A DNA stretch of 64,000 bases from Terriglobales bacterium (GTDB lineage: Bacteria; Acidobacteriota; Terriglobia; Bryobacterales; Bryobacteraceae): NCBI GenBank assembly GCA_027485675.1, contig JAIXQP010000041.1, forward strand, positions 124,001-188,000. The letters are read 5' to 3'. Both the position numbers and the translations under genes were made by a program. The notes below the pieces were generated by a model, which worked only from the letters and a program-made list of their open reading frames with translations, was not told the DNA's origin and ran no database searches. Below, piece after piece: positions 1 to 64,000 of this stretch. How positions within the stretch are numbered: position 1 is the first letter of the stretch; every line of letters begins with the position of its first letter.

Positions 1-1
1 C

Positions 2-397
2 ATCAACTTCTTCCGCATTGGTGGAGAGATCCTCTTCGCCGATCTTCCCGGCTACGGCTTCGCCAAAGTTCCCTTAGAAATCAAAAACGCTTGGCAGACG
101 ATGGTGGAAACCTATCTGCTGCGTCGCGAGACTTTAGGTCTTTGTATCCTGCTGCTCGATGGCAGGCGAGGCTGGATGGAGCACGATCGCGCCCTGCGGG
201 AGTGGCTCGAACATCACCAAAAGAGCTACCTCGTGGTAGCGACCAAAGTAGACAAACTCAATCAATCTGAACTGCATCACGGCTTGGCCGCCATCCGGAA
301 AGAGATGCCCGGGGGCGAGCTAGTGCCGTTCTCGGCCATTACGGGGCAGGGAGCGAGGGAAATTTGGCAAGCGATCAAGAAATCAACCAGCCGGTAA
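2..397 (+). CDS. engB: Ribosome biogenesis GTP-binding protein EngB (YihA/YsxC), 3' part
   Basis: This is the C-terminal 131 residues of a TRAFAC-class GTPase that assists assembly of the large ribosomal subunit. The open frame runs in from before the window, so the Walker A (G1) motif is not visible. What is visible fits the family: the G3 motif DLPGYGF with the following AKV, the G4 motif TKVDK near the middle and the G5-like SAITGQG near the end. The length after G3 matches known EngB proteins, so the 3' end looks intact. The last 34 bases overlap the proposed TTG start of rho. Identification is firm; only the missing 5' end is unknown. Confidence 0.93.
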
Positions 398-1776
398 CGC
401 CGGACCAGGGCGGGACCGAAGCAACTCCCGCGGAGATGAAGCCCAAAGCCGCCAAAGCAGAAAAGGCGGCGGCTAGTAATGGCGCGGGTGGCGAGGCCGC
501 CGAGCCGAGCAAACGGGATCCCAATACCCTCGATCTGGTGGAACTCAAGGAGATGAGCATTCAGAAGCTGAATGTCATCGCCAAGGAGTTCGGCGTGGCC
601 GGCGCGGCCGGACTGCGGAAGCAGGAACTGATCTTCAAGATCCTGCAGGCACAGGCGGAAAAGAGCGGCCTGATCTTCTCAGAAGGGGTGCTCGAGTGCC
701 TCCCCGATGGGTTCGGCTTCCTGCGGGCGCCCGAGTACAACTACCTGCCAGGGCCGGACGATGTCTACGTTTCGCCCTCGCAGATTCGCCGGTTCGACCT
801 CCGCACGGGCGATACCATCAGCGGGCAGATCCGTCCGCCGAAGGAAGGCGAGCGGTATTTTGCGCTGATTAAGGTGGATGCGATCAATTTTGAGCCGCCC
901 GAAGAGGCGCGGAACAAGATCTTCTTCGACAACCTGACGCCGCTTTATCCGCAGGAGCGCATCAAGCTCGAAACGGTGAAGGACAACTTCTCCGGCCGGG
1001 TGATGGACCTGATGGTGCCCATTGGCAAAGGCCAGCGCGGGTTGATCGTGGCCCCTCCGCGCACGGGGAAAACCATGCTGCTGCAGGCGATTGCCAACTC
1101 CGTGACCACGAACCACCCGGACGTCACCATGATCGTGCTGCTCATCGACGAGCGCCCGGAAGAGGTGACGGATATGCAGCGGAGCGTGAAGGGCGAAGTG
1201 ATCAGCTCCACCTTCGACGAACCGGCGGCCCGCCACGTGCAGGTGGCCGAGATGGTGATCGAGAAGGCGAAGCGGCTGGTGGAACACAAGCGGGATGTTG
1301 TCATTCTGCTCGACTCCATCACCCGGTTGGCGCGCGCCTACAACACCGTGGTGCCGCCGTCGGGCAAGGTGCTTTCGGGCGGTGTGGACTCGAACGCCCT
1401 GCAGCGTCCGAAGCGGTTTTTCGGCGCGGCGCGGAATATTGAAGAAGGCGGGTCGCTGACGATCATCGCGACGGCGTTGATCGACACCGGCTCCCGGATG
1501 GACGACGTGATCTTTGAAGAGTTCAAAGGCACCGGCAACATGGAAGTACACCTCGACCGGAAGTTGGTGGACAAGCGCGTCTTCCCGGCCATCGACATCA
1601 ATAAGAGCGGCACCCGGAAAGAGGAGCTGCTGATGCCGAAAGAGGAGTTGAACCGGGTTTGGATTCTCCGTAAAGTGCTGAATCCATTGTCCCCTGTGGA
1701 GTCCATGGAGCTGTTGCAGGACAAGCTCGGCAAGACGCGGAGCAACGCTGAGTTCCTCGCCTCGATGAGTGGTTGA
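364..1776 (+). CDS. rho: Transcription termination factor Rho
   Basis: Hexameric RNA-dependent ATPase that pulls nascent RNA out of RNA polymerase and ends transcription. From the N-terminus there is a low-complexity Ala/Lys/Glu stretch (about residues 1-50), the Rho_N helical domain, a cold-shock-type RNA-binding domain (about 105-180) and the RecA-like motor. Walker A is APPRTGKT at residues 230-237, and the Walker B region reads [15 protein letters not shown]. The Q-loop and R-loop regions ([18 protein letters not shown] and [13 protein letters not shown]) are present. The start is TTG at 364, placed by a purine-rich GAGGGA about 4 bases upstream; an ATG at 436 is the alternative. Because convergent genes in this window overlap with no terminators between them, Rho is probably important to this genome (inference). 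Confidence 0.96.
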
Positions 1777-1857
1777 GGAATTTCGTTTTCGCGAAGGCTG
1801 GCCGCATAACCTTTCGCTGTAAATTTTCGTCATAACCGTTGTAGAAGTCCTTAAAGG

Positions 1858-3714
1858 ATGTTCACGCCTATGTCGTCTCAGCCGATGGATACGAACCCGC
1901 TGTACATGTCAAACGCTGCTCTCCCGGAGATGCCGGCGCCAACCCCCTCCACGCCAGGCGCCGCGGGTCCCAAAGCCGTCATTCCGGAGCGGCCCGACCG
2001 GCCGAATCGCCTGTGGATGTGGCTGACGGCGGCGGTGGTTTGCGCGGGCGCCGGTTACTGGTACTGGCAGAATCAGCAGGAGTCGGCCCAGTCGAAAACC
2101 ACGGTGGCGGTTCGTACGGCAGCCGTGCAGGGCGGAAAACTCGAAAAGACCTTACGCCTGACCGGGGTGACGGCGGCGGAGAAGTACTCCTCGTTGATCG
2201 CGCCTTCCCTGCGCGGCGGGCGGAGTGCCGGTGGTGGCGGGAACCTGGTGAGTCCCGGCGGTGGCATGCAGATGATGGGTGGAAGCCGTGGCGGCGGTGG
2301 CGGCGCGAGCACGGGTGGCGGTGGTGGTACGGGTGGCGGCGGGAATGGTGGCGGGGGCACCGGCGGCGGTGGTGCTGCGTCGGGCGCCTCTTCGGGTAGC
2401 GCTCCCACGGTAGAAACTCTCGCTTCCACGTCCGGTGGCAGCGGCGGTGGTGCACCGACGGCTCTGCGGTCCGCGCGCTCCGCGTCCGGTCGCACGACGC
2501 CGGTCGCGGCTGCCCGGCCGGCAACCTCTTCCCGGGCCTCCTCGTCCGGTTCCGGCCTTGGGTCGACTGCTTCGGCCCTGGTAGGTGCGGGCGGCGGTGG
2601 TGGTGGTGGCGGCGGGGGTATGCCTGGCGGTGGCGGTGGTGGTGGCGGCCGCGGTGGCAGCGAGTTCATGCTGCAACTGCAGGAGTTGGCCAAGAGCGGC
2701 TCCATGGTGCAGAAAGATCAGGTGGTCGCCGAGTTCGATCGCCAGTATATGATGCAGCGCCTTGACGATTTCCAGGCGACCGTGACGCAGTCGGAAGCCG
2801 ACTTCCGCAAGCAGATCGCCGAGTTGCAGATTACCCGCAAGACCTACGAACAACAGGTACTGACCGCGCAGAACGCGGTGGAGAAGGCCGAGCTGGACAT
2901 CAAAACCATTCCCGTCCGGAGTGCGATTGAGAGTGAGCGGCTGCGGTTGGCCCTCGAAGAGTCCAAAGCGAATTTGAAGCAACTGCAGGAAGCGCGCCGC
3001 TTTTTGGATATCGGCGAGAAGGCGCAGGTTCGTTCCGCTGAGTTGGAGTTGCAGGCGACGAAGCTCGAGTTCCGCCGCTCGCAAGCCAACGCGGACCGGA
3101 TGCTCGTGAAGGCGCCCCGCGAGGGCTTGGTAGTGATGCAGAACACGTTCCGCGGTGGAGAGTTTGGTCCGATTCAGCAAGGCGACCAGGTGTATCCCGG
3201 CAACGTTTTCATGCAGATTGTCGATCCCTCGTCGATGGTCGTGAATGCGACGGTGAACCAGTCGGATGTACAGTCGCTGCGGCTTGGGCAGCGCGCCCGG
3301 ATTCGCTTTGACGCCTTCCCCGGCCTCGAACTCCCCGGACGCCTCTACCTGATTGGCGCCATTACGAAAGCCGGCGGCATGCGGTCTCAGTTTAAAAAGG
3401 ACGTGGTGGTGCGGTTCCGTCTCGATAAGATGGATCCCCGGGTGATTCCGGACTTGAGCGCCAGCGCCGACGTCATTCTCGAAGAAGAGGAGAACGTCGC
3501 CGCCGTGGCTCCGCTCGAAGCGATTCAGAGCTACGAAGGCGACGGCAAGGCGTTTGTCCTGGTCCGTTCCGGCCAAGGGCAGTGGGAGCGGCGCCAAGTG
3601 GAGCTGGGCATGACGAGCTTTACCCATGTGGCGGTGAAGGCGGGTCTGAAGGCGGGTGAGGTGATAGCGCTTGAGAAGCCACCTAGCCCCGCGCCGGACG
3701 GCCAGTCGAGTTAA
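1858..3714 (+). CDS. HlyD/RND-type periplasmic adaptor with glycine-rich insertion (adaptor 1)
   Basis: Membrane-fusion protein expected to bridge an inner-membrane transporter and a TolC channel. It has an N-terminal cytoplasmic tail, one membrane segment (about residues 52-68, ending WYWQNQ), a first half-lipoyl segment, a coiled-coil hairpin (about 290-410), the second lipoyl half (MLVKAPREGLVV) and a beta-barrel domain. About 150 residues of nearly pure Gly/Ser/Ala (roughly 119-268) are inserted inside the first lipoyl half, which is unusual for the family. The start is uncertain: AAAGG at 1853-1857 abuts the ATG at 1858 and suits the in-frame ATG at 1870 better. First gene of a five-gene export operon. 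Confidence 0.88.
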   Translation: MFTPMSSQPMDTNPLYMSNAALPEMPAPTPSTPGAAGPKAVIPERPDRPNRLWMWLTAAVVCAGAGYWYWQNQQESAQSKTTVAVRTAAVQGGKLEKTLRLTGVTAAEKYSSLIAPSLRGGRSAGGGGNLVSPGGGMQMMGGSRGGGGGASTGGGGGTGGGGNGGGGTGGGGAASGASSGSAPTVETLASTSGGSGGGAPTALRSARSASGRTTPVAAARPATSSRASSSGSGLGSTASALVGAGGGGGGGGGGMPGGGGGGGGRGGSEFMLQLQELAKSGSMVQKDQVVAEFDRQYMMQRLDDFQATVTQSEADFRKQIAELQITRKTYEQQVLTAQNAVEKAELDIKTIPVRSAIESERLRLALEESKANLKQLQEARRFLDIGEKAQVRSAELELQATKLEFRRSQANADRMLVKAPREGLVVMQNTFRGGEFGPIQQGDQVYPGNVFMQIVDPSSMVVNATVNQSDVQSLRLGQRARIRFDAFPGLELPGRLYLIGAITKAGGMRSQFKKDVVVRFRLDKMDPRVIPDLSASADVILEEEENVAAVAPLEAIQSYEGDGKAFVLVRSGQGQWERRQVELGMTSFTHVAVKAGLKAGEVIALEKPPSPAPDGQSS

Positions 3715-3740
3715 AGGGCAAAGGGACCAGAGAGGATTTT

Positions 3741-5048
3741 ATGTCGTCCAAAGATATCAAGCCGAAGGTGCGCCTCGGGCAGACCAAGGAATCGCTGCGC
3801 CGGCGAAACATCATCACGACCGTCCTGGTTTTGGCCGCGGCGGGTGGTGGATATTACTACTACGTCCAAAGCAACCCAACCAAAGTGGAAGTTCCCGTCG
3901 CCAAGGTCCGCCAAGGTGAGTTTGTGATTTCGGTGAAGGCGCGAGGAGATGTCCGGTCCTCGAAGTCCGTCACGATCTCGGTGCCCCAGATTCCCGATCC
4001 GCGGATTGTACGCCTGGCCGAAACCGGCAAGTCGGTGCGGAAGGGCGACGTGATTGTGGAGTTCGATGGGGCCCAGCAGGAGCAGACCTACCTCGACCGC
4101 GCGACCAGCGTCCGGACGGTGGACAAAGAGATCGTTCAGTTGAAGGCCTCGCACCGGATCACCAACGAAATGGACGGCATGAACCTCATGACGGCCGGCT
4201 ACAACGTGGAACGCGCGAAGCTCGAAGCTTCGAAGGCCGAGATTCTCTCCGAGATCGAAGGCAAGAAGAACCGCATTGACGTTACGACCACCGAAGGCGA
4301 TCTCGACCAGGTGAAGACCACGCTCAAGGCGCGCAAGACGACGCAGGACGCCGACATGGAGCGGCTCAATCAAAAGAAGGAAAAGACGGTCCGCGACGCC
4401 GATCGGGCCCGCAGCTATCTTTCGAAGATGATGATCACGGCGCCTAACGACGGCATTGTGAACATCCTCCCCAACACGCGGACGGCGGGCGCGTTCGGCT
4501 CTTCGCCGCCGCCGTTCAAGGAAGGCGACCGCGCGTGGACCGGTGCGGCGATTGCGGAAATCCCGGACCTTTCTTCTATGCGGGTTGAGTTGAAGCTGGA
4601 TGAGGTGGATCGCGGCAAGCTGCAACTCGGCCAGAAACTCCGGGTGCGCGTGGACGCGATTCCGGATGTGGAATTTGACGCCGAACTCGACTGGATCAGC
4701 CCGATTGCGGCGATTATCTGGAAGGGCATGGGCCTGACGGAGAAGACCTTCCCCGCCCGCGCCACGCTGGCGAAGGTGGATCCTCGCCTGCGACCGGGCA
4801 TGAGCAGCACCGCCGAGATCATCATTGAGAGCGAATCGAGCGCCATGCTCATTCCCGCCCGGGCCAGCTTCCTGCATAAGGGCAAGCCGGCGGTCTGGAT
4901 TCAGCGCGGCGAGCGGTTCGAAATCCGGCAGATTGAAGTGGGTAAGCGGAATGACAACGATCTGGTGGTGGTCAACGGCTTGAAGCCCGGCGACACGATC
5001 GCGATGGAAGACCCCAACGAAGCGGCCAAGCGGGCCAAGAAACTGTAA
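3741..5048 (+). CDS. HlyD/RND-type periplasmic adaptor (adaptor 2)
   Basis: Second membrane-fusion protein of the operon, 435 residues, with ordinary architecture and no low-complexity insertion. A short cytoplasmic tail is followed by a membrane segment (about residues 29-45, ending YYYYVQSN). Then come a lipoyl half, a Lys/Glu-rich coiled-coil hairpin (about 125-225), the second lipoyl half (MITAPNDGIV) and a beta-barrel plus membrane-proximal domain. GAGAGGA lies about 5 bases before the ATG and supports the start. It sits 26 bases after adaptor 1 and 10 bases before adaptor 3, so co-translation is likely. Its substrate cannot be read from the sequence. Confidence 0.9.
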   Translation: MSSKDIKPKVRLGQTKESLRRRNIITTVLVLAAAGGGYYYYVQSNPTKVEVPVAKVRQGEFVISVKARGDVRSSKSVTISVPQIPDPRIVRLAETGKSVRKGDVIVEFDGAQQEQTYLDRATSVRTVDKEIVQLKASHRITNEMDGMNLMTAGYNVERAKLEASKAEILSEIEGKKNRIDVTTTEGDLDQVKTTLKARKTTQDADMERLNQKKEKTVRDADRARSYLSKMMITAPNDGIVNILPNTRTAGAFGSSPPPFKEGDRAWTGAAIAEIPDLSSMRVELKLDEVDRGKLQLGQKLRVRVDAIPDVEFDAELDWISPIAAIIWKGMGLTEKTFPARATLAKVDPRLRPGMSSTAEIIIESESSAMLIPARASFLHKGKPAVWIQRGERFEIRQIEVGKRNDNDLVVVNGLKPGDTIAMEDPNEAAKRAKKL

Positions 5049-5058
5049 GTGAGCTGAC

Positions 5059-7002
5059 ATGAAAAAGGTCCTGATTCGATTAATCATTCTGGTGGTGGTG
5101 GTGGGCGCCGCTTGGGCGAGCTACCGCTTTGTGCAGCAGCTTCCGCAGCGGCAGTCTCAGGTAGCGACGACGAAAGTCCGCCAGGGCGATATCGTGGTGA
5201 AGACCTATGCGCGCGGCGAACTCCGCGCGGTGCGCTCGGCGACGCTCACGGCCCCGAATCTGTTCGGCACGGTGCAGGTGACCAAGCTGGCCGAGATCGG
5301 CTCCTTCGCGCGGGAAAAGGACCTGGTGATCGAATTCGATGACGCCGAACTGCTGAGCCGTCTCGAAGAGAAGCAGCTCGAGATCGATCAGATCGACGAA
5401 CAGTTTAAGAAGTCCCAGGCGGATCTGGCGATCCGCAACAACTCCGACCAAGTGGAACTCCTGCGCGCCCGCTACGCGGTCCGCCGCTCCGAGCTCGAGG
5501 TGAAGCGGAACGAACTGCTTTCCCCGATCGACGCCAAGCGCAATGAACTGAACCTCGAAGAAGCCAAGCGCCGTTTGAAGCAGTTGGAGAGCGACATCAA
5601 GTCGCGCCAGGAACAGGCGGAGGCCGAACTTGCCGTGCTGCGGGAGCGCCGGCAAAAGGCGGTTCTTGAATTGGGCCGGGAACGGAACCGCTTGACGCAG
5701 GTGAAGGTCCTCGCGCCGATGAGCGGCCTGGTGGCCGTCCGGCAGAACCAGACCAGCCGCATGGGCATTGGTTTCGACGTCCCGGACATCCGGGAAGGCG
5801 ATCAGGTGCAGCCGGGTATGCCCATCGCTGACGTGCTCGACCTTTCCGAGTTGGAAGTGCTGGGCCGGGTTGGCGAACTCGACCGCGCCAATCTGACGGA
5901 AGGGCAGGAGGTTCTGCTGGCCCTCGATGCCGTTTCGGGCAAACAGTTCCACGGCAAGATTAAGTCGATGTCCTCGACGGCCAGCGCGAACGTGAATTCG
6001 AGCGATCCGGCCAAGAAGTTTGACGTCGTTTTTTCGATCGACATGAAGGAGTTGCTGACTTCCCTGGGCGCGAAGCCGGAGCAGGTCGCCAAAATTCTTG
6101 CGACGGCGGAAGCGAACCGCAACCGTCCCCCCCTGCCTTCTTTTGGCGGCATGGCCGGTATGGCAGCCGCGCAGATGGGCGGCGGCGCCCCGACGGGTGG
6201 TGGAATGATGGGTGGCGGCACGATGGCTGGCGGCATGGCTGCCCCCGGCGCGATGGGCGCCGAAGGCGGGGCCCGCGTCACAATGGGAATGGGTGGTCCG
6301 CGGGGCGCGAATGGCGCCGCCGGTGGCGCCATGGCGGGGATGTCCCCCGAAGACCGCTTGAAGATGCGGGAGGCGATCCAGAAGGCGCTCAACGGGCGTT
6401 CGATGCAGGATCTCTCCGCCGAAGAACGGACCAAGCTGATGGCTGACGTGGCGAAGCAAACCGGGATCACTCGGCCCGCCGGTGCGGGTGCCGGTGCTGC
6501 TGCTGGTGCAGCCGGTGCCGCGGCAGGCGCTGCCGCCGGCGCAGGCGGGCGCCGCCGCAATGGCGGTGCGGGTGGAGAAGGCGGTGCCCCCGCCGGTGGC
6601 TTCGCTCCCCGTCCGGGCCGTTTCAGCGACGCGGAGATTCAGAACGCCAAGTTGCCCCCGCCGCCTGATCAGGATTCGCAGCTCGATGTCCTGCTCCGCC
6701 CGGGTCTGCTCGCCGATGTCGAAATCATTGTCGAAAAGATTCCGAATGCCGTGAACATCCCGGCGCAGGCGGTGTTTGAAGACGACGGCAAGATGATCGT
6801 CTACGTCAAGAAGGGTGAGCGTTTCGAGAAGCGGTCGATCAAGCCGCTCAAGCGCAGCGACTCCACCCTGATCATCGCTGAAGGTTTGCAGAAGGATGAG
6901 GTGATTGCGCTCACCGATCCCATGGCGAAGCCGGGCAGCGCGAAGCAGGAAAAGAGCGGATCCGGCGGCCCGATGAACGCGTTACCGGGCGGCAAGTCGT
7001 AG
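5059..7002 (+). CDS. HlyD/RND-type periplasmic adaptor with Gly/Met/Ala-rich insertion (adaptor 3)
   Basis: Third adaptor, 647 residues. An N-terminal membrane segment (about 5-22, LIRLIILVVVVGAAW) is followed by a lipoyl half, a long coiled-coil hairpin (about 95-210), the second lipoyl half (VLAPMSGLVAV) and a beta-barrel domain. The barrel is interrupted by about 165 residues (roughly 355-521) rich in Gly, Met and Ala, including GGGMMGG-type and poly-Ala/Gly runs. Within that insertion is a short charged island reading SPEDRLKMREAIQKAL. The C-terminal part resumes the adaptor fold (NIPAQAVFEDDG). Lies 26 bases before the permease gene. The insertion sits at a different place from the one in adaptor 1. 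Confidence 0.88.
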   Translation: MKKVLIRLIILVVVVGAAWASYRFVQQLPQRQSQVATTKVRQGDIVVKTYARGELRAVRSATLTAPNLFGTVQVTKLAEIGSFAREKDLVIEFDDAELLSRLEEKQLEIDQIDEQFKKSQADLAIRNNSDQVELLRARYAVRRSELEVKRNELLSPIDAKRNELNLEEAKRRLKQLESDIKSRQEQAEAELAVLRERRQKAVLELGRERNRLTQVKVLAPMSGLVAVRQNQTSRMGIGFDVPDIREGDQVQPGMPIADVLDLSELEVLGRVGELDRANLTEGQEVLLALDAVSGKQFHGKIKSMSSTASANVNSSDPAKKFDVVFSIDMKELLTSLGAKPEQVAKILATAEANRNRPPLPSFGGMAGMAAAQMGGGAPTGGGMMGGGTMAGGMAAPGAMGAEGGARVTMGMGGPRGANGAAGGAMAGMSPEDRLKMREAIQKALNGRSMQDLSAEERTKLMADVAKQTGITRPAGAGAGAAAGAAGAAAGAAAGAGGRRRNGGAGGEGGAPAGGFAPRPGRFSDAEIQNAKLPPPPDQDSQLDVLLRPGLLADVEIIVEKIPNAVNIPAQAVFEDDGKMIVYVKKGERFEKRSIKPLKRSDSTLIIAEGLQKDEVIALTDPMAKPGSAKQEKSGSGGPMNALPGGKS

Positions 7003-7028
7003 TTGATGCGAGACGAGGAACGGGACTC

Positions 7029-8285
7029 ATGTCGTTAGTAGCGGATATTCTTCCTGAAATTAAAATGGGGCTGGCCAGCTTGCTGGTCCACAAGCTCCGC
7101 AGCGGCTTGACCATGCTGGGCATGATCTTCGGCGTGGGCGCGGTGGTGGCGATGTTATCCATCACCGCCGGCGCGCAGAAGGAGATGATGAGCTACATTG
7201 ACCTGCTGGGCGTGAACAACATCATCATCGAAGCCAAGGAGGCGGTGGACCGCAATGAGCTGCAGGCTCGCCGCGTGATCTCGCCGGGCATGACCTTCCG
7301 CGACTTCCGGTCCATCAAAGAGAACGTGCAGGGCCTCGAAGCGTTGACCCCGCGCAAGCGCTTCAAGCCGCAGAAGGTATTGCCAAAGACCTCCGCCGAG
7401 CCGCCCATTCTGATCGGCGTGCTGCCCAACTACATGCAGATCAACAGTCTGCGCATGGTCGAGGGGCGCTTCTTTAACGAAGACGACGACGCCCGGTCGG
7501 CGCCCGTTTGTGTTCTCGGCGAATCGGCCAAGGTCAACCTGCTGGGTTATGACAGCGCGGTGGGCAAGTTCGTCAAGATCAACGACACCTGGCTGCAGGT
7601 GATTGGCGTGCTGGCGCAGCAGGCTACGGCGGATTCCGGCGTTGAGGGTTTGGAAGTGGCGAGCGGGAACAATCTCGTGATCGCTCCGCTGAACACCGTC
7701 ATGCGGCGCTTTGAAGACAACAACTCGTATCTCAAGGACGAGATTGATGGCATGTACATCAAAGTTGCCTCCGGCACCGACTCCATCGAAACGGCCAATG
7801 TGGTGAACGCGATCCTGACCGCCACGCACAAGGACGCCGGCGACTTTGCCATCACGGTGCCTGCCGGTTTGCTCGAACAGCGCCGGCGGACCAGCTTCAT
7901 CTTCAGCATCGTCATGATTTGTATTGCCGGCATCTCGCTGCTCGTCGGTGGCATCGGCATTATGAACATCATGCTCGCCACGGTTCTCGAACGGACCCGT
8001 GAGATCGGCATTCGGCGCGCCATCGGCGCCAAACAGAAGGACATCGTCCGGCAGTTCCTGACGGAAGCCGTCCTCATTTCGACGCTGGGCGGGCTCATCG
8101 GCGTCGCCTTCGGCTTCACGTTATCTCAGATTATTGCGTCCGCCGCCGGATGGTCGACCGTGGTCACCACCTCCTCCATTGTGGTTGCGCTGGGCGTTTC
8201 CTGTGGTATCGGCTTGCTCTTCGGGATTTACCCCGCAGTGCAGGCTGCGCGGCTCGATCCGATCGAAGCCATCCGTTACGAATAA
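7029..8285 (+). CDS. MacB/FtsX-family ABC transporter permease
   Basis: Inner-membrane permease of the MacB/LolE type, 418 residues. It has an N-terminal membrane helix (about 20-45), a large periplasmic MacB_PCD domain (about 50-280) and three C-terminal helices of the FtsX domain (about 290-410). The conserved segment TREIGIRRAIGA is clear. There is no fused ABC ATPase domain, unlike true MacB, and no ATPase gene lies anywhere in this operon. GAGGA about 10 bases before the ATG supports the start. It should work with the three upstream adaptors and the downstream TolC-like protein; the motor subunit must be encoded elsewhere. Confidence 0.93.
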   Translation: MSLVADILPEIKMGLASLLVHKLRSGLTMLGMIFGVGAVVAMLSITAGAQKEMMSYIDLLGVNNIIIEAKEAVDRNELQARRVISPGMTFRDFRSIKENVQGLEALTPRKRFKPQKVLPKTSAEPPILIGVLPNYMQINSLRMVEGRFFNEDDDARSAPVCVLGESAKVNLLGYDSAVGKFVKINDTWLQVIGVLAQQATADSGVEGLEVASGNNLVIAPLNTVMRRFEDNNSYLKDEIDGMYIKVASGTDSIETANVVNAILTATHKDAGDFAITVPAGLLEQRRRTSFIFSIVMICIAGISLLVGGIGIMNIMLATVLERTREIGIRRAIGAKQKDIVRQFLTEAVLISTLGGLIGVAFGFTLSQIIASAAGWSTVVTTSSIVVALGVSCGIGLLFGIYPAVQAARLDPIEAIRYE

Positions 8286-8328
8286 GAAAATTCTGGAGTT
8301 TTCCTTTTTCGCCTCTATTTGGTTTCGC

Positions 8329-10044
8329 ATGAACTGGAAATATCGACTGCTCTCATTCGCCACGGCCACCGTGGTCACCACAAGTTCTTTCGCGCAGCAA
8401 GCCGGCACCCCGCTGGGCAGTACGCCTGCGCCCGATCCGGTGTTCAACTACACCAAGAAGGACAAGGATCTGCTCGAGTCCCCAATTTTTGGGCAAAAGG
8501 CTTACTTCAAGCGGCACTTTGGCAACGAGAGTCCGAAGTTCGAACTGCGGTCCGCCGCCAAGTTCGAGGATTTCGCGGTCGATAACAAGCTCGAACTCTC
8601 CCTGCGCAGCTATCTGCAGTTGGTGTTGGCCAACAACGTGGATATCGACATCCAGCGCCTGGGAGTGGAGATTCAGCGGAACGCGATCACCCGGGCCTAC
8701 GCCCCGTTCGATCCGGTCCTGATCGGAAGCTTCAATAGCCAGCGGACGATTACGCCGACCACCAACCAGCTCGAAGGCGCGGCGACCCTGAACCAGCTCT
8801 CGCAGCCCACCAACCTCTCCTATCAGCAGACCCTGGCGAACGGTATCAATTTCAACACCGGTTTCACGGCCAGCAAGTTGTCAACGAACAACTCGTTTGC
8901 GTTCTTTAACCCCGCCTTGAACGCGCAGTTAGTAAGTGGCGTGAACATTCCGTTGTTGCGCAACCGCGGCACGGCCGTCAACAAACTCCCCATCACGATT
9001 GCGCGCAGCCGGCTGCGCATCGGCCAGGAGAACTTCCTCACGAGCCTGCTCCAGTTGATGACCAATGCCGAGCAGGCCTACTGGGACGTCATCGGCGCCC
9101 GCGAAAGCCTGCGCGTGCAGGAAAAGGCGCTCGAGCTGTCGAGCGAAGCGTTGAAACGTTCCCGCCGGGAACTGGAGTTGGGCGCCATCAGCCCCCTCGA
9201 CATCTATCAGCCCGAAGCCAACTACGCTTCGGCCGAGATCCAGGTGCTCCAGTCGCGCTACCGCTTGCAACAGGCTGAAGACGCGCTCCGGCGCCAGATG
9301 GGCGCCGATCTCGACTCCCGCTTCAAGCTGATGCCGATCAATTTGACGGAAGCGGTGACCCCGCCCACCGATGACGCGGAGTTCGACCGGGAGAAGATCG
9401 TCGAGCGGGCGGTGCGCCTGCGGCCGGAAATCCGCTCGGTCGACGAGTCGATTGTGGCGGACGACCTCTCGCTCAAGCTGCAGACCAATCTCCTGCGGCC
9501 GGATTTCTCGCTCCGCGGTAGCTACATTTCGACCGGCCGGGGTGGTACGCAGTTCCTCGGCGCCGGCTCCAATCGCGTGGTCGTTCCCGGCGGATTCGGC
9601 GACGCGTTGGATCAGATGTTCGGATTCGGCTTCCCCATTTACTCCTTTGGCCTGCAGATGCGGCTGCCGATTCGCGACCGGGCGGCGACCGCCAACTACG
9701 CGGATGCCGTACTCAACAAACGGCGCGACCTGTTGACCCGGCGCAGCACGGAGCAGAACGTCCGCCAGCAGGTGCTCAACGCCATCAGCCAGGTGGAGTC
9801 TTCGAAGGCGAGCGTCAAGCTGGCCGCCGTGGCCCGCGATTTCGCGCAGAAGCAGCTTGACGCCGAACAGAAGAAGTATGACCTGGGCACGTCGGTGATC
9901 TTCTTCGTGCTCGATGCGCAGACCCGTCTCGTCAACGCCGAAGCCGCGCTGGTGAATCAGACCGTGCAGTACCGGCGCAACCAGTTGAATCTGCTCCGGG
10001 TGACCGGCGAACTGCTGGACGAGCGGGGAATCAAAGTACAATAA
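8329..10044 (+). CDS. TolC-family outer-membrane channel protein
   Basis: Outer-membrane efflux protein of about 571 residues. A Sec signal peptide ends at the SFAQQA region (about residue 23). The rest shows the two-fold repeat of long amphipathic helices typical of the OEP family, for example QAYWDVIGARESLRVQEKALELS and a later QVLNAISQVESSK helix. The ATG at 8329 is chosen because it gives a proper signal peptide; upstream in-frame sequence lies inside the permease gene and looks non-coding. It follows the permease by 43 bases and completes the exporter as the outer-membrane exit duct. No convincing ribosome-binding site is visible directly ahead of it. Confidence 0.92.
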   Translation: MNWKYRLLSFATATVVTTSSFAQQAGTPLGSTPAPDPVFNYTKKDKDLLESPIFGQKAYFKRHFGNESPKFELRSAAKFEDFAVDNKLELSLRSYLQLVLANNVDIDIQRLGVEIQRNAITRAYAPFDPVLIGSFNSQRTITPTTNQLEGAATLNQLSQPTNLSYQQTLANGINFNTGFTASKLSTNNSFAFFNPALNAQLVSGVNIPLLRNRGTAVNKLPITIARSRLRIGQENFLTSLLQLMTNAEQAYWDVIGARESLRVQEKALELSSEALKRSRRELELGAISPLDIYQPEANYASAEIQVLQSRYRLQQAEDALRRQMGADLDSRFKLMPINLTEAVTPPTDDAEFDREKIVERAVRLRPEIRSVDESIVADDLSLKLQTNLLRPDFSLRGSYISTGRGGTQFLGAGSNRVVVPGGFGDALDQMFGFGFPIYSFGLQMRLPIRDRAATANYADAVLNKRRDLLTRRSTEQNVRQQVLNAISQVESSKASVKLAAVARDFAQKQLDAEQKKYDLGTSVIFFVLDAQTRLVNAEAALVNQTVQYRRNQLNLLRVTGELLDERGIKVQ

Positions 10045-10050
10045 GGCCAG

Positions 10051-12018
10051 ATGGGCCGAATTCGCGTTCTCCCGGACGCAGTAGCGAATCAGATTGCGGC
10101 AGGCGAGGTGGTGGAACGCCCCGCCTCCGTCGTCAAGGAGATGCTGGAGAACTCCTTGGACGCGGGCGCTTCGGCGATTCGCGTCGAAGCCGAAAGCGGC
10201 GGCCGCCGGCTGATCCGGATCACCGATGACGGCCACGGGATGCTGCGCGACGATGCGTTGCTGGCCTTTGAACGCCACGCTACCTCCAAATTGTCTGCGC
10301 TTAAGGACCTGCAGTCGATTGCGACTCTCGGCTTTCGCGGAGAGGCGTTGCCGTCCATCGCGAGTGTCTCGCGCCTGACGCTCGAAACCCGCTCACCGGA
10401 GGAGACCACCGGCACGCGCGTCGAAATCCACGGCGGCAAGATGATCAAGTGTGAGGAGGCCGCCCTGGCGGCCGGCACCATCCTCACAGTGCGCGATCTC
10501 TTCTTCAATGTTCCGCCCCGGAAGAAGTTCCTCCGGTCCGACCAGACCGAACTCGCGCACATTGCGTCGCTCGTCACCCACTATTCGCTGGCGCATCCGG
10601 ATAAGACCTTCGAGCTCTATCACGACTACCGCGAGTTGCTGCAGGTCACCCCGGTCGCCAGCTTACGGGAGCGCGTTTTTCAGGTGTTTGGCGCGCAGGT
10701 GCTCGATGACGTGATCGACCTCGGCGCCCGGGAGGTGGAACTGAAACTGCCGGCTCCGCATCCGCAGTCCGAAGCGGCCGCGCCGGAGGATCTGGTCCGC
10801 CCGTTTCTTCTCCGTGGCTTCGTTTCGCGCCCGCAGGTGCAGAAGTACAATCGCAGCTCCATCTATCTGTTCGTCAACGGCCGCCTGATTAAAGACCGCC
10901 TGCTGCTCCACGCCATCTCCGCCGCCTACTACAACCTGATGCCGCCCGGCGCGTATCCCTTTGCGTTGCTGTTTCTCGATTGCGACGCCGAAGAGGTCGA
11001 TGTCAACGTCCATCCCTCGAAGACCGAGGTCCGCTTCCGGCACAGCTCCTTCGTCCATGACTTTGTCCGGGACGCCATCCGGGGATCGCTGATCGAAAGC
11101 CGGCCGGCCTCGGCCCTGCCGCTTCCGGAGCCGCCGCGCGCGCAACCGGCCGCGGCGCTGCCCTATTCGGAGTTCACCCAAACGCTCGAGAACGCCCGGC
11201 TCGAACTGCCCGAGTGGCGCAGCGTGCTGCCGGAGCCGCCGGCCGGGGCGCTCGGCGTCAACGATGCCGACTTGCCCGTGTTTTCCGGCGGAAGAGTGAC
11301 GGCGACCGTCCCGCCGCCCGTCCCTTCCGCGCCCGCGCCGCTCCCGGTGGATGCCGCCCCCTCCCGGCTCAAGGTGCCCAATCATCACGGCGGCGCCCCC
11401 GCGGGGGTGCACCTCGATGGGATGCCGAGCCTGGACGTTCTCAAAGATCTCCGGCCAATCGGCCAACTGCACGAAAGCTTTATCATCGCGGCCGGGCGGG
11501 ACGGGCTCTGGATCGTCGACCAGCACGTTGCTCACGAACGGATTCTTTTTGAGCAGGTGCTGAAGCAACGGGCGGCGGGGCGGCTTGAAAAGCAACAATT
11601 GCTGATCCCCATGGTCGTCGAACTGACGGCCAGCCAGCAGATTGAGTACGCGCGCATCGCCGACGAACTGGCCGCCAACGGCTTTGAAAGCGAGCCGTTC
11701 GGCAACCGGACCATTGCGATCAAAACCGCGCCCGTCGACGTGAAGCCGTCGCAGATCGAGTCGATTCTGTTTGAGATTTTGGAAGTGGCCGAGCGCGAGT
11801 TGCGCGGGGCGAGCCTCGATGAGTTGCGGCGCAACATCGCGGCCTCAATCGCCTGCCAGGCAGCGATCAAGATCAACATGCGGCTCGATCAAACCCGCAT
11901 GGACTGGCTGCTGGCGCGGCTCGCCGAGTGCGAGTATCCCACCAACTGCCCGCATGGCCGACCGATTGCCCTGCGCTATTCGACGCGCGAGATCCTGAAG
12001 GGCTTTCACCGCATCTAG
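10051..12018 (+). CDS. mutL: DNA mismatch repair protein MutL
   Basis: Mismatch-repair ATPase of 655 residues. The N-terminal GHKL ATPase motifs are present: EMLENSLDAGA, DDGHGM and GFRGEALPSIASV. A transducer domain, a Pro-rich linker (about residues 350-450) and the MutL C-terminal dimerisation domain follow. The C-terminal domain carries DQHVAHERILFE, matching the latent-endonuclease pattern DQHA-x2-E-x4-E with Ala replaced by Val. It also carries CPHGRP, so this is probably the nicking form found in bacteria without MutH. It starts 6 bases after the TolC-like gene and ends overlapping the convergent caspase gene by 4 bases. Confidence 0.97.
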   Translation: MGRIRVLPDAVANQIAAGEVVERPASVVKEMLENSLDAGASAIRVEAESGGRRLIRITDDGHGMLRDDALLAFERHATSKLSALKDLQSIATLGFRGEALPSIASVSRLTLETRSPEETTGTRVEIHGGKMIKCEEAALAAGTILTVRDLFFNVPPRKKFLRSDQTELAHIASLVTHYSLAHPDKTFELYHDYRELLQVTPVASLRERVFQVFGAQVLDDVIDLGAREVELKLPAPHPQSEAAAPEDLVRPFLLRGFVSRPQVQKYNRSSIYLFVNGRLIKDRLLLHAISAAYYNLMPPGAYPFALLFLDCDAEEVDVNVHPSKTEVRFRHSSFVHDFVRDAIRGSLIESRPASALPLPEPPRAQPAAALPYSEFTQTLENARLELPEWRSVLPEPPAGALGVNDADLPVFSGGRVTATVPPPVPSAPAPLPVDAAPSRLKVPNHHGGAPAGVHLDGMPSLDVLKDLRPIGQLHESFIIAAGRDGLWIVDQHVAHERILFEQVLKQRAAGRLEKQQLLIPMVVELTASQQIEYARIADELAANGFESEPFGNRTIAIKTAPVDVKPSQIESILFEILEVAERELRGASLDELRRNIAASIACQAAIKINMRLDQTRMDWLLARLAECEYPTNCPHGRPIALRYSTREILKGFHRI

Positions 12019-14093
12019 CGGAGAGCTGCTTCGATCGCCTGCACGTTCTTCTTGGCGTAGTCGCTCTCGGTCAGGTCAGGATTCAGATCGAGCATCCGGC
12101 GGAAGTGCTTCAGCGCGGCGGCGTAGAGTTCCACGCTCTGCTTCTTCTGGGCGCTGCGGGCGTAGCTCAAGGCCAGCACGTAGTGCGAGTAGGGGTCCTG
12201 CGGGTCGTAGCGCAGCGCGCGCTGGCAGTAGCCGATGGCGGCTTCGAAGTTCTCGCGCTTCCGCTCGCAGTCGCACAGGCCGAAGTACGCCATACTGCGC
12301 AGGTCGGCCCAGACGTCCCGCTGCGCCGCCCGCTTCTTCTTGCCGATTCCGGCCAGGTAGCCCAGGACATAGTAGTTGAGCTTGCCGGCCAGCTTCGCGT
12401 CGAAGTCGCTGAGGGCGAGATACTGCTGGTAGGAACCGACCGAGGGAGCGTACTGTCCGCTCATCCGCTGGCTTTCCGCGAGCCAGAAATAGGCGTCGGC
12501 GTTCTGCGGCGCCAGGCTGATCGCTTGCCGCGCCGACTCGATGGACTGGGGATAAAGCTCCTTGATCCGCTGCGCCTGCGCGAGGAGATACCAGGCCGTG
12601 GCCTGTTTCTTATCGCGCTGGACCACTTGATTTAACTGCCGGATCGCTTCGTCGTAGCTGCCGTTATCGAGCAAAAGCCCGCCGAATGTCGCGCGGGCTT
12701 CCAAATAGTCCGGATCGATTTCGAGCGCCTTGCGAAACGATTTCTCCGCTTCTTCGACCTCAAATAAATCCCGCTGCACGCGGCCCAAATACAGCCAGGC
12801 CTGCGAAAACTGCGGATCGGCCGCCACGGCGGCCTGCAGCTCCGCGGCCGCCTTTTTGTAGTTCTCCGGCGTTCCCTTGTTGTAGAAGTCGAGGCCTTTT
12901 TCGAGGGAATCGAGCGCCGCCTTCGGCCGCCGCCGCGGAATACTGATCTTAATAGTGACCGTGGATTCCTGCCCCGGATAAACCGTTTCTTCACGCGGAC
13001 CATCGGGTTCGTAGCCCATCCGGACGCCTTTAACCGTGTGCGCGCCGGGCGACAGACCGGGCAGCCGGAGCGGCGTGCCCTTGCTCACCGTCCCAACGGA
13101 CTTGCCGTCCACAAAGACTTCTACGTTGTCCATGTTGGCTTCGAGCACCCAGGTGCCGAACTTGGGCGCGGGCGCTTCACCGGGCGAGGTACCGGTGGGA
13201 TTAAACGCCAGCAGCATCTGGGCATCGAAGTTGCCCTTGTCGGAGGTCGGGTTCTGCTGGCCCTTGGTGGCTTCGCGGACATTGGTGCGCACGTACTCGG
13301 CCAGTTCATCCGCGGTGACGATGCCGTCCTTCGAAGCATCGGCGTAGCCTTCCATGCCGCGGACCACGTAGTAGGTGAAAATGCCATGGCCGCCGCCCCA
13401 GTCTTTCGATTCGAAGGAGCGCTCGCGGGCGCGGCTGGCGGTCATCGAGAACATGGAACGGTTGAGATCGAGCAGGGAACGGTTGACGACTTCGCCCTGC
13501 TCCGGGGAGATGGCCCCGCTATGGCAGGAGTCCGTCAGCAGCACTTTCCACTTGGCCTGCACCTGGCTGCCGATCACGAGTCCGAGCTGGTCCATGCCAT
13601 AGCCGGTGCCGGCAATATTCTTGGGGTCCAGATCATAGGGCGCCAAAAACGCCCGGCCCGAAGTGGGGTCAACGAAGCCGTGTCCGGCGAAGTAGACCAG
13701 CACGCGGTCTTCCGGCTTGGCCACGCTCGGTAGCCAGCCATCGATCTCTTTGCGGAGGTTGGCGAGCGTGGCGCGGGCGCCGGTCAGCTTCCGCACGTTC
13801 TCCGCGCGGAAGTTGCCGCCTTCGGGGCTGATCAGCACGGAGTAGATGGCTTCGGCGTCCCGTTCGGCGAACTCGAGCTTGGCGCTCGCGGGCAGGTTCT
13901 GGTAGTCCCCAATGCCGACGACGAGCGCGTAGCTGCGAGGAATGGCGACCCCGGCCGCGGCGGGGGTGATGGGTTCCGGGTCTTTTTCGTACTTGAGATC
14001 GCGCGCTTTCTTCTGCGCCGGAGGCGTCGGCGCGGCCGGAGTCTGTCCCCAGGCTAGGGCGGCAATCGTAAGGAGGATCGAAAGGGGTTTCAT
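12015..14093 (-). CDS. Secreted caspase-family (C14) peptidase with PEGA and TPR domains
   Basis: Protein of 692 residues with a signal peptide (about 1-16). The p20-like caspase domain covers about 50-290, with its catalytic pair in FAGHG (His138) and DSCHSG (Cys190), both intact. A PEGA-type beta domain follows (about 310-372: VEVFVDGKSVGTVSKGTP), then at least six tetratricopeptide repeats to the C-terminus. Caspase-like peptidases cut after Lys, Arg or Asp. The TPRs and export signal suggest a periplasmic or surface role with protein partners. AGGAA about 6 bases before the ATG supports the start. It is the last gene of a three-gene minus-strand operon, 12 bases after a DUF4384 protein. 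Confidence 0.93.
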   Translation of the reverse strand: MKPLSILLTIAALAWGQTPAAPTPPAQKKARDLKYEKDPEPITPAAAGVAIPRSYALVVGIGDYQNLPASAKLEFAERDAEAIYSVLISPEGGNFRAENVRKLTGARATLANLRKEIDGWLPSVAKPEDRVLVYFAGHGFVDPTSGRAFLAPYDLDPKNIAGTGYGMDQLGLVIGSQVQAKWKVLLTDSCHSGAISPEQGEVVNRSLLDLNRSMFSMTASRARERSFESKDWGGGHGIFTYYVVRGMEGYADASKDGIVTADELAEYVRTNVREATKGQQNPTSDKGNFDAQMLLAFNPTGTSPGEAPAPKFGTWVLEANMDNVEVFVDGKSVGTVSKGTPLRLPGLSPGAHTVKGVRMGYEPDGPREETVYPGQESTVTIKISIPRRRPKAALDSLEKGLDFYNKGTPENYKKAAAELQAAVAADPQFSQAWLYLGRVQRDLFEVEEAEKSFRKALEIDPDYLEARATFGGLLLDNGSYDEAIRQLNQVVQRDKKQATAWYLLAQAQRIKELYPQSIESARQAISLAPQNADAYFWLAESQRMSGQYAPSVGSYQQYLALSDFDAKLAGKLNYYVLGYLAGIGKKKRAAQRDVWADLRSMAYFGLCDCERKRENFEAAIGYCQRALRYDPQDPYSHYVLALSYARSAQKKQSVELYAAALKHFRRMLDLNPDLTESDYAKKNVQAIEAALR

Positions 14094-14105
14094 GGCGATT
14101 CCTGG

Positions 14106-14744
14106 TTAACGATGCGCGAGGCGGAACTGATAGGTGAACAGCCCGGGCTTCTCCGCATTGGCCACTGGGGGCGCGGCGACCACGGCGGCCTGATCCTTGC
14201 GCAAGAACAGCAGTTCGCGGGAGCGGAAGCCGGGCACCTCGTTCTTCTTCAGTCCAGCGCTCGTGTCAACACATTCGCCGCGAGCTTTCCAGATACCATC
14301 GTCGCAGCGGGGCCGCAGATTCGCCGGAGCCTTGCCGGGCGCCGGTGGCGGCGGCAGCGGCTTGTATCGCGGAGCCTCACCTCCCAGCTTCACCGGCGAA
14401 ACGATCCAGTAAACCGTATCGTAGCCGGCCGGGCCGGTGAGCTTGAAAGCGCCCTGATCGCCGGGGATGTAGTATTCGCGGTTCGCTTCCACCCGGTTGT
14501 CCATGCCGGCGTCGGCCGAAGGAAACAGCGTGGCGGTCTCGCCGGAAGTGCCCTCATTCACCACGTAGAGATAGCCTGCCGTGTTGGACTTAAAGCGGAA
14601 CCGGACCTGGTCGCCCGTGGCGAAGACATGCCCGGGGTCGGACACCTTCCAGGCGCCGGCATCGCGACGTTCGAGCGAGATCTCCACGCGCTGCTGGGCC
14701 GCGAGAGAGGAGGCAAAGAAGAGGGCAAGCGCCAGGCGTTTCAT
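14106..14744 (-). CDS. Exported DUF4384 domain protein
   Basis: Protein of 212 residues with a signal peptide (MKRLALALFFASSLAAQQ). A single DUF4384-type domain covers about 25-120, recognisable by GDQVRFRFKSNTAGYLYVV, the TLFPS motif and EYYIPGD. The C-terminal third carries an isolated Cys pair (RPRCDDG and GECVD) and has no domain I recognise. DUF4384 domains are often found beside or fused to caspase-like peptidases; here the caspase gene lies 12 bases downstream and a second DUF4384 gene 10 bases upstream. Likely a periplasmic sensor, substrate or chaperone of the caspase (inference). Confidence 0.85.
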   Translation of the reverse strand: MKRLALALFFASSLAAQQRVEISLERRDAGAWKVSDPGHVFATGDQVRFRFKSNTAGYLYVVNEGTSGETATLFPSADAGMDNRVEANREYYIPGDQGAFKLTGPAGYDTVYWIVSPVKLGGEAPRYKPLPPPPAPGKAPANLRPRCDDGIWKARGECVDTSAGLKKNEVPGFRSRELLFLRKDQAAVVAAPPVANAEKPGLFTYQFRLAHR

Positions 14745-14754
14745 GCGGGAGTCC

Positions 14755-15615
14755 TTAGCGGTGTTTCAGGCTGAGGTCCACGATCAGCTTCGCGTCGGGG
14801 GCCGGGTTCTTGTTGACGATGTAGGCGGCCGTCTCCTTGCGTTCGGGCGTCAGCGGTTTGGAGTCATCGACCTTCTCAAAGACCAGATCGCGCGCGACCA
14901 GGGTGCTGCGCACGCGGCCGACCAACTGATCATCGATGGGGCGGACCATCTGCGCCAGTTGCAGCTGCTTCGTCGGTTTGGGTTCCTGGGGAGTTGGTTG
15001 TGCGGGTGAATTGATCTTGTAGATCAGGTCTTCCAGATTCGCTTCCGGCTTCCGCGCCAGGACGATGAAAAGCTTTTCTTCGCCGGCTTGATCGTCGAAG
15101 TAGAAACGGCCGGTGCCCGGCACCATGTAGGGGCGAAAGGGCGCGATGAAGTTGTTGCCGTTCTCGACCTCCGAAGACGGGAACAGGACGCTCCAGTTGC
15201 CGCTCGAACCCCGGGCGACGACATAAAGATAGGCGCCTTCGTTGGACTCCACTTGAATTTTCAGCCGATCGCCAGAGCGGAAAATGCTATCGGTATCCAC
15301 TTCGCGATAGGCGGCGTTCTCGCGGCTGAGCAGGATGCTGTAACGGAGGCCAAGGGGCGTCGGCGTAGCGGCGGAAGCCAACACCACGGGGGCCTCGGCG
15401 GCGGCGGCCGGCGTGGCGGGTGCGGCCGGGCCCTTGGGCTGATTCCGGACCGGCGGGGCCGGTTTCGCCTGCGACACAGATTTAGTGACTGGTTTTGTGT
15501 CTGCTTTTCGAGTTACCTTAACGGGCGACCCTGGTGCTGAGAAAAAAAGCTCCCGCGGAGTCAGGTCCTGGGCGGTTAAGACCCCTGCTAGAGCGAAAAA
15601 ATTTAGGATACGCAT
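14755..15615 (-). CDS. Exported DUF4384 domain protein
   Basis: First gene of the caspase operon, 286 residues, with a signal peptide (MRILNFFALAGVLTAQ). A Pro/Ala/Lys-rich linker runs to about residue 85. The DUF4384 domain covers about 90-205, with GDRLKIQVESNEGAYLYVV, the VLFPSS motif and a PYMVPGTG turn. A C-terminal region with TLVARDLVFEKVD follows. It is a paralogue of the next gene, sharing the same domain core but with different tails. Its ATG overlaps the start of the divergent Ig-like gene within a CATG, so each promoter must lie inside the other coding region or the starts are further in. Confidence 0.85.
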   Translation of the reverse strand: MRILNFFALAGVLTAQDLTPRELFFSAPGSPVKVTRKADTKPVTKSVSQAKPAPPVRNQPKGPAAPATPAAAAEAPVVLASAATPTPLGLRYSILLSRENAAYREVDTDSIFRSGDRLKIQVESNEGAYLYVVARGSSGNWSVLFPSSEVENGNNFIAPFRPYMVPGTGRFYFDDQAGEEKLFIVLARKPEANLEDLIYKINSPAQPTPQEPKPTKQLQLAQMVRPIDDQLVGRVRSTLVARDLVFEKVDDSKPLTPERKETAAYIVNKNPAPDAKLIVDLSLKHR

Positions 15616-16300
15616 GGATTTTAAACCTTATTTCACGAACAAGTTTCAATGTTCCCGTTCGTGCCGTCCGATTCATAAGACGGGCAAAAGAGCTGCGGAG
15701 TTGCTTGGCAGGCAGATTATCGCCCTCGCGCTGCTGTTAACCATAATCGCGCAATCGAACGGACTGGCCCATCAACAAGCCGGGGAAGCCATTAAGAAAC
15801 TGAATATCGTGATTGTAGAAGGTGAAGGCGCCGTAAACAATGCCCGGCAACGCGTAGCCCGCGATCCGATTGTGCAGGTAGAGGATGAAAATCGAAAGCC
15901 GGTGGCGGGAGCCGCGGTGGTGTTTCTGTTGCCCAATCAGGGAGCGGGAGCAACCTTCGCCAACGGGGCGCGGTCGCTGACTGTGCTGACGGATAGTAAC
16001 GGGCAAGCCGCGGCGCGGGGATTGCAGGCCAACCGGCTCACCGGAGAGTATCAGATGCGGGTCACCGCCTCGTCTAACGGGCAGACGGCGAGCATCTCCA
16101 TTGGGATGAGCAATATCGCCGCCGCCGCCGGGGCCGGCGCGGCTGGGCTGGGAGCTCTGAAGTGGCTCCTCATCGTCGGCGCTGTTGGCGGCGCGGCGGC
16201 AGCCACCGGAGTGGTGCTCAGCAATGGTGGAAACACACCCGCAGGCCCGCGGCCGACGGTCATCGCGCCGGGCACGCCGAGCGTAGGAGCTCCGCAATGA
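15614..16300 (+). CDS. Ig-like (Big_1-like) membrane protein of unknown function
   Basis: About 228 residues. A charged N-terminus is followed by a hydrophobic export or anchor helix (about 34-50, IIALALLLTIIAQ). Next comes an Ig-like beta domain resembling bacterial Ig group 1 (PIVQVEDENRKPVAGAAVVF and LTDSNGQA), then a C-terminal hydrophobic Gly/Ala-rich helix (about 175-207) and a Pro-rich tail. AGGA five bases before the ATG at 15614 supports this start, which overlaps the divergent start on the other strand. Its stop overlaps the next gene as ATGA, so the two are translationally coupled. Function unknown; a surface or envelope role is likely. Confidence 0.8.
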   Translation: MDFKPYFTNKFQCSRSCRPIHKTGKRAAELLGRQIIALALLLTIIAQSNGLAHQQAGEAIKKLNIVIVEGEGAVNNARQRVARDPIVQVEDENRKPVAGAAVVFLLPNQGAGATFANGARSLTVLTDSNGQAAARGLQANRLTGEYQMRVTASSNGQTASISIGMSNIAAAAGAGAAGLGALKWLLIVGAVGGAAAATGVVLSNGGNTPAGPRPTVIAPGTPSVGAPQ

Positions 16301-17169
16301 AACGGAGAAGTTTCTTTCTGGGGATGGTCGCGGCGCCCTTAGCCGCGCAGGAAAGCGGATTGGGCGGGCCGGTGCTTGGCTACCTGCTCGATGGCGAGGG
16401 CCATGTGCGGCCTTTGATCGGCCCGGCCGGCAGCGCCTACCTGGCGCCTGCACTCGCCGGGGAGACCGTGCTGCGCCAGTGGGCCGGCAACTACGGGCTC
16501 GATCCCGACGGCCAACTATATTTCGGGGTGGACGCGCGGCAGTTGCAGCGGGTGGAGACCGAGCCGGGATGGCAGAATTTGATCGGCTCGGCTTCGCCGG
16601 ATGTCGCGCTGGTGCAGCGGGGAGCGCGGGTGGCGATTGCGCGGGCCGGCGCGGCCGGCGCGGCTGTAGAGGTGGGGATGGCGGTGGAGCAGTTGGCGGT
16701 TGGCGGGCGGGGCGAAGCCATCGCCGGTGCGGACAGCGAGCGATTCGCGCTGTGGCGCGCCGATGGCGCCATGGTGTTTCAACGGCCTCTCGCCGGTGTC
16801 CGAGCGTTGCAGGTTTTGCCCGGCGGGGCGGGAGTTTGCGGGTTGGCGGAAGGTTTCTTCCTGGCGAGTGAAGATGGCCACTTCGACATGTTCGATAGCG
16901 TTCGGGGCTCCGCCGTGGCCCTGACGGGCGACGGGTCGACCGTCATAGTTCTGGATCGAGAGGGAATGAAAGTACACGTCTATGCAGTCGCCTCGAAAGA
17001 GTGGCGGGAAGAGAAGATTCCCGTAGCCGGACAAACGCTGACTCCCCTTCGCGACGGGCGCAGCGTTCTAGTATCCGGCGGCGCGGGGGCGCCCTCCTGG
17101 ACGCTCACCGTGCGGGCGGGCGAGCCCGTTTGGGCGCAGATTCCTCTGCTGCGCGGAGGCCGGCTGTAA
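16297..17169 (+). CDS. Tat-type exported beta-propeller-like protein of unknown function
   Basis: About 290 residues. The N-terminus KRRSFFLG followed by MVAAPLAAQE looks like a twin-arginine signal peptide. The rest is made of repeated short strands (GPVLGYLLDGEGHV, LALTGDGSTVIVLDREG, PLRDGRSVLVSGG), the pattern of a WD40/quinoprotein-like propeller, but I cannot assign a family. The ATG overlaps the stop of the Ig-like gene (ATGA), and the TAA overlaps the ATG of the giant repeat gene (TAATG). The three genes therefore form one tightly coupled operon. Confidence 0.78.
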   Translation: MKRRSFFLGMVAAPLAAQESGLGGPVLGYLLDGEGHVRPLIGPAGSAYLAPALAGETVLRQWAGNYGLDPDGQLYFGVDARQLQRVETEPGWQNLIGSASPDVALVQRGARVAIARAGAAGAAVEVGMAVEQLAVGGRGEAIAGADSERFALWRADGAMVFQRPLAGVRALQVLPGGAGVCGLAEGFFLASEDGHFDMFDSVRGSAVALTGDGSTVIVLDREGMKVHVYAVASKEWREEKIPVAGQTLTPLRDGRSVLVSGGAGAPSWTLTVRAGEPVWAQIPLLRGGRL

Positions 17170-20100
17170 TGTCGATCCTTCGTCTTCTCGGTTCCGCCAT
17201 GGCGCTGGCCGCTGCCGCGCTGGCTTTTCCCAATCCGGATGGCAGGTGTCTGATCACCACCGGCGTCACGCTGCCCCAAGGCACTGTCAATGTGGCGCAA
17301 ACCATCACGATTGCGACCTCCACATGTGAACCGCTCACGCGATTTGAGTTGGATGGCGGATCGTTGCCCCCGGGCATGACGCTCAGTTCCTCCACCGGCA
17401 CTATCTCCGGCCAACCCTCGGCCGCGGGCCTCTATGCGTTTTCGATTCGCGTGGTGGACCCCGTGCCGCAGGCCCCGTCAAAGACCTTCGTCCTGCGGAT
17501 CAATAGCGCACTGCAGATTGACCGGCGGATTCTGGCCTCGGCAGGAGCGTCCGGCTCTTCCTACTCCGACCAGATCAGTGTGAGCGGCGGGGTTGGGCCC
17601 TATACGTTCGCCCTCACGGGCTCCCTGCCTCCTGGCTTGACCCTGAACTCCACGACCGGCGCCATTTCCGGCACGATTGGCGGCGGCTTCACGACGCCCG
17701 CTGCCTTCTCGGTGCAGGTGAGTGATGCGAGTTCTCCTGTGAATACGGTGACTTCGGCGTTCCAGATCTCTCCCAATCCCACGCGCAGCCTGGCGACGCT
17801 CACCTTGCCGAACGGTACGCAGAGCTCGTCTTACAGCGCGACCATTTCTCTCGCCACCGGTACCGGAGGAACGTTCCTCCTCGCCGATGGCGCCCTGCCC
17901 GCCGGCTTGACGTTGAACCCCACCACCGGGGTCCTGAGTGGCACTCCGACCGCGAGTGGCTCGTTCTGGTTCACTGTCCAGTCCCGCCTGCTCACCGGGG
18001 GAAGCGTATCTTCGGCCTGGCGGACTTACAACATTCTGATCAGCAACTTAACCGGACTGCAGTTTACGACCGGCACGACCCCACCCGGGGCGGAGATTGC
18101 GGCGGCCTACCGGGCGCTGCTCAGCCCCATCGGCGGCGTCGCTCCCTTTACTTACTCGCTGGATGAGGGTTCGCTGCCGTCGGGCGTCACCCTCGACACC
18201 GCCACGGGCTTGTTGCACGGCGATGTGGCCCTGACGACGGCCCCGTCCTTTACCGCCACGTTGCAGGTAACGGACGCCCGGGGCGCCACGGCCTCGCAGC
18301 GCTTCACGTTTCCGATCGTGTCCCGCCTGACTACCTCTTCGTTCACGATTCCAACGGGTACCGTCGGCGTGTCCTATTCCAGCACGACCATGACGACCGT
18401 TGGTGGTTCTGCCCCCATCACCTTTGGCGTGGACCCGTTTGGCGACAGCCTGCCTCCCGGCCTCAGCCTCAATCCGGCGACGGGTGTCCTGAGTGGCACG
18501 CCGACCGAGTCCGGCTTCTTCGCACTCCGCCTCTTCGCCAAGGATCAACTGGGCGGCTACGCGTTCGCCAACACTTCCGTCTCCATCGTATTGCCGATGA
18601 CCTTTACGGCGACGAGTCCCTTGGCCGACTACGCGGCCAGCGGCGGCTTCTATTTTGGCAGCGTTGCCGCCACCGGTGGCGTCTTGCCATATACGTACAC
18701 CCTTGCTTCGGGAGCTTTGCCGCCCGGCTTCGGCTTGAGTCCCTTGTATGGCTTCCTCTCGGGAAGTTCCACGGCGATTGGCCCCTACAGTTTCGCGATT
18801 CGGGTGACCGATAGCGAGGGCCGCACCGCGACCCGCTCCTTCACCATGAATGTGGTGTCAACCGTGGCGGTAAGTACAGGAAGCTTGGCCAACGGCACCG
18901 TGGGCGAATCCTACTCGCAGGAGATTGTGGCGCAGGGCGCCCCCACGACGTTCGTCTGGTCAGTGTCGACCGGGACCCTTCCTCCGGGACTCGCGCTCGG
19001 GACCACCACAGGCGTCCTCTCCGGTACGCCGACAACCGCTGGAACGTATACTTTCAGCATCCGCATCGCTAGGGCCGACGGAGAGGGGCCCGCCAACGTC
19101 CGGGCGTTCCAGGTCATCATCTCCCCCCCGTTGCAGTTCACCACCACGTCGCCGCTCCCTCCGGGCGGTATCGGCAATTCCTACTCCGCCACGCTGAAAG
19201 CTTCCGGCGGCCGGCCCCCGTACCGGTTTGGGCTTGTGGAGGTGAGTTTTCCGACTGGTTTGTCTCTCGCCGGATCTGGGGTCGTCTCCGGAATTCCGCA
19301 ATCGATCTCTAGCGGGTCGACCCTTGTGCAAGTCTTTGACGCGGACAACCGGTCCGCTGGCCGGAGCTTCAGCCTCCCGATTGGACCCGGGATTCGGTTC
19401 ACCACCTCCTGGCTCCCGAACGGCACCCGAGCGGCCGCCTACAGCCAAACCGCGACCGCCACGGGAGGCACCGGCGCCCTCACGTATACGCTGGCCTCGG
19501 GCACCCTGCCGAACGGGGTGACGCTGAACTCCTCGAGCGGCGCTCTCACCGGCACCCCGACCGTCGCCAACACGTTCAACTTCACGCTGCGGGCCACCGA
19601 CACGGTGGGCGTCACGGAAACGCAAGCGTTCACGGTCACCATCGCCGAGCCCCTGACGTTTGTCACCACTTCACCCATTCCGAATGCCGCGCTCAACGCC
19701 TCCTACGCGCAAGCCTTTGCCGTGGGCGGCGGGCGTGCGCCGGTGCTCTACTCGATCGTCAGTAACCCGCCACCGGCCATCCTCGGCATGGCTCCAGCGG
19801 GCAGCTTCGGCGGCTTCCCCATCGTGACGGGCACCTATTCCATGACCGTACAGGCGCGCGACGCCGACGGCCGCACCGTGCAAAGCGCCTTCCAGCACAC
19901 CGTGGGCGGCCCTCCGCTGCTCAGCGGCACTCTGCCGGCGGGAACCGTGGGGCAGGCCTACTCCCAAACCGTTCCGCTCACCGGTGGGCTGGCTCCCTAC
20001 GCCTTCACTCTCGTCGCCAGTTCGCTGCCCGCGGGCTTGACCTTGAATGCCACCACGGGAGTGATCTCCGGTACCCCCTCCGCGGCGGGAAGCACGGACG

Positions 20101-23100
20101 TAACCGTCCTGGTAACGGACTCGACCGGGTTGCAGGACACGCGGGTGTACACCCTGCAGATCTTGAATCCGCTCGTCGTCACCCCGTCCACCTTGCCGAA
20201 CGGAACCGTCGGGACGGTGTATAGCTCCGGGGTCTCCACGACCGGCGCGGTCGGTTCGGCCACCTTTGCTGTCACGACCGGCGCCCTGCCCGCGGGAATC
20301 AGCTTAAACCCGACCACCGGCGCGTTGACCGGCACCCCGACCACGGCGGGAAGCGTAACGTTTACCATTACGGCTACCGACGGCGTGCCGCGCACGGCAT
20401 CCGCGACCTACACGGTGACCATCGCGAGTGGCTTCACCATTACGACGACGACTCTCCCGTCGGGAATCGTCGGCATCGCCTACTCGGGCCTGATTCAGGT
20501 GCAAGGCAATCTCGCCGCGGCGACGTTTGCGGTGACCACCGGCAGTCTCCCCGCCGGCCTCACGCTGAACCCGTCGACCGGGCTTATCAGCGGCACGCCC
20601 ACGGGCGCCGGTAGCACGTTTACCATCACCGCCACCGATCCGCCTTCAACGACCGCGCAGCGGAGCTTCACCATCACCATCTCCCCGGCGTTTACCATCA
20701 GCACCGTGACGTTGCCGGACGGGGCCATCGGGACTCCCTACAGTGCCACGTTGCAAACGCAGAACTCCCGCGGCACGGTCAGCTTCGAGGTCGTCAGCGG
20801 CACTCTGCCGCCCGGCCTGTCTCTCAATACCAACAGCGGCGTCATCAGCGGCAACCCCACGACGAACGGGCCGCGCACCTTTACGATTCGCGCGACCGAC
20901 ACGGAATTCCTGACCGCGGATTCCACCGGCCCCGGGATCCGCAACGTCAACCAGATCGCGGAGCGAACCTACACCGTCACCATCGGCGGCTCGTTCGCGA
21001 TCAGCACCACCAGCCTGCCGAACGGAATCGTCTCGATTTCCTATACCGCACCGCTGCAAACGCTGAATGGCAATGCCCCCGTGACGTTTGCCGTCACGAG
21101 TGGCGCCCTGCCGCCCGGCTTAACACTCAACGGCAGCACCGGTGTCCTCAGCGGAACGCCCACGGCGGCCGGCAACAGCACCTTCACGGTATCCGCGACC
21201 GATGCGCAGCAACAGACCGCGCAGCGGAGCCTCACCATCACCATCTCCCCGGCGTTCACCATCACCACCCTGACGTTGCCGGACGGGGCGATCGGGACAC
21301 CGTACAACGCGACCGTGCAAACGCAGAATGCGCAGGGAACGGTCACCTTCCAGGTCGTCAGCGGCAGTCTGCCGCCAGGCCTTTCCCTGAACGCTAACAC
21401 CGGCGTCATCAGCGGTAACCCCAATACGAACGGGCCGCGCACCTTCACGATTCGCGCCACCGACACAGAAACCCTGCTCCGCGATACGAGCGGCCCGGGA
21501 ATCCGCAACGTCGACCAGATTGCGGAGCGGACCTATACCGTCACCATCGGTGGCGCCTTCTCGATCAGCACCACCACCCTGCCGAACGGAAACGTCTCGA
21601 CTCCGTACTCGGTAACGCTGCAAACGCTGAACGGCAATCCCGCCGTGACGTTCGCCGTCACCAGCGGCGCCCTGCCGCCCGGCCTAACTCTCAATGCCAA
21701 CACCGGTGTCATCAGCGGCACGCCCACGGCCATCGCCAACAGCACCTTCACGGTAACCGCGACCGATGCGCGGGAGCAGACCGCGCAGCGGAGCTTCACC
21801 ATCGCCATCGCCGGCGTGTTCAGCTTCACCTCCACCACCCTGCCGAACGGCTCTCTGGGTGTTCCCTACTCGGCGACCCTGCAAACGCAGAACTCGCAGG
21901 CCCAGGTCACTTTCCAGATCCTGCAGGGCCAGCTTCCGCCCGGACTGACGCTGAACACCAGTACCGGCCTGATCAGCGGCACGCCTACCCAGAATGGGGT
22001 GAGCACCTTCACCGTCCGCGCCACGGATTCCACTCCTCCCAACCTGCTCGAAGCCGGCAAGCGGGGTCGGGCCGTGGACCAGATTGCCGAAGCAACGTTC
22101 TCCATCACCATCGGTGGAACCTTCGCCATCACGACGACCGCGCTGCCGCCGGGAACCGTGGCCGACCCCTACAGCACGACCCTGGCCACCGCGAACGCGG
22201 TCGGCGCCGTCCGCTTCCAGGTCACCACCGGCACCCTCCCCGCCGGCCTGACCCTGGCCCCCACCACGGGCGTCATCAGTGGCACGCCCTCCGCGAGCGG
22301 AACGTTCCCCGTCACGGTAACCGCCACCGATGCTCAGGAACGGACCGCCACGCGGGACCTAACGCTGACCATCCTGCCCCGGTTCGTTATCACCACCACG
22401 TCGCTGGCCAACGGGACCGTCGGCGTCGTCTACAACGCGACCGTCGTCACGCAGGGAGCGGCGGGCACCCCTTCCTTCACCCTCCTTTCCGCCGGCTCCC
22501 TGCCGCCGGGTCTCACCTTGAATCCCAGGACCGGGGCCATCACCGGAACGCCCACGCAACCCGGCACCACCACGTTCCGCATTGTGGCGGAGGACTCGGT
22601 GCAGTCGGAGTCGCGTACCGACGAAGTGTCGCTGTCCATCACCGTAAATGCCTCATTGCTGAGCATCACGACGAGTTCGCTGCCGCGCGCCACCGCGGGC
22701 GTGGCGTACTCCCAAACCTTTGCGGCCACGGGCGGCACGCCGCCGTATCGCTGGACCATCGCAAGCGGCAGCCTGCCGCCGAACCTGACCCTGAACAATG
22801 CCTCCGGTGTCCTTAGCGGCGTCCTGGTGCAGGGCGGCGTGTCCACGTTTACCGTCCGAGTTACCGACGGCGCCGGCAGCACGGCGGACCGCCCGTTCAC
22901 GCTCGAAACCGTCACGCAAATCGGCATCACCGCCAACGTGTTCCCCCTCGAACAGGGCCAGTTCTTCTCCTCGCCGGTAACGGTCTTCGGCGGCCGGCCT
23001 CCGTATCAGGTCTCCATCCTGAGTGGTGCGCCGCCGCCTGGTATCGCCTACTCGGCGGCGAACGCCACTTTCAGCGGCACCACCAGTGCCCCCGCCGGGC

Positions 23101-25178
23101 AGTTCTCGGTGGTGGTGCAGGCGGTGGATAGCCTGGAGCAGGTAGCAACCCAGACGCTGTTGTTCAACGTCACCGCACCTGGTCCGGCGCCGCTCGGCAT
23201 CACGCCGTCCAGTCTCCCGAACGGCGTGGTTGGGGTGGCCTACTCGGCGCAGTTGGGTACGACGGGCGGCGTGCCGCCCTTCGGATTCCGGCTCTCGCAG
23301 GGCAGCCTGCCTCCCGGCATTACTTTGGACGGTGCCGGAACCTTCGGCGGCGTTCCCTCGCAGCCGGGCGCCTTTACCTTTGGCGTCCTCGCGACCGATG
23401 GCGGCGGACGCTCGGCCGGCCAACTGTTTACGATCCTGGTCACCGCTCCGGTCGTCCCGCTGGCCGTCACCCCGGAGACGCTGCCTGGCGGAGTGATCAA
23501 TCAGGCCTACAGTGCGAGCCTGGGAGCCTCGGGCGGCCAAGCGCCGTATCGCTTCAATCTGACCGGCGATCTGCCTCCCGGCGTCGTCTTCACCAGCAGC
23601 GGAGCGCTGGTGGGTACGCCTACTGGTGTTGGCACCTTCCGGTTCACGTTTGAGGTCACCGATGCGCGGAATACCCGCGCCTCGCGCAGCTTCTCCATTA
23701 CGATTCTGGGCCCGGTGGAGATCACCACCGCCGCGTTGCGGGATGCCGTGGTAGGCGCGCCCTTTGGCGCGCAGGTCGAAGCCGCGGGCGGGATCGCTCC
23801 CTACACCTTTGGCTTTGGCGGGTTGCCGGCGGGACTCCTCGGCGCCACGAACGGCTCAATCTCCGGCACGCCCACCGCCGCGGGAACCTTCACCGTGACG
23901 GCCGAGGTGACGGACTCGCGGGGGCAACGCGCCTCCCGGACTCTTTCCTTGACCGTCGTGGCCCGCTTGACGATTACCAGTTCGCCCGGCGCCGCCCCGG
24001 TGCCGCTCGGCCAGGCGATCAGTGGCGGGTTTGCCGCTGCCGGCGGTCGGCCGCCGTATCAATGGGCGGTCACCAGCGGCGCGCTGCCCCCCGGCGTTGG
24101 CTTCGTTTCGACAACGGGTGCTTTGTCCGGTGCGCCCACCGCGGAGGGTAGCTTCACGTTCGGCGTCACGGTCACCGACTCGTTGCAGAATACGGCAACC
24201 GGTTCGGCCACCATTCGTGTCCTGCCGCCGCTCGCCGTCAACGCCGCCAACCTGCCCGGTGGCGTCGTGGGCACGGCCTACGGATCGAGCGTCGGCGCCA
24301 CCGGCGGACAAGCGCCGTACAGCTTCTCGGTTGTCGATGGTTCGCTGCCTCCCGGGGTCACGCTCGGGACCGATGGATCGCTCACCGGAACGCCCACCGC
24401 CGCCGGCGGCTTCGGCTTCACGGTGCAGGTGGCGGATGTCGTGGGCAGCCGCGCCACCCGCGCCTTCTCCATTGCCATCGCTCTGCCGCCGGTGCCGCCC
24501 ATCAGCTTCGTGGGCGCTCCGCCTACGATTCAGACCGGCCAGCAAGGCACCATCACGGTGCAGATTGCGAGCGTCTATCCCGTGCCGATCAACGGTACCC
24601 TGACGCTGCAGTTCACGCCCAACTCCAGCAACCCCATTGACGATCCGGCGGTGCAGCTGACCTCCGGCGGACGCGCCGTGACGTTCACCATTCCGGCTGG
24701 CCAAACCAACGCGCAGTTCCCGCTGGACCCGTTACGGTTCCAGGTGGGAACCGTGGCCGGACAGGTGCAGTTGCAGACCACCTTCACCCCGGTCGGCGGC
24801 CAGCCAACGCCGGGGCCGACCATCACGGTCACCATCCCGCGGGCGGCGCCGGTGATCACGGCGGCCTCGCTCACCCAGGGTACGGGCGGCTTCTCGTTGA
24901 CCGTGGAGGGCTTCTCGAACACCCGCGAGGTGTCGAGCATGACCCTCCAGTTCAACCCGGCGCCGGGCAGCAGCCTCGAAACAACCACGGTGACGGTGCC
25001 GGTAACGGCGGCCTTCAACGCGTGGTACAACTCGGCCGGCTCGCAACCCTTCGGCGGCGGCTTCCGGTTGACTCTGCCGTTGACGGTGACCGGTGAACTC
25101 AGCGCGGTGGAGTCGGTGGTGGTGCGGCTGACGAACAGCGTCGGCGAATCCCAGCCGTTTACCGCTCGTAGAAACTAA
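17169..25178 (+). CDS. Giant secreted protein with 27 putative-Ig (He_PIG) repeats
   Basis: 2669 residues. A signal peptide (about 1-19) is followed by 27 tandem units of about 80-100 residues, each with the He_PIG/cadherin-like core SLPPGLTLNxxTGxISGTPT. I counted 27 such cores, from about residue 60 to 2420. A unique C-terminal region of about 230 residues follows, ending VRLTNSVGESQPFTARRN; there is no LPXTG or obvious membrane anchor. Such proteins are usually adhesins or extracellular matrix components. The start is the ATG overlapping the previous stop. The central units form a precise higher-order repeat, listed separately. The 3' end overlaps rsmD by 20 bases. Substrate and partner unknown. 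Confidence 0.92.
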   Translation: MSILRLLGSAMALAAAALAFPNPDGRCLITTGVTLPQGTVNVAQTITIATSTCEPLTRFELDGGSLPPGMTLSSSTGTISGQPSAAGLYAFSIRVVDPVPQAPSKTFVLRINSALQIDRRILASAGASGSSYSDQISVSGGVGPYTFALTGSLPPGLTLNSTTGAISGTIGGGFTTPAAFSVQVSDASSPVNTVTSAFQISPNPTRSLATLTLPNGTQSSSYSATISLATGTGGTFLLADGALPAGLTLNPTTGVLSGTPTASGSFWFTVQSRLLTGGSVSSAWRTYNILISNLTGLQFTTGTTPPGAEIAAAYRALLSPIGGVAPFTYSLDEGSLPSGVTLDTATGLLHGDVALTTAPSFTATLQVTDARGATASQRFTFPIVSRLTTSSFTIPTGTVGVSYSSTTMTTVGGSAPITFGVDPFGDSLPPGLSLNPATGVLSGTPTESGFFALRLFAKDQLGGYAFANTSVSIVLPMTFTATSPLADYAASGGFYFGSVAATGGVLPYTYTLASGALPPGFGLSPLYGFLSGSSTAIGPYSFAIRVTDSEGRTATRSFTMNVVSTVAVSTGSLANGTVGESYSQEIVAQGAPTTFVWSVSTGTLPPGLALGTTTGVLSGTPTTAGTYTFSIRIARADGEGPANVRAFQVIISPPLQFTTTSPLPPGGIGNSYSATLKASGGRPPYRFGLVEVSFPTGLSLAGSGVVSGIPQSISSGSTLVQVFDADNRSAGRSFSLPIGPGIRFTTSWLPNGTRAAAYSQTATATGGTGALTYTLASGTLPNGVTLNSSSGALTGTPTVANTFNFTLRATDTVGVTETQAFTVTIAEPLTFVTTSPIPNAALNASYAQAFAVGGGRAPVLYSIVSNPPPAILGMAPAGSFGGFPIVTGTYSMTVQARDADGRTVQSAFQHTVGGPPLLSGTLPAGTVGQAYSQTVPLTGGLAPYAFTLVASSLPAGLTLNATTGVISGTPSAAGSTDVTVLVTDSTGLQDTRVYTLQILNPLVVTPSTLPNGTVGTVYSSGVSTTGAVGSATFAVTTGALPAGISLNPTTGALTGTPTTAGSVTFTITATDGVPRTASATYTVTIASGFTITTTTLPSGIVGIAYSGLIQVQGNLAAATFAVTTGSLPAGLTLNPSTGLISGTPTGAGSTFTITATDPPSTTAQRSFTITISPAFTISTVTLPDGAIGTPYSATLQTQNSRGTVSFEVVSGTLPPGLSLNTNSGVISGNPTTNGPRTFTIRATDTEFLTADSTGPGIRNVNQIAERTYTVTIGGSFAISTTSLPNGIVSISYTAPLQTLNGNAPVTFAVTSGALPPGLTLNGSTGVLSGTPTAAGNSTFTVSATDAQQQTAQRSLTITISPAFTITTLTLPDGAIGTPYNATVQTQNAQGTVTFQVVSGSLPPGLSLNANTGVISGNPNTNGPRTFTIRATDTETLLRDTSGPGIRNVDQIAERTYTVTIGGAFSISTTTLPNGNVSTPYSVTLQTLNGNPAVTFAVTSGALPPGLTLNANTGVISGTPTAIANSTFTVTATDAREQTAQRSFTIAIAGVFSFTSTTLPNGSLGVPYSATLQTQNSQAQVTFQILQGQLPPGLTLNTSTGLISGTPTQNGVSTFTVRATDSTPPNLLEAGKRGRAVDQIAEATFSITIGGTFAITTTALPPGTVADPYSTTLATANAVGAVRFQVTTGTLPAGLTLAPTTGVISGTPSASGTFPVTVTATDAQERTATRDLTLTILPRFVITTTSLANGTVGVVYNATVVTQGAAGTPSFTLLSAGSLPPGLTLNPRTGAITGTPTQPGTTTFRIVAEDSVQSESRTDEVSLSITVNASLLSITTSSLPRATAGVAYSQTFAATGGTPPYRWTIASGSLPPNLTLNNASGVLSGVLVQGGVSTFTVRVTDGAGSTADRPFTLETVTQIGITANVFPLEQGQFFSSPVTVFGGRPPYQVSILSGAPPPGIAYSAANATFSGTTSAPAGQFSVVVQAVDSLEQVATQTLLFNVTAPGPAPLGITPSSLPNGVVGVAYSAQLGTTGGVPPFGFRLSQGSLPPGITLDGAGTFGGVPSQPGAFTFGVLATDGGGRSAGQLFTILVTAPVVPLAVTPETLPGGVINQAYSASLGASGGQAPYRFNLTGDLPPGVVFTSSGALVGTPTGVGTFRFTFEVTDARNTRASRSFSITILGPVEITTAALRDAVVGAPFGAQVEAAGGIAPYTFGFGGLPAGLLGATNGSISGTPTAAGTFTVTAEVTDSRGQRASRTLSLTVVARLTITSSPGAAPVPLGQAISGGFAAAGGRPPYQWAVTSGALPPGVGFVSTTGALSGAPTAEGSFTFGVTVTDSLQNTATGSATIRVLPPLAVNAANLPGGVVGTAYGSSVGATGGQAPYSFSVVDGSLPPGVTLGTDGSLTGTPTAAGGFGFTVQVADVVGSRATRAFSIAIALPPVPPISFVGAPPTIQTGQQGTITVQIASVYPVPINGTLTLQFTPNSSNPIDDPAVQLTSGGRAVTFTIPAGQTNAQFPLDPLRFQVGTVAGQVQLQTTFTPVGGQPTPGPTITVTIPRAAPVITAASLTQGTGGFSLTVEGFSNTREVSSMTLQFNPAPGSSLETTTVTVPVTAAFNAWYNSAGSQPFGGGFRLTLPLTVTGELSAVESVVVRLTNSVGESQPFTARRN
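20691..22382 (+). repeat. Three tandem 564-base higher-order units inside the giant Ig-repeat gene
   Basis: Three consecutive blocks, 20691-21254, 21255-21818 and 21819-22382, each contain one long Ig unit of 303 bases and one short unit of 261 bases. Unit boundaries were read at the TTC/TTT codon that opens each FxIxTxxLP strand: 20691, 20994, 21255, 21819, 22122 and 22383 on direct inspection. The long units share an extra linker around GPGIRNVDQIAE, diverged in the third copy. The first two blocks are nearly identical over long stretches and the third is more diverged, which points to duplication of a two-unit module. Confidence 0.85.
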
Positions 25179-25683
25179 GCCAGTTGTCGCCCTGTTTGAC
25201 GATACGGCCCCGGCGTAAGGGGCCGTATTCGTCAGCGAGGATTTGACGCGGCGGATGCTGCACGATCACGTAGGGAACCGTCGATTCGGCCAGCGCCGTC
25301 AGCGCAGCGTCGAACTCTTTGGGAACCGTGAAGGGCGGATCGAGAAAAACGATATCGGCCTGCATGGTTCGCAACGCGTCGCTCGCTTTCCGTTTGATGA
25401 TTGCGGTCCGCGCCTGCACCCCGAGCGTCTTGATGTTCTCAAACAGCACGCGGATGGCTTCCTTGTTGCGTTCGATGAAGAGCACCCTTCCGGCGCCCCG
25501 GCTCAGCGCTTCGAGGCCCACGGCGCCCGTGCCCGCGTAAGCGTCGACAAAGACCACGCCGTCCAACCGCGTCTGCAGGATATTGAACAGCGACTCCCGC
25601 AGCCGGTCCGGCGTTGGCCGTACCTCCGTCCCTTCCACGCTCTGCAGCTTCCGGCTGCGAAACTCTCCCGCGATGACTCTCAT
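25159..25683 (-). CDS. rsmD: 16S rRNA (guanine(966)-N(2))-methyltransferase RsmD
   Basis: Rossmann-fold SAM-dependent methyltransferase of 174 residues, the usual family length, that modifies G966 of 16S rRNA. Visible hallmarks are the N-terminal MRVIAGEFRSRKL, the RPTPDRLRESLFNIL segment, the SAM-binding VDAYAGTGAVGLEALSRGA and the catalytic DPPF motif in VFLDPPF. It ends inside the 3' end of the giant repeat gene (20-base overlap, opposite strand). Its start lies 2 bases from the stop of recG, both read on the minus strand with recG upstream, so the two are probably co-transcribed. Confidence 0.95.
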   Translation of the reverse strand: MRVIAGEFRSRKLQSVEGTEVRPTPDRLRESLFNILQTRLDGVVFVDAYAGTGAVGLEALSRGAGRVLFIERNKEAIRVLFENIKTLGVQARTAIIKRKASDALRTMQADIVFLDPPFTVPKEFDAALTALAESTVPYVIVQHPPRQILADEYGPLRRGRIVKQGDNWLSFYER

Positions 25684-25685
25684 GG

Positions 25686-27785
25686 TTACCCTACCAATAC
25701 TAAGCCGTAGCGTCGCTGCCAGTGCTCGCGCAGGTAGGCGATCGCCTGCCGCAGCGTCGCTTCGTTCGGCGGATTGTCAATAAACGCATTGGCTTCGTTT
25801 CGCGCAATTTCGAGCAGTTCGCTATCGCGCAGGATATTGCCAAAGCGCAACGCCGGCAGGCCGCTCTGCTTGGTGCCGAAGAACTCACCGGGGCCGCGCA
25901 GCCGCAGGTCCATCTCCGCGATGTAGAACCCGTCGTTCGATTCCACCATCGTCCGGATGCGCTCCTTGCCGGTCTCGCTGAGCTTGTCCGTCACCAGCAG
26001 ACAGTAGCTCTGTTCGCCGCCCCGGCCCACGCGGCCGCGGAGCTGATGCAGTTGCGCGAGGCCGAACCGTTCGGCCTGTTCGATCACCATCACGGTCGAG
26101 TTCGGCACGTCCACTCCGACCTCGACGACGGTGGTCGAAACGAGGATCTGAATCTGTCCCTGCTTGAAGGACGCCATCACGGCTTCCTTATCCCCCTGCG
26201 CCATCTTGCCGTGCAGCAGGCCCACCTGATACTGCGGGAACACGGTCTGCGAAAGCTGCAGGTACATCTGCTCGGCGGCCTTCATCGCCTGCGTCTCGCT
26301 CTCCTCGATCACCGGGTAGACCACGTACGCCTGCCGCCCGGCCGCCACTTCGCCCTGGAGGAAGGACCAGACCTCCTCAATGCGGTTCGCCTGCACATGC
26401 GTCGTCACGATCGGCCGGCGGCCCGGCGGCAGCTCGTCAATGATGGAGGTATCGAGGTCCCCGTATACTGTCAACGCCAGCGTCCGCGGAATGGGCGTCG
26501 CGGTCATCACAAGCACGTCCGGCGTCTGCCCCTTCTCCATCAGCTTCAATCGCTGCATGACGCCGAACCGGTGCTGCTCATCCACAATCGCAAGGCCGAG
26601 CCTGGCGAACTGCACGTCGGCTTCGAGCAGCGCATGGGTCCCAATGGCCACCTGCACGAGGCCGCTGGCGATGAGCCGCCGGATGGACTCTTTCTCCTTC
26701 GGCTTGAACGAACCGGACAGCATCACGCACTGGTAGCCCAGCTTGCCGAACAGGTTCTTGAAGTAGGCGAAGTGCTGCGCCGCCAGGATCTCGGTGGGCG
26801 CGAGTACCGCCACCTGGTAGCCGTTTTCGATCGCGATAATGGCCGCCTCGGCGGCGACCAGCGTCTTGCCGCTGCCGACGTCTCCTTGCAACAAGCGGCT
26901 CATTGGCTGGGGCGCCGCCATGTCGCGGGCGATCTCGCCCAGCACGCGCTTCTGCGCCCCGGTGGGCTTAAAGGGCAGCATCGCCTTGATCTTTTCGCGG
27001 ACCTGATCGGTGAGCGCGAACTGAATGCCCCGGGCTTCGCGCGCCTTGTTCCGCTTGAGCGCCAGGCCGCATTCGAGCCAGAAGAACTCTTCGAGAATCA
27101 TCCGGACATGGGCCGGAGAACGGAAGGCGTTGAGCAGCCGGATATCGCTCTCTTCGGCCGGAAAGTGGATGCCTTGGATGGCGGCCCAGCGCGAAGGCAG
27201 CTTCAACTGCTCGCAGATCCGGGCCGGCAGCATGTCTTCGACCGGCGCAATCGAATCCAGCACGCGCCGCATCAGCACGCGCATCTGCTTTGGGCTCACC
27301 TTCTGCGCGGCCTCATAGATGGGTACGACGCGGCCCGTGTGCAGCGTCGCGTCGCCGTCCTCATCGTCCTGCGAAAGAATCTCAAACTCCGGATTCTTCA
27401 TCAGCAGTTCGCCGCGGTAGGTATCGAACTCCACCTTGCCGTAAACCGCCAGGCGCATGCCTTCGGCCAGCACCTTGGCCAGGTAGCCGCCGTTGAACCA
27501 GCGGCCGTAGAGCGCCATGCGGCCGGAGTCGCCGAGTGTTGCTTCAAACAGGCCGACGCGCCGGTTCTTCAGTACGGGCAGGCTGGTGCCGCGGACTTCG
27601 ACGAGCACCGTGGCCATCTCGCCGGGCGCGAGCTGGTCGATGCGTTTCAGGTTGGATCGGTCTTCGTAACGGAACGGGGGGTAGTGCAGCAGATCGGCCA
27701 CGGTGACCAATCCCTTGGTCTCCAGCATCGCCGCCCGCTGCGGTCCCACGCCTTTCACGTATACGAGCGGGGTTTCAAGATTCAC
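25686..27785 (-). CDS. recG: ATP-dependent DNA helicase RecG
   Basis: SF2 helicase of 699 residues that remodels stalled replication forks and Holliday junctions. The N-terminal wedge/OB domain (VKGVGPQRA, then the HYPPFRYEDRS segment) is followed by the motor domains. Walker A is GDVGSGKT and motif II is DEQH in VDEQHRFGVMQR. The TATPIPRTLALTVYGDLD and QLRGRVGRGG motifs are both intact. The start is GTG at 27785, with AGGGA about 9 bases upstream. It is divergent from the Gfo/Idh gene with only 20 bases between the start codons. Confidence 0.96.
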   Translation of the reverse strand: MNLETPLVYVKGVGPQRAAMLETKGLVTVADLLHYPPFRYEDRSNLKRIDQLAPGEMATVLVEVRGTSLPVLKNRRVGLFEATLGDSGRMALYGRWFNGGYLAKVLAEGMRLAVYGKVEFDTYRGELLMKNPEFEILSQDDEDGDATLHTGRVVPIYEAAQKVSPKQMRVLMRRVLDSIAPVEDMLPARICEQLKLPSRWAAIQGIHFPAEESDIRLLNAFRSPAHVRMILEEFFWLECGLALKRNKAREARGIQFALTDQVREKIKAMLPFKPTGAQKRVLGEIARDMAAPQPMSRLLQGDVGSGKTLVAAEAAIIAIENGYQVAVLAPTEILAAQHFAYFKNLFGKLGYQCVMLSGSFKPKEKESIRRLIASGLVQVAIGTHALLEADVQFARLGLAIVDEQHRFGVMQRLKLMEKGQTPDVLVMTATPIPRTLALTVYGDLDTSIIDELPPGRRPIVTTHVQANRIEEVWSFLQGEVAAGRQAYVVYPVIEESETQAMKAAEQMYLQLSQTVFPQYQVGLLHGKMAQGDKEAVMASFKQGQIQILVSTTVVEVGVDVPNSTVMVIEQAERFGLAQLHQLRGRVGRGGEQSYCLLVTDKLSETGKERIRTMVESNDGFYIAEMDLRLRGPGEFFGTKQSGLPALRFGNILRDSELLEIARNEANAFIDNPPNEATLRQAIAYLREHWQRRYGLVLVG

Positions 27786-27791
27786 TTACGC

Positions 27792-27797
27792 TACAAT
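27792..27797 (+). promoter_or_regulatory. Possible -10 element (TACAAT) for the Gfo/Idh gene
   Basis: TACAAT lies 8 bases before the ATG at 27806, inside a 20-base divergent gap with recG. No Shine-Dalgarno sequence lies between it and the ATG, and no clear -35 is visible. The position would fit a leaderless or near-leaderless transcript. Confidence 0.35.
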
Positions 27798-27805
27798 TCC
27801 CTGGT

Positions 27806-28732
27806 ATGAAGGCCTCAGCTCTCTTTTTATTCTCCGCTATCGTCGGCATGGCTGCTGACCTGCGGGTGGGCATCGTCGGTACGGACACGTCGCACGTCAT
27901 TGCGTTCGTGAAGATCCTGAACGATCCCAAGAACCCGGACTATCAGCCGGGGGCGAAGATCGTTGCCGCCTACAAGGGCGGTAGCCAGGATCTCGAATCG
28001 AGCAAGAACCGGGTAGAGGGCTACGCCAAGGAGCTTAAGGAGAAGTGGGGCGTCGAGATCGTGCCCGACATTAAGACCCTCTGCGAGAAAGTCGACGCGA
28101 TCCTGCTGGAGAGTGTGGACGGCCGGGTGCACCTCGCGCAGGCCAAAGAGATCTTCAAGCACAAGAAGCCGGTGTTTATCGATAAGCCCTTGGCGGCGGA
28201 TCGCGCCGAAGCTCTTGCCATTGAGAAGCTCGCCAAGGCCAACGGCGTAAAGTGGTTCACCTCCTCGAGCCTCCGCTGGAGCGATGGCATCCTCGACGCG
28301 AAGGACGCCAAGGCCGTGGTCGTTTGGGGCCCCGGGCCGATGGATCCCACGCACAAGCTCGACATGACCTGGTATGGGATTCATGCCGTGGAGATGCTCT
28401 ACGCCATGATGGGCACGGGCTGCGTGGAAGTCACCCGCGTTGCCTCAGGGGATGACGTGGTGGTCGGCAAGTGGAAGGACGGCCGCACCGGAACCGTGCA
28501 TCTGCTGCGCCCCTACGGCGACTTCGGCGCCATGCTGTTCAAAGAGAAAACCGTCGTGCAGGGTCCGGCTAAGGTGAAGGTGAACTACGCGCCGATGCTC
28601 GGCCAGATCGTCAAGTTCTTCCAAACCGGCCAGTCGCCAGTGCCGATGGACCAGACGATGGAAATGTTCGCTTTCATGGAAGCCGCGCAGAAGAGCAAGG
28701 AGCAGGGCGGCAAGCCCGTAAAACTCCAGTAA
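27806..28732 (+). CDS. Exported Gfo/Idh/MocA-family oxidoreductase
   Basis: 308 residues. A hydrophobic signal-peptide-like start (MKASALFLFSAIVGMAA) precedes a Rossmann fold opening RVGIVGTDTSHV, which binds NAD(P). The family lysine motif appears as VFIDKPLAAD (about residues 122-131), and the substrate domain follows. Family members oxidise or reduce sugars and cyclitols. The signal peptide suggests action outside the cytoplasm, as seen for some planctomycete and acidobacterial homologues. Substrate unknown. fabI follows in the same direction after about 20 bases. Confidence 0.88.
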   Translation: MKASALFLFSAIVGMAADLRVGIVGTDTSHVIAFVKILNDPKNPDYQPGAKIVAAYKGGSQDLESSKNRVEGYAKELKEKWGVEIVPDIKTLCEKVDAILLESVDGRVHLAQAKEIFKHKKPVFIDKPLAADRAEALAIEKLAKANGVKWFTSSSLRWSDGILDAKDAKAVVVWGPGPMDPTHKLDMTWYGIHAVEMLYAMMGTGCVEVTRVASGDDVVVGKWKDGRTGTVHLLRPYGDFGAMLFKEKTVVQGPAKVKVNYAPMLGQIVKFFQTGQSPVPMDQTMEMFAFMEAAQKSKEQGGKPVKLQ

Positions 28733-28753
28733 TTCGCGGTAAACTTGGATCTT

Positions 28754-29524
28754 ATGCCAGGTTTGCTTGAAGGAAAGACGGCGCTTGTAGCGGGAGTCGC
28801 CAACCGCTGGTCCATCGCGTACTCGATTGCGGCGGCGTTTCGCCGGGAAGGCGCCACGCTGCTGCTTACCTATCAGGGAGATCGCGTCCGCGCCCAAGTC
28901 GAAGAACTCGGCGCCGAGCTCGGCGCCGCCAAGGTGCTCAACTGCGACGTCACCAACGACGCGGAGCTCGCAGCCCTGGTGGCCGCCCTCCAGGCGGAGT
29001 TCCCGAAGCTGGACGCCGTGGTGCACAGCATCGCCTTCGCCAACAAAGAGGACCTGAGCCGTCCCTTCAGCGAGACCTCGCGCGACGGTTACCTGCTCGC
29101 GCAGAACGTCAGCGCCTATTCGCTGGTGGCCCTGAGCCGCGCTCTCTCGCCGTTGATGACCGGGGGCGGCGCCATCATGACGCTGACCTATCTCGGCGCG
29201 ACGCGTGTCGTTGAAAACTACAACGTCATGGGCGTGGCCAAGGCGGCCCTCGAAGCGTGCGTGCGGTATCTGGCGGCCGAACTGGGTGGGAAGGGAATTC
29301 GCGTCAACGCGATCAGCGCGGGCCCCATCAAGACCGCCTCGGCACGGGGCATCAAGGATTTTTCGAAGGTTCTCGACGGGGTGGCGGAACACTCCCCGCT
29401 CAAACGGAATTGCGACCCGGCGGAGGTGGCGGACACGGCCGTGTTCCTGGCTTCCGGTCTGGGCCGCGGCGTCACGGGGAACACCATCTTCGTCGACGCC
29501 GGATTTCAAATCATGGGTCTTTAG
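28754..29524 (+). CDS. fabI: Enoyl-[acyl-carrier-protein] reductase (NADH) FabI
   Basis: Short-chain dehydrogenase-type enoyl-ACP reductase of about 256 residues, the last reductive step of fatty-acid elongation. The FabI-specific nucleotide-binding start (GVANRWSIAYSIA), the VVHSIAFA segment and the catalytic Y-x6-K pair in YNVMGVAK are all visible. The ISAGPIKTASARGI substrate loop and GxxxTGNTIFVDAG end are typical. The start is taken at ATG 28754; a TTG at 28745 would add three residues. TAAACT at 28740-28745 could be a -10 element. Only 9 bases separate it from the ABC ATPase gene. Confidence 0.95.
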   Translation: MPGLLEGKTALVAGVANRWSIAYSIAAAFRREGATLLLTYQGDRVRAQVEELGAELGAAKVLNCDVTNDAELAALVAALQAEFPKLDAVVHSIAFANKEDLSRPFSETSRDGYLLAQNVSAYSLVALSRALSPLMTGGGAIMTLTYLGATRVVENYNVMGVAKAALEACVRYLAAELGGKGIRVNAISAGPIKTASARGIKDFSKVLDGVAEHSPLKRNCDPAEVADTAVFLASGLGRGVTGNTIFVDAGFQIMGL

Positions 29525-29533
29525 TCGAACACT

Positions 29534-30481
29534 ATGATCAAAGTCGAAGGTATATCCAAGCGATACCCGGGACACACCGCGGTAGACAACATTTCCTTCG
29601 AAGTCGAAAAAGGACAGATTGTTGGCTTTCTTGGCCCCAACGGGGCGGGGAAGACAACGACGATGCGCATCCTCACGTGCTTCATGCCTCCATCGTCGGG
29701 AACGGCGAATGTGGCGGGCTTCGATGTGCTCGAGAAGCCGCTCGAAGTGAAGCGGCGCATCGGCTATCTGCCGGAGACGCCGCCGCTCTATCCGGAAATG
29801 GAAGTGGCGGAGTACCTGACTTTCGTTGGAAAGCTGAAGGGCCTCTCCGGCGACCAACTGAAGAAGCGCGTCGCCGAGGTCTCTGAAAAATGTAACGTGG
29901 CCGACGTCAGCCACAAGCTGGTCAGCAAGCTCTCGAAGGGCTACAAGCAGCGTGTGGGCCTGGCGCAGGCCATCATCCATAATCCCGACGTCCTCATTCT
30001 CGATGAGCCCACCTCCGGCCTCGACCCCAAGCAGATCCACGAAACGCGGGACCTGATCAAGGGCTTGGCCGGCGAACACACCATCATCCTGAGCACGCAC
30101 ATTCTGCCCGAAGTGGAGCAGATCTGCGAACGGGTCGTCATCATCTCCCGCGGCAAACTCGTAGCCACCGATACGATGGAAAGTCTGAAGAACCGAATGC
30201 ACGGTTCGCACGTCATCGGCCTGACGGTGGAGACGCAGAGCGAGAGCGGCCCGGTGCAGGAGAAGCTCGAACGGGTGGCCGGCGTCAGCCGCGTGATCCT
30301 GAAGGAGATCCACGATGGTTCGTTCTCCTTCGAAGTGGAAAGTTTGCAGGGCCGCCGCGTGCAGGCCGATCTGGCCCGCGCCGTGGTGGAAGCCGGCTGG
30401 AACCTGACCGAGTTGCGGCCGGTGAGTCTGAGCTTGGAAGAGGTCTTCCTCCAATTGACCGCGACGGAGGCTTCCGCATGA
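29534..30481 (+). CDS. ABC transporter ATP-binding protein, Gld-like operon
   Basis: 315-residue ABC ATPase. Walker A is GPNGAGKTT, the signature region reads LSKGYKQRVGLAQA, Walker B is LILDEPTSGLDP and the switch His is in LSTHILPEVEQ. A C-terminal regulatory extension of about 90 residues follows. It closely resembles GldA/NatA-type subunits that pair with ABC-2 permeases. The stop overlaps the permease start (ATGA at 30478-30481). Together with the next three genes it forms the Gld-like ABC module found in several phyla, where a link to gliding has been shown only in Bacteroidota. Confidence 0.92.
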   Translation: MIKVEGISKRYPGHTAVDNISFEVEKGQIVGFLGPNGAGKTTTMRILTCFMPPSSGTANVAGFDVLEKPLEVKRRIGYLPETPPLYPEMEVAEYLTFVGKLKGLSGDQLKKRVAEVSEKCNVADVSHKLVSKLSKGYKQRVGLAQAIIHNPDVLILDEPTSGLDPKQIHETRDLIKGLAGEHTIILSTHILPEVEQICERVVIISRGKLVATDTMESLKNRMHGSHVIGLTVETQSESGPVQEKLERVAGVSRVILKEIHDGSFSFEVESLQGRRVQADLARAVVEAGWNLTELRPVSLSLEEVFLQLTATEASA

Positions 30482-31242
30482 GAAACATCCTTACCATCTG
30501 CCAAAAAGAGATCAAGAGCTATTTCGTTTCGCCAATCGCCTACGCGCTGATGGCGATCTACGCGATTGTTTCCGGCTTCTTCACCTACGTGGCCGTTGGC
30601 TATTTTCTCGATCGTTCGATTGGCGCCACGGCCGGCCGCGGCGGTCCCATGGATGTGAACGAGTGGGTGATCCGGCCGGTGATCATGAACGTCGGCGTGA
30701 TTTCGCTCTTCCTGATTCCGATGATCACAATGCGCCTGTTCGCGGAAGAGAAGCGTTCGGGCACGATTGAACTGCTGATCACCTCGCCCATTCGCGACTA
30801 CGAAATCGTAGTGGGCAAATGGTTGGGCGCTCTGGCGATGTACGCCTGCATCCTGGCCTTGACGGTGGTAAACCTCGGCGTGCTGTTCCTGTTCGGCAGC
30901 CCGGACTGGCGGCCCGTGGCCACCGGATTCCTGGGGATGCTGCTGCAGGGCGGCTGCCTCCTTTCGATCGGCGCGTTTCTTTCGAATACGACCAAGAATC
31001 AAATCATGGCCGGCGCGATGACGTTTGGCGTCTCCCTCCTCATGTGGACCTTCGACTGGTTCACGGGCTTCAAGTCGGACGCCTGGGCGAAGGTACTAGC
31101 CTACCTTTCGTTGACCGCTCACTTCGAGCCGTTCTCGAAAGGCGTGATTGATTCCAAGGACGTCATCTTCTACGTCTCGGTGATCGTGCTCGGGCTGTTC
31201 CTGACGACGCGTTCGCTCGAGTCGCTGCGGTGGAGGGCATAA
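30478..31242 (+). CDS. ABC-2 type permease, GldF-like
   Basis: 254 residues with six predicted membrane helices, including IAYALMAIYAIVSGFFTYV near the start and a last helix VSVIVLGLFLTTRSLE. The cytoplasmic segment FAEEKRSGTIELLITSPI is a hallmark of ABC-2 and GldF permeases. The start overlaps the ATPase stop and its TAA overlaps the ATG of the GldG-like gene. It should form the membrane channel driven by the upstream ATPase. Transported substrate unknown. Confidence 0.9.
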   Translation: MRNILTICQKEIKSYFVSPIAYALMAIYAIVSGFFTYVAVGYFLDRSIGATAGRGGPMDVNEWVIRPVIMNVGVISLFLIPMITMRLFAEEKRSGTIELLITSPIRDYEIVVGKWLGALAMYACILALTVVNLGVLFLFGSPDWRPVATGFLGMLLQGGCLLSIGAFLSNTTKNQIMAGAMTFGVSLLMWTFDWFTGFKSDAWAKVLAYLSLTAHFEPFSKGVIDSKDVIFYVSVIVLGLFLTTRSLESLRWRA

Positions 31243-32570
31243 TGGCGACCCGGCAAGTTCGATACACCGCCTACGCCGGCACCTACATCATCGTCTTTGT
31301 GGCGATTCTCGCCGGCATCAATTTCCTGGCGAACCGCTATAACAAGTCGTTCGACACGACGACGAACAAGCGCTTCTCGCTATCGGATCAGACCGAGAAG
31401 ATCGTGAAGGGATTGCCGAACGAGGTGAGAATCACCGTCGTCGACAAGACCGACCGCTTTATGGCTTCCCGCGATCTGCTCGACCGCTACGCGAACCTTT
31501 CCACCAATCTGAAGGTGGAATACGTAGACCCGGAAAAGAGTCCGCAACTGGCCCGTGCGCTGGGCGCGCGCAGCTTCGGCCAGGTCTTCATCGAGAACGG
31601 CGCTAAGCGCGAAGAAGCGCGGGCGCTGACGGAAGAAGAGGTAACCGGCGCGATCATCCGCGCGCTCAAGACCGGGGAACGCATGGTGTGCGCATTTTCG
31701 GGCGCGGGCGAATCCAGCTTCGAGGAGATGACCGGCGATGGCATCGGCCTCGCCAAGGCTTCGCTCGAACGGTACAACTACAAGACCCAGACCATCAAGC
31801 AGCTGCAGAAGGCGGAGATCCCGGCCGAGTGCACAACGATCCTGGTCGCCGGGCCGCGCTATGACTACCCCGATCCGGTCATCGCCGGCATCAAGGCTTT
31901 CATCGAGAAGGGCGGCCACGCGATGTTCCTTCTGGCGCCCGCACTCAAGACCGATAAGGACGACGGCGCCGTGAACGACAAGTTGACCGCCCTGCTCGAC
32001 TCCTGGGGCATCACCGTGAACAACGATGTCGCCATCGACGAAAGCGGCAGCGGCACCGACTCCGGCTTTAACAAGTTCGTCTTCGTCCTCGACAAGTACG
32101 AGCCCCACCCCATCGTCCGCGAAATGCGCGACGTTGGCGTCGCCTTGCCGCTGGTCCGGACGCTGGTCACGAAGGACAAGGCGGAGAAGCTGATCGCAAC
32201 TCCGGCGCAGAGCTTCTCGACGAAAGAACTCGACCTCAAGAAGCTGACCGGCGAACCGCCGGTTGGCACGAAGGGTCCGTTGACCATCGCCGCGGCCACC
32301 TCGGTGGGCAAAGCGCGGATCGTCGTCTTCGGCTCCATCTCCTGGGCCACCAACTCGTTCTTCCGGTATCCCGGCAACCGCGACCTGTTTTTGAACGCGT
32401 TCAATTGGCTCTCGTCCGATGAAGAACTCATCTCCATCCGCCCGAAGGATCCGGAAGACCGGCGGCTCGAAGTGAAGCCCGGCCAGCGTTGGATCTTCCC
32501 GTTCGCGAGCTTCTTCCCGCCGCTGCTCGTCATCATCGGCGGCGTGATGGTTTGGTTGCGCCGGAGGTAA
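31242..32570 (+). CDS. GldG-like ABC transporter auxiliary protein
   Basis: About 442 residues. A short N-terminus and one membrane helix (about 12-30, YIIVFVAILAGINFLA) lead into a large periplasmic ABC_transp_aux-type domain (FDTTTNKRFSLSDQTEKIV, then the YVDPEKSP motif). A C-terminal membrane helix follows (FPFASFFPPLLVIIGGVMVW) with an RRR end. This is the GldG/IFT52-type architecture. ATG 31242 is chosen because it overlaps the permease stop as TAATG; an in-frame GTG at 31230 would add four residues. Confidence 0.88.
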   Translation: MATRQVRYTAYAGTYIIVFVAILAGINFLANRYNKSFDTTTNKRFSLSDQTEKIVKGLPNEVRITVVDKTDRFMASRDLLDRYANLSTNLKVEYVDPEKSPQLARALGARSFGQVFIENGAKREEARALTEEEVTGAIIRALKTGERMVCAFSGAGESSFEEMTGDGIGLAKASLERYNYKTQTIKQLQKAEIPAECTTILVAGPRYDYPDPVIAGIKAFIEKGGHAMFLLAPALKTDKDDGAVNDKLTALLDSWGITVNNDVAIDESGSGTDSGFNKFVFVLDKYEPHPIVREMRDVGVALPLVRTLVTKDKAEKLIATPAQSFSTKELDLKKLTGEPPVGTKGPLTIAAATSVGKARIVVFGSISWATNSFFRYPGNRDLFLNAFNWLSSDEELISIRPKDPEDRRLEVKPGQRWIFPFASFFPPLLVIIGGVMVWLRRR

Positions 32571-32573
32571 GCG

Positions 32574-33863
32574 ATGCCGAATCGAGGATTGCTGGTCGCG
32601 GTGGTGCTGCTGGCGGTTTTGGCGGGCGGCATCTATTGGTCTAACCAGGAAGAGGCAAAGAAGTCCGCGGCTCCCTCCGTGGACTCTTCGCCCAAGCTGC
32701 TCGAGATTCCCGAAGATCAGTTCACGCGCATTGAAGTGAAGCGCCGCGATGGTTCCGTCGCCGTCGTCGAACGCCAGGCCAGCGGCTGGCAGTTGACCGC
32801 TCCCCGGCAACTGCCGGTAGACGCCCGGGCGGTGCAAGGGTTGGTCACCGCACTGGCGCTGGTGACCGCCGACCGGATCGTGGACGAAAAGCCAGGCGAT
32901 CTGATGCAGTACGGATTCGCTTCGCCGCAACTGGATATCTCCATCGCCCGCAAGGACGGCAAGAAACACCAGTTGCTGCTCGGGGAGGACTCCCCCCTCG
33001 GCACCACCGTCTACGCCCAGGTGGCGGGCGACCAGCGGCTTTACACCGTCTCCACGGCCACGCGCGGCGCGCTCGACAAGGTCTGGCAGGATCTGCGCGA
33101 CCGCCGTCTGCTCACCTTCTACGATGCCAAGCTGCGCACCGTGGAACTCAACGGAATCGCCTTCTCAAAGACCGGTGACCGCTGGACCATGACCAAGCCG
33201 CAGCCCTGGCGCGCCGATAACTTCGCCGTCGAGGACCTCGTCCGCAAGCTCACCGAAGCCAAGATGGAGGTCGTGCCGGAGGACGAAGAACAGGAGTTCC
33301 CCGCCAAGTTCGCCGGCGCCGCGCCCTACGCCATCGCCAAGGCGACCGACGATCAAGGCACGCAGCAGTTGGAGGTCCGCAAGGACAAGGAAGGCGGCTT
33401 CTACGCCAAATCCTCCGCGGTTGAAGGCGTCTTCCGGCTCCCCGCCGAGGCCGTCGAAAGCCTCGCCAAAAAGCCGGAAGACTTCCGCGACCGCAAGCTC
33501 TTCGAGTTCGGCTTCGCCGAGCCAACAAAGGTCGAAGTGAAGTCCGGTGAAACCCTGCGGGCCTTCGAGAAGTCCGGCGCCGAATGGAAGTCCGGCGCCA
33601 AGAAGATCGACCCCGGCTCCGTGCAGCAGATCGTCGACAAGCTCCGCGAGCTTTCGGCCACTGGCTTTGCGGCGGCCGGCGGCGGTAAGCCCGCGGCGGA
33701 GTACACGGTCACGCTGGCCGGCAAGACGGAGAAGGTCACCGTCAACCAGGCCGGCGAAAAATACTTCGCCACGCGCCCCGGCGACGCGACCGTCTACGAA
33801 CTCGACAGCAAGGGAATCGACGAACTGCGGCAGCTAGCGGCGGACGCCAAGACGTTGCCATGA
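32574..33863 (+). CDS. DUF4340 domain protein
   Basis: 429 residues. One N-terminal membrane helix (about 5-20, LLVAVVLLAVLAGGIYW) is followed by a periplasmic region with several similar segments of the type IEVKRRDGSVAVVERQASGWQL and VELNGIAFSKTGDRWTM. These are the DUF4340 repeat pattern. DUF4340 proteins regularly accompany Gld-like ABC genes. It begins 3 bases after the GldG-like stop and its stop overlaps the next start (ATGA), so the module is translationally joined to the NAD salvage genes. Molecular function unknown. Confidence 0.87.
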   Translation: MPNRGLLVAVVLLAVLAGGIYWSNQEEAKKSAAPSVDSSPKLLEIPEDQFTRIEVKRRDGSVAVVERQASGWQLTAPRQLPVDARAVQGLVTALALVTADRIVDEKPGDLMQYGFASPQLDISIARKDGKKHQLLLGEDSPLGTTVYAQVAGDQRLYTVSTATRGALDKVWQDLRDRRLLTFYDAKLRTVELNGIAFSKTGDRWTMTKPQPWRADNFAVEDLVRKLTEAKMEVVPEDEEQEFPAKFAGAAPYAIAKATDDQGTQQLEVRKDKEGGFYAKSSAVEGVFRLPAEAVESLAKKPEDFRDRKLFEFGFAEPTKVEVKSGETLRAFEKSGAEWKSGAKKIDPGSVQQIVDKLRELSATGFAAAGGGKPAAEYTVTLAGKTEKVTVNQAGEKYFATRPGDATVYELDSKGIDELRQLAADAKTLP

Positions 33864-35200
33864 ACGCCCTCCTGACCGACCTCTACCAACTGACCATGGC
33901 CGCCGGATACTTCTCCGCCGGCAAGCACCGCGAGGTGGCGACGTTTGAACTCTTCGTCCGCCGCCTCCCCTACAATCGCAACTACTATCTGGCGGCCGGC
34001 CTGCAGCAGGCCGTCGAGTATCTGCTGAACCTCCGCTTCACGGCGGACGAAATCGCCTGGCTTCGCGGGTTGCCGCAGTTCGCCCAAGTGGCGCCGGAGT
34101 TCTTCGACTACCTGGCCGGCCTCCGCTTCACGGGCGACGTCTTCGGCATGCGCGAAGGCACCCCCGTTTTTCCAAACGAACCCATTCTTACCGTTCGCGC
34201 CCCGCTGATCGAAGCGCAGCTCGTCGAAACGTATCTGCTCGCCACCATCGGCTTCCAGACCCTGATCGCCACCAAGGCCACCCGGATCGTCGAGGCGGCC
34301 GCCGCGGCGTCGGTGGTCGAGTTCGGCACGCGGCGGGCGCACGGCCCGGAGTCCGGCGTGCTGGCCGCCCGCGCGGCCTACATCGGCGGTTGCATCGGAT
34401 CGAGCAATGTGGAGGCCGGCTATCGCTACGGCATCCCCGTCTATGGCACCTCGGCCCATTCCTGGGTGATGAGCTTCGCGAACGAATCCGAAAGCTTCCG
34501 CCAATTGCAGCAGTTGCTCGGCGAAGGCACCACGTATCTCATCGATAGCTACGACACGCTCGAAGGCGCCCGCAAAGCCGTCGCCCTCGGCCGTCCCATG
34601 GCCGGCGTGCGTCTCGATAGCGGCAACCTGTTCGAACTCTCGCGCGGCGTCCGCGCCATCCTGAACGAAGCCGGCTTCCCGGACGCCAAGATCATGGCCA
34701 CCAGCGATCTCAACGAGTACCGCATTCTCGAACTCACCGCCGCCGCTGCGCCCATCGATCTCTACGGCGTCGGCACCGACCTGGCCACCTCCGCCGATAG
34801 CCCCAGCCTCGGCGCCGTCTATAAGCTGGTGGAACTCGAAACCGACGGCGTCAAGCGGTACACCGCCAAGTACAGCGAAGAGAAGCATACCCGCCCCGGC
34901 GCCAAGCAGGTCTTCCGCTACCGCACTCGCGATCTCATCAGTTGCGCCTGGGAGTGCCCGCCCGGCGAGGAGCCGGCTGAAGCCTTGCTACGGCCCGTCA
35001 TCATGCAGGGCCAACTGCTCGAGCCGCTGCCGGATGCCCACCAGGCCCGCAAGACCGCGCAGGAAAACATCAAGCGCCTGCCCCACGCCCTACGGAGCCT
35101 CTATGCGCCCGAAGAGCATCCGTGGCGGGTGGAGTACTCGCCCGAACTGCTCGCGCTCGATGCGAGCGTGAAAGAGAGTCTGCGCGGAGCCGCCCGATGA
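33860..35200 (+). CDS. pncB: Nicotinate phosphoribosyltransferase
   Basis: 446 residues. It converts nicotinate and PRPP to nicotinate mononucleotide in the Preiss-Handler NAD route. Evidence includes the N-terminal LLTDLYQLTMAAGYF, the EFGTRRAHGPES motif with the catalytic-site His region, GTSAHSWVMSF and the phosphate-binding VRLDSGNLFELS. It overlaps both neighbours by ATGA-type junctions, upstream with the DUF4340 gene and downstream with the nicotinamidase, which supplies its substrate. A clear two-step salvage pair. Confidence 0.94.
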   Translation: MNALLTDLYQLTMAAGYFSAGKHREVATFELFVRRLPYNRNYYLAAGLQQAVEYLLNLRFTADEIAWLRGLPQFAQVAPEFFDYLAGLRFTGDVFGMREGTPVFPNEPILTVRAPLIEAQLVETYLLATIGFQTLIATKATRIVEAAAAASVVEFGTRRAHGPESGVLAARAAYIGGCIGSSNVEAGYRYGIPVYGTSAHSWVMSFANESESFRQLQQLLGEGTTYLIDSYDTLEGARKAVALGRPMAGVRLDSGNLFELSRGVRAILNEAGFPDAKIMATSDLNEYRILELTAAAAPIDLYGVGTDLATSADSPSLGAVYKLVELETDGVKRYTAKYSEEKHTRPGAKQVFRYRTRDLISCAWECPPGEEPAEALLRPVIMQGQLLEPLPDAHQARKTAQENIKRLPHALRSLYAPEEHPWRVEYSPELLALDASVKESLRGAAR

Positions 35201-35730
35201 ACACCGTATTTTTCGACGTCGATACCCAGTTGGATTTCCTCTACCCCGCCGGCGCCCTCTACGTGCCCGGCGCCGAAACCATCGTCCCGGCCCTCGGCCG
35301 GTTGACCACCTACGCCGCCGCCCACGGCATCCCCATCGTCTCGACCATGGACGCCCATACCGGCGCCGATCCCGAGTTTGCCACCTGGCCGCACCACTGC
35401 GTGGCCGGCTGCCTGGGCCAGCGCAAGCCGGAGGCGACGCTCACGGGCAGCCGCGGCCGCCAGTACTTCATCACGAAGCAAAACGTCGACTGCTTCACCA
35501 GCGCGGCCCTGCTGCCGCTGCTGGCCGACCTTAAAGCAGACCACTACGTCGTTTACGGCGTCGTCACGGAAGTCTGCGTCCGCCACGCGCTCCGCGGCCT
35601 ACTGGCCACCGGCAAGCGCGTCACGGTGCTTGCCGATGCCATTAAAGAACTCAACGCCTCCGCGGCGGAGGAGACGCTACGGGAACTGACCGCCGCCGGA
35701 GGCGCCGTCAGCGCCAGCTCAAGCTACTGA
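35197..35730 (+). CDS. pncA: Nicotinamidase / isochorismatase-family hydrolase
   Basis: 177 residues of the cysteine hydrolase fold. The catalytic Asp lies in FFDVDTQLDFL, a Lys in the mid region (IT-K-QNVDCF) and the nucleophile Cys in VVTEVCVRHA. The likely metal or substrate site is in STMDAHTGADPEF. It deamidates nicotinamide to nicotinate, and adjacency to pncB makes that role more likely than a generic isochorismatase. The ATG at 35197 overlaps the pncB stop. The 3' end overlaps rsfS on the other strand by 7 bases. Confidence 0.88.
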   Translation: MNTVFFDVDTQLDFLYPAGALYVPGAETIVPALGRLTTYAAAHGIPIVSTMDAHTGADPEFATWPHHCVAGCLGQRKPEATLTGSRGRQYFITKQNVDCFTSAALLPLLADLKADHYVVYGVVTEVCVRHALRGLLATGKRVTVLADAIKELNASAAEETLRELTAAGGAVSASSSY

Positions 35731-36182
35731 GCCGGCTGCGGGTCCACGGGCAGTTCCAGCTTCTTGGCTTCGCGATAGAGCCGGTCCAGATCGTAGTAGG
35801 CGCGCGCCTTCTCCGAGAAGACGTGGACCACCAGGTCGCCGTAGTCCATCAGAATCCATTCGCCGGTCTGGTATCCCTCAATGTTCACCGGGCGCTCGCC
35901 GGCCTCTTTCTTGAGGATGCTCTCGACCTCGTCGGCAATCGCCTGATTCTGCCGGTTGTTGCGGCCATGGCAGATGAGAAAGGTATCGGCCATCGTCGTG
36001 ACGCCCCGTAGATCCAGGGCCACCAAATCAACGGCCTGTTTGGCCTGCGCTGCCTGCGCGGCCAGGAACCAGGTGGGACTCTCGTCCGCTGTTTCCTCCT
36101 GAACCACAGCCTCTTCCCCCAAAACCACGGCGGCTTCGGTGTCCACACTGACGGGTGGTTTCCGCGTTACTTTTGCCTGCAA
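35724..36182 (-). CDS. rsfS: Ribosomal silencing factor RsfS (Iojap)
   Basis: 152 residues. RsfS binds L14 of the large subunit and blocks subunit joining in starved cells. The family core runs from about residue 40: VDLVALDLRGVTTMADTFLI, then HGRNNRQ, the GYQTGEWILMDYGDLVVHVF segment and YYDLDRL. About 38 N-terminal residues rich in Val and Glu are an extension beyond the usual protein. The start is TTG at 36182, with AGGAG about 7 bases before it. Unusually, it is not next to nadD here but beside nicotinate salvage genes. Confidence 0.93.
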   Translation of the reverse strand: MQAKVTRKPPVSVDTEAAVVLGEEAVVQEETADESPTWFLAAQAAQAKQAVDLVALDLRGVTTMADTFLICHGRNNRQNQAIADEVESILKKEAGERPVNIEGYQTGEWILMDYGDLVVHVFSEKARAYYDLDRLYREAKKLELPVDPQPAQ

Positions 36183-36183
36183 A

Positions 36184-36211
36184 TCGACTCCTGTCGGTAT
36201 CGTACTACACT
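36184..36211 (+). promoter_or_regulatory. Candidate promoter upstream of the coiled-coil exported protein
   Basis: TCGACT (36184-36189), a 16-base spacer and TACACT (36206-36211) resemble a sigma-70 type promoter. The proposed GTG start follows 9 bases later, so the transcript would have almost no leader. It sits in the 38-base gap with divergent rsfS. Confidence 0.35.
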
Positions 36212-36220
36212 ACTAGTATC

Positions 36221-37054
36221 GTGCATTTTCGGCGAAACGTGGCCATCGGCTTGGCCTTCAGCATGGGTTTGCTTGCGGCGGAACCGGCGGCGGTGGAGCG
36301 CGCGCGGGCCCGGCTGGCCAATTTGCAGGAGTTGTTCAAGGCCGGGGCCGTCTCGGCCCGCCAGGTGGAGCAGGCTGAACTCGCCGTGAAGCAGGCCCTC
36401 GACGACGAAAAGATCGATGAGGCCGTCTATGGCGAATTGGCCGTCGAAGAGCTAACCGAGGAGCAGGCCGCCGCCATGACCGCCGCCGCGCAGCGCCGCC
36501 TGGTGCGCGAACAGGAGAAGCTGGCCGAAGCGGCCAAACTCGTCAGCGCCGGCGTCGCGCCCCGCTCGGCTCTGCTGCCCTACGAAGACAATATCGAACG
36601 CGCCCGGCGCACCCTGGCTTCCGCCGAAGAGCGCGCCAAGACCGTCAATGAACTCATCGCCCAGATTCGCGTGGAGGAGGCCGAGGCCGGCCAGCCCGAA
36701 GAAGGACCCATCCAAGGGCCCATGCCCGTCGTCACCCGCTTCACCGGCGGCATGAAGTTCACCCTCAGCAGCGACTTTAAGAAGATCCTCCTCGCCTACG
36801 AAAAGCAGTTCGATCGCAAGCTTCCCGTCAGCGCCAAAGGGCAGACCGCCCTCCATCGCACCATGGGCTTTGACCATCGCGACCGCGTCGATATCGCCCT
36901 GAATCCCGACGATCCCGAAGGCCGCTGGTTGACCGCGTACCTCGAGAAGGCCATGATTCCCTATTTCGCCTTCCGCTCCTCCATCCGCGGCCAAGCCACC
37001 GCGCCCCATATCCACATCGGCCCCCCGAGCCTCCGCCTCCGCAGCTTTGACTAG
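36221..37054 (+). CDS. Exported coiled-coil protein with possible M15-like C-terminal domain
   Basis: About 277 residues. A signal-peptide-like start (HFRRNVAIGLAFSMGLLAAEP) is followed by a long Ala/Glu/Arg helical region (about 18-170). The globular C-terminus contains LHRTMGFDHRDRVDIAL and later PHIHIG. That His-rich spacing vaguely recalls zinc D,D-peptidases of the M15 group, but I cannot confirm it. The GTG at 36221 is chosen because it gives a signal peptide; an ATG at 36263 is possible but would truncate it. The stop lies 1 base before the hpt ATG. Confidence 0.72.
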   Translation: MHFRRNVAIGLAFSMGLLAAEPAAVERARARLANLQELFKAGAVSARQVEQAELAVKQALDDEKIDEAVYGELAVEELTEEQAAAMTAAAQRRLVREQEKLAEAAKLVSAGVAPRSALLPYEDNIERARRTLASAEERAKTVNELIAQIRVEEAEAGQPEEGPIQGPMPVVTRFTGGMKFTLSSDFKKILLAYEKQFDRKLPVSAKGQTALHRTMGFDHRDRVDIALNPDDPEGRWLTAYLEKAMIPYFAFRSSIRGQATAPHIHIGPPSLRLRSFD

Positions 37055-37055
37055 C

Positions 37056-37586
37056 ATGAACAACCCGCAAACGACGGTCCTGTTTTCCGACGAACAGATT
37101 CAAGCGCGCATCCGCGAACTCGGCGCCGCGATCACCAGGGATTATCCCGCCGGCGACCTGATCGTCGTCGGCATTCTGAAGGGCGCGTTCCTCTTTGTCG
37201 CCGATCTCGTCCGCGCCATCGAACGCCCCTTGAAGGTTGATTTCATGGGCATCTCGAGCTACGGCCGCGGCACGATCTCCTCCGGCGAGGTGAAGGTCAC
37301 CAAGGATCTCGACATGCAGATCGAAGGGGCGCACGTGCTGATCGTCGAGGATATCGTCGACACCGGCGTCACCCTCAGCTATCTCATCGAAGTGCTGAAA
37401 CAGCGAAAGCCGCAATCCATTCAGATCGCGGCTTTGCTCGATAAACCGGAACGGCGCCGCCGGGAGGTCCCGGTCGCCTATCGGGGCTTTTCCATCCCCG
37501 ATGCGTTTGTGGTGGGCTATGGCCTCGACTTTGATGAAAACTATCGAGGCCTGAAGGATATTTGCGTGTTGAGCGAAGGCGCTTAG
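37056..37586 (+). CDS. hpt: Hypoxanthine phosphoribosyltransferase
   Basis: Purine salvage enzyme of about 176 residues that turns hypoxanthine or guanine plus PRPP into IMP or GMP. The PRPP-binding signature VLIVEDIVDTGVTLSYL is intact. The early LIVVGILKGAFLFVADLVR segment, the flexible-loop SSYGRGT and the C-terminal FVVGYGLDFDENYR are typical. ATG 37056 follows the previous stop by one base; an upstream TTG at 37047 is less likely. The 3' end overlaps the CDGSH gene by 4 bases, tail to tail. Confidence 0.95.
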   Translation: MNNPQTTVLFSDEQIQARIRELGAAITRDYPAGDLIVVGILKGAFLFVADLVRAIERPLKVDFMGISSYGRGTISSGEVKVTKDLDMQIEGAHVLIVEDIVDTGVTLSYLIEVLKQRKPQSIQIAALLDKPERRRREVPVAYRGFSIPDAFVVGYGLDFDENYRGLKDICVLSEGA

Positions 37587-37813
37587 ACCTTCGGCTTCGG
37601 CGGGGGCAGGTCCCGCGCTTCGCAAACGCTCGAGAAGCCGCCCTTAGCGTGTGCGCCGTCGCAGAACGGCTTGTTCTCGCTCAAACCACAGCGGCACAGG
37701 CCAATGGCCGTGCGTCCGCCGAGACCGAACTCGTTGCCCGTTGCATCGACGATCGAGATATCGCCTTCGATCCGAATCGGACCATTGTTGAAGATTGTGA
37801 CTTTGGTTGCCAT
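37583..37813 (-). CDS. CDGSH iron-sulfur domain protein
   Basis: 76-residue protein with the full [2Fe-2S] ligand pattern CRCG-LSENKPF-CDGAH: two Cys, a third Cys and the terminal His. It has no membrane helix, so unlike mitoNEET it is soluble. CDGSH proteins hold a redox-active, pH-labile cluster; the partner here is unknown. The ATG at 37813 is preceded by TGTAAT with a 6-base gap. It is head to head with an unknown exported protein across only 20 bases. Confidence 0.92.
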   Translation of the reverse strand: MATKVTIFNNGPIRIEGDISIVDATGNEFGLGGRTAIGLCRCGLSENKPFCDGAHAKGGFSSVCEARDLPPPKPKV

Positions 37814-37833
37814 GCGTTGATTACAATGATGCC
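37814..37833. promoter_or_regulatory. Symmetric 20-base divergent start region with overlapping -10-like hexamers
   Basis: The gap between two divergent ATGs contains ATTACAAT (37820-37827). Read on the plus strand it gives TACAAT (37822-37827), 6 bases before ATG 37834. Read on the minus strand it gives TGTAAT (37825-37820), 6 bases before ATG 37813. Neither gene has a Shine-Dalgarno sequence in the gap. This suggests two leaderless transcripts from overlapping -10 elements. Confidence 0.4.
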
Positions 37834-39048
37834 ATGGGGCGTTGTCTGTTTGCGCTGTGGGTGGCTGCCGGTCTGGTGGCGCAACCGCTCACGCCGGAGA
37901 CGATTCTGCTCGGCCGCACCCGTTACCACATGGTGGAGACGCTGCGGCGGATCCCGAACTACACGTGCCTCGAGACCATTGAACGCACCGTGCGCCAGTC
38001 GCAGTCGAAACGCGCGACTCTCGTTGACGCGCTGCGGCTTGAAGTCGCCGTGGTCGATGGCAAGGAGCTTTTCTCCTGGCCCGGCGAGCGGCAGTTTAAG
38101 GAACGGGACCTGCGCGAACTCGCCCCCGGCGGCGCCCTGGGCAACGGGAACTTCGCCCTGCACGCCAAGTCGGTCTTCGGCGGAGCCTACGTGAAGTTCA
38201 CCTTCCTCGGCAAGGAGCAGCGGGAGGGCAGGGAAGTGGCGCGCTTTGCCTTCGACGTGCCGCAGCAGTTCAGCGGCTACCTGATTCGCGTCGGCGACGC
38301 CTCGGCCGTGGTGCCTTATCACGGGCAGGTTGTTGTGGACGCTACGACGCTCGACGTCATCGATCTCGAAGTGATTGCCGATGTTCTGCCGACGCAGCTG
38401 AAGCTGCAGCGGGCCACCGATTTCATGCACTACCGCCGCCAGCCGATTGGAGAAACCGATCACCTGCTGCCGGTCTCCTCCGAGATGACGATGGTGGGCC
38501 TGGACGGCGCTGAAAGCCGGAACAAGGTGACCTTCTCGAACTGCCGGCAGTACTCGGGCGAATCGGTGGTGCGCTTCGATGATCCCGAACCCAGCGCGGA
38601 AGCGGCGCCCCCGCCGCCCACCGCACCCCGCATGGCCACCGAGCTCCCCGGCGATCTGTTGATCGAAGCGTCCCTCGACGAAACCCTGGCCATCGACAAG
38701 GCCGCCACCGGCGATCCGCTGTTGCTGACCGTCCGGCGCGACGCCCGCCACCACAAAGTCACTCTGGTGCCGAAAGGCGCCCGGCTCCGCGCCCGCGTCG
38801 CCAGTATTGACCGCCGAGCCGTTCGGAGTTACTCGATGGGTGTTGGCATACAACTGATGGAGATCGAACACGAAGGCCAAATCGTGCCGCTGAAAGCCGA
38901 AGTAGTGGAAGGCGGTTCCGTCGCTCTCCGGTCGAGCTTTTATGCGCTGATGCCGGCCACGGGCGACCGGCCGGCGATGGTCTACGTCAAGAGCACCCCG
39001 CCGCGACTGCCGAAGGGCCTCCTCCTGCAACTCCGGGTGATACCCTGA
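37834..39048 (+). CDS. Exported protein of unknown function
   Basis: About 404 residues. A short signal peptide (MGRCLFALWVAAGLVAQ) precedes two regions. The first (about 25-215) has RRIPNYTCLETIERT and a run of beta strands ending in a segment about integrated outer-envelope-like strands (FAFDVPQQFSGYLIRVGD). A Pro/Ala linker (about 250-265) leads to the second region, which contains GDPLLLTVRRDARHHKVTLVPKGARLRARV, reminiscent of a small beta-barrel. The PNYTCLETI motif is common in acidobacterial secreted proteins of unknown role. Not assigned to a characterised family. Confidence 0.78.
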   Translation: MGRCLFALWVAAGLVAQPLTPETILLGRTRYHMVETLRRIPNYTCLETIERTVRQSQSKRATLVDALRLEVAVVDGKELFSWPGERQFKERDLRELAPGGALGNGNFALHAKSVFGGAYVKFTFLGKEQREGREVARFAFDVPQQFSGYLIRVGDASAVVPYHGQVVVDATTLDVIDLEVIADVLPTQLKLQRATDFMHYRRQPIGETDHLLPVSSEMTMVGLDGAESRNKVTFSNCRQYSGESVVRFDDPEPSAEAAPPPPTAPRMATELPGDLLIEASLDETLAIDKAATGDPLLLTVRRDARHHKVTLVPKGARLRARVASIDRRAVRSYSMGVGIQLMEIEHEGQIVPLKAEVVEGGSVALRSSFYALMPATGDRPAMVYVKSTPPRLPKGLLLQLRVIP

Positions 39049-39050
39049 AA

Positions 39051-40193
<1,143 letters not shown>

Positions 40194-41852
40194 CTACGGG
40201 TTGCTGGCCGGCGCTTTCGTGGTGAGTTTCGAGCCGATGATCTCGCCGCTCACCACCATCTCCACGCGCCGGTTCTTCTGCCGGTTCGCCGCGTTCGCGT
40301 TGGGCACGGCGGGCATCGTCTTGCCGAAGCCAACGGCGGTAATCATATCGCCGTTCAGCCCCTGCTCGATCAGGTAGCCCCGCACGGTATCGGCCCGCTG
40401 TTCGGAGAGTTTCTGGTTGAACTCCTCGCTGCCGATATCGTCCGTGTGGCCCTCCACTTCGAGCTTCAAGCCGGGGTGCGCCAGCACGATCCCGGAGATC
40501 TTCGCCAGCTTCTCCCGCGTCGGCGGCCGCAGCGTGAACTTGCCGAAATCGAACAGTACATCGGAGAGGTTCACGATCAGCCCACGCGCCGTATCGCGAG
40601 TTTCGAGAATCAGGTTGAACTGATCGAGCAACTGCTGCCGCAGCGCCGTCTTCTCCTCTTCGGCGCGCAAGCGGCCCTTCTCTGCCTCCGCCGTTGCGGC
40701 CTTGGCGCGTTCGAGATCCGCCAGCGCCGCCTGCTGCTGCGCCAGAGCCGCCTGCCGGGCGGCTTCCGCTTCGGCTCTCGCCTTTTCGGCGGCGGCGCGG
40801 GCCAGTTCGGCTTCGGCCTTCAACTTCCGGGCCTCGGCGGCGGCGGCTTCGGCTTCTGCCTTGGCCTTCTCCGCGGCCATGCGATCCAGGTCCGCCTGCT
40901 TCCGGCGTTCGGCTTCAATGCGCGCGTTCTCGGCCTCCTGCTTGGCCCGTTCGCCGGCCAGCCGCGCCCGTTCCGCTTCCGCGGCCGCCTCGGCCTGCGC
41001 CTTCGCCTCCCGTTCGGCGGCGGCGGCGCGCTCGTTCATCAGCGCCTCTTCCTCCCGGCGCTTCACGGCGATCACGCGGGCGTCTTCGGCCGTCTGCACG
41101 GCCTCCCGCGAGATCATCGACACCGGCTTCATGCCGGCCTTTCGGGCCAGATAGCCCTCGGCCTGCGCCAGCAGGTCGGTGGATTTCTTGAAGGTGTCGT
41201 TGGCGTACTTGGCCGCCCCAAAAGCCCGGGCAATCTGCACGGCCTGCCGCGCCTCGTAGAGTTCGAGCGGCACCTTCGAATCGATCACCATCTTCTGCGG
41301 AATCATATTGGCGTAGTTGCCGCGCTGCAGCAGCTCAAACTTGGCGTCGATCGAGTCCACCTTGCCCAGGGTATCCGGCCGGACGACGTTCTCGATCACC
41401 ACCACATCGCTCGGCTGCGTTACGGAGAAGTACGGTTCCGCCGTGACGATCAAGCCAAAGGCCTGATTCTCGCTCGTGACATTCAACTTGCCCCGCGTGC
41501 CGTTTAAAAGCAGTTCGCCCAGATTGGTCGCCCGGCCTTCCGGAGTAATCGCCCACATCACATACGTCAGATACTCGGGCCCGAACTTGGTCGCCGAAAC
41601 GAGATTAGAAAATTCCACCTCAATCTCGATGTAGCCCTGCTTGGACTCCACCTTGGCCTGACCCTTCGCCTCCGGCAGCATCGCCGTGCCGGCGAAGTCA
41701 ATCCTCGTCGCCCCGCTCCGGTGGCGGTAGTTGATCGCCTTGGCCGTCTTGGCGACCACGTCGACTTTGAAGGTGGTCAGCGGTACATCGGGGTCGGGCA
41801 CCTGCGCGGACAGAACCCCACAAACGGCCAACAGAAGCCAGCTTCTCTGCAT
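40194..41852 (-). CDS. OmpA-family protein with long Ala/Glu coiled coil
   Basis: 552 residues. A signal peptide (about 1-16) and an N-terminal beta-rich domain (about 25-165) are followed by a helical domain. A very long Ala/Glu/Arg/Lys coiled coil spans about 250-410. The C-terminal OmpA domain (about 425-540) has the peptidoglycan-binding signature EVEGHTDDIGSEEFNQKLSEQRADTV shortened here to its key parts: GHTDDIG and the NxxLSxxRA pattern. NRRVEMVV closes it. It probably spans the periplasm and holds the outer envelope to the cell wall. The low-complexity helix resembles TolA-like linkers. Confidence 0.9.
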   Translation of the reverse strand: MQRSWLLLAVCGVLSAQVPDPDVPLTTFKVDVVAKTAKAINYRHRSGATRIDFAGTAMLPEAKGQAKVESKQGYIEIEVEFSNLVSATKFGPEYLTYVMWAITPEGRATNLGELLLNGTRGKLNVTSENQAFGLIVTAEPYFSVTQPSDVVVIENVVRPDTLGKVDSIDAKFELLQRGNYANMIPQKMVIDSKVPLELYEARQAVQIARAFGAAKYANDTFKKSTDLLAQAEGYLARKAGMKPVSMISREAVQTAEDARVIAVKRREEEALMNERAAAAEREAKAQAEAAAEAERARLAGERAKQEAENARIEAERRKQADLDRMAAEKAKAEAEAAAAEARKLKAEAELARAAAEKARAEAEAARQAALAQQQAALADLERAKAATAEAEKGRLRAEEEKTALRQQLLDQFNLILETRDTARGLIVNLSDVLFDFGKFTLRPPTREKLAKISGIVLAHPGLKLEVEGHTDDIGSEEFNQKLSEQRADTVRGYLIEQGLNGDMITAVGFGKTMPAVPNANAANRQKNRRVEMVVSGEIIGSKLTTKAPASNP

Positions 41853-41921
41853 AGATCAGTCTCCTCTTTTATTCGATACCTGAACCCGGACAACCGTTTC
41901 CACTATCCTGGCAGATCGCGG

Positions 41922-43049
41922 CTACAACTGCGGCCCGGCCCCAGCCGAAGGCGCCACGCGGTAGACCCCCGGCTCCACGCCGAAAGCTTTCGCGAAACCT
42001 TCCCGGATCGCTTCTTCAAACTGTGGCGCCGCGGCCGAATCCACCAGGTTCACCGTGCATCCGCCGAATCCGCCCCCGGTCATCCGCGCCCCGTAGACGC
42101 CCTCAATGCCGCGCGCCAGCTCGACGAGCGTATCGAGCCCCGGGCAACTGGCGGCATAGTCATCTCGCAGGCTCGCGTGGCTGGCATAGCAGATCTCGCC
42201 GCGTTCGGCCGCCGTCCTGGCCGCCTGGAACGCCTGCACCCGCGCATTCTCCGTCACCACATGCCGCGCGCGGCCTTGCAACTCCTCCGGCAACGTGGCG
42301 ACCTGGGCGAGCGTCGCTTCCCGCAGGGAGGGGACGCCCAGCGCCGCCTCTGCCGCCGCGCACTCGGCCACCCGCTGGCGATAGGCGCTCCGCCCCCACT
42401 CCCGCCGCACCATCGAATCCACCGCGTAAATCGCGACCTCCTCCGGCCACAGCGCCGTCCGGTTCTCGAGCGTCCGGCAGTCAAGCGCCAGCATCGTTCC
42501 GGCCTCGGCCTTCACGGCCACGTACGGATCCATCACCCCGCACGGCACCCCCACGAACCGGTTCTCCGCCCTTCGGCAGAGCCGGATCAATTCGAGCGGC
42601 TCCATGCTCCGGCCATCGAGCAGCGCCAGCGCCGTCGCCACCGTCAGCGCGGCGGAAGAGCCCAGCCCCGCGCCCACCGGCACCGTCGCCTGCACCCGCA
42701 AGTTCGCCGGCTCCACCGCGTAACCGGCGCGAAACAGCTCCTTGGCCACGCCCACAATGTAGTCGCTCCAATCCTGCATCGGCCGCACCACCGGCAGCGC
42801 CGAGATCGGCCACCGCCGCTCCTCGCCGTTGTTCTCCGACACCACCCGCAGTTCGCCGCTTGCGTTCTTGCTGCGGGTCACGAAACAGGCCAGGTCCAGC
42901 GCCACCGGCAGGGCGAGCCCTCCGGTGTAGTCCGTATGCTCTCCCATCAGGGTAATGCGCCCCGGCGCGCGATACACCGCGACGTCCCCGCCGCTGCCGC
43001 CCCACTTGCGTCGATGCGCGTCGCGCAGGCTCTCCGTTGTCAAAACCAA
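41922..43049 (-). CDS. galK: Galactokinase
   Basis: GHMP kinase that phosphorylates galactose at C1 in the Leloir pathway. The three family motifs are intact: RAPGRITLMGEHTDY, GAGLGSSAALTVA and TGGGFGGCTVNL. The start is placed at TTG 43049 because AAGGGAG lies about 6 bases ahead of it. This gives about 375 residues and about 25 residues before the APGR motif, as in E. coli GalK. An ATG at 43163 would add 38 residues without family similarity and would overlap the divergent lactate permease start. No other galactose genes are nearby. Confidence 0.93.
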   Translation of the reverse strand: MVLTTESLRDAHRRKWGGSGGDVAVYRAPGRITLMGEHTDYTGGLALPVALDLACFVTRSKNASGELRVVSENNGEERRWPISALPVVRPMQDWSDYIVGVAKELFRAGYAVEPANLRVQATVPVGAGLGSSAALTVATALALLDGRSMEPLELIRLCRRAENRFVGVPCGVMDPYVAVKAEAGTMLALDCRTLENRTALWPEEVAIYAVDSMVRREWGRSAYRQRVAECAAAEAALGVPSLREATLAQVATLPEELQGRARHVVTENARVQAFQAARTAAERGEICYASHASLRDDYAASCPGLDTLVELARGIEGVYGARMTGGGFGGCTVNLVDSAAAPQFEEAIREGFAKAFGVEPGVYRVAPSAGAGPQL

Positions 43050-43161
43050 AGCAAACTCCCTTCCCTTGCTCCGGCCAATCCGCCGGGTCCTCTCATAATC
43101 GCGCGAAAGCAACTCCTCCCGCGAGACCAAACGATGCGCATACAATGACTGAGGTCGCTTC

Positions 43162-44772
43162 ATGTGGCAACAGAACTACATCCCCCTCGGCGATAGCCTC
43201 GCCGCCTCCGCGCTGGTCGCGGGCCTCCCCATCTTCACGCTCCTGCTGATGCTCGGCGTTCTGCGCAAGCCCGCCTGGATGGCCGGCCTCACCGGCCTGG
43301 CCACGGCCATGCTCGTCGCCCTGTTCGTCTATGGCATGCCCGCCTCCGCTGTAATCGGCGCGGTCACCTACGGCGCCGCCTTCGGCCTGCTGCCCATCGG
43401 CTGGATCGTCTTCTCCGCCATCCTGCTCTACCGCATCACCCTCGAGACCGGCAACTTCGAAGTCGTCAAGGATTCGGTCGGCAACCTCACCCCGGACCGC
43501 CGCCTGCAAGCTCTCCTGATCGCCTTCGCCTTCGGCGCGTTCATCGAGGGGGCGGCCGGCTTCGGCAGCCCCGTGGCGGTCGCCGCCGCCATGCTCACCG
43601 GCCTCGGCTTCTCGCCCTTCTATGCCGCGGGCATCTGCCTGCTCGCCAACACCGCGCCCGTCGCCTTCGGCTCCATCGGCATCCCGGTCACGACCCTGGC
43701 TCTCACCACCGGCCTGCCCGTCCGCGAACTCAGCGCTCAGGTGGGCCGCCTCTGCGCCCCGCTCTCCTTCTTCGTGCCGTCCTATCTCATCCTCGTCATG
43801 GGTGGCTGGCGCGCCCTCCGCGGCGTCCTCCCGGCCGCCCTGCTCTGCGGCGGCTCCTTCGCCGGCCTGCAGTTCCTGGTCTCGAACTATCTCGGCGCCG
43901 AACTCGTCGATATCGCCAGTTCGCTCGCCGCCATTGGCTCGCTCGTCGTTCTGTTCAAGGTCTGGAAGCCGAAGGATACCTTCCACCTCGAAGGCGAACT
44001 CACGGCCGCGCCGGAGAAGAAGCACCACACCGGCAAGCAGCTCTTCCGCGCCTGGCTGCCCTATCTCCTGCTCATCGTCTTCGTGCTCATCTGGGGCGAA
44101 AAGGACATCAAGGCCTACCTGAACTCGTACACGATCAACATCGAATGGCCCGGCCTGCACAACCTCGTCCAGCGCGTCGCTCCCACCGTGCCGCAGCCCA
44201 CCCCCTACCCCGCCGTCTACGCCTTCAGTTGGCTGTCGGCCTCCGGCACGGCCTGCCTGCTCGCCGCCATCGTCGCCTCCCTCTGCCTCGGCGTTACCCC
44301 CAAACAGTTCGGCGGCATGCTGGCCACCACCTCCCGCCAACTCGCCATGTCGCTGCTCACCATCGCCAGCGTCCTCGGCCTCGCGTTCCTGATGAACTAC
44401 TCCGGCGCCACGGCCACCCTCGGCCTCGCCTTCGCCTCCACCGGTCCCACGTTCCCCTTCTTCAGCGCCCTGCTCGGCTGGCTAGGCGTCTTCCTCACGG
44501 GATCCGATACCTCGGCCAACGCCCTGTTCGGCAACCTGCAGGTGGTCACCGCCAACAGCCTCGGCCTCGATCCCGTCCTGATGGCCTCGTCCAATTCCAG
44601 CGGCGGCGTCATGGGCAAAATGATCAGCCTCCAGAGCATCGCCGTGGCCGCCGCGGCCACCGGCATGAAGGCCGCCGACGAAGCCAAGCTCTTCCGCTTC
44701 ACCCTCCGCCACAGTGTCTTCCTCGCCACCCTGATCGGCCTGCTGACCGTCGTCTACGCCTACGCCCGCTGA
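43162..44772 (+). CDS. lldP: L-lactate permease (LctP/LldP family)
   Basis: 536-residue polytopic carrier with about 13 predicted helices that imports lactate or glycolate with protons. Family hallmarks are the start QNYIPLGDSLAASALVAGLPI, the strongly conserved FIEGAAGFGSPVAV, the NTAPVAFGSIGIP stretch and a late GSDTSANALFGNLQ with SNSSGGVMGKMIS. TGAGGT about 6 bases before the ATG acts as a ribosome site, and TACAAT at 43141-43146 may be the -10 element. The 3' end overlaps the PilZ gene by 13 bases, tail to tail. Confidence 0.93.
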   Translation: MWQQNYIPLGDSLAASALVAGLPIFTLLLMLGVLRKPAWMAGLTGLATAMLVALFVYGMPASAVIGAVTYGAAFGLLPIGWIVFSAILLYRITLETGNFEVVKDSVGNLTPDRRLQALLIAFAFGAFIEGAAGFGSPVAVAAAMLTGLGFSPFYAAGICLLANTAPVAFGSIGIPVTTLALTTGLPVRELSAQVGRLCAPLSFFVPSYLILVMGGWRALRGVLPAALLCGGSFAGLQFLVSNYLGAELVDIASSLAAIGSLVVLFKVWKPKDTFHLEGELTAAPEKKHHTGKQLFRAWLPYLLLIVFVLIWGEKDIKAYLNSYTINIEWPGLHNLVQRVAPTVPQPTPYPAVYAFSWLSASGTACLLAAIVASLCLGVTPKQFGGMLATTSRQLAMSLLTIASVLGLAFLMNYSGATATLGLAFASTGPTFPFFSALLGWLGVFLTGSDTSANALFGNLQVVTANSLGLDPVLMASSNSSGGVMGKMISLQSIAVAAAATGMKAADEAKLFRFTLRHSVFLATLIGLLTVVYAYAR

Positions 44773-45077
44773 TACGTCTCGAGGATCTCGTGGGGCGTCA
44801 ACATGCCCCCGCAGAACTCAATGCCAATGTAGTATAGTCCCCGCCGGTCTTCCTGGTAACGGACCACCGCGGTCCCGACCAACTGCAGATCCTTCTCCCG
44901 CAAATGGACGAAGCTGCCGGGCGCCAACCGCTCCCGCAACGTCACTCCCATCCCCCGGCGGCCCAGGTTTTGTACGTGCGCCAAGGCCGAACACTCACGG
45001 CCAGCGGGATCAGTCCATCGCAACCGGACCGGACGGTTCAGTTCACAACGGGGGGCCAGGCGCTTCTCGGACGGCAT
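44760..45077 (-). CDS. Small PilZ-domain protein
   Basis: About 105 residues made of a single PilZ beta-barrel, a fold that usually binds cyclic di-GMP. The RxxxR motif is present as RLAPR near the N-terminus. The second motif, normally D/N-x-S-x-x-G, reads NLGRRG with Gly in place of Ser, so ligand binding may be altered. The start is the ATG at 45077, with GGAGAG about 9 bases before it; the in-frame sequence upstream is not protein-like. Role and partner unknown. Confidence 0.82.
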   Translation of the reverse strand: MPSEKRLAPRCELNRPVRLRWTDPAGRECSALAHVQNLGRRGMGVTLRERLAPGSFVHLREKDLQLVGTAVVRYQEDRRGLYYIGIEFCGGMLTPHEILETYQRA

Positions 45078-45293
45078 GGTGATCTTCTCTCCGCCTTTAT
45101 GATCGCAAACAAGAACCTTAGAGACCATGGTCCAAATGGGGGAAGAAAACCTTAGTACCGAAGTCCCGATTAAAACATTTTCGCTTGTATTTGTTTCGGG
45201 AAGCTTTATACTTGGGGGGACTTCTCTCTCTCGTCTGAGAGAGTGATCTGGACGCCGCACCCATTCCCGCGTGGCGTGCGGCGTCCAGAGAAG
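45078..45293. other. Largest intergenic region in the window
   Basis: A 216-base stretch between the PilZ start and the M1 peptidase stop, both on the minus strand. It is visibly richer in A and T than its surroundings near 45160-45220. It holds a strong hairpin (45248-45288), a CTCTCTC/GAGAGAG inverted repeat around 45223-45243 and, presumably, the promoter of the PilZ gene. I see no open frame with coding character. Confidence 0.6.
45248..45288 (-). terminator. 13-bp hairpin after the M1 peptidase gene
   Basis: CTGGACGCCGCAC (45248-45260) pairs perfectly with GTGCGGCGTCCAG (45276-45288) around a 15-base loop, just past the minus-strand stop at 45294. No clean T run follows on the minus strand, so it may be an RNA-stabilising or Rho-assisted 3' end rather than a classic intrinsic terminator. 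Confidence 0.5.
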
Positions 45294-47741
45294 CTACCGC
45301 CCCTTGGTCGCCAGCACTGCGCCCTGCGGATCCAGCGTCATCTTCACCACCGGCCCCGCCAGCTTCCACTGAAACGGCGTCGATGGCCCCTCGGTTCGCA
45401 CCCACCGCGTCTCCGTCTTCCCCCCGCGGTATTGAATCTCCACCGGCACATCCACCGAGAACTCTTCGTCCACCTCGGCCTGTTCAATCGTCCCTTGTCC
45501 CGGCGCTTTCCCCGGCACCAGCCGCAACGCCGGAATCCCCGTACCCTGAATCCACGTGCCCGCGAAGTTCTCGAGCTTCGGGTCCGGATCCGACTTCGGC
45601 AGCAGCTTGGCCGCCTCCTCGAGAAACAGTGGCGTGCTCAATCGGCGCCCGCGGTACTCCCGCGCCACGTGGCCCAGCAACTGATTCCACGCCGCATCAC
45701 CCAATCGGCGCCGCAGCATGTGCAGGATCCACGTTCCCTTTTCGTACGTAATCGTCCGCCACGCCCCCGGCGCTTCCGAGGATTCCAGGCGCAGTCCCAG
45801 CCGGATCGGCCCCACCGCGTCCACCGTCTGCCCCCCGGCTGTCTTTGCCAGCAGGTGCTGCCGGTAGAGATCGAGCACCGGCTCAATCGCCTTCGCCCCC
45901 TTCCGTTTTTCGATCATCATCAGCGCCGAATAGTTAGCCAGCGCCTCCATCATCCACTCGTCCTGGTAGCCCGTACTCGCCACCTGGTTGCCCCACCACT
46001 GGTGCGCCACCTCATGCGGCACCAGGATGTCTGAAAAGAAGACCCGCTGGTAAGGATCGTTGGCGAATGCCGGGCGATCCCGCGGGTCGAGATAGGAGAG
46101 CGTCGACAGGTAGATCAAACCCGGAAAGCCCTGGCCAAACGCGCCAGGAATCGGCGACACCGCCAGCGTTTTGAGCGGCGGCGGCCCAAATCGCGCCGCC
46201 AGAAACTGGTAGGCCTCCACCACCTCTCCCGCCAGCCGCTCGCTCGATTCCGCCGGGCTCGGCGGGGGCGTTGGCGCCGGCATCACGATCGCGTCCATCC
46301 CGCGCCGCGGCCCGTTCCCGCGGGGCGCCTGAATCAAAGGCGGCGCCACCATCAAGTCCGGCCGCCGCGGCGTCAGCGCCGTCTCGACGGCCTTATTCGC
46401 ATACACCTCCACCCGCAACCCCGCCCGTTCCACCACCGACCGCTGATACTCCCCCACGTTGAAACCCACAAACCGCAGCGGCACTGCCGAACGGAACTGG
46501 CTGATCACCCGCGCCGGGTCGCTCGCTTCCCGCTCGCCGGCCGGCTCTCCGCTGGCGACCACCGTAATCGCCCGGGCGTGTTCAAACGCCAACTCGTACG
46601 TCGCAAACTGCGCTCCGTGATGCGGGTACCACGTCCCCCGCGCGCTCACGGCAAACACCCCGTTGCCCGCCGCGTTCACCACGTCGCCTTCGTGTTCAAT
46701 CTCCACTTCGTGCACACCGCCCGCCAGCGGCTCCGGCGGACTCAGCAGAAACGTATCGTTGTCGCTCCCCCGCAGCAATGCCGTCCGCAGGCTCTCCCGC
46801 TGGTAGACCTCCACTGGCTTGCCGTCCACCCGGGCCGCGGTCACGCGCATCCGCCGCGAAATATCCAACGCCAACAGCGCCCCCTTGCGTTTCCGCTGCT
46901 CGGGAGGCGGCAGCGCGATCCGCAGCTTGGTGGTCGCCTTCAAATGCAGCGCCGCGTCCAGCGCCGCCGTGATGTTCACATGTTGCAGCGTAAAATCCAA
47001 CTCAGGCGTCTTCGGCCGGCCCTGCCGCGTCCGCCGCGCCGGAAAGTTGGTCCAAATGTCGTAGTAGCTGCGGTTATCCCGATAGGTCAGGTGGCCGACG
47101 GTCACCTCCTCGCGCGCCTGCGGGTCATAGATCACATCGAAGTTGCCCACCTTCGTCTGCGCGAGCGCCGCGAAGAATAGCCCCTGCTCCGGCGGCGCGC
47201 CGCCCATCAGGTCCTCGAGCAGCCGCGTCTCAAAACTCGCCGTCAGGCTCCGCAAGGTGGGTGTCCACTGCTGCGCCAGCAGCGCCCCCATCTCCTCGGC
47301 CGGTTTCAGTTGCCGCTCAGCTAGAAACGCTTCAATCTCCGCCCCGGTGCCATCTGTGAACAGCAGCATCGCCCCGCGAAAATGCTCGTTCAGGTTCGGC
47401 GCCTGCGTATAGTGGGCCAGGGATGCCCGCTCGCTCGCCGTCTGCGGCACCAGCAGCACCTCGCCGTCGCCGTTCTCCACCTCCGCGCTAAAGAACGCGG
47501 CGATGGGAGCCCCGGCCACGGGTTTGGCCAGCAGCAGATAGCCGTCCGTCAGGAACAGCTTCACATCTTCCCGGATGAAACTCAGGTCCCGGACCCGGTA
47601 GCATCGCTGCCCGTCAAACGACGCTTCCCGCAACGCTGCGGCAGTCTCCGACGCCGAGGCGCCAAACAACCCCGTTGCCGCGGCCAGTGCCCAGCAGAAG
47701 CTAAATAAACATCTCTTCGTCGGCTGTAACCTGCGCCACAT
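45294..47741 (-). CDS. M1-family zinc metallopeptidase
   Basis: 815 residues with a signal peptide (CLFSFCWALAAATGLFGA region). The gluzincin motif is complete: HEVAH at His576-His580 and the third zinc ligand Glu599 in EWMMEALANY, the HExxH-x18-E spacing of M1 peptidases. The long N-terminal half (about 30-480) is beta-rich and not aminopeptidase-like in the usual way. The classical GxMEN exopeptidase motif is not visible. It should cleave peptides outside the cytoplasm. The start overlaps the end of the upstream DUF948-like gene by 41 bases. Confidence 0.9.
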   Translation of the reverse strand: MWRRLQPTKRCLFSFCWALAAATGLFGASASETAAALREASFDGQRCYRVRDLSFIREDVKLFLTDGYLLLAKPVAGAPIAAFFSAEVENGDGEVLLVPQTASERASLAHYTQAPNLNEHFRGAMLLFTDGTGAEIEAFLAERQLKPAEEMGALLAQQWTPTLRSLTASFETRLLEDLMGGAPPEQGLFFAALAQTKVGNFDVIYDPQAREEVTVGHLTYRDNRSYYDIWTNFPARRTRQGRPKTPELDFTLQHVNITAALDAALHLKATTKLRIALPPPEQRKRKGALLALDISRRMRVTAARVDGKPVEVYQRESLRTALLRGSDNDTFLLSPPEPLAGGVHEVEIEHEGDVVNAAGNGVFAVSARGTWYPHHGAQFATYELAFEHARAITVVASGEPAGEREASDPARVISQFRSAVPLRFVGFNVGEYQRSVVERAGLRVEVYANKAVETALTPRRPDLMVAPPLIQAPRGNGPRRGMDAIVMPAPTPPPSPAESSERLAGEVVEAYQFLAARFGPPPLKTLAVSPIPGAFGQGFPGLIYLSTLSYLDPRDRPAFANDPYQRVFFSDILVPHEVAHQWWGNQVASTGYQDEWMMEALANYSALMMIEKRKGAKAIEPVLDLYRQHLLAKTAGGQTVDAVGPIRLGLRLESSEAPGAWRTITYEKGTWILHMLRRRLGDAAWNQLLGHVAREYRGRRLSTPLFLEEAAKLLPKSDPDPKLENFAGTWIQGTGIPALRLVPGKAPGQGTIEQAEVDEEFSVDVPVEIQYRGGKTETRWVRTEGPSTPFQWKLAGPVVKMTLDPQGAVLATKGR

Positions 47742-48207
47742 TTGCGGGGGAACCTTTCAGTAAATGCGCCACGGCCGATCGGACACCGGCCGCCACTCCC
47801 GAAATCTCCCGGAGCGGCCGCACAATCGAACTCTGGACGGACGTCACCGTGCCCTGCACCCGCGACATCGTGTCATCCAACAACACTTCCACCTTATCCA
47901 TCTGCGCCCGCGCGCGGCCCGAAGCGTCCTCGAGCAGCGTATCCACCCGCACCAACTGCGCCTTCGTCAAGTCCAGCACTTCGTTGGCCCGTTTGGTCAC
48001 CCCGTTGATCTGTTCCCGGGATTCGTTCAACGTCTTCTCGGCATTCGCCAGCGCGGCTTCCGCCTTGGGAAGAAAGACATCGAGACTTTTCTTGATCTCC
48101 CCCGCCGCTTTGGCCATCTTCATCGATGCGATCGCCTGCGCGACAAAAGAGATGGCCGTGATTCCGACGAACACGGTCATGAGGACGAGTAACGATTCCT
48201 GGTTCAT
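47701..48207 (-). CDS. DUF948-like membrane-anchored coiled-coil protein
   Basis: 168 residues. One N-terminal membrane helix (about 6-27, LVLMTVFVGITAISFVAQAI) is followed by a long amphipathic helix with heptad character: the SLDVFLPKAEAALANAEKTL segment, then LLEDASGRARAQMDKVEVLL. This is the layout of DUF948/YtxG-type general-stress proteins. In Bacillus a YtxG protein is encoded beside YtxH, and here a YtxH-like gene lies 31 bases upstream, which supports the assignment. The 3' end runs 41 bases into the M1 peptidase gene. Confidence 0.8.
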   Translation of the reverse strand: MNQESLLVLMTVFVGITAISFVAQAIASMKMAKAAGEIKKSLDVFLPKAEAALANAEKTLNESREQINGVTKRANEVLDLTKAQLVRVDTLLEDASGRARAQMDKVEVLLDDTMSRVQGTVTSVQSSIVRPLREISGVAAGVRSAVAHLLKGSPANVAQVTADEEMFI

Positions 48208-48238
48208 AAGGCGGAGGAGGGGCCTGCTTTTCTTTAGA

Positions 48239-48574
48239 TTAATCGGCGGCGAAGCCGGCTTCTTCTTTCACGGTGTCGCGGTAGGCCTGTTTGCCCGCGT
48301 CCACCGCGGCAGCCAACTGCTCTTTCTGGCGCTGAATCGCGCTCTTGCTCTTGTCGACCACTTCGGACGCCTGTTCGCGAATGTCTTCCGACTTGCGCTT
48401 CAGGAAATCGCGGCTCTCTTCGGACTTCCGCTTCAAGTAGTCTTTGCTCTCGTCGGCTTTGCTGCGAATCAGCGTCCTGGTCTCTTCCCCCGACTTCGGT
48501 GCGAAGAGGATCCCTAGGGCCACGCCAATCCCGACGCCCAGAAAGAAATACGGAATGCGTTTATCTTCGTCCAT
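48239..48574 (-). CDS. YtxH-like protein
   Basis: 111 residues. A Gly-rich membrane helix near the start (PYFFLGVGIGVALGILFAPKSG) is the hallmark of the YtxH family and leads into the conserved APKSGEETR. A strongly charged helix of Lys/Glu/Ser repeats follows (KRKSEESRDFLKRKSEDIRE region). The start is ATG 48574, with GAGGGA about 8 bases ahead of it. First gene of a minus-strand operon with the DUF948-like protein and M1 peptidase; head to head with recX. Confidence 0.85.
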   Translation of the reverse strand: MDEDKRIPYFFLGVGIGVALGILFAPKSGEETRTLIRSKADESKDYLKRKSEESRDFLKRKSEDIREQASEVVDKSKSAIQRQKEQLAAAVDAGKQAYRDTVKEEAGFAAD

Positions 48575-48622
48575 TCTTGATCCCTCGTTTGTAGTGTACA
48601 GCAGTATCTGTAAGGTAGGACG

Positions 48623-49204
48623 TTGTCGACCCCCGAAACTGTTGCAGACTATTTCCATATGGCCATGCGCCGCAATGCTCCGAAACGGTACGCCGGCGAA
48701 GACCTGATGAACTTCGCCCTCCGCTCGTTAAGCGTCCGTTCCTCCACCGTCGCCGAACTCAAACGCAAGCTCGAATCCCGCGCCGAAGATCCCGCCGAGG
48801 TCCCGGCTATCCTCGCCCGCCTCGAAGAGTCCCGCCTGCTCAACGACGAACGCTTCGCCGAATCCTACGCCCAGGGCCGCCGCGACGCCCGCCTCTTCGG
48901 CCCCCAGCGCGTCCGCCGCGAACTCGCCCAGCGCCAGATCTCGAAACCCCTCGTCGAAGCCACCGTCCGCGAAGCCTACGGCGAAGTCGACGAGGTCGCC
49001 CTCGCCGTCGCCCATCTCGAACGCAAAATCCGCGTCGCCGACCCCGCCGCCCACTTCAAAGATCCCAAAAACCTGCAAAGCGCCTTCCGCAAACTCGTCT
49101 ACGCCGGCTTCTCCCCCGGCGCCGCCGGCAAAGCCCTCAAGCGCTTCTCCGCCCACGCCGCCGACTTCGAAGACTTCGACCCCACCCTCGAAGAAACCGA
49201 TTAA
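48623..49204 (+). CDS. recX: Regulatory protein RecX
   Basis: 193 residues. RecX binds RecA filaments and limits recombinase activity. Three-helix RecX repeats are visible: the first has FALRSLSVRSSTVAELKRKL, the second LNDERFAESYAQGRRDARLFGPQRVRREL, the third near FRKLVYAGFSPGAAGKALK. The start is TTG 48623, supported by AAGGT about 6 bases upstream; ATG 48659 has no ribosome site. recA is not nearby. The stop overlaps the convergent small membrane protein by 4 bases. Confidence 0.9.
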   Translation: MSTPETVADYFHMAMRRNAPKRYAGEDLMNFALRSLSVRSSTVAELKRKLESRAEDPAEVPAILARLEESRLLNDERFAESYAQGRRDARLFGPQRVRRELAQRQISKPLVEATVREAYGEVDEVALAVAHLERKIRVADPAAHFKDPKNLQSAFRKLVYAGFSPGAAGKALKRFSAHAADFEDFDPTLEETD

Positions 49205-49527
49205 CGCTGCTCCCAGGCCGCCTTCGTAACCGTCCCGTCCGCCTCCGCAATCACGGTCACAATCACCAACTCCTCCGCCTCCGGAATCTCCCCCTGCTCC
49301 GGGCCCTTCCAAACGTACATCAGCCGCCCTCCGCTGCCCGCCACGATCTCCGTCGGGTCCCCCAAAGTCCGGTTCGCCTCCCGCAGCGTCCCCCCCTCCA
49401 ATCGCCCCATCAAGGCGTTCAAATACTTCCGCCGCTTCCGCATGCGGAACGCCTCCATCCAGTCCTGCGCCTTCAGCGCCAGGCCCAGAATCAATACAAA
49501 CGAAAAAAGCGTCAGGATCTCGATCAT
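49201..49527 (-). CDS. Small membrane protein with possible BamE/SmpA-like domain
   Basis: 108 residues. An N-terminal membrane helix (about 3-20, EILTLFSFVLILGLALKA) is followed by a basic stretch (RMRKRRKY). A small domain reading LEGGTLREANRTLGDPTEIV and LMYVWKG comes next. That resembles the BamE/SmpA fold, where a G-x-T turn and LG-x-P precede a strand with an aromatic Tyr-Trp. It lacks the lipobox of true BamE, so equivalence is doubtful. GGGGGAAG ahead of the ATG supports the start. Confidence 0.7.
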   Translation of the reverse strand: MIEILTLFSFVLILGLALKAQDWMEAFRMRKRRKYLNALMGRLEGGTLREANRTLGDPTEIVAGSGGRLMYVWKGPEQGEIPEAEELVIVTVIAEADGTVTKAAWEQR

Positions 49528-49555
49528 CGCTTCCCCCCTATTGATGCCACCCTGC

Positions 49556-49561
49556 TAGCCT
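49556..49561 (+). promoter_or_regulatory. Possible -10 element (TAGCCT) for the helicase-exonuclease gene
   Basis: TAGCCT directly precedes GTG 49562 and lies 6 bases before the in-frame GTG 49568. No ribosome-binding site is present. The 6-base gap to the second GTG matches the spacing seen at other divergent starts in this window. Confidence 0.3.
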
Positions 49562-52084
49562 GTGACTGTGAAATCCTCGCTCCTCGATGGATTGAATCCG
49601 GAACAGTTGGCCGCCGCCGAAGCCGTCTTTGAGCCGGTCCTCGTCATGGCCCCCGTCGGCACCGGCAAGACGCGTACCCTGGTCGCCCGCGCCGCCCAAG
49701 CCATCGCCTCCGGCATCGCCCCCGAGCATATCCTCTGCGTCTCGTTCACCAATCGAGCCTCGAAGGAGATTCGCGAACGCCTCCAATCCGACCTTGGCGC
49801 AACCGCCCAGAAAATTCAAGCCCGCACCTTCCACGGCCTCTGCGCCATCATCTGCCGCGCCGAAAGCGAGGTCCTCGGCATCGATCGCGACTTCGTCATC
49901 TGGGACGACGACGACTGCCGCGAAGCCCTTCTCCGCGTCTGCGCCAACCGCAACATCGAAATCGACCACTACGACAACGATCGCTTCAGCGGCCTCATCG
50001 CCGGCGTCGCCCAGGACGCCAAGCTCGGCCTCATCCACACCGATTTCGAACAACACTTTCGCGCCAAACTCGACAAAGTCAATCTCAAAAGCACGAGCCG
50101 CAACCAAGCCTTCCCCATCCCCAAAATCCTCGAAGACTACGAACGCGAACTCCGCGGCAACCACGCCGTCGATTTCGCCGACCTCATCACCATGGTCCGT
50201 CACCTCTTCAACGAGGACGGCTTCGCCCTCGCCCGCTGGCAGGACCGTCTTCGCTGGATCCAGGTCGACGAGGTGCAGGACACCAACCTCCCCGAATACG
50301 CCATCCTCTCCTCCCTCGCCCGCCCCACCCGCCACCTCGCCTTCTTCGGCGACGTCGACCAGACCATCTACGAGTGGCGCCACTCCAACCCCAAAAAAAT
50401 CCTCGACATCTTCCGCGCCGACTTCGCCCCCATCCGCGAGATCCACTTCGTTCGCAACTACCGCTCCACCGAACGCATCCTCGACGTCTGCCGCGCCATC
50501 ATCCACCAATGCCCCGGCGCCATCACCGGCGCCCTCGAATGCCACTCGGCCGAAACCGGTCCGCCGGTTGAATATCACGAAGCGCAAACCGCCTCCACCG
50601 AAGCCCACTGGCTCGCCCACCGCGCCATTTCCATCCGTGCCGAAGACCAGTGCGCCTGGCGTGATATCGCCATCCTCACCCGCAGCAATAACGCCGCCAT
50701 GGGCATCTCGGAAGCCTTCGTCGAAGCCGGCATCCCCCACTTCCTCGCCGAGCAATACCGCTTCTTCCATCGCGCCGAAGTTCGCGACGCCGTCGCCCAC
50801 CTCCGCCTCATCCGCAACCCCTATGATGGCAACAGCCTCCGCCGCGTCCTCCAACGCCCCCCCAAAGGCATCGGCCCCGCCACCCTCGAAAAGATCCGCA
50901 CCCTCCCGCGCAATCTCTGCCTCCGCCTCACCGATTTCGCCGACGCCGCCACCTACGAACACGGCGACCCCTATCAGCCCCTCCTCGACGCCTGGGCCGA
51001 AAACCGCGTCGTCGTCTTCGATACCGAAACCACCGGCGTCGAAACCGCCAGCAACGAAATCGTCGATATCGCCGCCATCCGCACCGGCGCCGATGGCGAA
51101 CAGGCCCGTCTCCAACTCCTCGTCCGCCCCCGCGGCCCCGTCGGCCTCAGCGAGACCATCCATGGCTACTCCGACGCCCATCTCAAGCAGCACGGCGTCG
51201 CCCCGCTCGAAGCCCTCGAAGCCTTCTCGCGGTTCATCGCCGGCTGCGTGCTCATCGGTCACAACCTTGTCTTCGATATCCGCACCGTCGAAGCGGCCCT
51301 CCGCCGCGAACACCTGCCGAACTCGCTACCCGCCCGCTGGTTCGATACCCTCGAACTCACCCGCCGCTTCCAAAGCCTGCCTTCTTACCGCCTCGGCGAT
51401 ATCTGCGCTGGCAAGGGCATCCCGCTTGAAAACGCCCACCAGGCCCTCGGCGACGTCCTCGCCACCGCCCAGCTCGCCGCCCGGCTCATCGTCCCCCTCC
51501 GCGAACACGCCCTCCAACGCCGAGAAGCCATCATCGCCCACGGCGGCCACTTCGCCGCCCTCGCCCAGCAACTCGCCGCCTGGCGCACGCTCTCCCTCGG
51601 CCGCCGCCCCCACGAAACGCTCGGCGAAATCCTCGCCGCCTCCGGCCTCGTCGAGTGGTACCGCAAGCAGGACAACGGCGAAGTCCGCGTCCAAAATCTG
51701 GTCGACCTCTGCGCCATGTTCGAACGCTACGACGATCCCTCCCTCCCGCCCGAACAGGCCATCGAAGAGGTCCTCCAAATCTCCTCCCTCGGCAACGATG
51801 CCGACCGCTACCTGCAGAAGGAAGACCGCGTCCTCCTCCTCACCGTCCATCAAGCCAAGGGCCTCGAATTCCCCACCGTCATCCTCGCCGCCGCCACCGA
51901 CGGCGAGTTTCCCGCCTGGCTCGCCCAGAAAGAGGGCCGCCTCGCCGAAGAGCATCGCCTCTTCTACGTCGGCGCCAGCCGCGCGCGCCGCCGCCTCATC
52001 TTCTCCTGGCACCGCCAGAACGCCTTCGGCCGTCCGCAGGATCCCAGCCGTTTCCTCCGCCAACTCCCCGGGTTCCCGAAATGA
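49562..52084 (+). CDS. UvrD/PcrA-type SF1A helicase with an inserted DEDDh exonuclease domain
   Basis: 840 residues. Helicase part 1 has a Q-motif (LNPEQLAAAE), Walker A APVGTGKT (30-37), motif II VDEVQDTN (Asp236, Glu237), motif III FFGDVDQTIYEW, VRNYRST and a GIGPATLEKI turn of subdomain 2B. A complete DnaQ-like exonuclease follows (about 484-645): DTE with Asp487 and Glu489, HNLVFD at 567-572, and H-x4-D at His626-Asp631. The helicase then resumes with motif V (TVHQAKGLEFPTVIL, about 757) and motif VI (YVGASRARRRL, about 800). Without the insertion the length matches PcrA. Start is GTG 49562, or GTG 49568. Confidence 0.92.
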   Translation: MTVKSSLLDGLNPEQLAAAEAVFEPVLVMAPVGTGKTRTLVARAAQAIASGIAPEHILCVSFTNRASKEIRERLQSDLGATAQKIQARTFHGLCAIICRAESEVLGIDRDFVIWDDDDCREALLRVCANRNIEIDHYDNDRFSGLIAGVAQDAKLGLIHTDFEQHFRAKLDKVNLKSTSRNQAFPIPKILEDYERELRGNHAVDFADLITMVRHLFNEDGFALARWQDRLRWIQVDEVQDTNLPEYAILSSLARPTRHLAFFGDVDQTIYEWRHSNPKKILDIFRADFAPIREIHFVRNYRSTERILDVCRAIIHQCPGAITGALECHSAETGPPVEYHEAQTASTEAHWLAHRAISIRAEDQCAWRDIAILTRSNNAAMGISEAFVEAGIPHFLAEQYRFFHRAEVRDAVAHLRLIRNPYDGNSLRRVLQRPPKGIGPATLEKIRTLPRNLCLRLTDFADAATYEHGDPYQPLLDAWAENRVVVFDTETTGVETASNEIVDIAAIRTGADGEQARLQLLVRPRGPVGLSETIHGYSDAHLKQHGVAPLEALEAFSRFIAGCVLIGHNLVFDIRTVEAALRREHLPNSLPARWFDTLELTRRFQSLPSYRLGDICAGKGIPLENAHQALGDVLATAQLAARLIVPLREHALQRREAIIAHGGHFAALAQQLAAWRTLSLGRRPHETLGEILAASGLVEWYRKQDNGEVRVQNLVDLCAMFERYDDPSLPPEQAIEEVLQISSLGNDADRYLQKEDRVLLLTVHQAKGLEFPTVILAAATDGEFPAWLAQKEGRLAEEHRLFYVGASRARRRLIFSWHRQNAFGRPQDPSRFLRQLPGFPK

Positions 52085-52812
52085 TGGCCCTTCTTCTCCT
52101 CCTCTCCTCCTGCGAACAGGGCGCCGAACTCTTCCGCCAGGGCCAACTCGAACCCGCCCGCCAACTCCTCGAATCGGCCGTTAAAGACAAGCCCGATGCC
52201 TTCTGCTGGAAGTCCCTCGGCGTCGTCTACGCCGCCCTCGGCGATACCCGCCGCGCCGCCCCCCCCTTCGCTCAAGCCTGCCGGATGAACCCGAAAGAAC
52301 CCGACGCCTGCTACTTCTGGGCCCGCGCCCTCTACGCCCTCGACCGCTTCGCCGACTCCCTCGCCGCCCTCGACCGCGACCCCGCGCCCCCCTCGGCCCG
52401 CAGCCTCACCGCCCGCGGCCAGGCCCTCGACGCCCTCGGCCGCCCCACCGCCGAAGCCGCCTTCCGCCAAGCGCTCAAACTCTCCGAAACCCCCGCCGAA
52501 CCCGATCCCCGCCTCAGCCTCGCGGCGTTCCTCACCCGTCAGGGCCGCATCCCCGAAGCGCTCACGCTCCTCCGCGCCGCCCCGCCCGCCTACCAGCGCC
52601 TCCCCGCCTACCACTACCAACTCGGCCGCGCCCACGCCCAGCAGGAAGAATGGGCCCCCGCCGCCGAAGCCCTCCGCAACGCCGTCTCGCTACAACCCGC
52701 CTACCCCGAAGCCCACGGCCTCCTCAGCCGCGTCTACTACCGCCTCGGCGACCCCACCCAGGGCGCCCGCCACTCCGCCCTCGCCCTTCAGGGCTCCACA
52801 ATCTCCAAATAA
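52081..52812 (+). CDS. TPR-repeat lipoprotein-like protein
   Basis: About 243 residues. A short hydrophobic start with a lipobox-like LSSC (MMALLLLLSSC) would make Cys11 the acylated residue, although the signal lacks the usual Lys or Arg. About six tetratricopeptide-like repeats follow (GAELFRQGQLEPARQLLESAV, then the SLGVVYAALGDTRRAAPPFAQA pattern). It overlaps the helicase stop (ATGATG over TGA), and its 3' end overlaps the convergent CRTAC gene by 25 bases. It probably scaffolds an envelope complex. Confidence 0.82.
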   Translation: MMALLLLLSSCEQGAELFRQGQLEPARQLLESAVKDKPDAFCWKSLGVVYAALGDTRRAAPPFAQACRMNPKEPDACYFWARALYALDRFADSLAALDRDPAPPSARSLTARGQALDALGRPTAEAAFRQALKLSETPAEPDPRLSLAAFLTRQGRIPEALTLLRAAPPAYQRLPAYHYQLGRAHAQQEEWAPAAEALRNAVSLQPAYPEAHGLLSRVYYRLGDPTQGARHSALALQGSTISK

Positions 52813-54377
52813 CTATCCGTCTTCGGCCCCGCCACCTTCTGCACCACCCCCGAAGGCCACCGCACCTCGATCTCCTTCACCGTCCCCGCCTCGCCCAATC
52901 CAAAGTGCGCCACCGGCTCGCTCGCACTCGCATAGCCCACCGCCGTCGTCACCCGGTTCCACTGCGTCCGCCCCTTCCCGTCCGTTACCTTCACCATCGC
53001 TCCAATGCCGTCCCGGTTACTCTTCGTCCCCCGCAGCCGCACCCCCATCCAGTGCCGCTCCCCGCCCAAAGTATTCTTCAACACAAGCGGCGCCTCACCC
53101 ATCCGCGTCACCACCACGTCCACGCGCCCATCCCCATCCAGATCCCCAAACGCCGCCCCCCGGTGCAGCGCCGGCCGGCCCATCGTATTGCCCTCAAACT
53201 TCCCGTTCCCCCCGTTCCGCAGCCACAGATTCGCCTGCCGCGATTGCCGCTCCGAATACGCCTCCGTGTTGTCCTGCACGTCCGCGCAGGCCGCGAACAG
53301 GTCCTTCCACCCATCGTTGTCGAAATCAAAAATCCCCGCGCTCCACCCGCTGTACGGCAGCGTCGCCCGCGCCACTTGGCTCGCGTACGTCCTGTCGCTG
53401 AACTGTCCCTTCCCCGCACTCCGAAACAGCGGAAACGTCTCGTTCGTCAACGCGGTCAGAAACAGATCCTCCCGCCCGTCGTTATCCCAATCCCGGAAGT
53501 CCGCCCCCATCGCCGAAAGCGCCCGCCCGTCGTCGTTGAATGCCACCCCCGCCGGGCCAGCAATCTCCCGAAACTTGCCGCCGCCCTCGTTCCGAAACAG
53601 CGAATTCGGCTGCGTGTCGTTCGTCACAAACACATCCAGCAACCCGTCCCCATCGGCATCGCCAAACGCCAACCCCATCCCCTTGCTCGGATGCGCCGCA
53701 ATCCCACTCTCCACGGAAACGTCCGTGAACGTCCCGTCCCCGTTATTCCGGTAGAGCGTATTCGGCTCCGGCGCGTAATGCTTCGGGTGGCAGTACGTCC
53801 GCACCGTCTCCCCGCACAACAACTCCTTGGCCGGGTCCCACTGCACATAGTTCACGACGAACAGGTCCAGGTCCCCATCGTTGTCCATATCGAACCATCC
53901 GCCCGCCACGGCCCATTTCCCCGTCGGTCCCAACCCCGCCTTCGCCGTCACCTCTTCGAACGTCCCGTCCCTCCGGTTCCGATACAGCGCGTTGCTCCGC
54001 ACCCCGGCCACGAACAGATCCGGAAACCCGTCGTTGTCGAAATCCCCCGCCGCCGCCCCGATGTCGAACCCCACGCCCTGCACCCCGGCCCGCTCCGTCA
54101 CGTCCACAAACTTGCCGCCCCCCGTATTCCGGTACAGCCGGTTCCAATACCGCGGCCCCGTTTTCTTCAGCCCCGGCTGCGGCGCGCCATTGGCCAGAAA
54201 CACGTCCAACTTCCCGTCCCGGTCAAAGTCGAACAGCGCCACCCCGCCCACCATCGTCTCCGGCAAATGCTTCTCCGGCGTCAGTCCGTTCTCCAGTTTC
54301 GCCGTCAATCCGCTCCCCGCCGAAACGTCCACGAGCGACGCCAGCATCAACACCATCCACATATGCGCTATCTTCAC
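52788..54377 (-). CDS. CRTAC1-family protein: FG-GAP/VCBS repeats with ASPIC/UnbV domain
   Basis: 529 residues. A signal peptide ([15 protein letters not shown]) is followed by at least six FG-GAP-type propeller blades, each with a Ca-binding-like DxDxDGxxD loop ([64 protein letters not shown]). The C-terminal ASPIC/UnbV domain covers about 430-525 ([15 protein letters not shown] and EVRWPSG). Secreted; the function of such bacterial proteins is unknown. The start is GTG 54377, or ATG 54362. Only 8 bases separate it from the divergent MFS gene. Confidence 0.92.
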
Positions 54378-54385
54378 ACGAGCAG

Positions 54386-55666
54386 ATGCCGCAGCCCATT
54401 CTCCGTCTCCGCTGGTACATCGGAGCCGCTCTCTTCCTCTCCACCGTCATCAACTACATCGACCGGCAGACCCTCTCCGTCCTCGCCCCCTATATAAAGG
54501 CCGAGTTCCAGTGGGACAACACCACCTTCGCGCTTCTGATCGTCGCCTTCCGCGTCGCCTACGCCATCGGCCAGTCCGTCTCCGGCCGCTTTCTCGATCG
54601 CATCGGCCTCCGCCGCGGCCTCCCCCTCGCCGTGGCTTTCTACTCCTTCTCCGCCATGGCCACCGGCTTTGCCAACGGCCTCGCCAGTCTCGCCGCCTGC
54701 CGCTTCCTGCTCGGCGCCGGCGAATCGGCCAACTGGCCCGGCGCCGCCAAAACCGTCGCCGAATGGTTCCCCCGCCGCGAAACCGGCTGGGCCGTCGCGC
54801 TCTACGATTCCGGCTCCGCCCTCGGGGGCGCCATCGCCCCGGTGCTCGTCTATAGCGTCTATCACTTCTTCAACGATTGGCGCCCCGCCTTCTTCGTCAC
54901 CGGCTGCCTCGGCCTGCTCTGGATTCCCCTCTTCCGCTGGCTCTACCATCCGCCCGAATCCCATCCCCGCCTCTCCGCCGCCGAGCGCGCCGATATCCTC
55001 ACGAACCGCTCGAGCGACAGCGCCACCGACGCGCCGCCCCTCCCCTACGGCGTCCTCCTCCGCCTTCCTCAAACCTGGGGCATCGTCGTCTCGAAAGCGC
55101 TCACCGACCCCGTCTGGTATCTCATCACCGACTGGTTCGCCATCTATCTCGTCGCCAAGGGCTACCAGCCCGAACAGAGCCTGCTCGCCTTCTGGATCCC
55201 CTTCCTCGCCGCCGACATCGGCAACTTCGCCGGCGGCGGCATCTCCAGCATGTTGATCCGCCGCGGCTGGACCACGCTCCGCTCCCGCCGTCTCGTCGCC
55301 ATCGTCTCCGGCCTCGGCATGTCCACGCTCGCCGGCGCCGTCCTCTTCGATTCCTACTTCTCGATGATCGGCTTCTTCGCCCTCGCCACGCTTTCGTACG
55401 CGGCCTTCTCCACCATCGTCCTCGCCCTCCCCGGCGACCTCTATCCCTCCCCCAGCGTCGCCTCCGTCAGCGGCCTCAGCGGCACCGGCGCCGGCATCGG
55501 CACCATCGCCGCCACGCTGCTCACGGGCATCGTGTCGGATCGTTACTCCTTCGCCCCCGTCCTGCTCACGGCCTCCGCCGTCCCTCTCCTCGCCACGCTC
55601 GCACTCGTCATTTTCGTGCGAAGTGCTCCGAACTTACCACCAGCCCCCGCTCGTCAAACAGATTGA
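54386..55666 (+). CDS. MFS transporter, anion:cation symporter (hexuronate/galactonate) type
   Basis: 426 residues with 12 predicted helices. [16 protein letters not shown] and [18 protein letters not shown] are typical of ACS-family carriers such as ExuT and DgoT, which import sugar acids with protons. The RxxGxRRG-type loop ([12 protein letters not shown]) marks the MFS signature between helices 2 and 3. With the GH88 enzyme elsewhere in the window, a uronic-acid role is plausible but only an inference. The 3' end overlaps the convergent hydrolase by 59 bases, the longest such overlap here. Confidence 0.9.
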
Positions 55667-56741
55667 AGTACCAGGCGGTCGCCCCCTCCGGCACGGCCGC
55701 CCGCGCCGTCTTCCCGCGGATCTCCGTCGGCACGCTGATCCACTCCCGCTCCTGCCACTTGCCCGCGGCCGTCGTGTAGTTCAGCTCCGCCTTCACCACC
55801 TTGCCTTGAAACTTCACGCGGTCCCGCTCCGCCGCCACCACCCGCACCGGCTTCGGTCCCTTCCGCAGCATCGCCTCCGCAAACGCGAAGATCTCCTCCG
55901 GCTTCGCCCCGTCGGGATGCCCGTGCTTCATCCGCACGCGAATCGCCAGCGTCCGCGGCCCCGTGGCCAACCGGTACGATTTCTGCAGCGACCCGAACGG
56001 ATAGGCGAAATCGTTCGTCCCCGTCACCCACAGCATCGGCATCTTTGCCCCCGGCAGGTACACCGAAGGGTCCCACCATCCCAACCACTTCGCCGCCCGC
56101 TCCGGCCCCATCTCCGCGAAGTTCTTGAGCCACGCCGAGTCTTCTCCCAGATAGCCGCACCCGTACACCGGCGCCGCAAACCGGAACCGCCCGTCAATCC
56201 CCGCCACGATGTTCGTCAGGTAGCCGCCCCACGAAATCCCCGTCACGCCAATCCGGCTCGCGTCCACCTCCGGCATGCTCCGCAACAGCGAATGCCCCAG
56301 CACCGCCGCCGCCACCGCGTGATAGCTCCACTGGTCCTCCTTGGGTTCATCCACGGACTTGAACCCGCCCCAGCCCTCCGGCCCGCCGAACTCATGGTGC
56401 GCCCGCGCCGGGTTCCAGAGCTTATCCGCCGCTGCCCGCTCCGGCCGCATCCCGCCCGTATCCATCGCAATCGCCGCATAGCCCCGCGCGTTCCATAGCC
56501 GCACCCACTCGGCGAACGCCGTCCCGCCACCCCCGTGGATCAGCACCATCGCCGGCAGCTTCTTCCCCGCCGGCGCGCCATAGTAAGCGAACACCCGCGT
56601 CGGCTTCCCCCGCCACGGCACGGACTCGTAGTAGAGCGCCTTCACCCCCGGCTCCGTAGTCGTCGCCTCAAATACCCTCGGCGTCTCGAACAGCTTCGTC
56701 AGGTCCCAGGGCAGCAGCAGCAGAAAGGCAAGCAGAATCAT
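55608..56741 (-). CDS. Alpha/beta-hydrolase (acetyl-xylan-esterase / dienelactone-hydrolase-like)
   Basis: 377 residues with a signal-peptide-like start ([14 protein letters not shown]). The hydrolase fold shows the oxyanion HGGGGTAF region, the nucleophile elbow GISWGGY, an acidic turn at [12 protein letters not shown] and a catalytic His in [10 protein letters not shown]-terminal beta domain (about 300-377) resembles a small Ig-like add-on. Likely cleaves acetyl or feruloyl esters of plant glycans or peptides; the exact substrate is unknown. It starts 10 bases after the response regulator and is the last gene of the four-gene minus-strand operon. Confidence 0.86.
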
Positions 56742-56751
56742 CTGCCCGATT

Positions 56752-57504
56752 CTATAACCCCAGCTTCGCCTTCAACTCCGCCACCCGCTCCCGCGCCACC
56801 TGCAGCTCCGTCTTCTTCTCGTCCTTCAGCCGGATCAGCAGCCGGTTCCCAATCCACCCGTGCAGCTCCTGCACGAAATCCAACTGCACCAGCGTCGACC
56901 GGTGAATCCGAAACCACCGCTCCGGGTCCAGCTTGCCCTCGAGCTCGGAGATCGATTGGTCCACCACGAAGTCCTTCGCCGCCGTCGCCGCAAACGTCAG
57001 CTTGTCCTCGGCGTAGAAGTGGGTCACGCGCGCCAAGTCGACAAACTCCACCCGCTCCCCCGTCCGGCTCGGCAACCGCGCCGGATACGCCGCCGGCTTC
57101 GTCAGCGCCGCGATGATCTTCTGCAGATCCGGCGCCTTCTCCTGCCCGCCCAGGATCCGCCCCAGCTTCGCCAGCGCCCGGTCCAGCCCCGCCGGCTCCA
57201 CCGGCTTCAGCAGATAGTCCACCGAGTTCACGGCAAACGCTTGCAGCGCGTACTGATCGTAGGCTGTCGTGAACACCACCAGCGGCTCCCCGCTCAACCG
57301 CTCCAGCACCGCGAAGCCCGTCAGCCCCGGCATCTCGATATCGAGAAACAGCACCTCCGGCCGCAGCGCGCCAATCTCGCCAATCGCCGTCTCCGGGTCC
57401 GACTGCGAACCCACGACCGTCACCTTCCCGGTGGCCTCCAGCAGCCGCACCAGCCGCTTCACGGCCAGCGGTTCATCATCCAATACGTACGCGCGAATCG
57501 ACAT
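56752..57504 (-). CDS. LytTR-family response regulator
   Basis: 250 residues. The receiver domain (about 1-120) has the acidic pair DD at 9-10, the phosphoacceptor Asp55 in LFLDIEMPG, a Thr in VVFTTAYDQYAL and the Lys of LLKPVEP. A linker leads to a C-terminal LytTR DNA-binding domain (about 150-248: VDLARVTHFYAEDKLTF, then FRIHRSTLVQL). It is coupled to the upstream histidine kinase by a 29-base overlap. Probably regulates the operon itself and a nearby promoter. Confidence 0.94.
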   Translation of the reverse strand: MSIRAYVLDDEPLAVKRLVRLLEATGKVTVVGSQSDPETAIGEIGALRPEVLFLDIEMPGLTGFAVLERLSGEPLVVFTTAYDQYALQAFAVNSVDYLLKPVEPAGLDRALAKLGRILGGQEKAPDLQKIIAALTKPAAYPARLPSRTGERVEFVDLARVTHFYAEDKLTFAATAAKDFVVDQSISELEGKLDPERWFRIHRSTLVQLDFVQELHGWIGNRLLIRLKDEKKTELQVARERVAELKAKLGL

Positions 57505-58510
57505 GAGCAGGTAAGGTAATCGTCACTTCCGAGCCGGCCATCTCCAGCTTCGCATCCTTCGGGAACAGCGCGTCCAGCCGCCCCCGCAAAATATCCAACC
57601 CGTGGCCCGGTAGCGCCGCGCCCGCCGGAATCCCCGGCCCGTCGTCCGTCACCGTCACCACCAGCGTGGCCCCGCGCCGCTCCGCCCGTACCAGCACCTC
57701 ACCCCCCTCCCGCCGCTTGGCGATGTGGTGCTTCACCGAGTTCTCAACGAGCGTCTGCACCGCGAACGGCGGCACCGAACACTCCCGCGCCTCCTCCCCA
57801 GCCTCCACTCGGTAACGCAGCCGGCCCGCGAACCGCGTCCGTTCAATCTCCAGATAATCCGCCACCACCTGCAGCTCCCGGTCGAGCGCCACCAAGTTCG
57901 TCTCCGGCGCGTCCAGCGAAAACCGCAGCAGCTTCGACAGCCGCTGCAACTGCTCATCCGCCTTCTGCGGGTCCTCGTGGATCAACGCGCTAATCGTGTT
58001 CAACGTGTTGAATAGGAAGTGCGGATGGATCCGCGAAGCGAGCGAAGCCAGCCGCGCCTCGCTCGCCAGCTTCAACGCCCGCTCCCGCTCCACTTCCGCC
58101 CAGTCGAACTTCCCCCGGTAATACTCATAAATCATCACGGTCAGTCCGAAGGTCACCGAAATGAACGCGGAGAACTTCAGCGTCAACCAGTAGCTCCCCC
58201 AGAACGATTTGGTCTGAATCAGTCCCAGGCCCACCACCAGCGCATGGCCCAAAAACGAACCCAGGATCACCGCCCCCGCCATCACGGCGGCGTTCACCGG
58301 CAGGCTATACCGCCCGCCCCGCCGCCACAGCAGATCCCCGGCCTGGTAGCAAAGCAGGCCAATGGAAGTGCTATATATCATTGTGACCAGGAACATCCCC
58401 GCCACGTCCCGCCACCCGTCGTACCGGGCGTACAGCAGGTTGATCACCATCGCTCCCAGCGTGATGAGCAGAATCGCGATAACCGAACGGGGGACCTTCA
58501 CCTTCCTCAC
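57476..58510 (-). CDS. LytS/YehU-type sensor histidine kinase
   Basis: 344 residues. Four or five N-terminal membrane helices (about 8-128) form the sensor. A short coiled coil joins the His_kinase domain, whose phosphoacceptor His164 sits in IHPHFLFNTLN. The ATP-binding N box appears as LVENSVKHHIAKRREGG and the G box as VTDDGPGIPAG. The start is GTG 58510, one base after the stop of the upstream gene, which indicates coupling. The partner is the LytTR regulator downstream. Ligand unknown. Confidence 0.94.
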   Translation of the reverse strand: MRKVKVPRSVIAILLITLGAMVINLLYARYDGWRDVAGMFLVTMIYSTSIGLLCYQAGDLLWRRGGRYSLPVNAAVMAGAVILGSFLGHALVVGLGLIQTKSFWGSYWLTLKFSAFISVTFGLTVMIYEYYRGKFDWAEVERERALKLASEARLASLASRIHPHFLFNTLNTISALIHEDPQKADEQLQRLSKLLRFSLDAPETNLVALDRELQVVADYLEIERTRFAGRLRYRVEAGEEARECSVPPFAVQTLVENSVKHHIAKRREGGEVLVRAERRGATLVVTVTDDGPGIPAGAALPGHGLDILRGRLDALFPKDAKLEMAGSEVTITLPAHVDSRVRIG

Positions 58511-58511
58511 G

Positions 58512-59201
58512 TTACTGCACCTTCGGGCTTCCCGTGTGGCAACCCATGCAGTTGGAGTCCCGCGAACTCAACTTCCCCTCGGCCAGCCACTTCTCCGCCC
58601 GGGTCGCGTACGCGGTGCCCGCCAGCTTCGTCCGCACCAGTTCGAAGTACTCCTTCGCCTTCTCCGTCTTGCCCAGCCGGCCGTAGCCATCCGCCATGCC
58701 CACCAGCAATTCGCCCAGCGAATGTTGGCTGAACTGGCTCAGGTCGCCCTTCTGCATCTCCCAGCAGTCTTCGTAATCCTTCACGCCCTTCTCGAGCAGC
58801 GGCGTCCCCATCTGCGGCGGCATCCCCTTGCTCGCGGCCAGGTAAGCCGACCCGCGCGGAATCCGCACGGCCACGTTCTTCGGCGCCAGCTCCACTGCCT
58901 TGTCCATCATCCCCGTCCCCTTCTGCATCATCGCCATCGCCGCCGGCATGTCTCCCTTCTGGAACAGCGAACCCGACTGAAAGAACAACCCGCCCCCCTG
59001 CCACACCATCGCCTCGGCGTGGTTCGGCTCCGCCGCCAGCGTCGCCTCGGCCACCTTGATCGCCTCCGTCAACGCCGCGGCGTTCCCCGCAAACCCGGCG
59101 AAAAACTTCTCCCGCACCTTGTGGTCAAACCGTACCGGCTCCTGCCCGAACAGGCTCGCCGCAATCGCCATCAACGCAAATGTCGTATGTGAGGTCTTCA
59201 T
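58512..59201 (-). CDS. Exported TPR-like protein with C-terminal heme-c motif
   Basis: About 229 residues. A signal peptide (MKTSHTTFALMAIAASLFGQ) is followed by helical, TPR-like repeats (AALTEAIKVAEATLAAEPNHAEA). At the very C-terminus is CMGCH, a single CxxCH that would bind one c-type heme covalently in the periplasm. The ATG at 59201 gives the signal peptide; in-frame sequence upstream is unlikely to be coding. It precedes the histidine kinase by 1 base, which puts a possible redox protein in the same operon as a two-component system. Confidence 0.82.
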   Translation of the reverse strand: MKTSHTTFALMAIAASLFGQEPVRFDHKVREKFFAGFAGNAAALTEAIKVAEATLAAEPNHAEAMVWQGGGLFFQSGSLFQKGDMPAAMAMMQKGTGMMDKAVELAPKNVAVRIPRGSAYLAASKGMPPQMGTPLLEKGVKDYEDCWEMQKGDLSQFSQHSLGELLVGMADGYGRLGKTEKAKEYFELVRTKLAGTAYATRAEKWLAEGKLSSRDSNCMGCHTGSPKVQ

Positions 59202-59293
59202 GATTCGATCATGCCCGCGCCCCGCCAAATCCCCGCGCGGTTTCCGACGAACCCTGCCGATCTTCCGACGAACCGGTTGTTTCGTATCCTGAA

Positions 59294-60481
59294 GTGTTGC
59301 GCCCCCGGAACGATTGGATCCCCACCTTGACGATGACGCTGGTCAGCCTGATCAGCTACATCGACCGCAATACCCTCGCCCTGTTGGCCCCAGTCATGCT
59401 CGAAGAGATGCACCTGTCCGGCGAGCAGTACGGCTACGTCGTCAGCGGCTTCAGCCTCGCCTACATGGTCTCGAACCTCGCCTGGGGCCGCTGGCTGGAC
59501 CGCTATGGCCTTAAACTCGCCATGACGGCCGCCGTCGCCTTCTGGACCCTCGCCAGCGTCTCCCACGCCTTCACCATTGGCTTCGTTTCGTTATTTGCCG
59601 CCCGCTTCGCCCTCGGCTTCGGCGAAGGCGCCACCTTCCCCGGCGGCCTCCGCACCGCCGTCCAGACGCTCCCCGTCGAACACCGCGCCAAAGGCACCGC
59701 CGTCGCCTACAGCGGCGGCTCGCTCGGCGCCGTCGTCACCCCGCTCATCATCAACCCCGTCTACCAGGCCTACGGCTGGCGCGGTGCCTTCTGGTTCACT
59801 GGCCTCGTCGGCCTCGCGTGGCTTCTGCTCTGGCAACTCGTCAGCCGCCGCCCCGCCATGCAGACCCCCGTCGAAATCCCGCAAGCCACGGAACGCCCGC
59901 GCCTCAACGATCCCCGCCTCTGGAGCTTCGTCCTCATCTACGCCTTCGGCTCGCTCCCCCTCGGCTTCATCCTCTACTACGCCTCGCTCTACCTCCGCTC
60001 GCTCGGCCTCTCGCAAGTCCAGATCGCCGAACTCCTCTGGATCCCGCCCCTCGGCTGGGAGGTCGGCTACTTCTTCTGGGGCTGGTGGACGGACCGCGCC
60101 CGCGGCTCGCTCCGCCACGTTCTCGCTCTCCTCACCGTTCTCAGCCTCCCCCTCGCGGCGGTCCCCTATTTGCCCGGCATCGCCGCCCCGCTCGCCGCCA
60201 TGTTCTTCGCCATGTTCGTCACCGCCGGCTTCATCATCGGCGGTGTCGCCTACGGCACCAGCGTCTTCGGCCCCAAGCACGCCGGGTTCATCGCCGGGCT
60301 CGGCGCCGGCTCCTGGTCCGCCCTGGTCGCCATCGCCATGCCCCTGTTCGGCCGCCTCTTTGACCAGAAGCTCTACGCCGCTTCCTTCCTGCTCGTGGTC
60401 TGCTTCCCGCTCGCCGGCATGGCCGCCTGGCTCGTCGTGAACCGCCGTCCCCCTGCTATCCTGGGCGAACAAAATGTTTGA
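59294..60481 (+). CDS. MFS transporter, ACS-like
   Basis: 395 residues with 12 predicted helices. LISYIDRNTLALLAPVML and GEGATFPGGLRTAVQTLP are the same hallmarks as in the other MFS gene at 54386, so the two are paralogues of the anion:cation symporter type. The helix 2-3 loop is GRWLDRYGLKL. The start is GTG 59294; TTG 59297 is next, and TATCCT at 59285-59290 could be the -10 element. It overlaps the M50 gene by 8 bases. Substrate unknown. Confidence 0.9.
   Translation: MLRPRNDWIPTLTMTLVSLISYIDRNTLALLAPVMLEEMHLSGEQYGYVVSGFSLAYMVSNLAWGRWLDRYGLKLAMTAAVAFWTLASVSHAFTIGFVSLFAARFALGFGEGATFPGGLRTAVQTLPVEHRAKGTAVAYSGGSLGAVVTPLIINPVYQAYGWRGAFWFTGLVGLAWLLLWQLVSRRPAMQTPVEIPQATERPRLNDPRLWSFVLIYAFGSLPLGFILYYASLYLRSLGLSQVQIAELLWIPPLGWEVGYFFWGWWTDRARGSLRHVLALLTVLSLPLAAVPYLPGIAAPLAAMFFAMFVTAGFIIGGVAYGTSVFGPKHAGFIAGLGAGSWSALVAIAMPLFGRLFDQKLYAASFLLVVCFPLAGMAAWLVVNRRPPAILGEQNV
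59579..59597 (+). repeat. 19-base exact repeat, copy 1 (GGCTTCGTTTCGTTATTTG)
   Basis: Lies in the second MFS gene and encodes GFVSLF. It uses GTT, TTA and TTT codons that are rare in this C-ending-codon region. The second copy is at 62391-62409. Confidence 0.8.
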
Positions 60482-61181
60482 TCCTCAGCGAATCGCCGTT
60501 GGCGTTATCTGGTTCGTAGTCTTCCTCCTTTCCGCCACGGCCCACGAGGCCGCCCACGCCTGGATGGCCCTGCGCGGCGGCGATAAGACCGCCTATCACT
60601 TCGGCCAGGTCACGCTCAGCCCCATTCCGCACATGCAGCGTGAGCCCTTCGGAATGCTGATCTTCCCCTGGCTCACTTTCTTCATGAACGGCTGGATGAT
60701 GGGTTGGGCCAGCGCCCCCTATGATCCCTACTGGGCCATCCGCTACCCCCGCCGTGCCGCCTGGATGTCCCTCGCCGGTCCCGTGGCCAACTTTATCCTC
60801 GCCGCCATCGCGGCCATTCTCATCCGCATCGGGCTCATCCTCGGTGTCTTCCGCCCCGGCATGACCATGCGCTTCACCGACGTCATCCAAGCCGCCGACG
60901 GCACCCCCGCCGCCATGGACGCCATCGCCACCCTCCTCGGCATCATGTTCGCCCTGAACATTCTGCTCGGCGTCTTCAACCTCATCCCGCTGCCCCCGCT
61001 CGACGGCTTCACCGCCATCGGCCTCGTCCTCCCGGAGTCTATGGCCGCCAAACTCCGCGAATGGCAGATGACCATGGGCGCCTATCAGATCTTCGGCATG
61101 TTAATCGCCTGGCAGGTCTCCGGCTATGTCATCGGCCCCGCCTATTACATCGGCCTCTCCATTCTCTTCTTCGGTTACTGA
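60474..61181 (+). CDS. Site-2-protease-like membrane metallopeptidase (M50)
   Basis: 235 residues with about five membrane helices. The zinc motif HEAAH (residues 24-28) lies in the first helix, and the third-ligand region reads NLIPLPPLDGF, the standard pattern of M50 proteases. LAGPVANFILA is the conserved membrane segment between them. It has no PDZ domain and belongs to the compact YwhC-like subgroup. These enzymes cut proteins inside the membrane. The start overlaps the MFS stop by 8 bases. Confidence 0.93.
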   Translation: MFDPQRIAVGVIWFVVFLLSATAHEAAHAWMALRGGDKTAYHFGQVTLSPIPHMQREPFGMLIFPWLTFFMNGWMMGWASAPYDPYWAIRYPRRAAWMSLAGPVANFILAAIAAILIRIGLILGVFRPGMTMRFTDVIQAADGTPAAMDAIATLLGIMFALNILLGVFNLIPLPPLDGFTAIGLVLPESMAAKLREWQMTMGAYQIFGMLIAWQVSGYVIGPAYYIGLSILFFGY

Positions 61182-61196
61182 CCCCGGCTCCTGCAG

Positions 61197-61202
61197 TAAG
61201 CT
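61197..61202 (+). promoter_or_regulatory. Possible -10 element (TAAGCT) for the hydrolase-DUF1080 gene
   Basis: TAAGCT lies 6 bases before ATG 61209 in a 27-base gap, with no ribosome-binding site between. No -35 box is obvious. Same spacing as other candidate short-leader starts here. Confidence 0.3.
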
Positions 61203-61208
61203 AACGGA

Positions 61209-62996
61209 ATGTCCGTTCTCCTGCTTGCCTTCCTCCAGACCTTCTTCAGCGTCCCCGGCGTCGATGCTCCTGAACTCGCCGCCTGGGGCACTCACCAAGT
61301 AGGCGTCCGCACCCTCGACCTCAAAAACCCCGCCCAGCCCGACGTCCTCAAGTTCAACAAAGAAACCAACAGCGCCCCCCTCGCCGACCGCCCCCTCAAG
61401 ATCGAACTCTGGTATCCCGCCGTCATCCCCGCCGGCTCGGAAGCCCGCACGGTCTACGAAAGCACCCTCCCCGGCCGCACCCCCAAGCCCTTCTCGATCG
61501 ACGGCAAAGCTCTCCGCAACGCCGCCCCGCTCCCCAACCAACGCTTCCCCCTCGTCATCGTCTCCCACGGCTATCCCGGCTCCCGGACCTTCCTCTCCTA
61601 CCTCACCGAGAACCTCGCCTCGAAAGGCTACGTCGTCGCCGCCATCGACCATACCGACTCCGTCTTCGGCAACGTCGGCCCCTTCCCCTCCACCCTCGCC
61701 AACCGCTCGAACGACCAGCACTTCACCATCGAATCCCTCTCCGCCTCCGAACCGAACATCGACCCCACCCGCGTCGCCATCATCGGCTATTCGATGGGCG
61801 GCTACGGCGCCCTCATCAGCGCCGGGGCCATGCCCACCCGCACCCCTCCCGGCGCCAAACTACGGAACGAACCCAATCCCAACGTGAAGGCCATCGTCGC
61901 CCTCGCCCCCTGGGGCGCCCAGCCGCCCATCAACATGTGGGAGCCCGCCGCCCTCGCGAACATCAAGATTCCCTCCCTGTTCATCGTCGGCGACAACGAC
62001 GACATCTCCGGCTATGAACAAGGCGTCCGCAAGGCCTACCATCAGGCGATCAACTCCAACCGCTGCCTGCTCGTCTACGAAGGCGCCCGCCACAACGTCG
62101 GCGGCAACCCGCCCCCGGCCATCCCCCTCGACTTCGCCACCAAGGAGAGCTTCGACGAACCCGTCTGGCGCAAGGACCGGCTCAACGCCATCAACCAGCA
62201 CTTCGTCTCGGCCTTTCTCGATCTCCATCTGAAGGCCGACGAATCGCGCCGCGCTTATTTCGACGGCAAGTTCAAAGGGTTCCAGCGCCGTTGGATGGTC
62301 GCCCTCGAACAGAGCTGCCTCACTCCGGCGCCGGTCCCGCACGTTCCGAAACAGAGCGATCGGCCGGAGCCTCCCACCGCCGACGAGAATGGCTTCGTTT
62401 CGTTATTTGATGGAAAAACCCTCACCGGCTGGGACGGCGACCCGAAGTACTGGCGCGTCGAAAACGGCACCATCGTCGGCGAAGTCACCCCGGAAACCCT
62501 GCTCAAGAACAACACCTTCCTCATCTGGCGCCAGAAGCAGCCCGGCGACTTCGAACTGAAGCTCGAGTACCGCATAACCGAAGGAGGTAACAGCGGCATC
62601 AACTATCGCAGCAGCCTGCTCTCCGACCGGCCCTTCGCCCTCCGCGGCTACCAGTGCGACATCGACGGTAAGAACGTCTACACCGGCCAGAACTACGAAG
62701 AACGCGGCCGCCTCTTCCTCGCCCTCCGCGGCCAGACCACCCGCGTCACCGGAGACCGCAAGCCGCAGATCCTCTCGACGCACACCGACCCCAAAGAGCA
62801 CCTCACCCCCGGCTGGAACAGCGTCCACATCATCGCCCGCGGCAACACGCTCATCCACATGATCAACGGCCATCTGATGAGCACCGTCATCGACGACGAT
62901 CCCATCGGCCGCGCCACCCAAGGCTCGATCGGCGTGCAGGTCCACGTCGGCCCGCCCATGAAGGTGGAGTACCGCAACCTCCGTTTGAAACAATAA
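61209..62996 (+). CDS. Secreted alpha/beta-hydrolase fused to a DUF1080 domain
   Basis: 595 residues. A short signal peptide ([14 protein letters not shown]) is followed by an alpha/beta-hydrolase (about 40-380): [12 protein letters not shown] near the oxyanion site, the nucleophile elbow GYSMGGYG, an acid in VGDNDDISG and a catalytic His in ARHNVGG. From about 395 to the end is a DUF1080 (3-keto-disaccharide hydrolase) beta-sandwich: [14 protein letters not shown], then [11 protein letters not shown] and [11 protein letters not shown]1080 proteins act on 3-keto sugars or bind glycans. The fusion suggests ester and glycan attack on one substrate. Confidence 0.9.
62391..62409 (+). repeat. 19-base exact repeat, copy 2 (GGCTTCGTTTCGTTATTTG)
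   Basis: Lies at the start of the DUF1080 domain of the fusion gene and encodes GFVSLF in the same frame as copy 1, with the same rare codons. The two genes are otherwise unrelated. Confidence 0.8.
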
Positions 62997-63001
62997 CGCC
63001 T

Positions 63002-64000
63002 ATGCCCTCCTCACTCCTCCTCCGCACCGCCGCCGGCGCCGCCGCCGCACTCCTTCTGGGCTTGGCCGCGGCGCAGTCCAATCGGGTGGAGCCCGCCCCC
63101 GGTCTCCGCTGGTGGAAAGGCAATCTCCATACCCACACGCTCTGGTCCGACGGCGACGGCTTCCCCGACATGGTCGCCACCTGGTACCGCGACCACGGCT
63201 ACCATTTCCTCGCCCTCTCCGAGCACAACGTCTACGCGCAGTCCGAGCGCTGGATGCCGGCTCGCGCCATCAACCGCCGCGCCGGCGTCGATGCCGTAGC
63301 GCGTTACCGGCAACGCTTCGGCCCCCAGTGGGTGCAGTCCCGCGGCCAGGCCGCCGATGGCAGCGAAGAGATCCGCCTCAAGACGCTCGACGAGGTCCGC
63401 GCCGTGGTCGATGAGCCGCAGCGCTTCCTGATGATCCCGTCGGTCGAACTCACCGGCACCGCTGGCGACGGCCGCTCCCTGCACATGAACGCCACCAACC
63501 TGGCCGAGTCGCTCACCTTCCGCCGCGGCGCCACCATCGCCGAAAGCATGATCCGAAATCTCGATCAGGTGGAGGAGTTCGCCGCCCGCACCGGGCGCGA
63601 GGTGATGCTCCACGTCAACCATCCCAACTACAAGTGGGGCATCACGGCTGAAGACCTCGCGAGCGTCGTGCAGGAGCGCTTCTTCGAAGTCTGGAACGGC
63701 GTCGACAACGACAACGACCCCGGCGACGCGCAGCGCCCGAGCACGGACGCCATGTGGGACATCGCCAACGCCCTCCGCATCACGCGCCATCAGGCCCCGC
63801 CCCTGTACGGCCTCGCCACCGACGATACGCACGACCATCACGACAACAAGACGCGCGCCCTGCCGGGCCGCGCCTGGGTCATGGTGCGGGCTCATCACCT
63901 CAGCGCGGACTCCCTCGTCCGCGCCATCCGCGCGGGCGACTTCTACTCCTCCACTGGCGTCACCCTGGCCGATGTCACCTACCGGGATCGCCAACTCAGT
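63002..64000 (+). CDS. Exported PHP-domain metal-dependent hydrolase, 5' part
   Basis: 333 residues to the window edge. A signal peptide with a long Ala/Leu run (LLLRTAAGAAAALLLGLAAAQ) is followed by a PHP fold. The first metal motif is LHTHTLWSDGDG, then the LSEHNV motif, a PSVELTG Glu, a VNHPNYKWG motif with a metal His, and TDDTHDHHDNKTR. PHP proteins are metal phosphoesterases or related hydrolases. The ATG at 63002 lies 5 bases after the previous stop, so it probably shares a transcript with the hydrolase-DUF1080 gene. No stop codon occurs before the window ends. Confidence 0.88.
   Translation, partial: MPSSLLLRTAAGAAAALLLGLAAAQSNRVEPAPGLRWWKGNLHTHTLWSDGDGFPDMVATWYRDHGYHFLALSEHNVYAQSERWMPARAINRRAGVDAVARYRQRFGPQWVQSRGQAADGSEEIRLKTLDEVRAVVDEPQRFLMIPSVELTGTAGDGRSLHMNATNLAESLTFRRGATIAESMIRNLDQVEEFAARTGREVMLHVNHPNYKWGITAEDLASVVQERFFEVWNGVDNDNDPGDAQRPSTDAMWDIANALRITRHQAPPLYGLATDDTHDHHDNKTRALPGRAWVMVRAHHLSADSLVRAIRAGDFYSSTGVTLADVTYRDRQLS

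Follow-up and report, generated by a model that had tools for sequence, protein, structure and literature searches.

The window (the whole stretch of DNA that was analysed, 64,000 nucleotides) lies in a genome of 6.59 Mb in 54 contigs. Six genes were found at positions 12015-25178 of the window, arranged as two divergent operons, CASP-D1-D2 on the minus strand and ANCH-PROP-GIANT on the plus strand. The genes and features of the locus were as follows.

12015..14093, minus strand: CASP, a C14 caspase-fold protease of 692 amino acids (Pfam and relatives)
13524..13526, minus strand: codon of the catalytic Cys190 of CASP, in the motif DSCHSG (alignment)
13680..13682, minus strand: codon of the catalytic His138 of CASP, in the motif YFAGHGF (alignment)
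14106..14744, minus strand: D1, a DUF4384 protein (DUF4384, 4.9e-17)
14755..15615, minus strand: D2, a DUF4384 paralogue and the first gene of the minus operon (DUF4384, 1.9e-12)
15613..15616, no strand: CATG, shared by the start codon of D2 and the start codon annotated for ANCH (sequence)
15614..16300, plus strand: ANCH, with a signal-like sequence, a Big_1-like Ig domain, a hydrophobic segment and a C-terminal tail
15821..15868, plus strand: ANCH residues 70-85 (GEGAVNNARQRVARDP), a conserved loop that includes Arg80 and Arg83 and is a candidate site of cleavage or recognition
16297..17169, plus strand: PROP, a beta-propeller with an export-like N terminus (profile, AF2 and Foldseek)
17169..25178, plus strand: GIANT, an Ig-repeat protein of 2669 amino acids with a signal-like N terminus and 27 He_PIG stretches
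24474..25178, plus strand: CTD, the conserved two-domain C-terminal module of GIANT (alignment, AF2 and structure searches)

The earlier note on this DNA had described a minus-strand trio diverging from a coupled plus-strand trio, with the start codons of D2 and ANCH overlapping in one CATG, and both the six reading frames and the overlap were found in place. ANCH and PROP overlap in ATGA, whereas PROP and GIANT overlap in TAATG. The CATG overlap was present in six different genomes including that of the window (eight loci inspected, with L064 and L217 counted as one genome) and absent from L221. The divergent, abutting starts of D2 and ANCH suggest shared control. The annotated ANCH start may be wrong and the true one internal, since the first ~30 residues diverge and the relatives L218 and L219 contain an internal Met directly ahead of the hydrophobic stretch. 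All six proteins, D1 and D2 among them, are predicted, from visual inspection and a simple hydropathy rule, to carry export-like N-terminal sequences. The block is flanked by mutL and rsmD-recG according to the Pfam annotation, and no RNA families or tRNAs were found within the window.

CASP was found to contain Peptidase_C14 (5.1e-13), PEGA and TPR matches in Pfam, with the p20 region at residues ~54-285, PEGA at 313-387 and the TPRs in the C-terminal half. The score against PF00656 was 49.7 bits, above the curated cut-off of 21.4, and that against the EACC1-associated caspase family NF047832 was 87.2 bits, below the cut-off of 140. Across 91 aligned caspases, the catalytic His was kept in all 90 rows that reach it (one truncated row is without the His region), and both the catalytic Cys and Asp188 were invariant (91/91). 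The intact His138 and Cys190, the PEGA domain and the TPRs that had been read from the sequence earlier were thus confirmed, and the conservation of the dyad throughout speaks for CASP being an active protease. In orthocaspases, an Asp such as Asp188 ahead of the Cys motif favours Arg or Lys. Two Cys in the C-terminal part of D1 recurred among the D1 rows displayed. In PADLOC, CASP matched a generic caspase model (7.4e-12) and gave two weak matches in its TPR part, and zero matches were obtained for the other five sequences. A catalogued anti-phage defence system was rejected, as no partners matching one were found in PADLOC.

The Pfam matches of ANCH were all below cut-off, the best being Big_1 and CarboxypepD_reg. 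The protein consists of one Big_1-like Ig domain followed by a Gly/Ala-rich hydrophobic segment and a conserved tail, PGTPxVGxP. No fimbrial Pfam family was matched and no lipobox was seen by eye; a type V (FimA/Mfa) fimbrial protein was rejected for ANCH, as no fimbrillin profile matched. PROP had no match in Pfam, and its beta-propeller fold was supported by profile comparison with solved structures, by an AF2 model with a mean pLDDT of 91 and by Foldseek. The earlier note had called PROP a Tat-exported propeller. The propeller stood, whereas the twin arginine was not a trait of the family: a double Arg within the first 14 residues was present in just 5 of 63 rows of relatives, three of them from the genus of the window, and Tat export is therefore not a property of the PROP family.

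GIANT contains only 4 Lys and 86 Arg in its 2669 residues. Its last 234 residues, the CTD, were modelled as two Ig/FnIII-like sandwiches with a mean AF2 pLDDT of 94.9. Foldseek and VIA-align returned generic Ig/FnIII tandems for the CTD; no CTD of the type IX secretion system (T9SS) was named among the best 50 rows of either search, which excludes nothing. Two CTD regions matched no NCBIfam family. In the CTD alignment, which mixes CTDs with and without a caspase nearby, the sole invariant charged residue was Arg151 of the fragment, placed in a loop of the model. The CTD was rare beyond the family, being found in 4 of 247 phylum-wide genomes: the genome of the window and G024, of the same family, together with G211 and G223.

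In our study, 150 genomes of the family were searched with CASP and ANCH and the surroundings were annotated by profiles, those for ANCH, PROP and CTD being built from the same loci that they annotate. The first list comprised the best 80 caspase loci; 78 of them were tallied after exclusion of G021 and G149, which were too short. These caspases are 42-95% identical to CASP. An ANCH gene was present in 40 loci and absent from 19, and 19 were too short; a locus counted as judgeable without ANCH where the available sequence reached 9 kb or more upstream, which gives 59 judgeable loci. The earlier proposal was to be refuted if the two operons adjoined in no related genome; this refutation failed, as caspase and ANCH were found to be linked in 40 of the 59 judgeable loci from 23 genera (39 of 59 and 22 genera without the doubtful L117). 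The linked loci were mostly divergent (38 of 40); 30 contained PROP and 36 contained a CTD or He_PIG protein. DUF4384 genes numbered two or more in 65 of the 78 loci, with at least one in 74. Among further caspases, 37-42% identical to CASP, 10 of 11 were beside ANCH and the eleventh locus was too short. Six of them were on the same strand as ANCH (L181, L182, L183, L184, L185 and L191), three were divergent from it (L186, L188 and L190) and one was convergent (L189). G211, from another family of the phylum, contained DUF4384, ANCH, PROP, CTD and caspase genes within ~16 kb. Eight loci came from named genomes. Six came from close relatives, MAGs that carry the label Acidobacteria, Bryobacteraceae or Candidatus Sulfopaludibacter; five of these loci had the divergent arrangement and one contig was too short. 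The other two, distant Bacteroidetes matches, had no ANCH, PROP or CTD in the stretch. The pairing of caspase and ANCH goes far beyond chance.

The two operons may be plain neighbours, that is, unrelated genes held together by long-lived synteny with no shared function. The position of the block between mutL and rsmD-recG is consistent with this, and rsmD-recG was found on the same side as in the window in six loci (L064, L078, L080, L081, L124 and L125). In the remaining loci compared, however, these outer neighbours were undetected while the inner genes stayed joined. The independent arrangements with the further caspases and the set in G211 also speak against plain synteny, which we regard as very improbable.

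The 19 loci with the operons apart were of several kinds. G013 and G083 were found to contain ANCH on the same contig, 16-18 kb off, and 13 others had an ANCH-PROP module elsewhere in the genome. Unknown genes beside caspase operons that lack ANCH were compared in 30 loci, and no family recurred in more than 5 of these. Mapped on a tree of 90 caspases, the linked label required 15 changes, against 29.6 when shuffled, and linked loci were present on either side of the deepest split drawn (quick method, midpoint root). Most simply, the linkage would be old, with later losses in one large group and in a few further groups.

Presence across genomes gave a similar association. A close ANCH was found in 79 of 89 caspase-positive against 5 of 61 caspase-negative genomes (n=150; kinship not modelled; three edge fragments scored as caspase-positive). 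Close ANCH was defined as E < 1e-34 and TssK, used below, as E < 1e-30, both thresholds being chosen after seeing the lists. All 10 genomes without any ANCH were also without the caspase. Caspase and close ANCH were jointly absent from some members of the genera g1 (G078), g28 (G091), g37 (G037 and G123) and g55 (G146); in g28 a single deletion does not explain the joint absence, since the two lie on separate contigs in the sister genome G028. Close ANCH occurred without the caspase in five genomes (G003, G049, G073, G089 and G114, the last 79% complete), and 10 caspase-positive genomes were without close ANCH. The genome of the window itself contains an ANCH-CTD module (L176) without such a caspase beside it, and a further locus (L177) without PROP, with a weak caspase-profile match of 81 bits some 5 kb away. 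ANCH-PROP-CTD modules without a nearby caspase of the CASP kind were common in relatives. The module therefore does not need a CASP-type caspase.

Since the operons adjoin in many loci and their presence is correlated across genomes, the caspase operon and the surface module are, on this comparative evidence, very probably coupled in function. An alternative is that CASP-D1-D2 acts independently, as a protease of envelope stress or cell death, and that its operon merely shares a divergent promoter and regulation with ANCH-PROP-GIANT. The control suggested by the divergent, abutting starts would fit it, as would the separation of the operons in 19 of the 59 loci, with ANCH-PROP elsewhere in at least 13 of those genomes; bacterial caspase homologues are also commonly discussed as death proteases in the sections of the 2012 survey cited here (PMC3501461). 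The further caspases, however, lie beside ANCH in same-strand and convergent orders that have no divergent promoter to share, the joint absence in g28 has a sister genome with the two on different contigs, and an ANCH motif, described below, goes with the presence of the caspase. We consider an independent protease rather unlikely.

The conserved loop of ANCH was found to contain two invariant arginines. Arg80 and Arg83 were present in 62 of 62 ANCH rows from caspase-bearing genomes, followed by an acidic residue 84 in 60 of 62, in an alignment that leaves out three divergent rows (L119, with Ser at Arg80; L122, without Arg83; and L117, doubtful as ANCH). The mean conservation of ANCH was 0.83 in the loop (70-85), 0.82 in the following strand (86-107) and 0.61 in the rest of the Ig domain (108-165). 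The loop is thus not special by conservation alone, because residues 86-107 are equally conserved. The R-[ED] motif was counted in rows where a simple pattern could place the segment. In linked loci, 38 of 40 ANCH rows had it, as did 22 of 23 rows from genomes that have the caspase and carry the module elsewhere; in caspase-negative genomes the figure was 4 of 13, the 13 rows being those placed among 16 loci, and neither of the two ANCH paralogues in the genome of the window had it. It was found in none of the 9 ANCH rows beside further caspases, where other basic residues occupy the place. The motif is a lead and not proof, because motif and caspase both follow ANCH ancestry. A look for Lys/Arg/Asp-cleavable linkers in GIANT had been suggested in the earlier note, and none stood out when Arg and Lys were listed in the GIANT of the window alone. 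The contrast between the conserved Arg loop of ANCH and such a GIANT points to ANCH as the likelier substrate. That the Arg loop is the site of CASP cleavage is a tentative proposal, which we consider possible but doubtful on the alignments.

Genes of the type VI secretion system (T6SS) were found near the locus in several arrangements. In G211, D1-D2 are followed by TssK, TssL, TssM and TagJ, with ANCH-PROP-CTD diverging and a 59% identical caspase further on. In L085 (G040, of the same family as the window), TssB, TssC, Hcp, TagJ and TssA were divergent from D1. A kinase gene and TssM were tail to tail with CASP in L070, L126, L129, L131 and L138; TssM and a TssBC-like reading frame followed CASP in L069; TssB and TssC adjoined the CTD gene in L188 (G128); and TssK and TssL were near PROP and CTD in G223. 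TssB, TssC, Hcp, TagJ, TssA, TssL and the kinase were named by reading the sequences, whereas TssK and TssM were backed by Pfam genome searches, except in G040 (no TssM match) and G223 (outside the searches).

These arrangements raise the alternative that the locus serves the T6SS as an accessory module for contact or for guarding the envelope, in which GIANT would make or sense contact and CASP with the DUF4384 proteins would respond in the periplasm to attack or firing; the ancestral arrangement would then be TssM-kinase facing CASP-D1-D2 // ANCH-PROP-GIANT. TssM was found less than 11 kb from CASP in 7 of 50 genomes (G022, G025, G036, G045, G057, G060 and G127), against a chance expectation of less than 1 among all 89 caspase-positive genomes at one or two TssM per ~6 Mb. 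The 50 genomes, however, were hand-picked, with suspected ones included, and the seven form about four or five groups on the caspase tree. TssK was found in 75 of the 89 genomes with the caspase and in 29 of the 61 without it, kinship not being modelled. The genome of the window keeps the module with one TssBC-like reading frame (L178) and no match to PF05936 (TssK) or PF06761 (TssM), with an E. coli control matching. In G078, a member of the same genus, TssK is present and both the caspase and close ANCH are missing. No T6SS core gene was seen in 36 of the 40 linked loci, within the stretches and queries used, and an L138-like kinase was also found near the locus where no T6SS gene was seen, three extra stretches included. 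The T6SS is therefore a recurrent neighbour and not a requirement, and we judge a dedicated T6SS accessory role to be fairly improbable.

The PorU sortase has a caspase-like fold. Neither PorU (NF033707) nor SprA was matched in the genome of the window (G000); two control genomes matched PorU, none above the cut-off, and no control genome matched SprA either. Membership in the T9SS is not supported, with no SprA or PorU match (weak or silent controls) and a CTD without an NCBIfam family. A likeness to cargo of that system, as far as the cited sections describe it, lies in a signal-like N terminus and a conserved C-terminal Ig-like tandem on large exported proteins (PMC4804311, PMC4560394).

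Another parallel is offered by the gingipains, which have been placed in the caspase-like superfamily (part of PMC3482391). According to excerpts of PMC4789730, Arg-gingipain cuts several Porphyromonas fimbrial precursors after an Arg at positions 43-54, and in Mfa4 the cut lies in a loop after the first strands. Both sets would combine an exported cysteine protease of the caspase superfamily with exported beta-sandwich surface proteins, and the Arg site lies in a loop that follows the opening strand or strands of the mature protein, with a candidate for such a site in ANCH. The differences are that CASP is a C14 protein with PEGA and TPRs and not a gingipain, whereas ANCH, with its C-terminal hydrophobic segment, lacks the lipobox (by eye) and fimbrial Pfam family of FimA/Mfa proteins and offers a candidate cut site only.

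The 2012 survey of bacterial metacaspases, in the sections available, reported p20 domains with a His-Cys dyad, TPR repeats, an export-like N-terminal helix in a minority of the proteins, and cell-surface functions for 16 operons (PMC3501461). CASP resembles these metacaspases or orthocaspases in its p20 dyad, TPRs and predicted export-like N terminus, but those sections name no ANCH-PROP-CTD or DUF4384 partners. DUF4384 has been reported from one clade of pseudo-orthocaspase proteins, and also together with kinases (excerpts of PMC6426788). Caspase-like domains have been proposed to process exported polymorphic toxins and surface proteins; in the parts of that account cited here the peptidase is usually built, as a domain, into the protein that it processes, whereas CASP is a separate gene (PMC3482391). 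The abstracts and excerpts retrieved on DUF4384 with caspases, and on caspases with the T6SS or in Acidobacteria, did not describe the gene set, in agreement with the view in the earlier note that no described system has these parts. The three-gene Ig-surface module ANCH-PROP-CTD is common in the family, and no description of it was found in the same portions of the literature.

We propose that the two operons would form one functional unit, with ANCH-PROP-GIANT as an envelope or cell-surface module. ANCH would be anchored in the membrane via its C-terminal segment and carry an Ig domain, PROP would serve as a binding platform, and GIANT would be a long Ig rod with a conserved C-terminal module, exceeding the periplasm if straight. 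CASP would be an active, exported and probably Arg-specific protease outside the cytoplasm, with D1 and D2, if secreted, working with it on the same side. The caspase would mature or regulate the module, most likely by cutting the ANCH loop at RQRxAR-E/D, much as caspase-fold gingipains trim beta-sandwich fimbrial proteins. The earlier proposal was that the caspase could process or police a surface adhesin, with the DUF4384 proteins as putative sensors or adaptors. Its coupling part was supported by the linkage and the correlated presence, and the processing part is carried forward as a proposal with ANCH in place of GIANT as the likelier substrate. A processing role of CASP on the module is the most likely single reading, at somewhat short of an even chance, and the Arg loop of ANCH is the most specific clue to it. 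A fuller version would make CASP an Acidobacterial counterpart of Arg-gingipain. Once exported and gated by the DUF4384 proteins, it would cut the first beta-loop of ANCH at RQRxAR and free the first strand, so that ANCH Ig domains could undergo strand exchange and build or lock a surface fibre bearing the propeller and the rod; where a lineage has the T6SS, this fibre would act as its contact device. This version is a long shot, and if true it would mean a caspase building a bacterial surface organelle.

The role of bacterial caspase homologues is usually framed as programmed death. At this locus, a putatively exported caspase whose dyad is strictly conserved is linked to one surface module across many genera and in several gene orders, and DUF4384, a domain of unknown function, gains a recurrent context. 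The linkage and the candidate site at Arg80/Arg83 of ANCH make a non-death function of a caspase directly testable. In this family of soil Acidobacteria, a caspase may serve in processing or controlling a structure at the surface, and not in killing the cell.

The ends of the caspase gene (CASP) and mutL, which lie on opposite strands, were found to overlap by 4 bases (window 12015-12018). The OEP-mutL adjacency was also present in a genome of the same genus (G004, locus L064).

In six loci (L088, L100, L102, L105, L107, and L108), about 4.5 kb was present between the DUF4384 gene D2 and the Ig-domain gene ANCH, and members of this group of loci had ThiF/E1- and E2-like genes there, between the two operons. 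In the clusters compared, the two genes were not both present at every one of the six loci. The names of the following two genes, both located between D2 and ANCH, are putative and were read from sequence:
L105 7676-8938, ThiF/E1 adenylyltransferase-like gene
L102 9678-10382, gene of an E2-like protein

Long ORFs near the caspase locus in L090, L093, and L098 carried DUF4384-like regions together with a match to a Ser/Thr kinase query. In G211, a genome of another family of the phylum, two further ORFs were found past the gene of the C-terminal module (CTD), towards the caspase:
L235 17258-18679, putative trypsin-like protease ORF bearing a carboxypeptidase-regulatory-like tail, both read from sequence
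L235 18352-19152, third DUF4384 protein

L181 contained a 448-aa ANCH-like ORF (10067-11410) with two ANCH matches, immediately after a caspase gene, and in L194 (5331-14199) a single pair of ANCH and the beta-propeller gene PROP was flanked on each side by a He_PIG/CTD protein (two in all).

A further He_PIG/CTD protein of the source genome (L178, G000:C54) lay next to two ORFs, one judged propeller-like by eye and the other resembling a TssB-TssC fusion, the latter with 40% identity to a TssBC-like ORF of L069:
L178 8816-12046, He_PIG/CTD protein
L178 11989-12984, propeller-like ORF
L178 14886-16526, fused TssB-TssC-like ORF

The search of this genome found neither TssK nor TssM. Many genomes of the family that bear a type VI secretion system (T6SS) contained two TssK matches each, at times a few kb apart (e.g., G001:C118); a standard T6SS cluster does not usually carry such a TssK pair.
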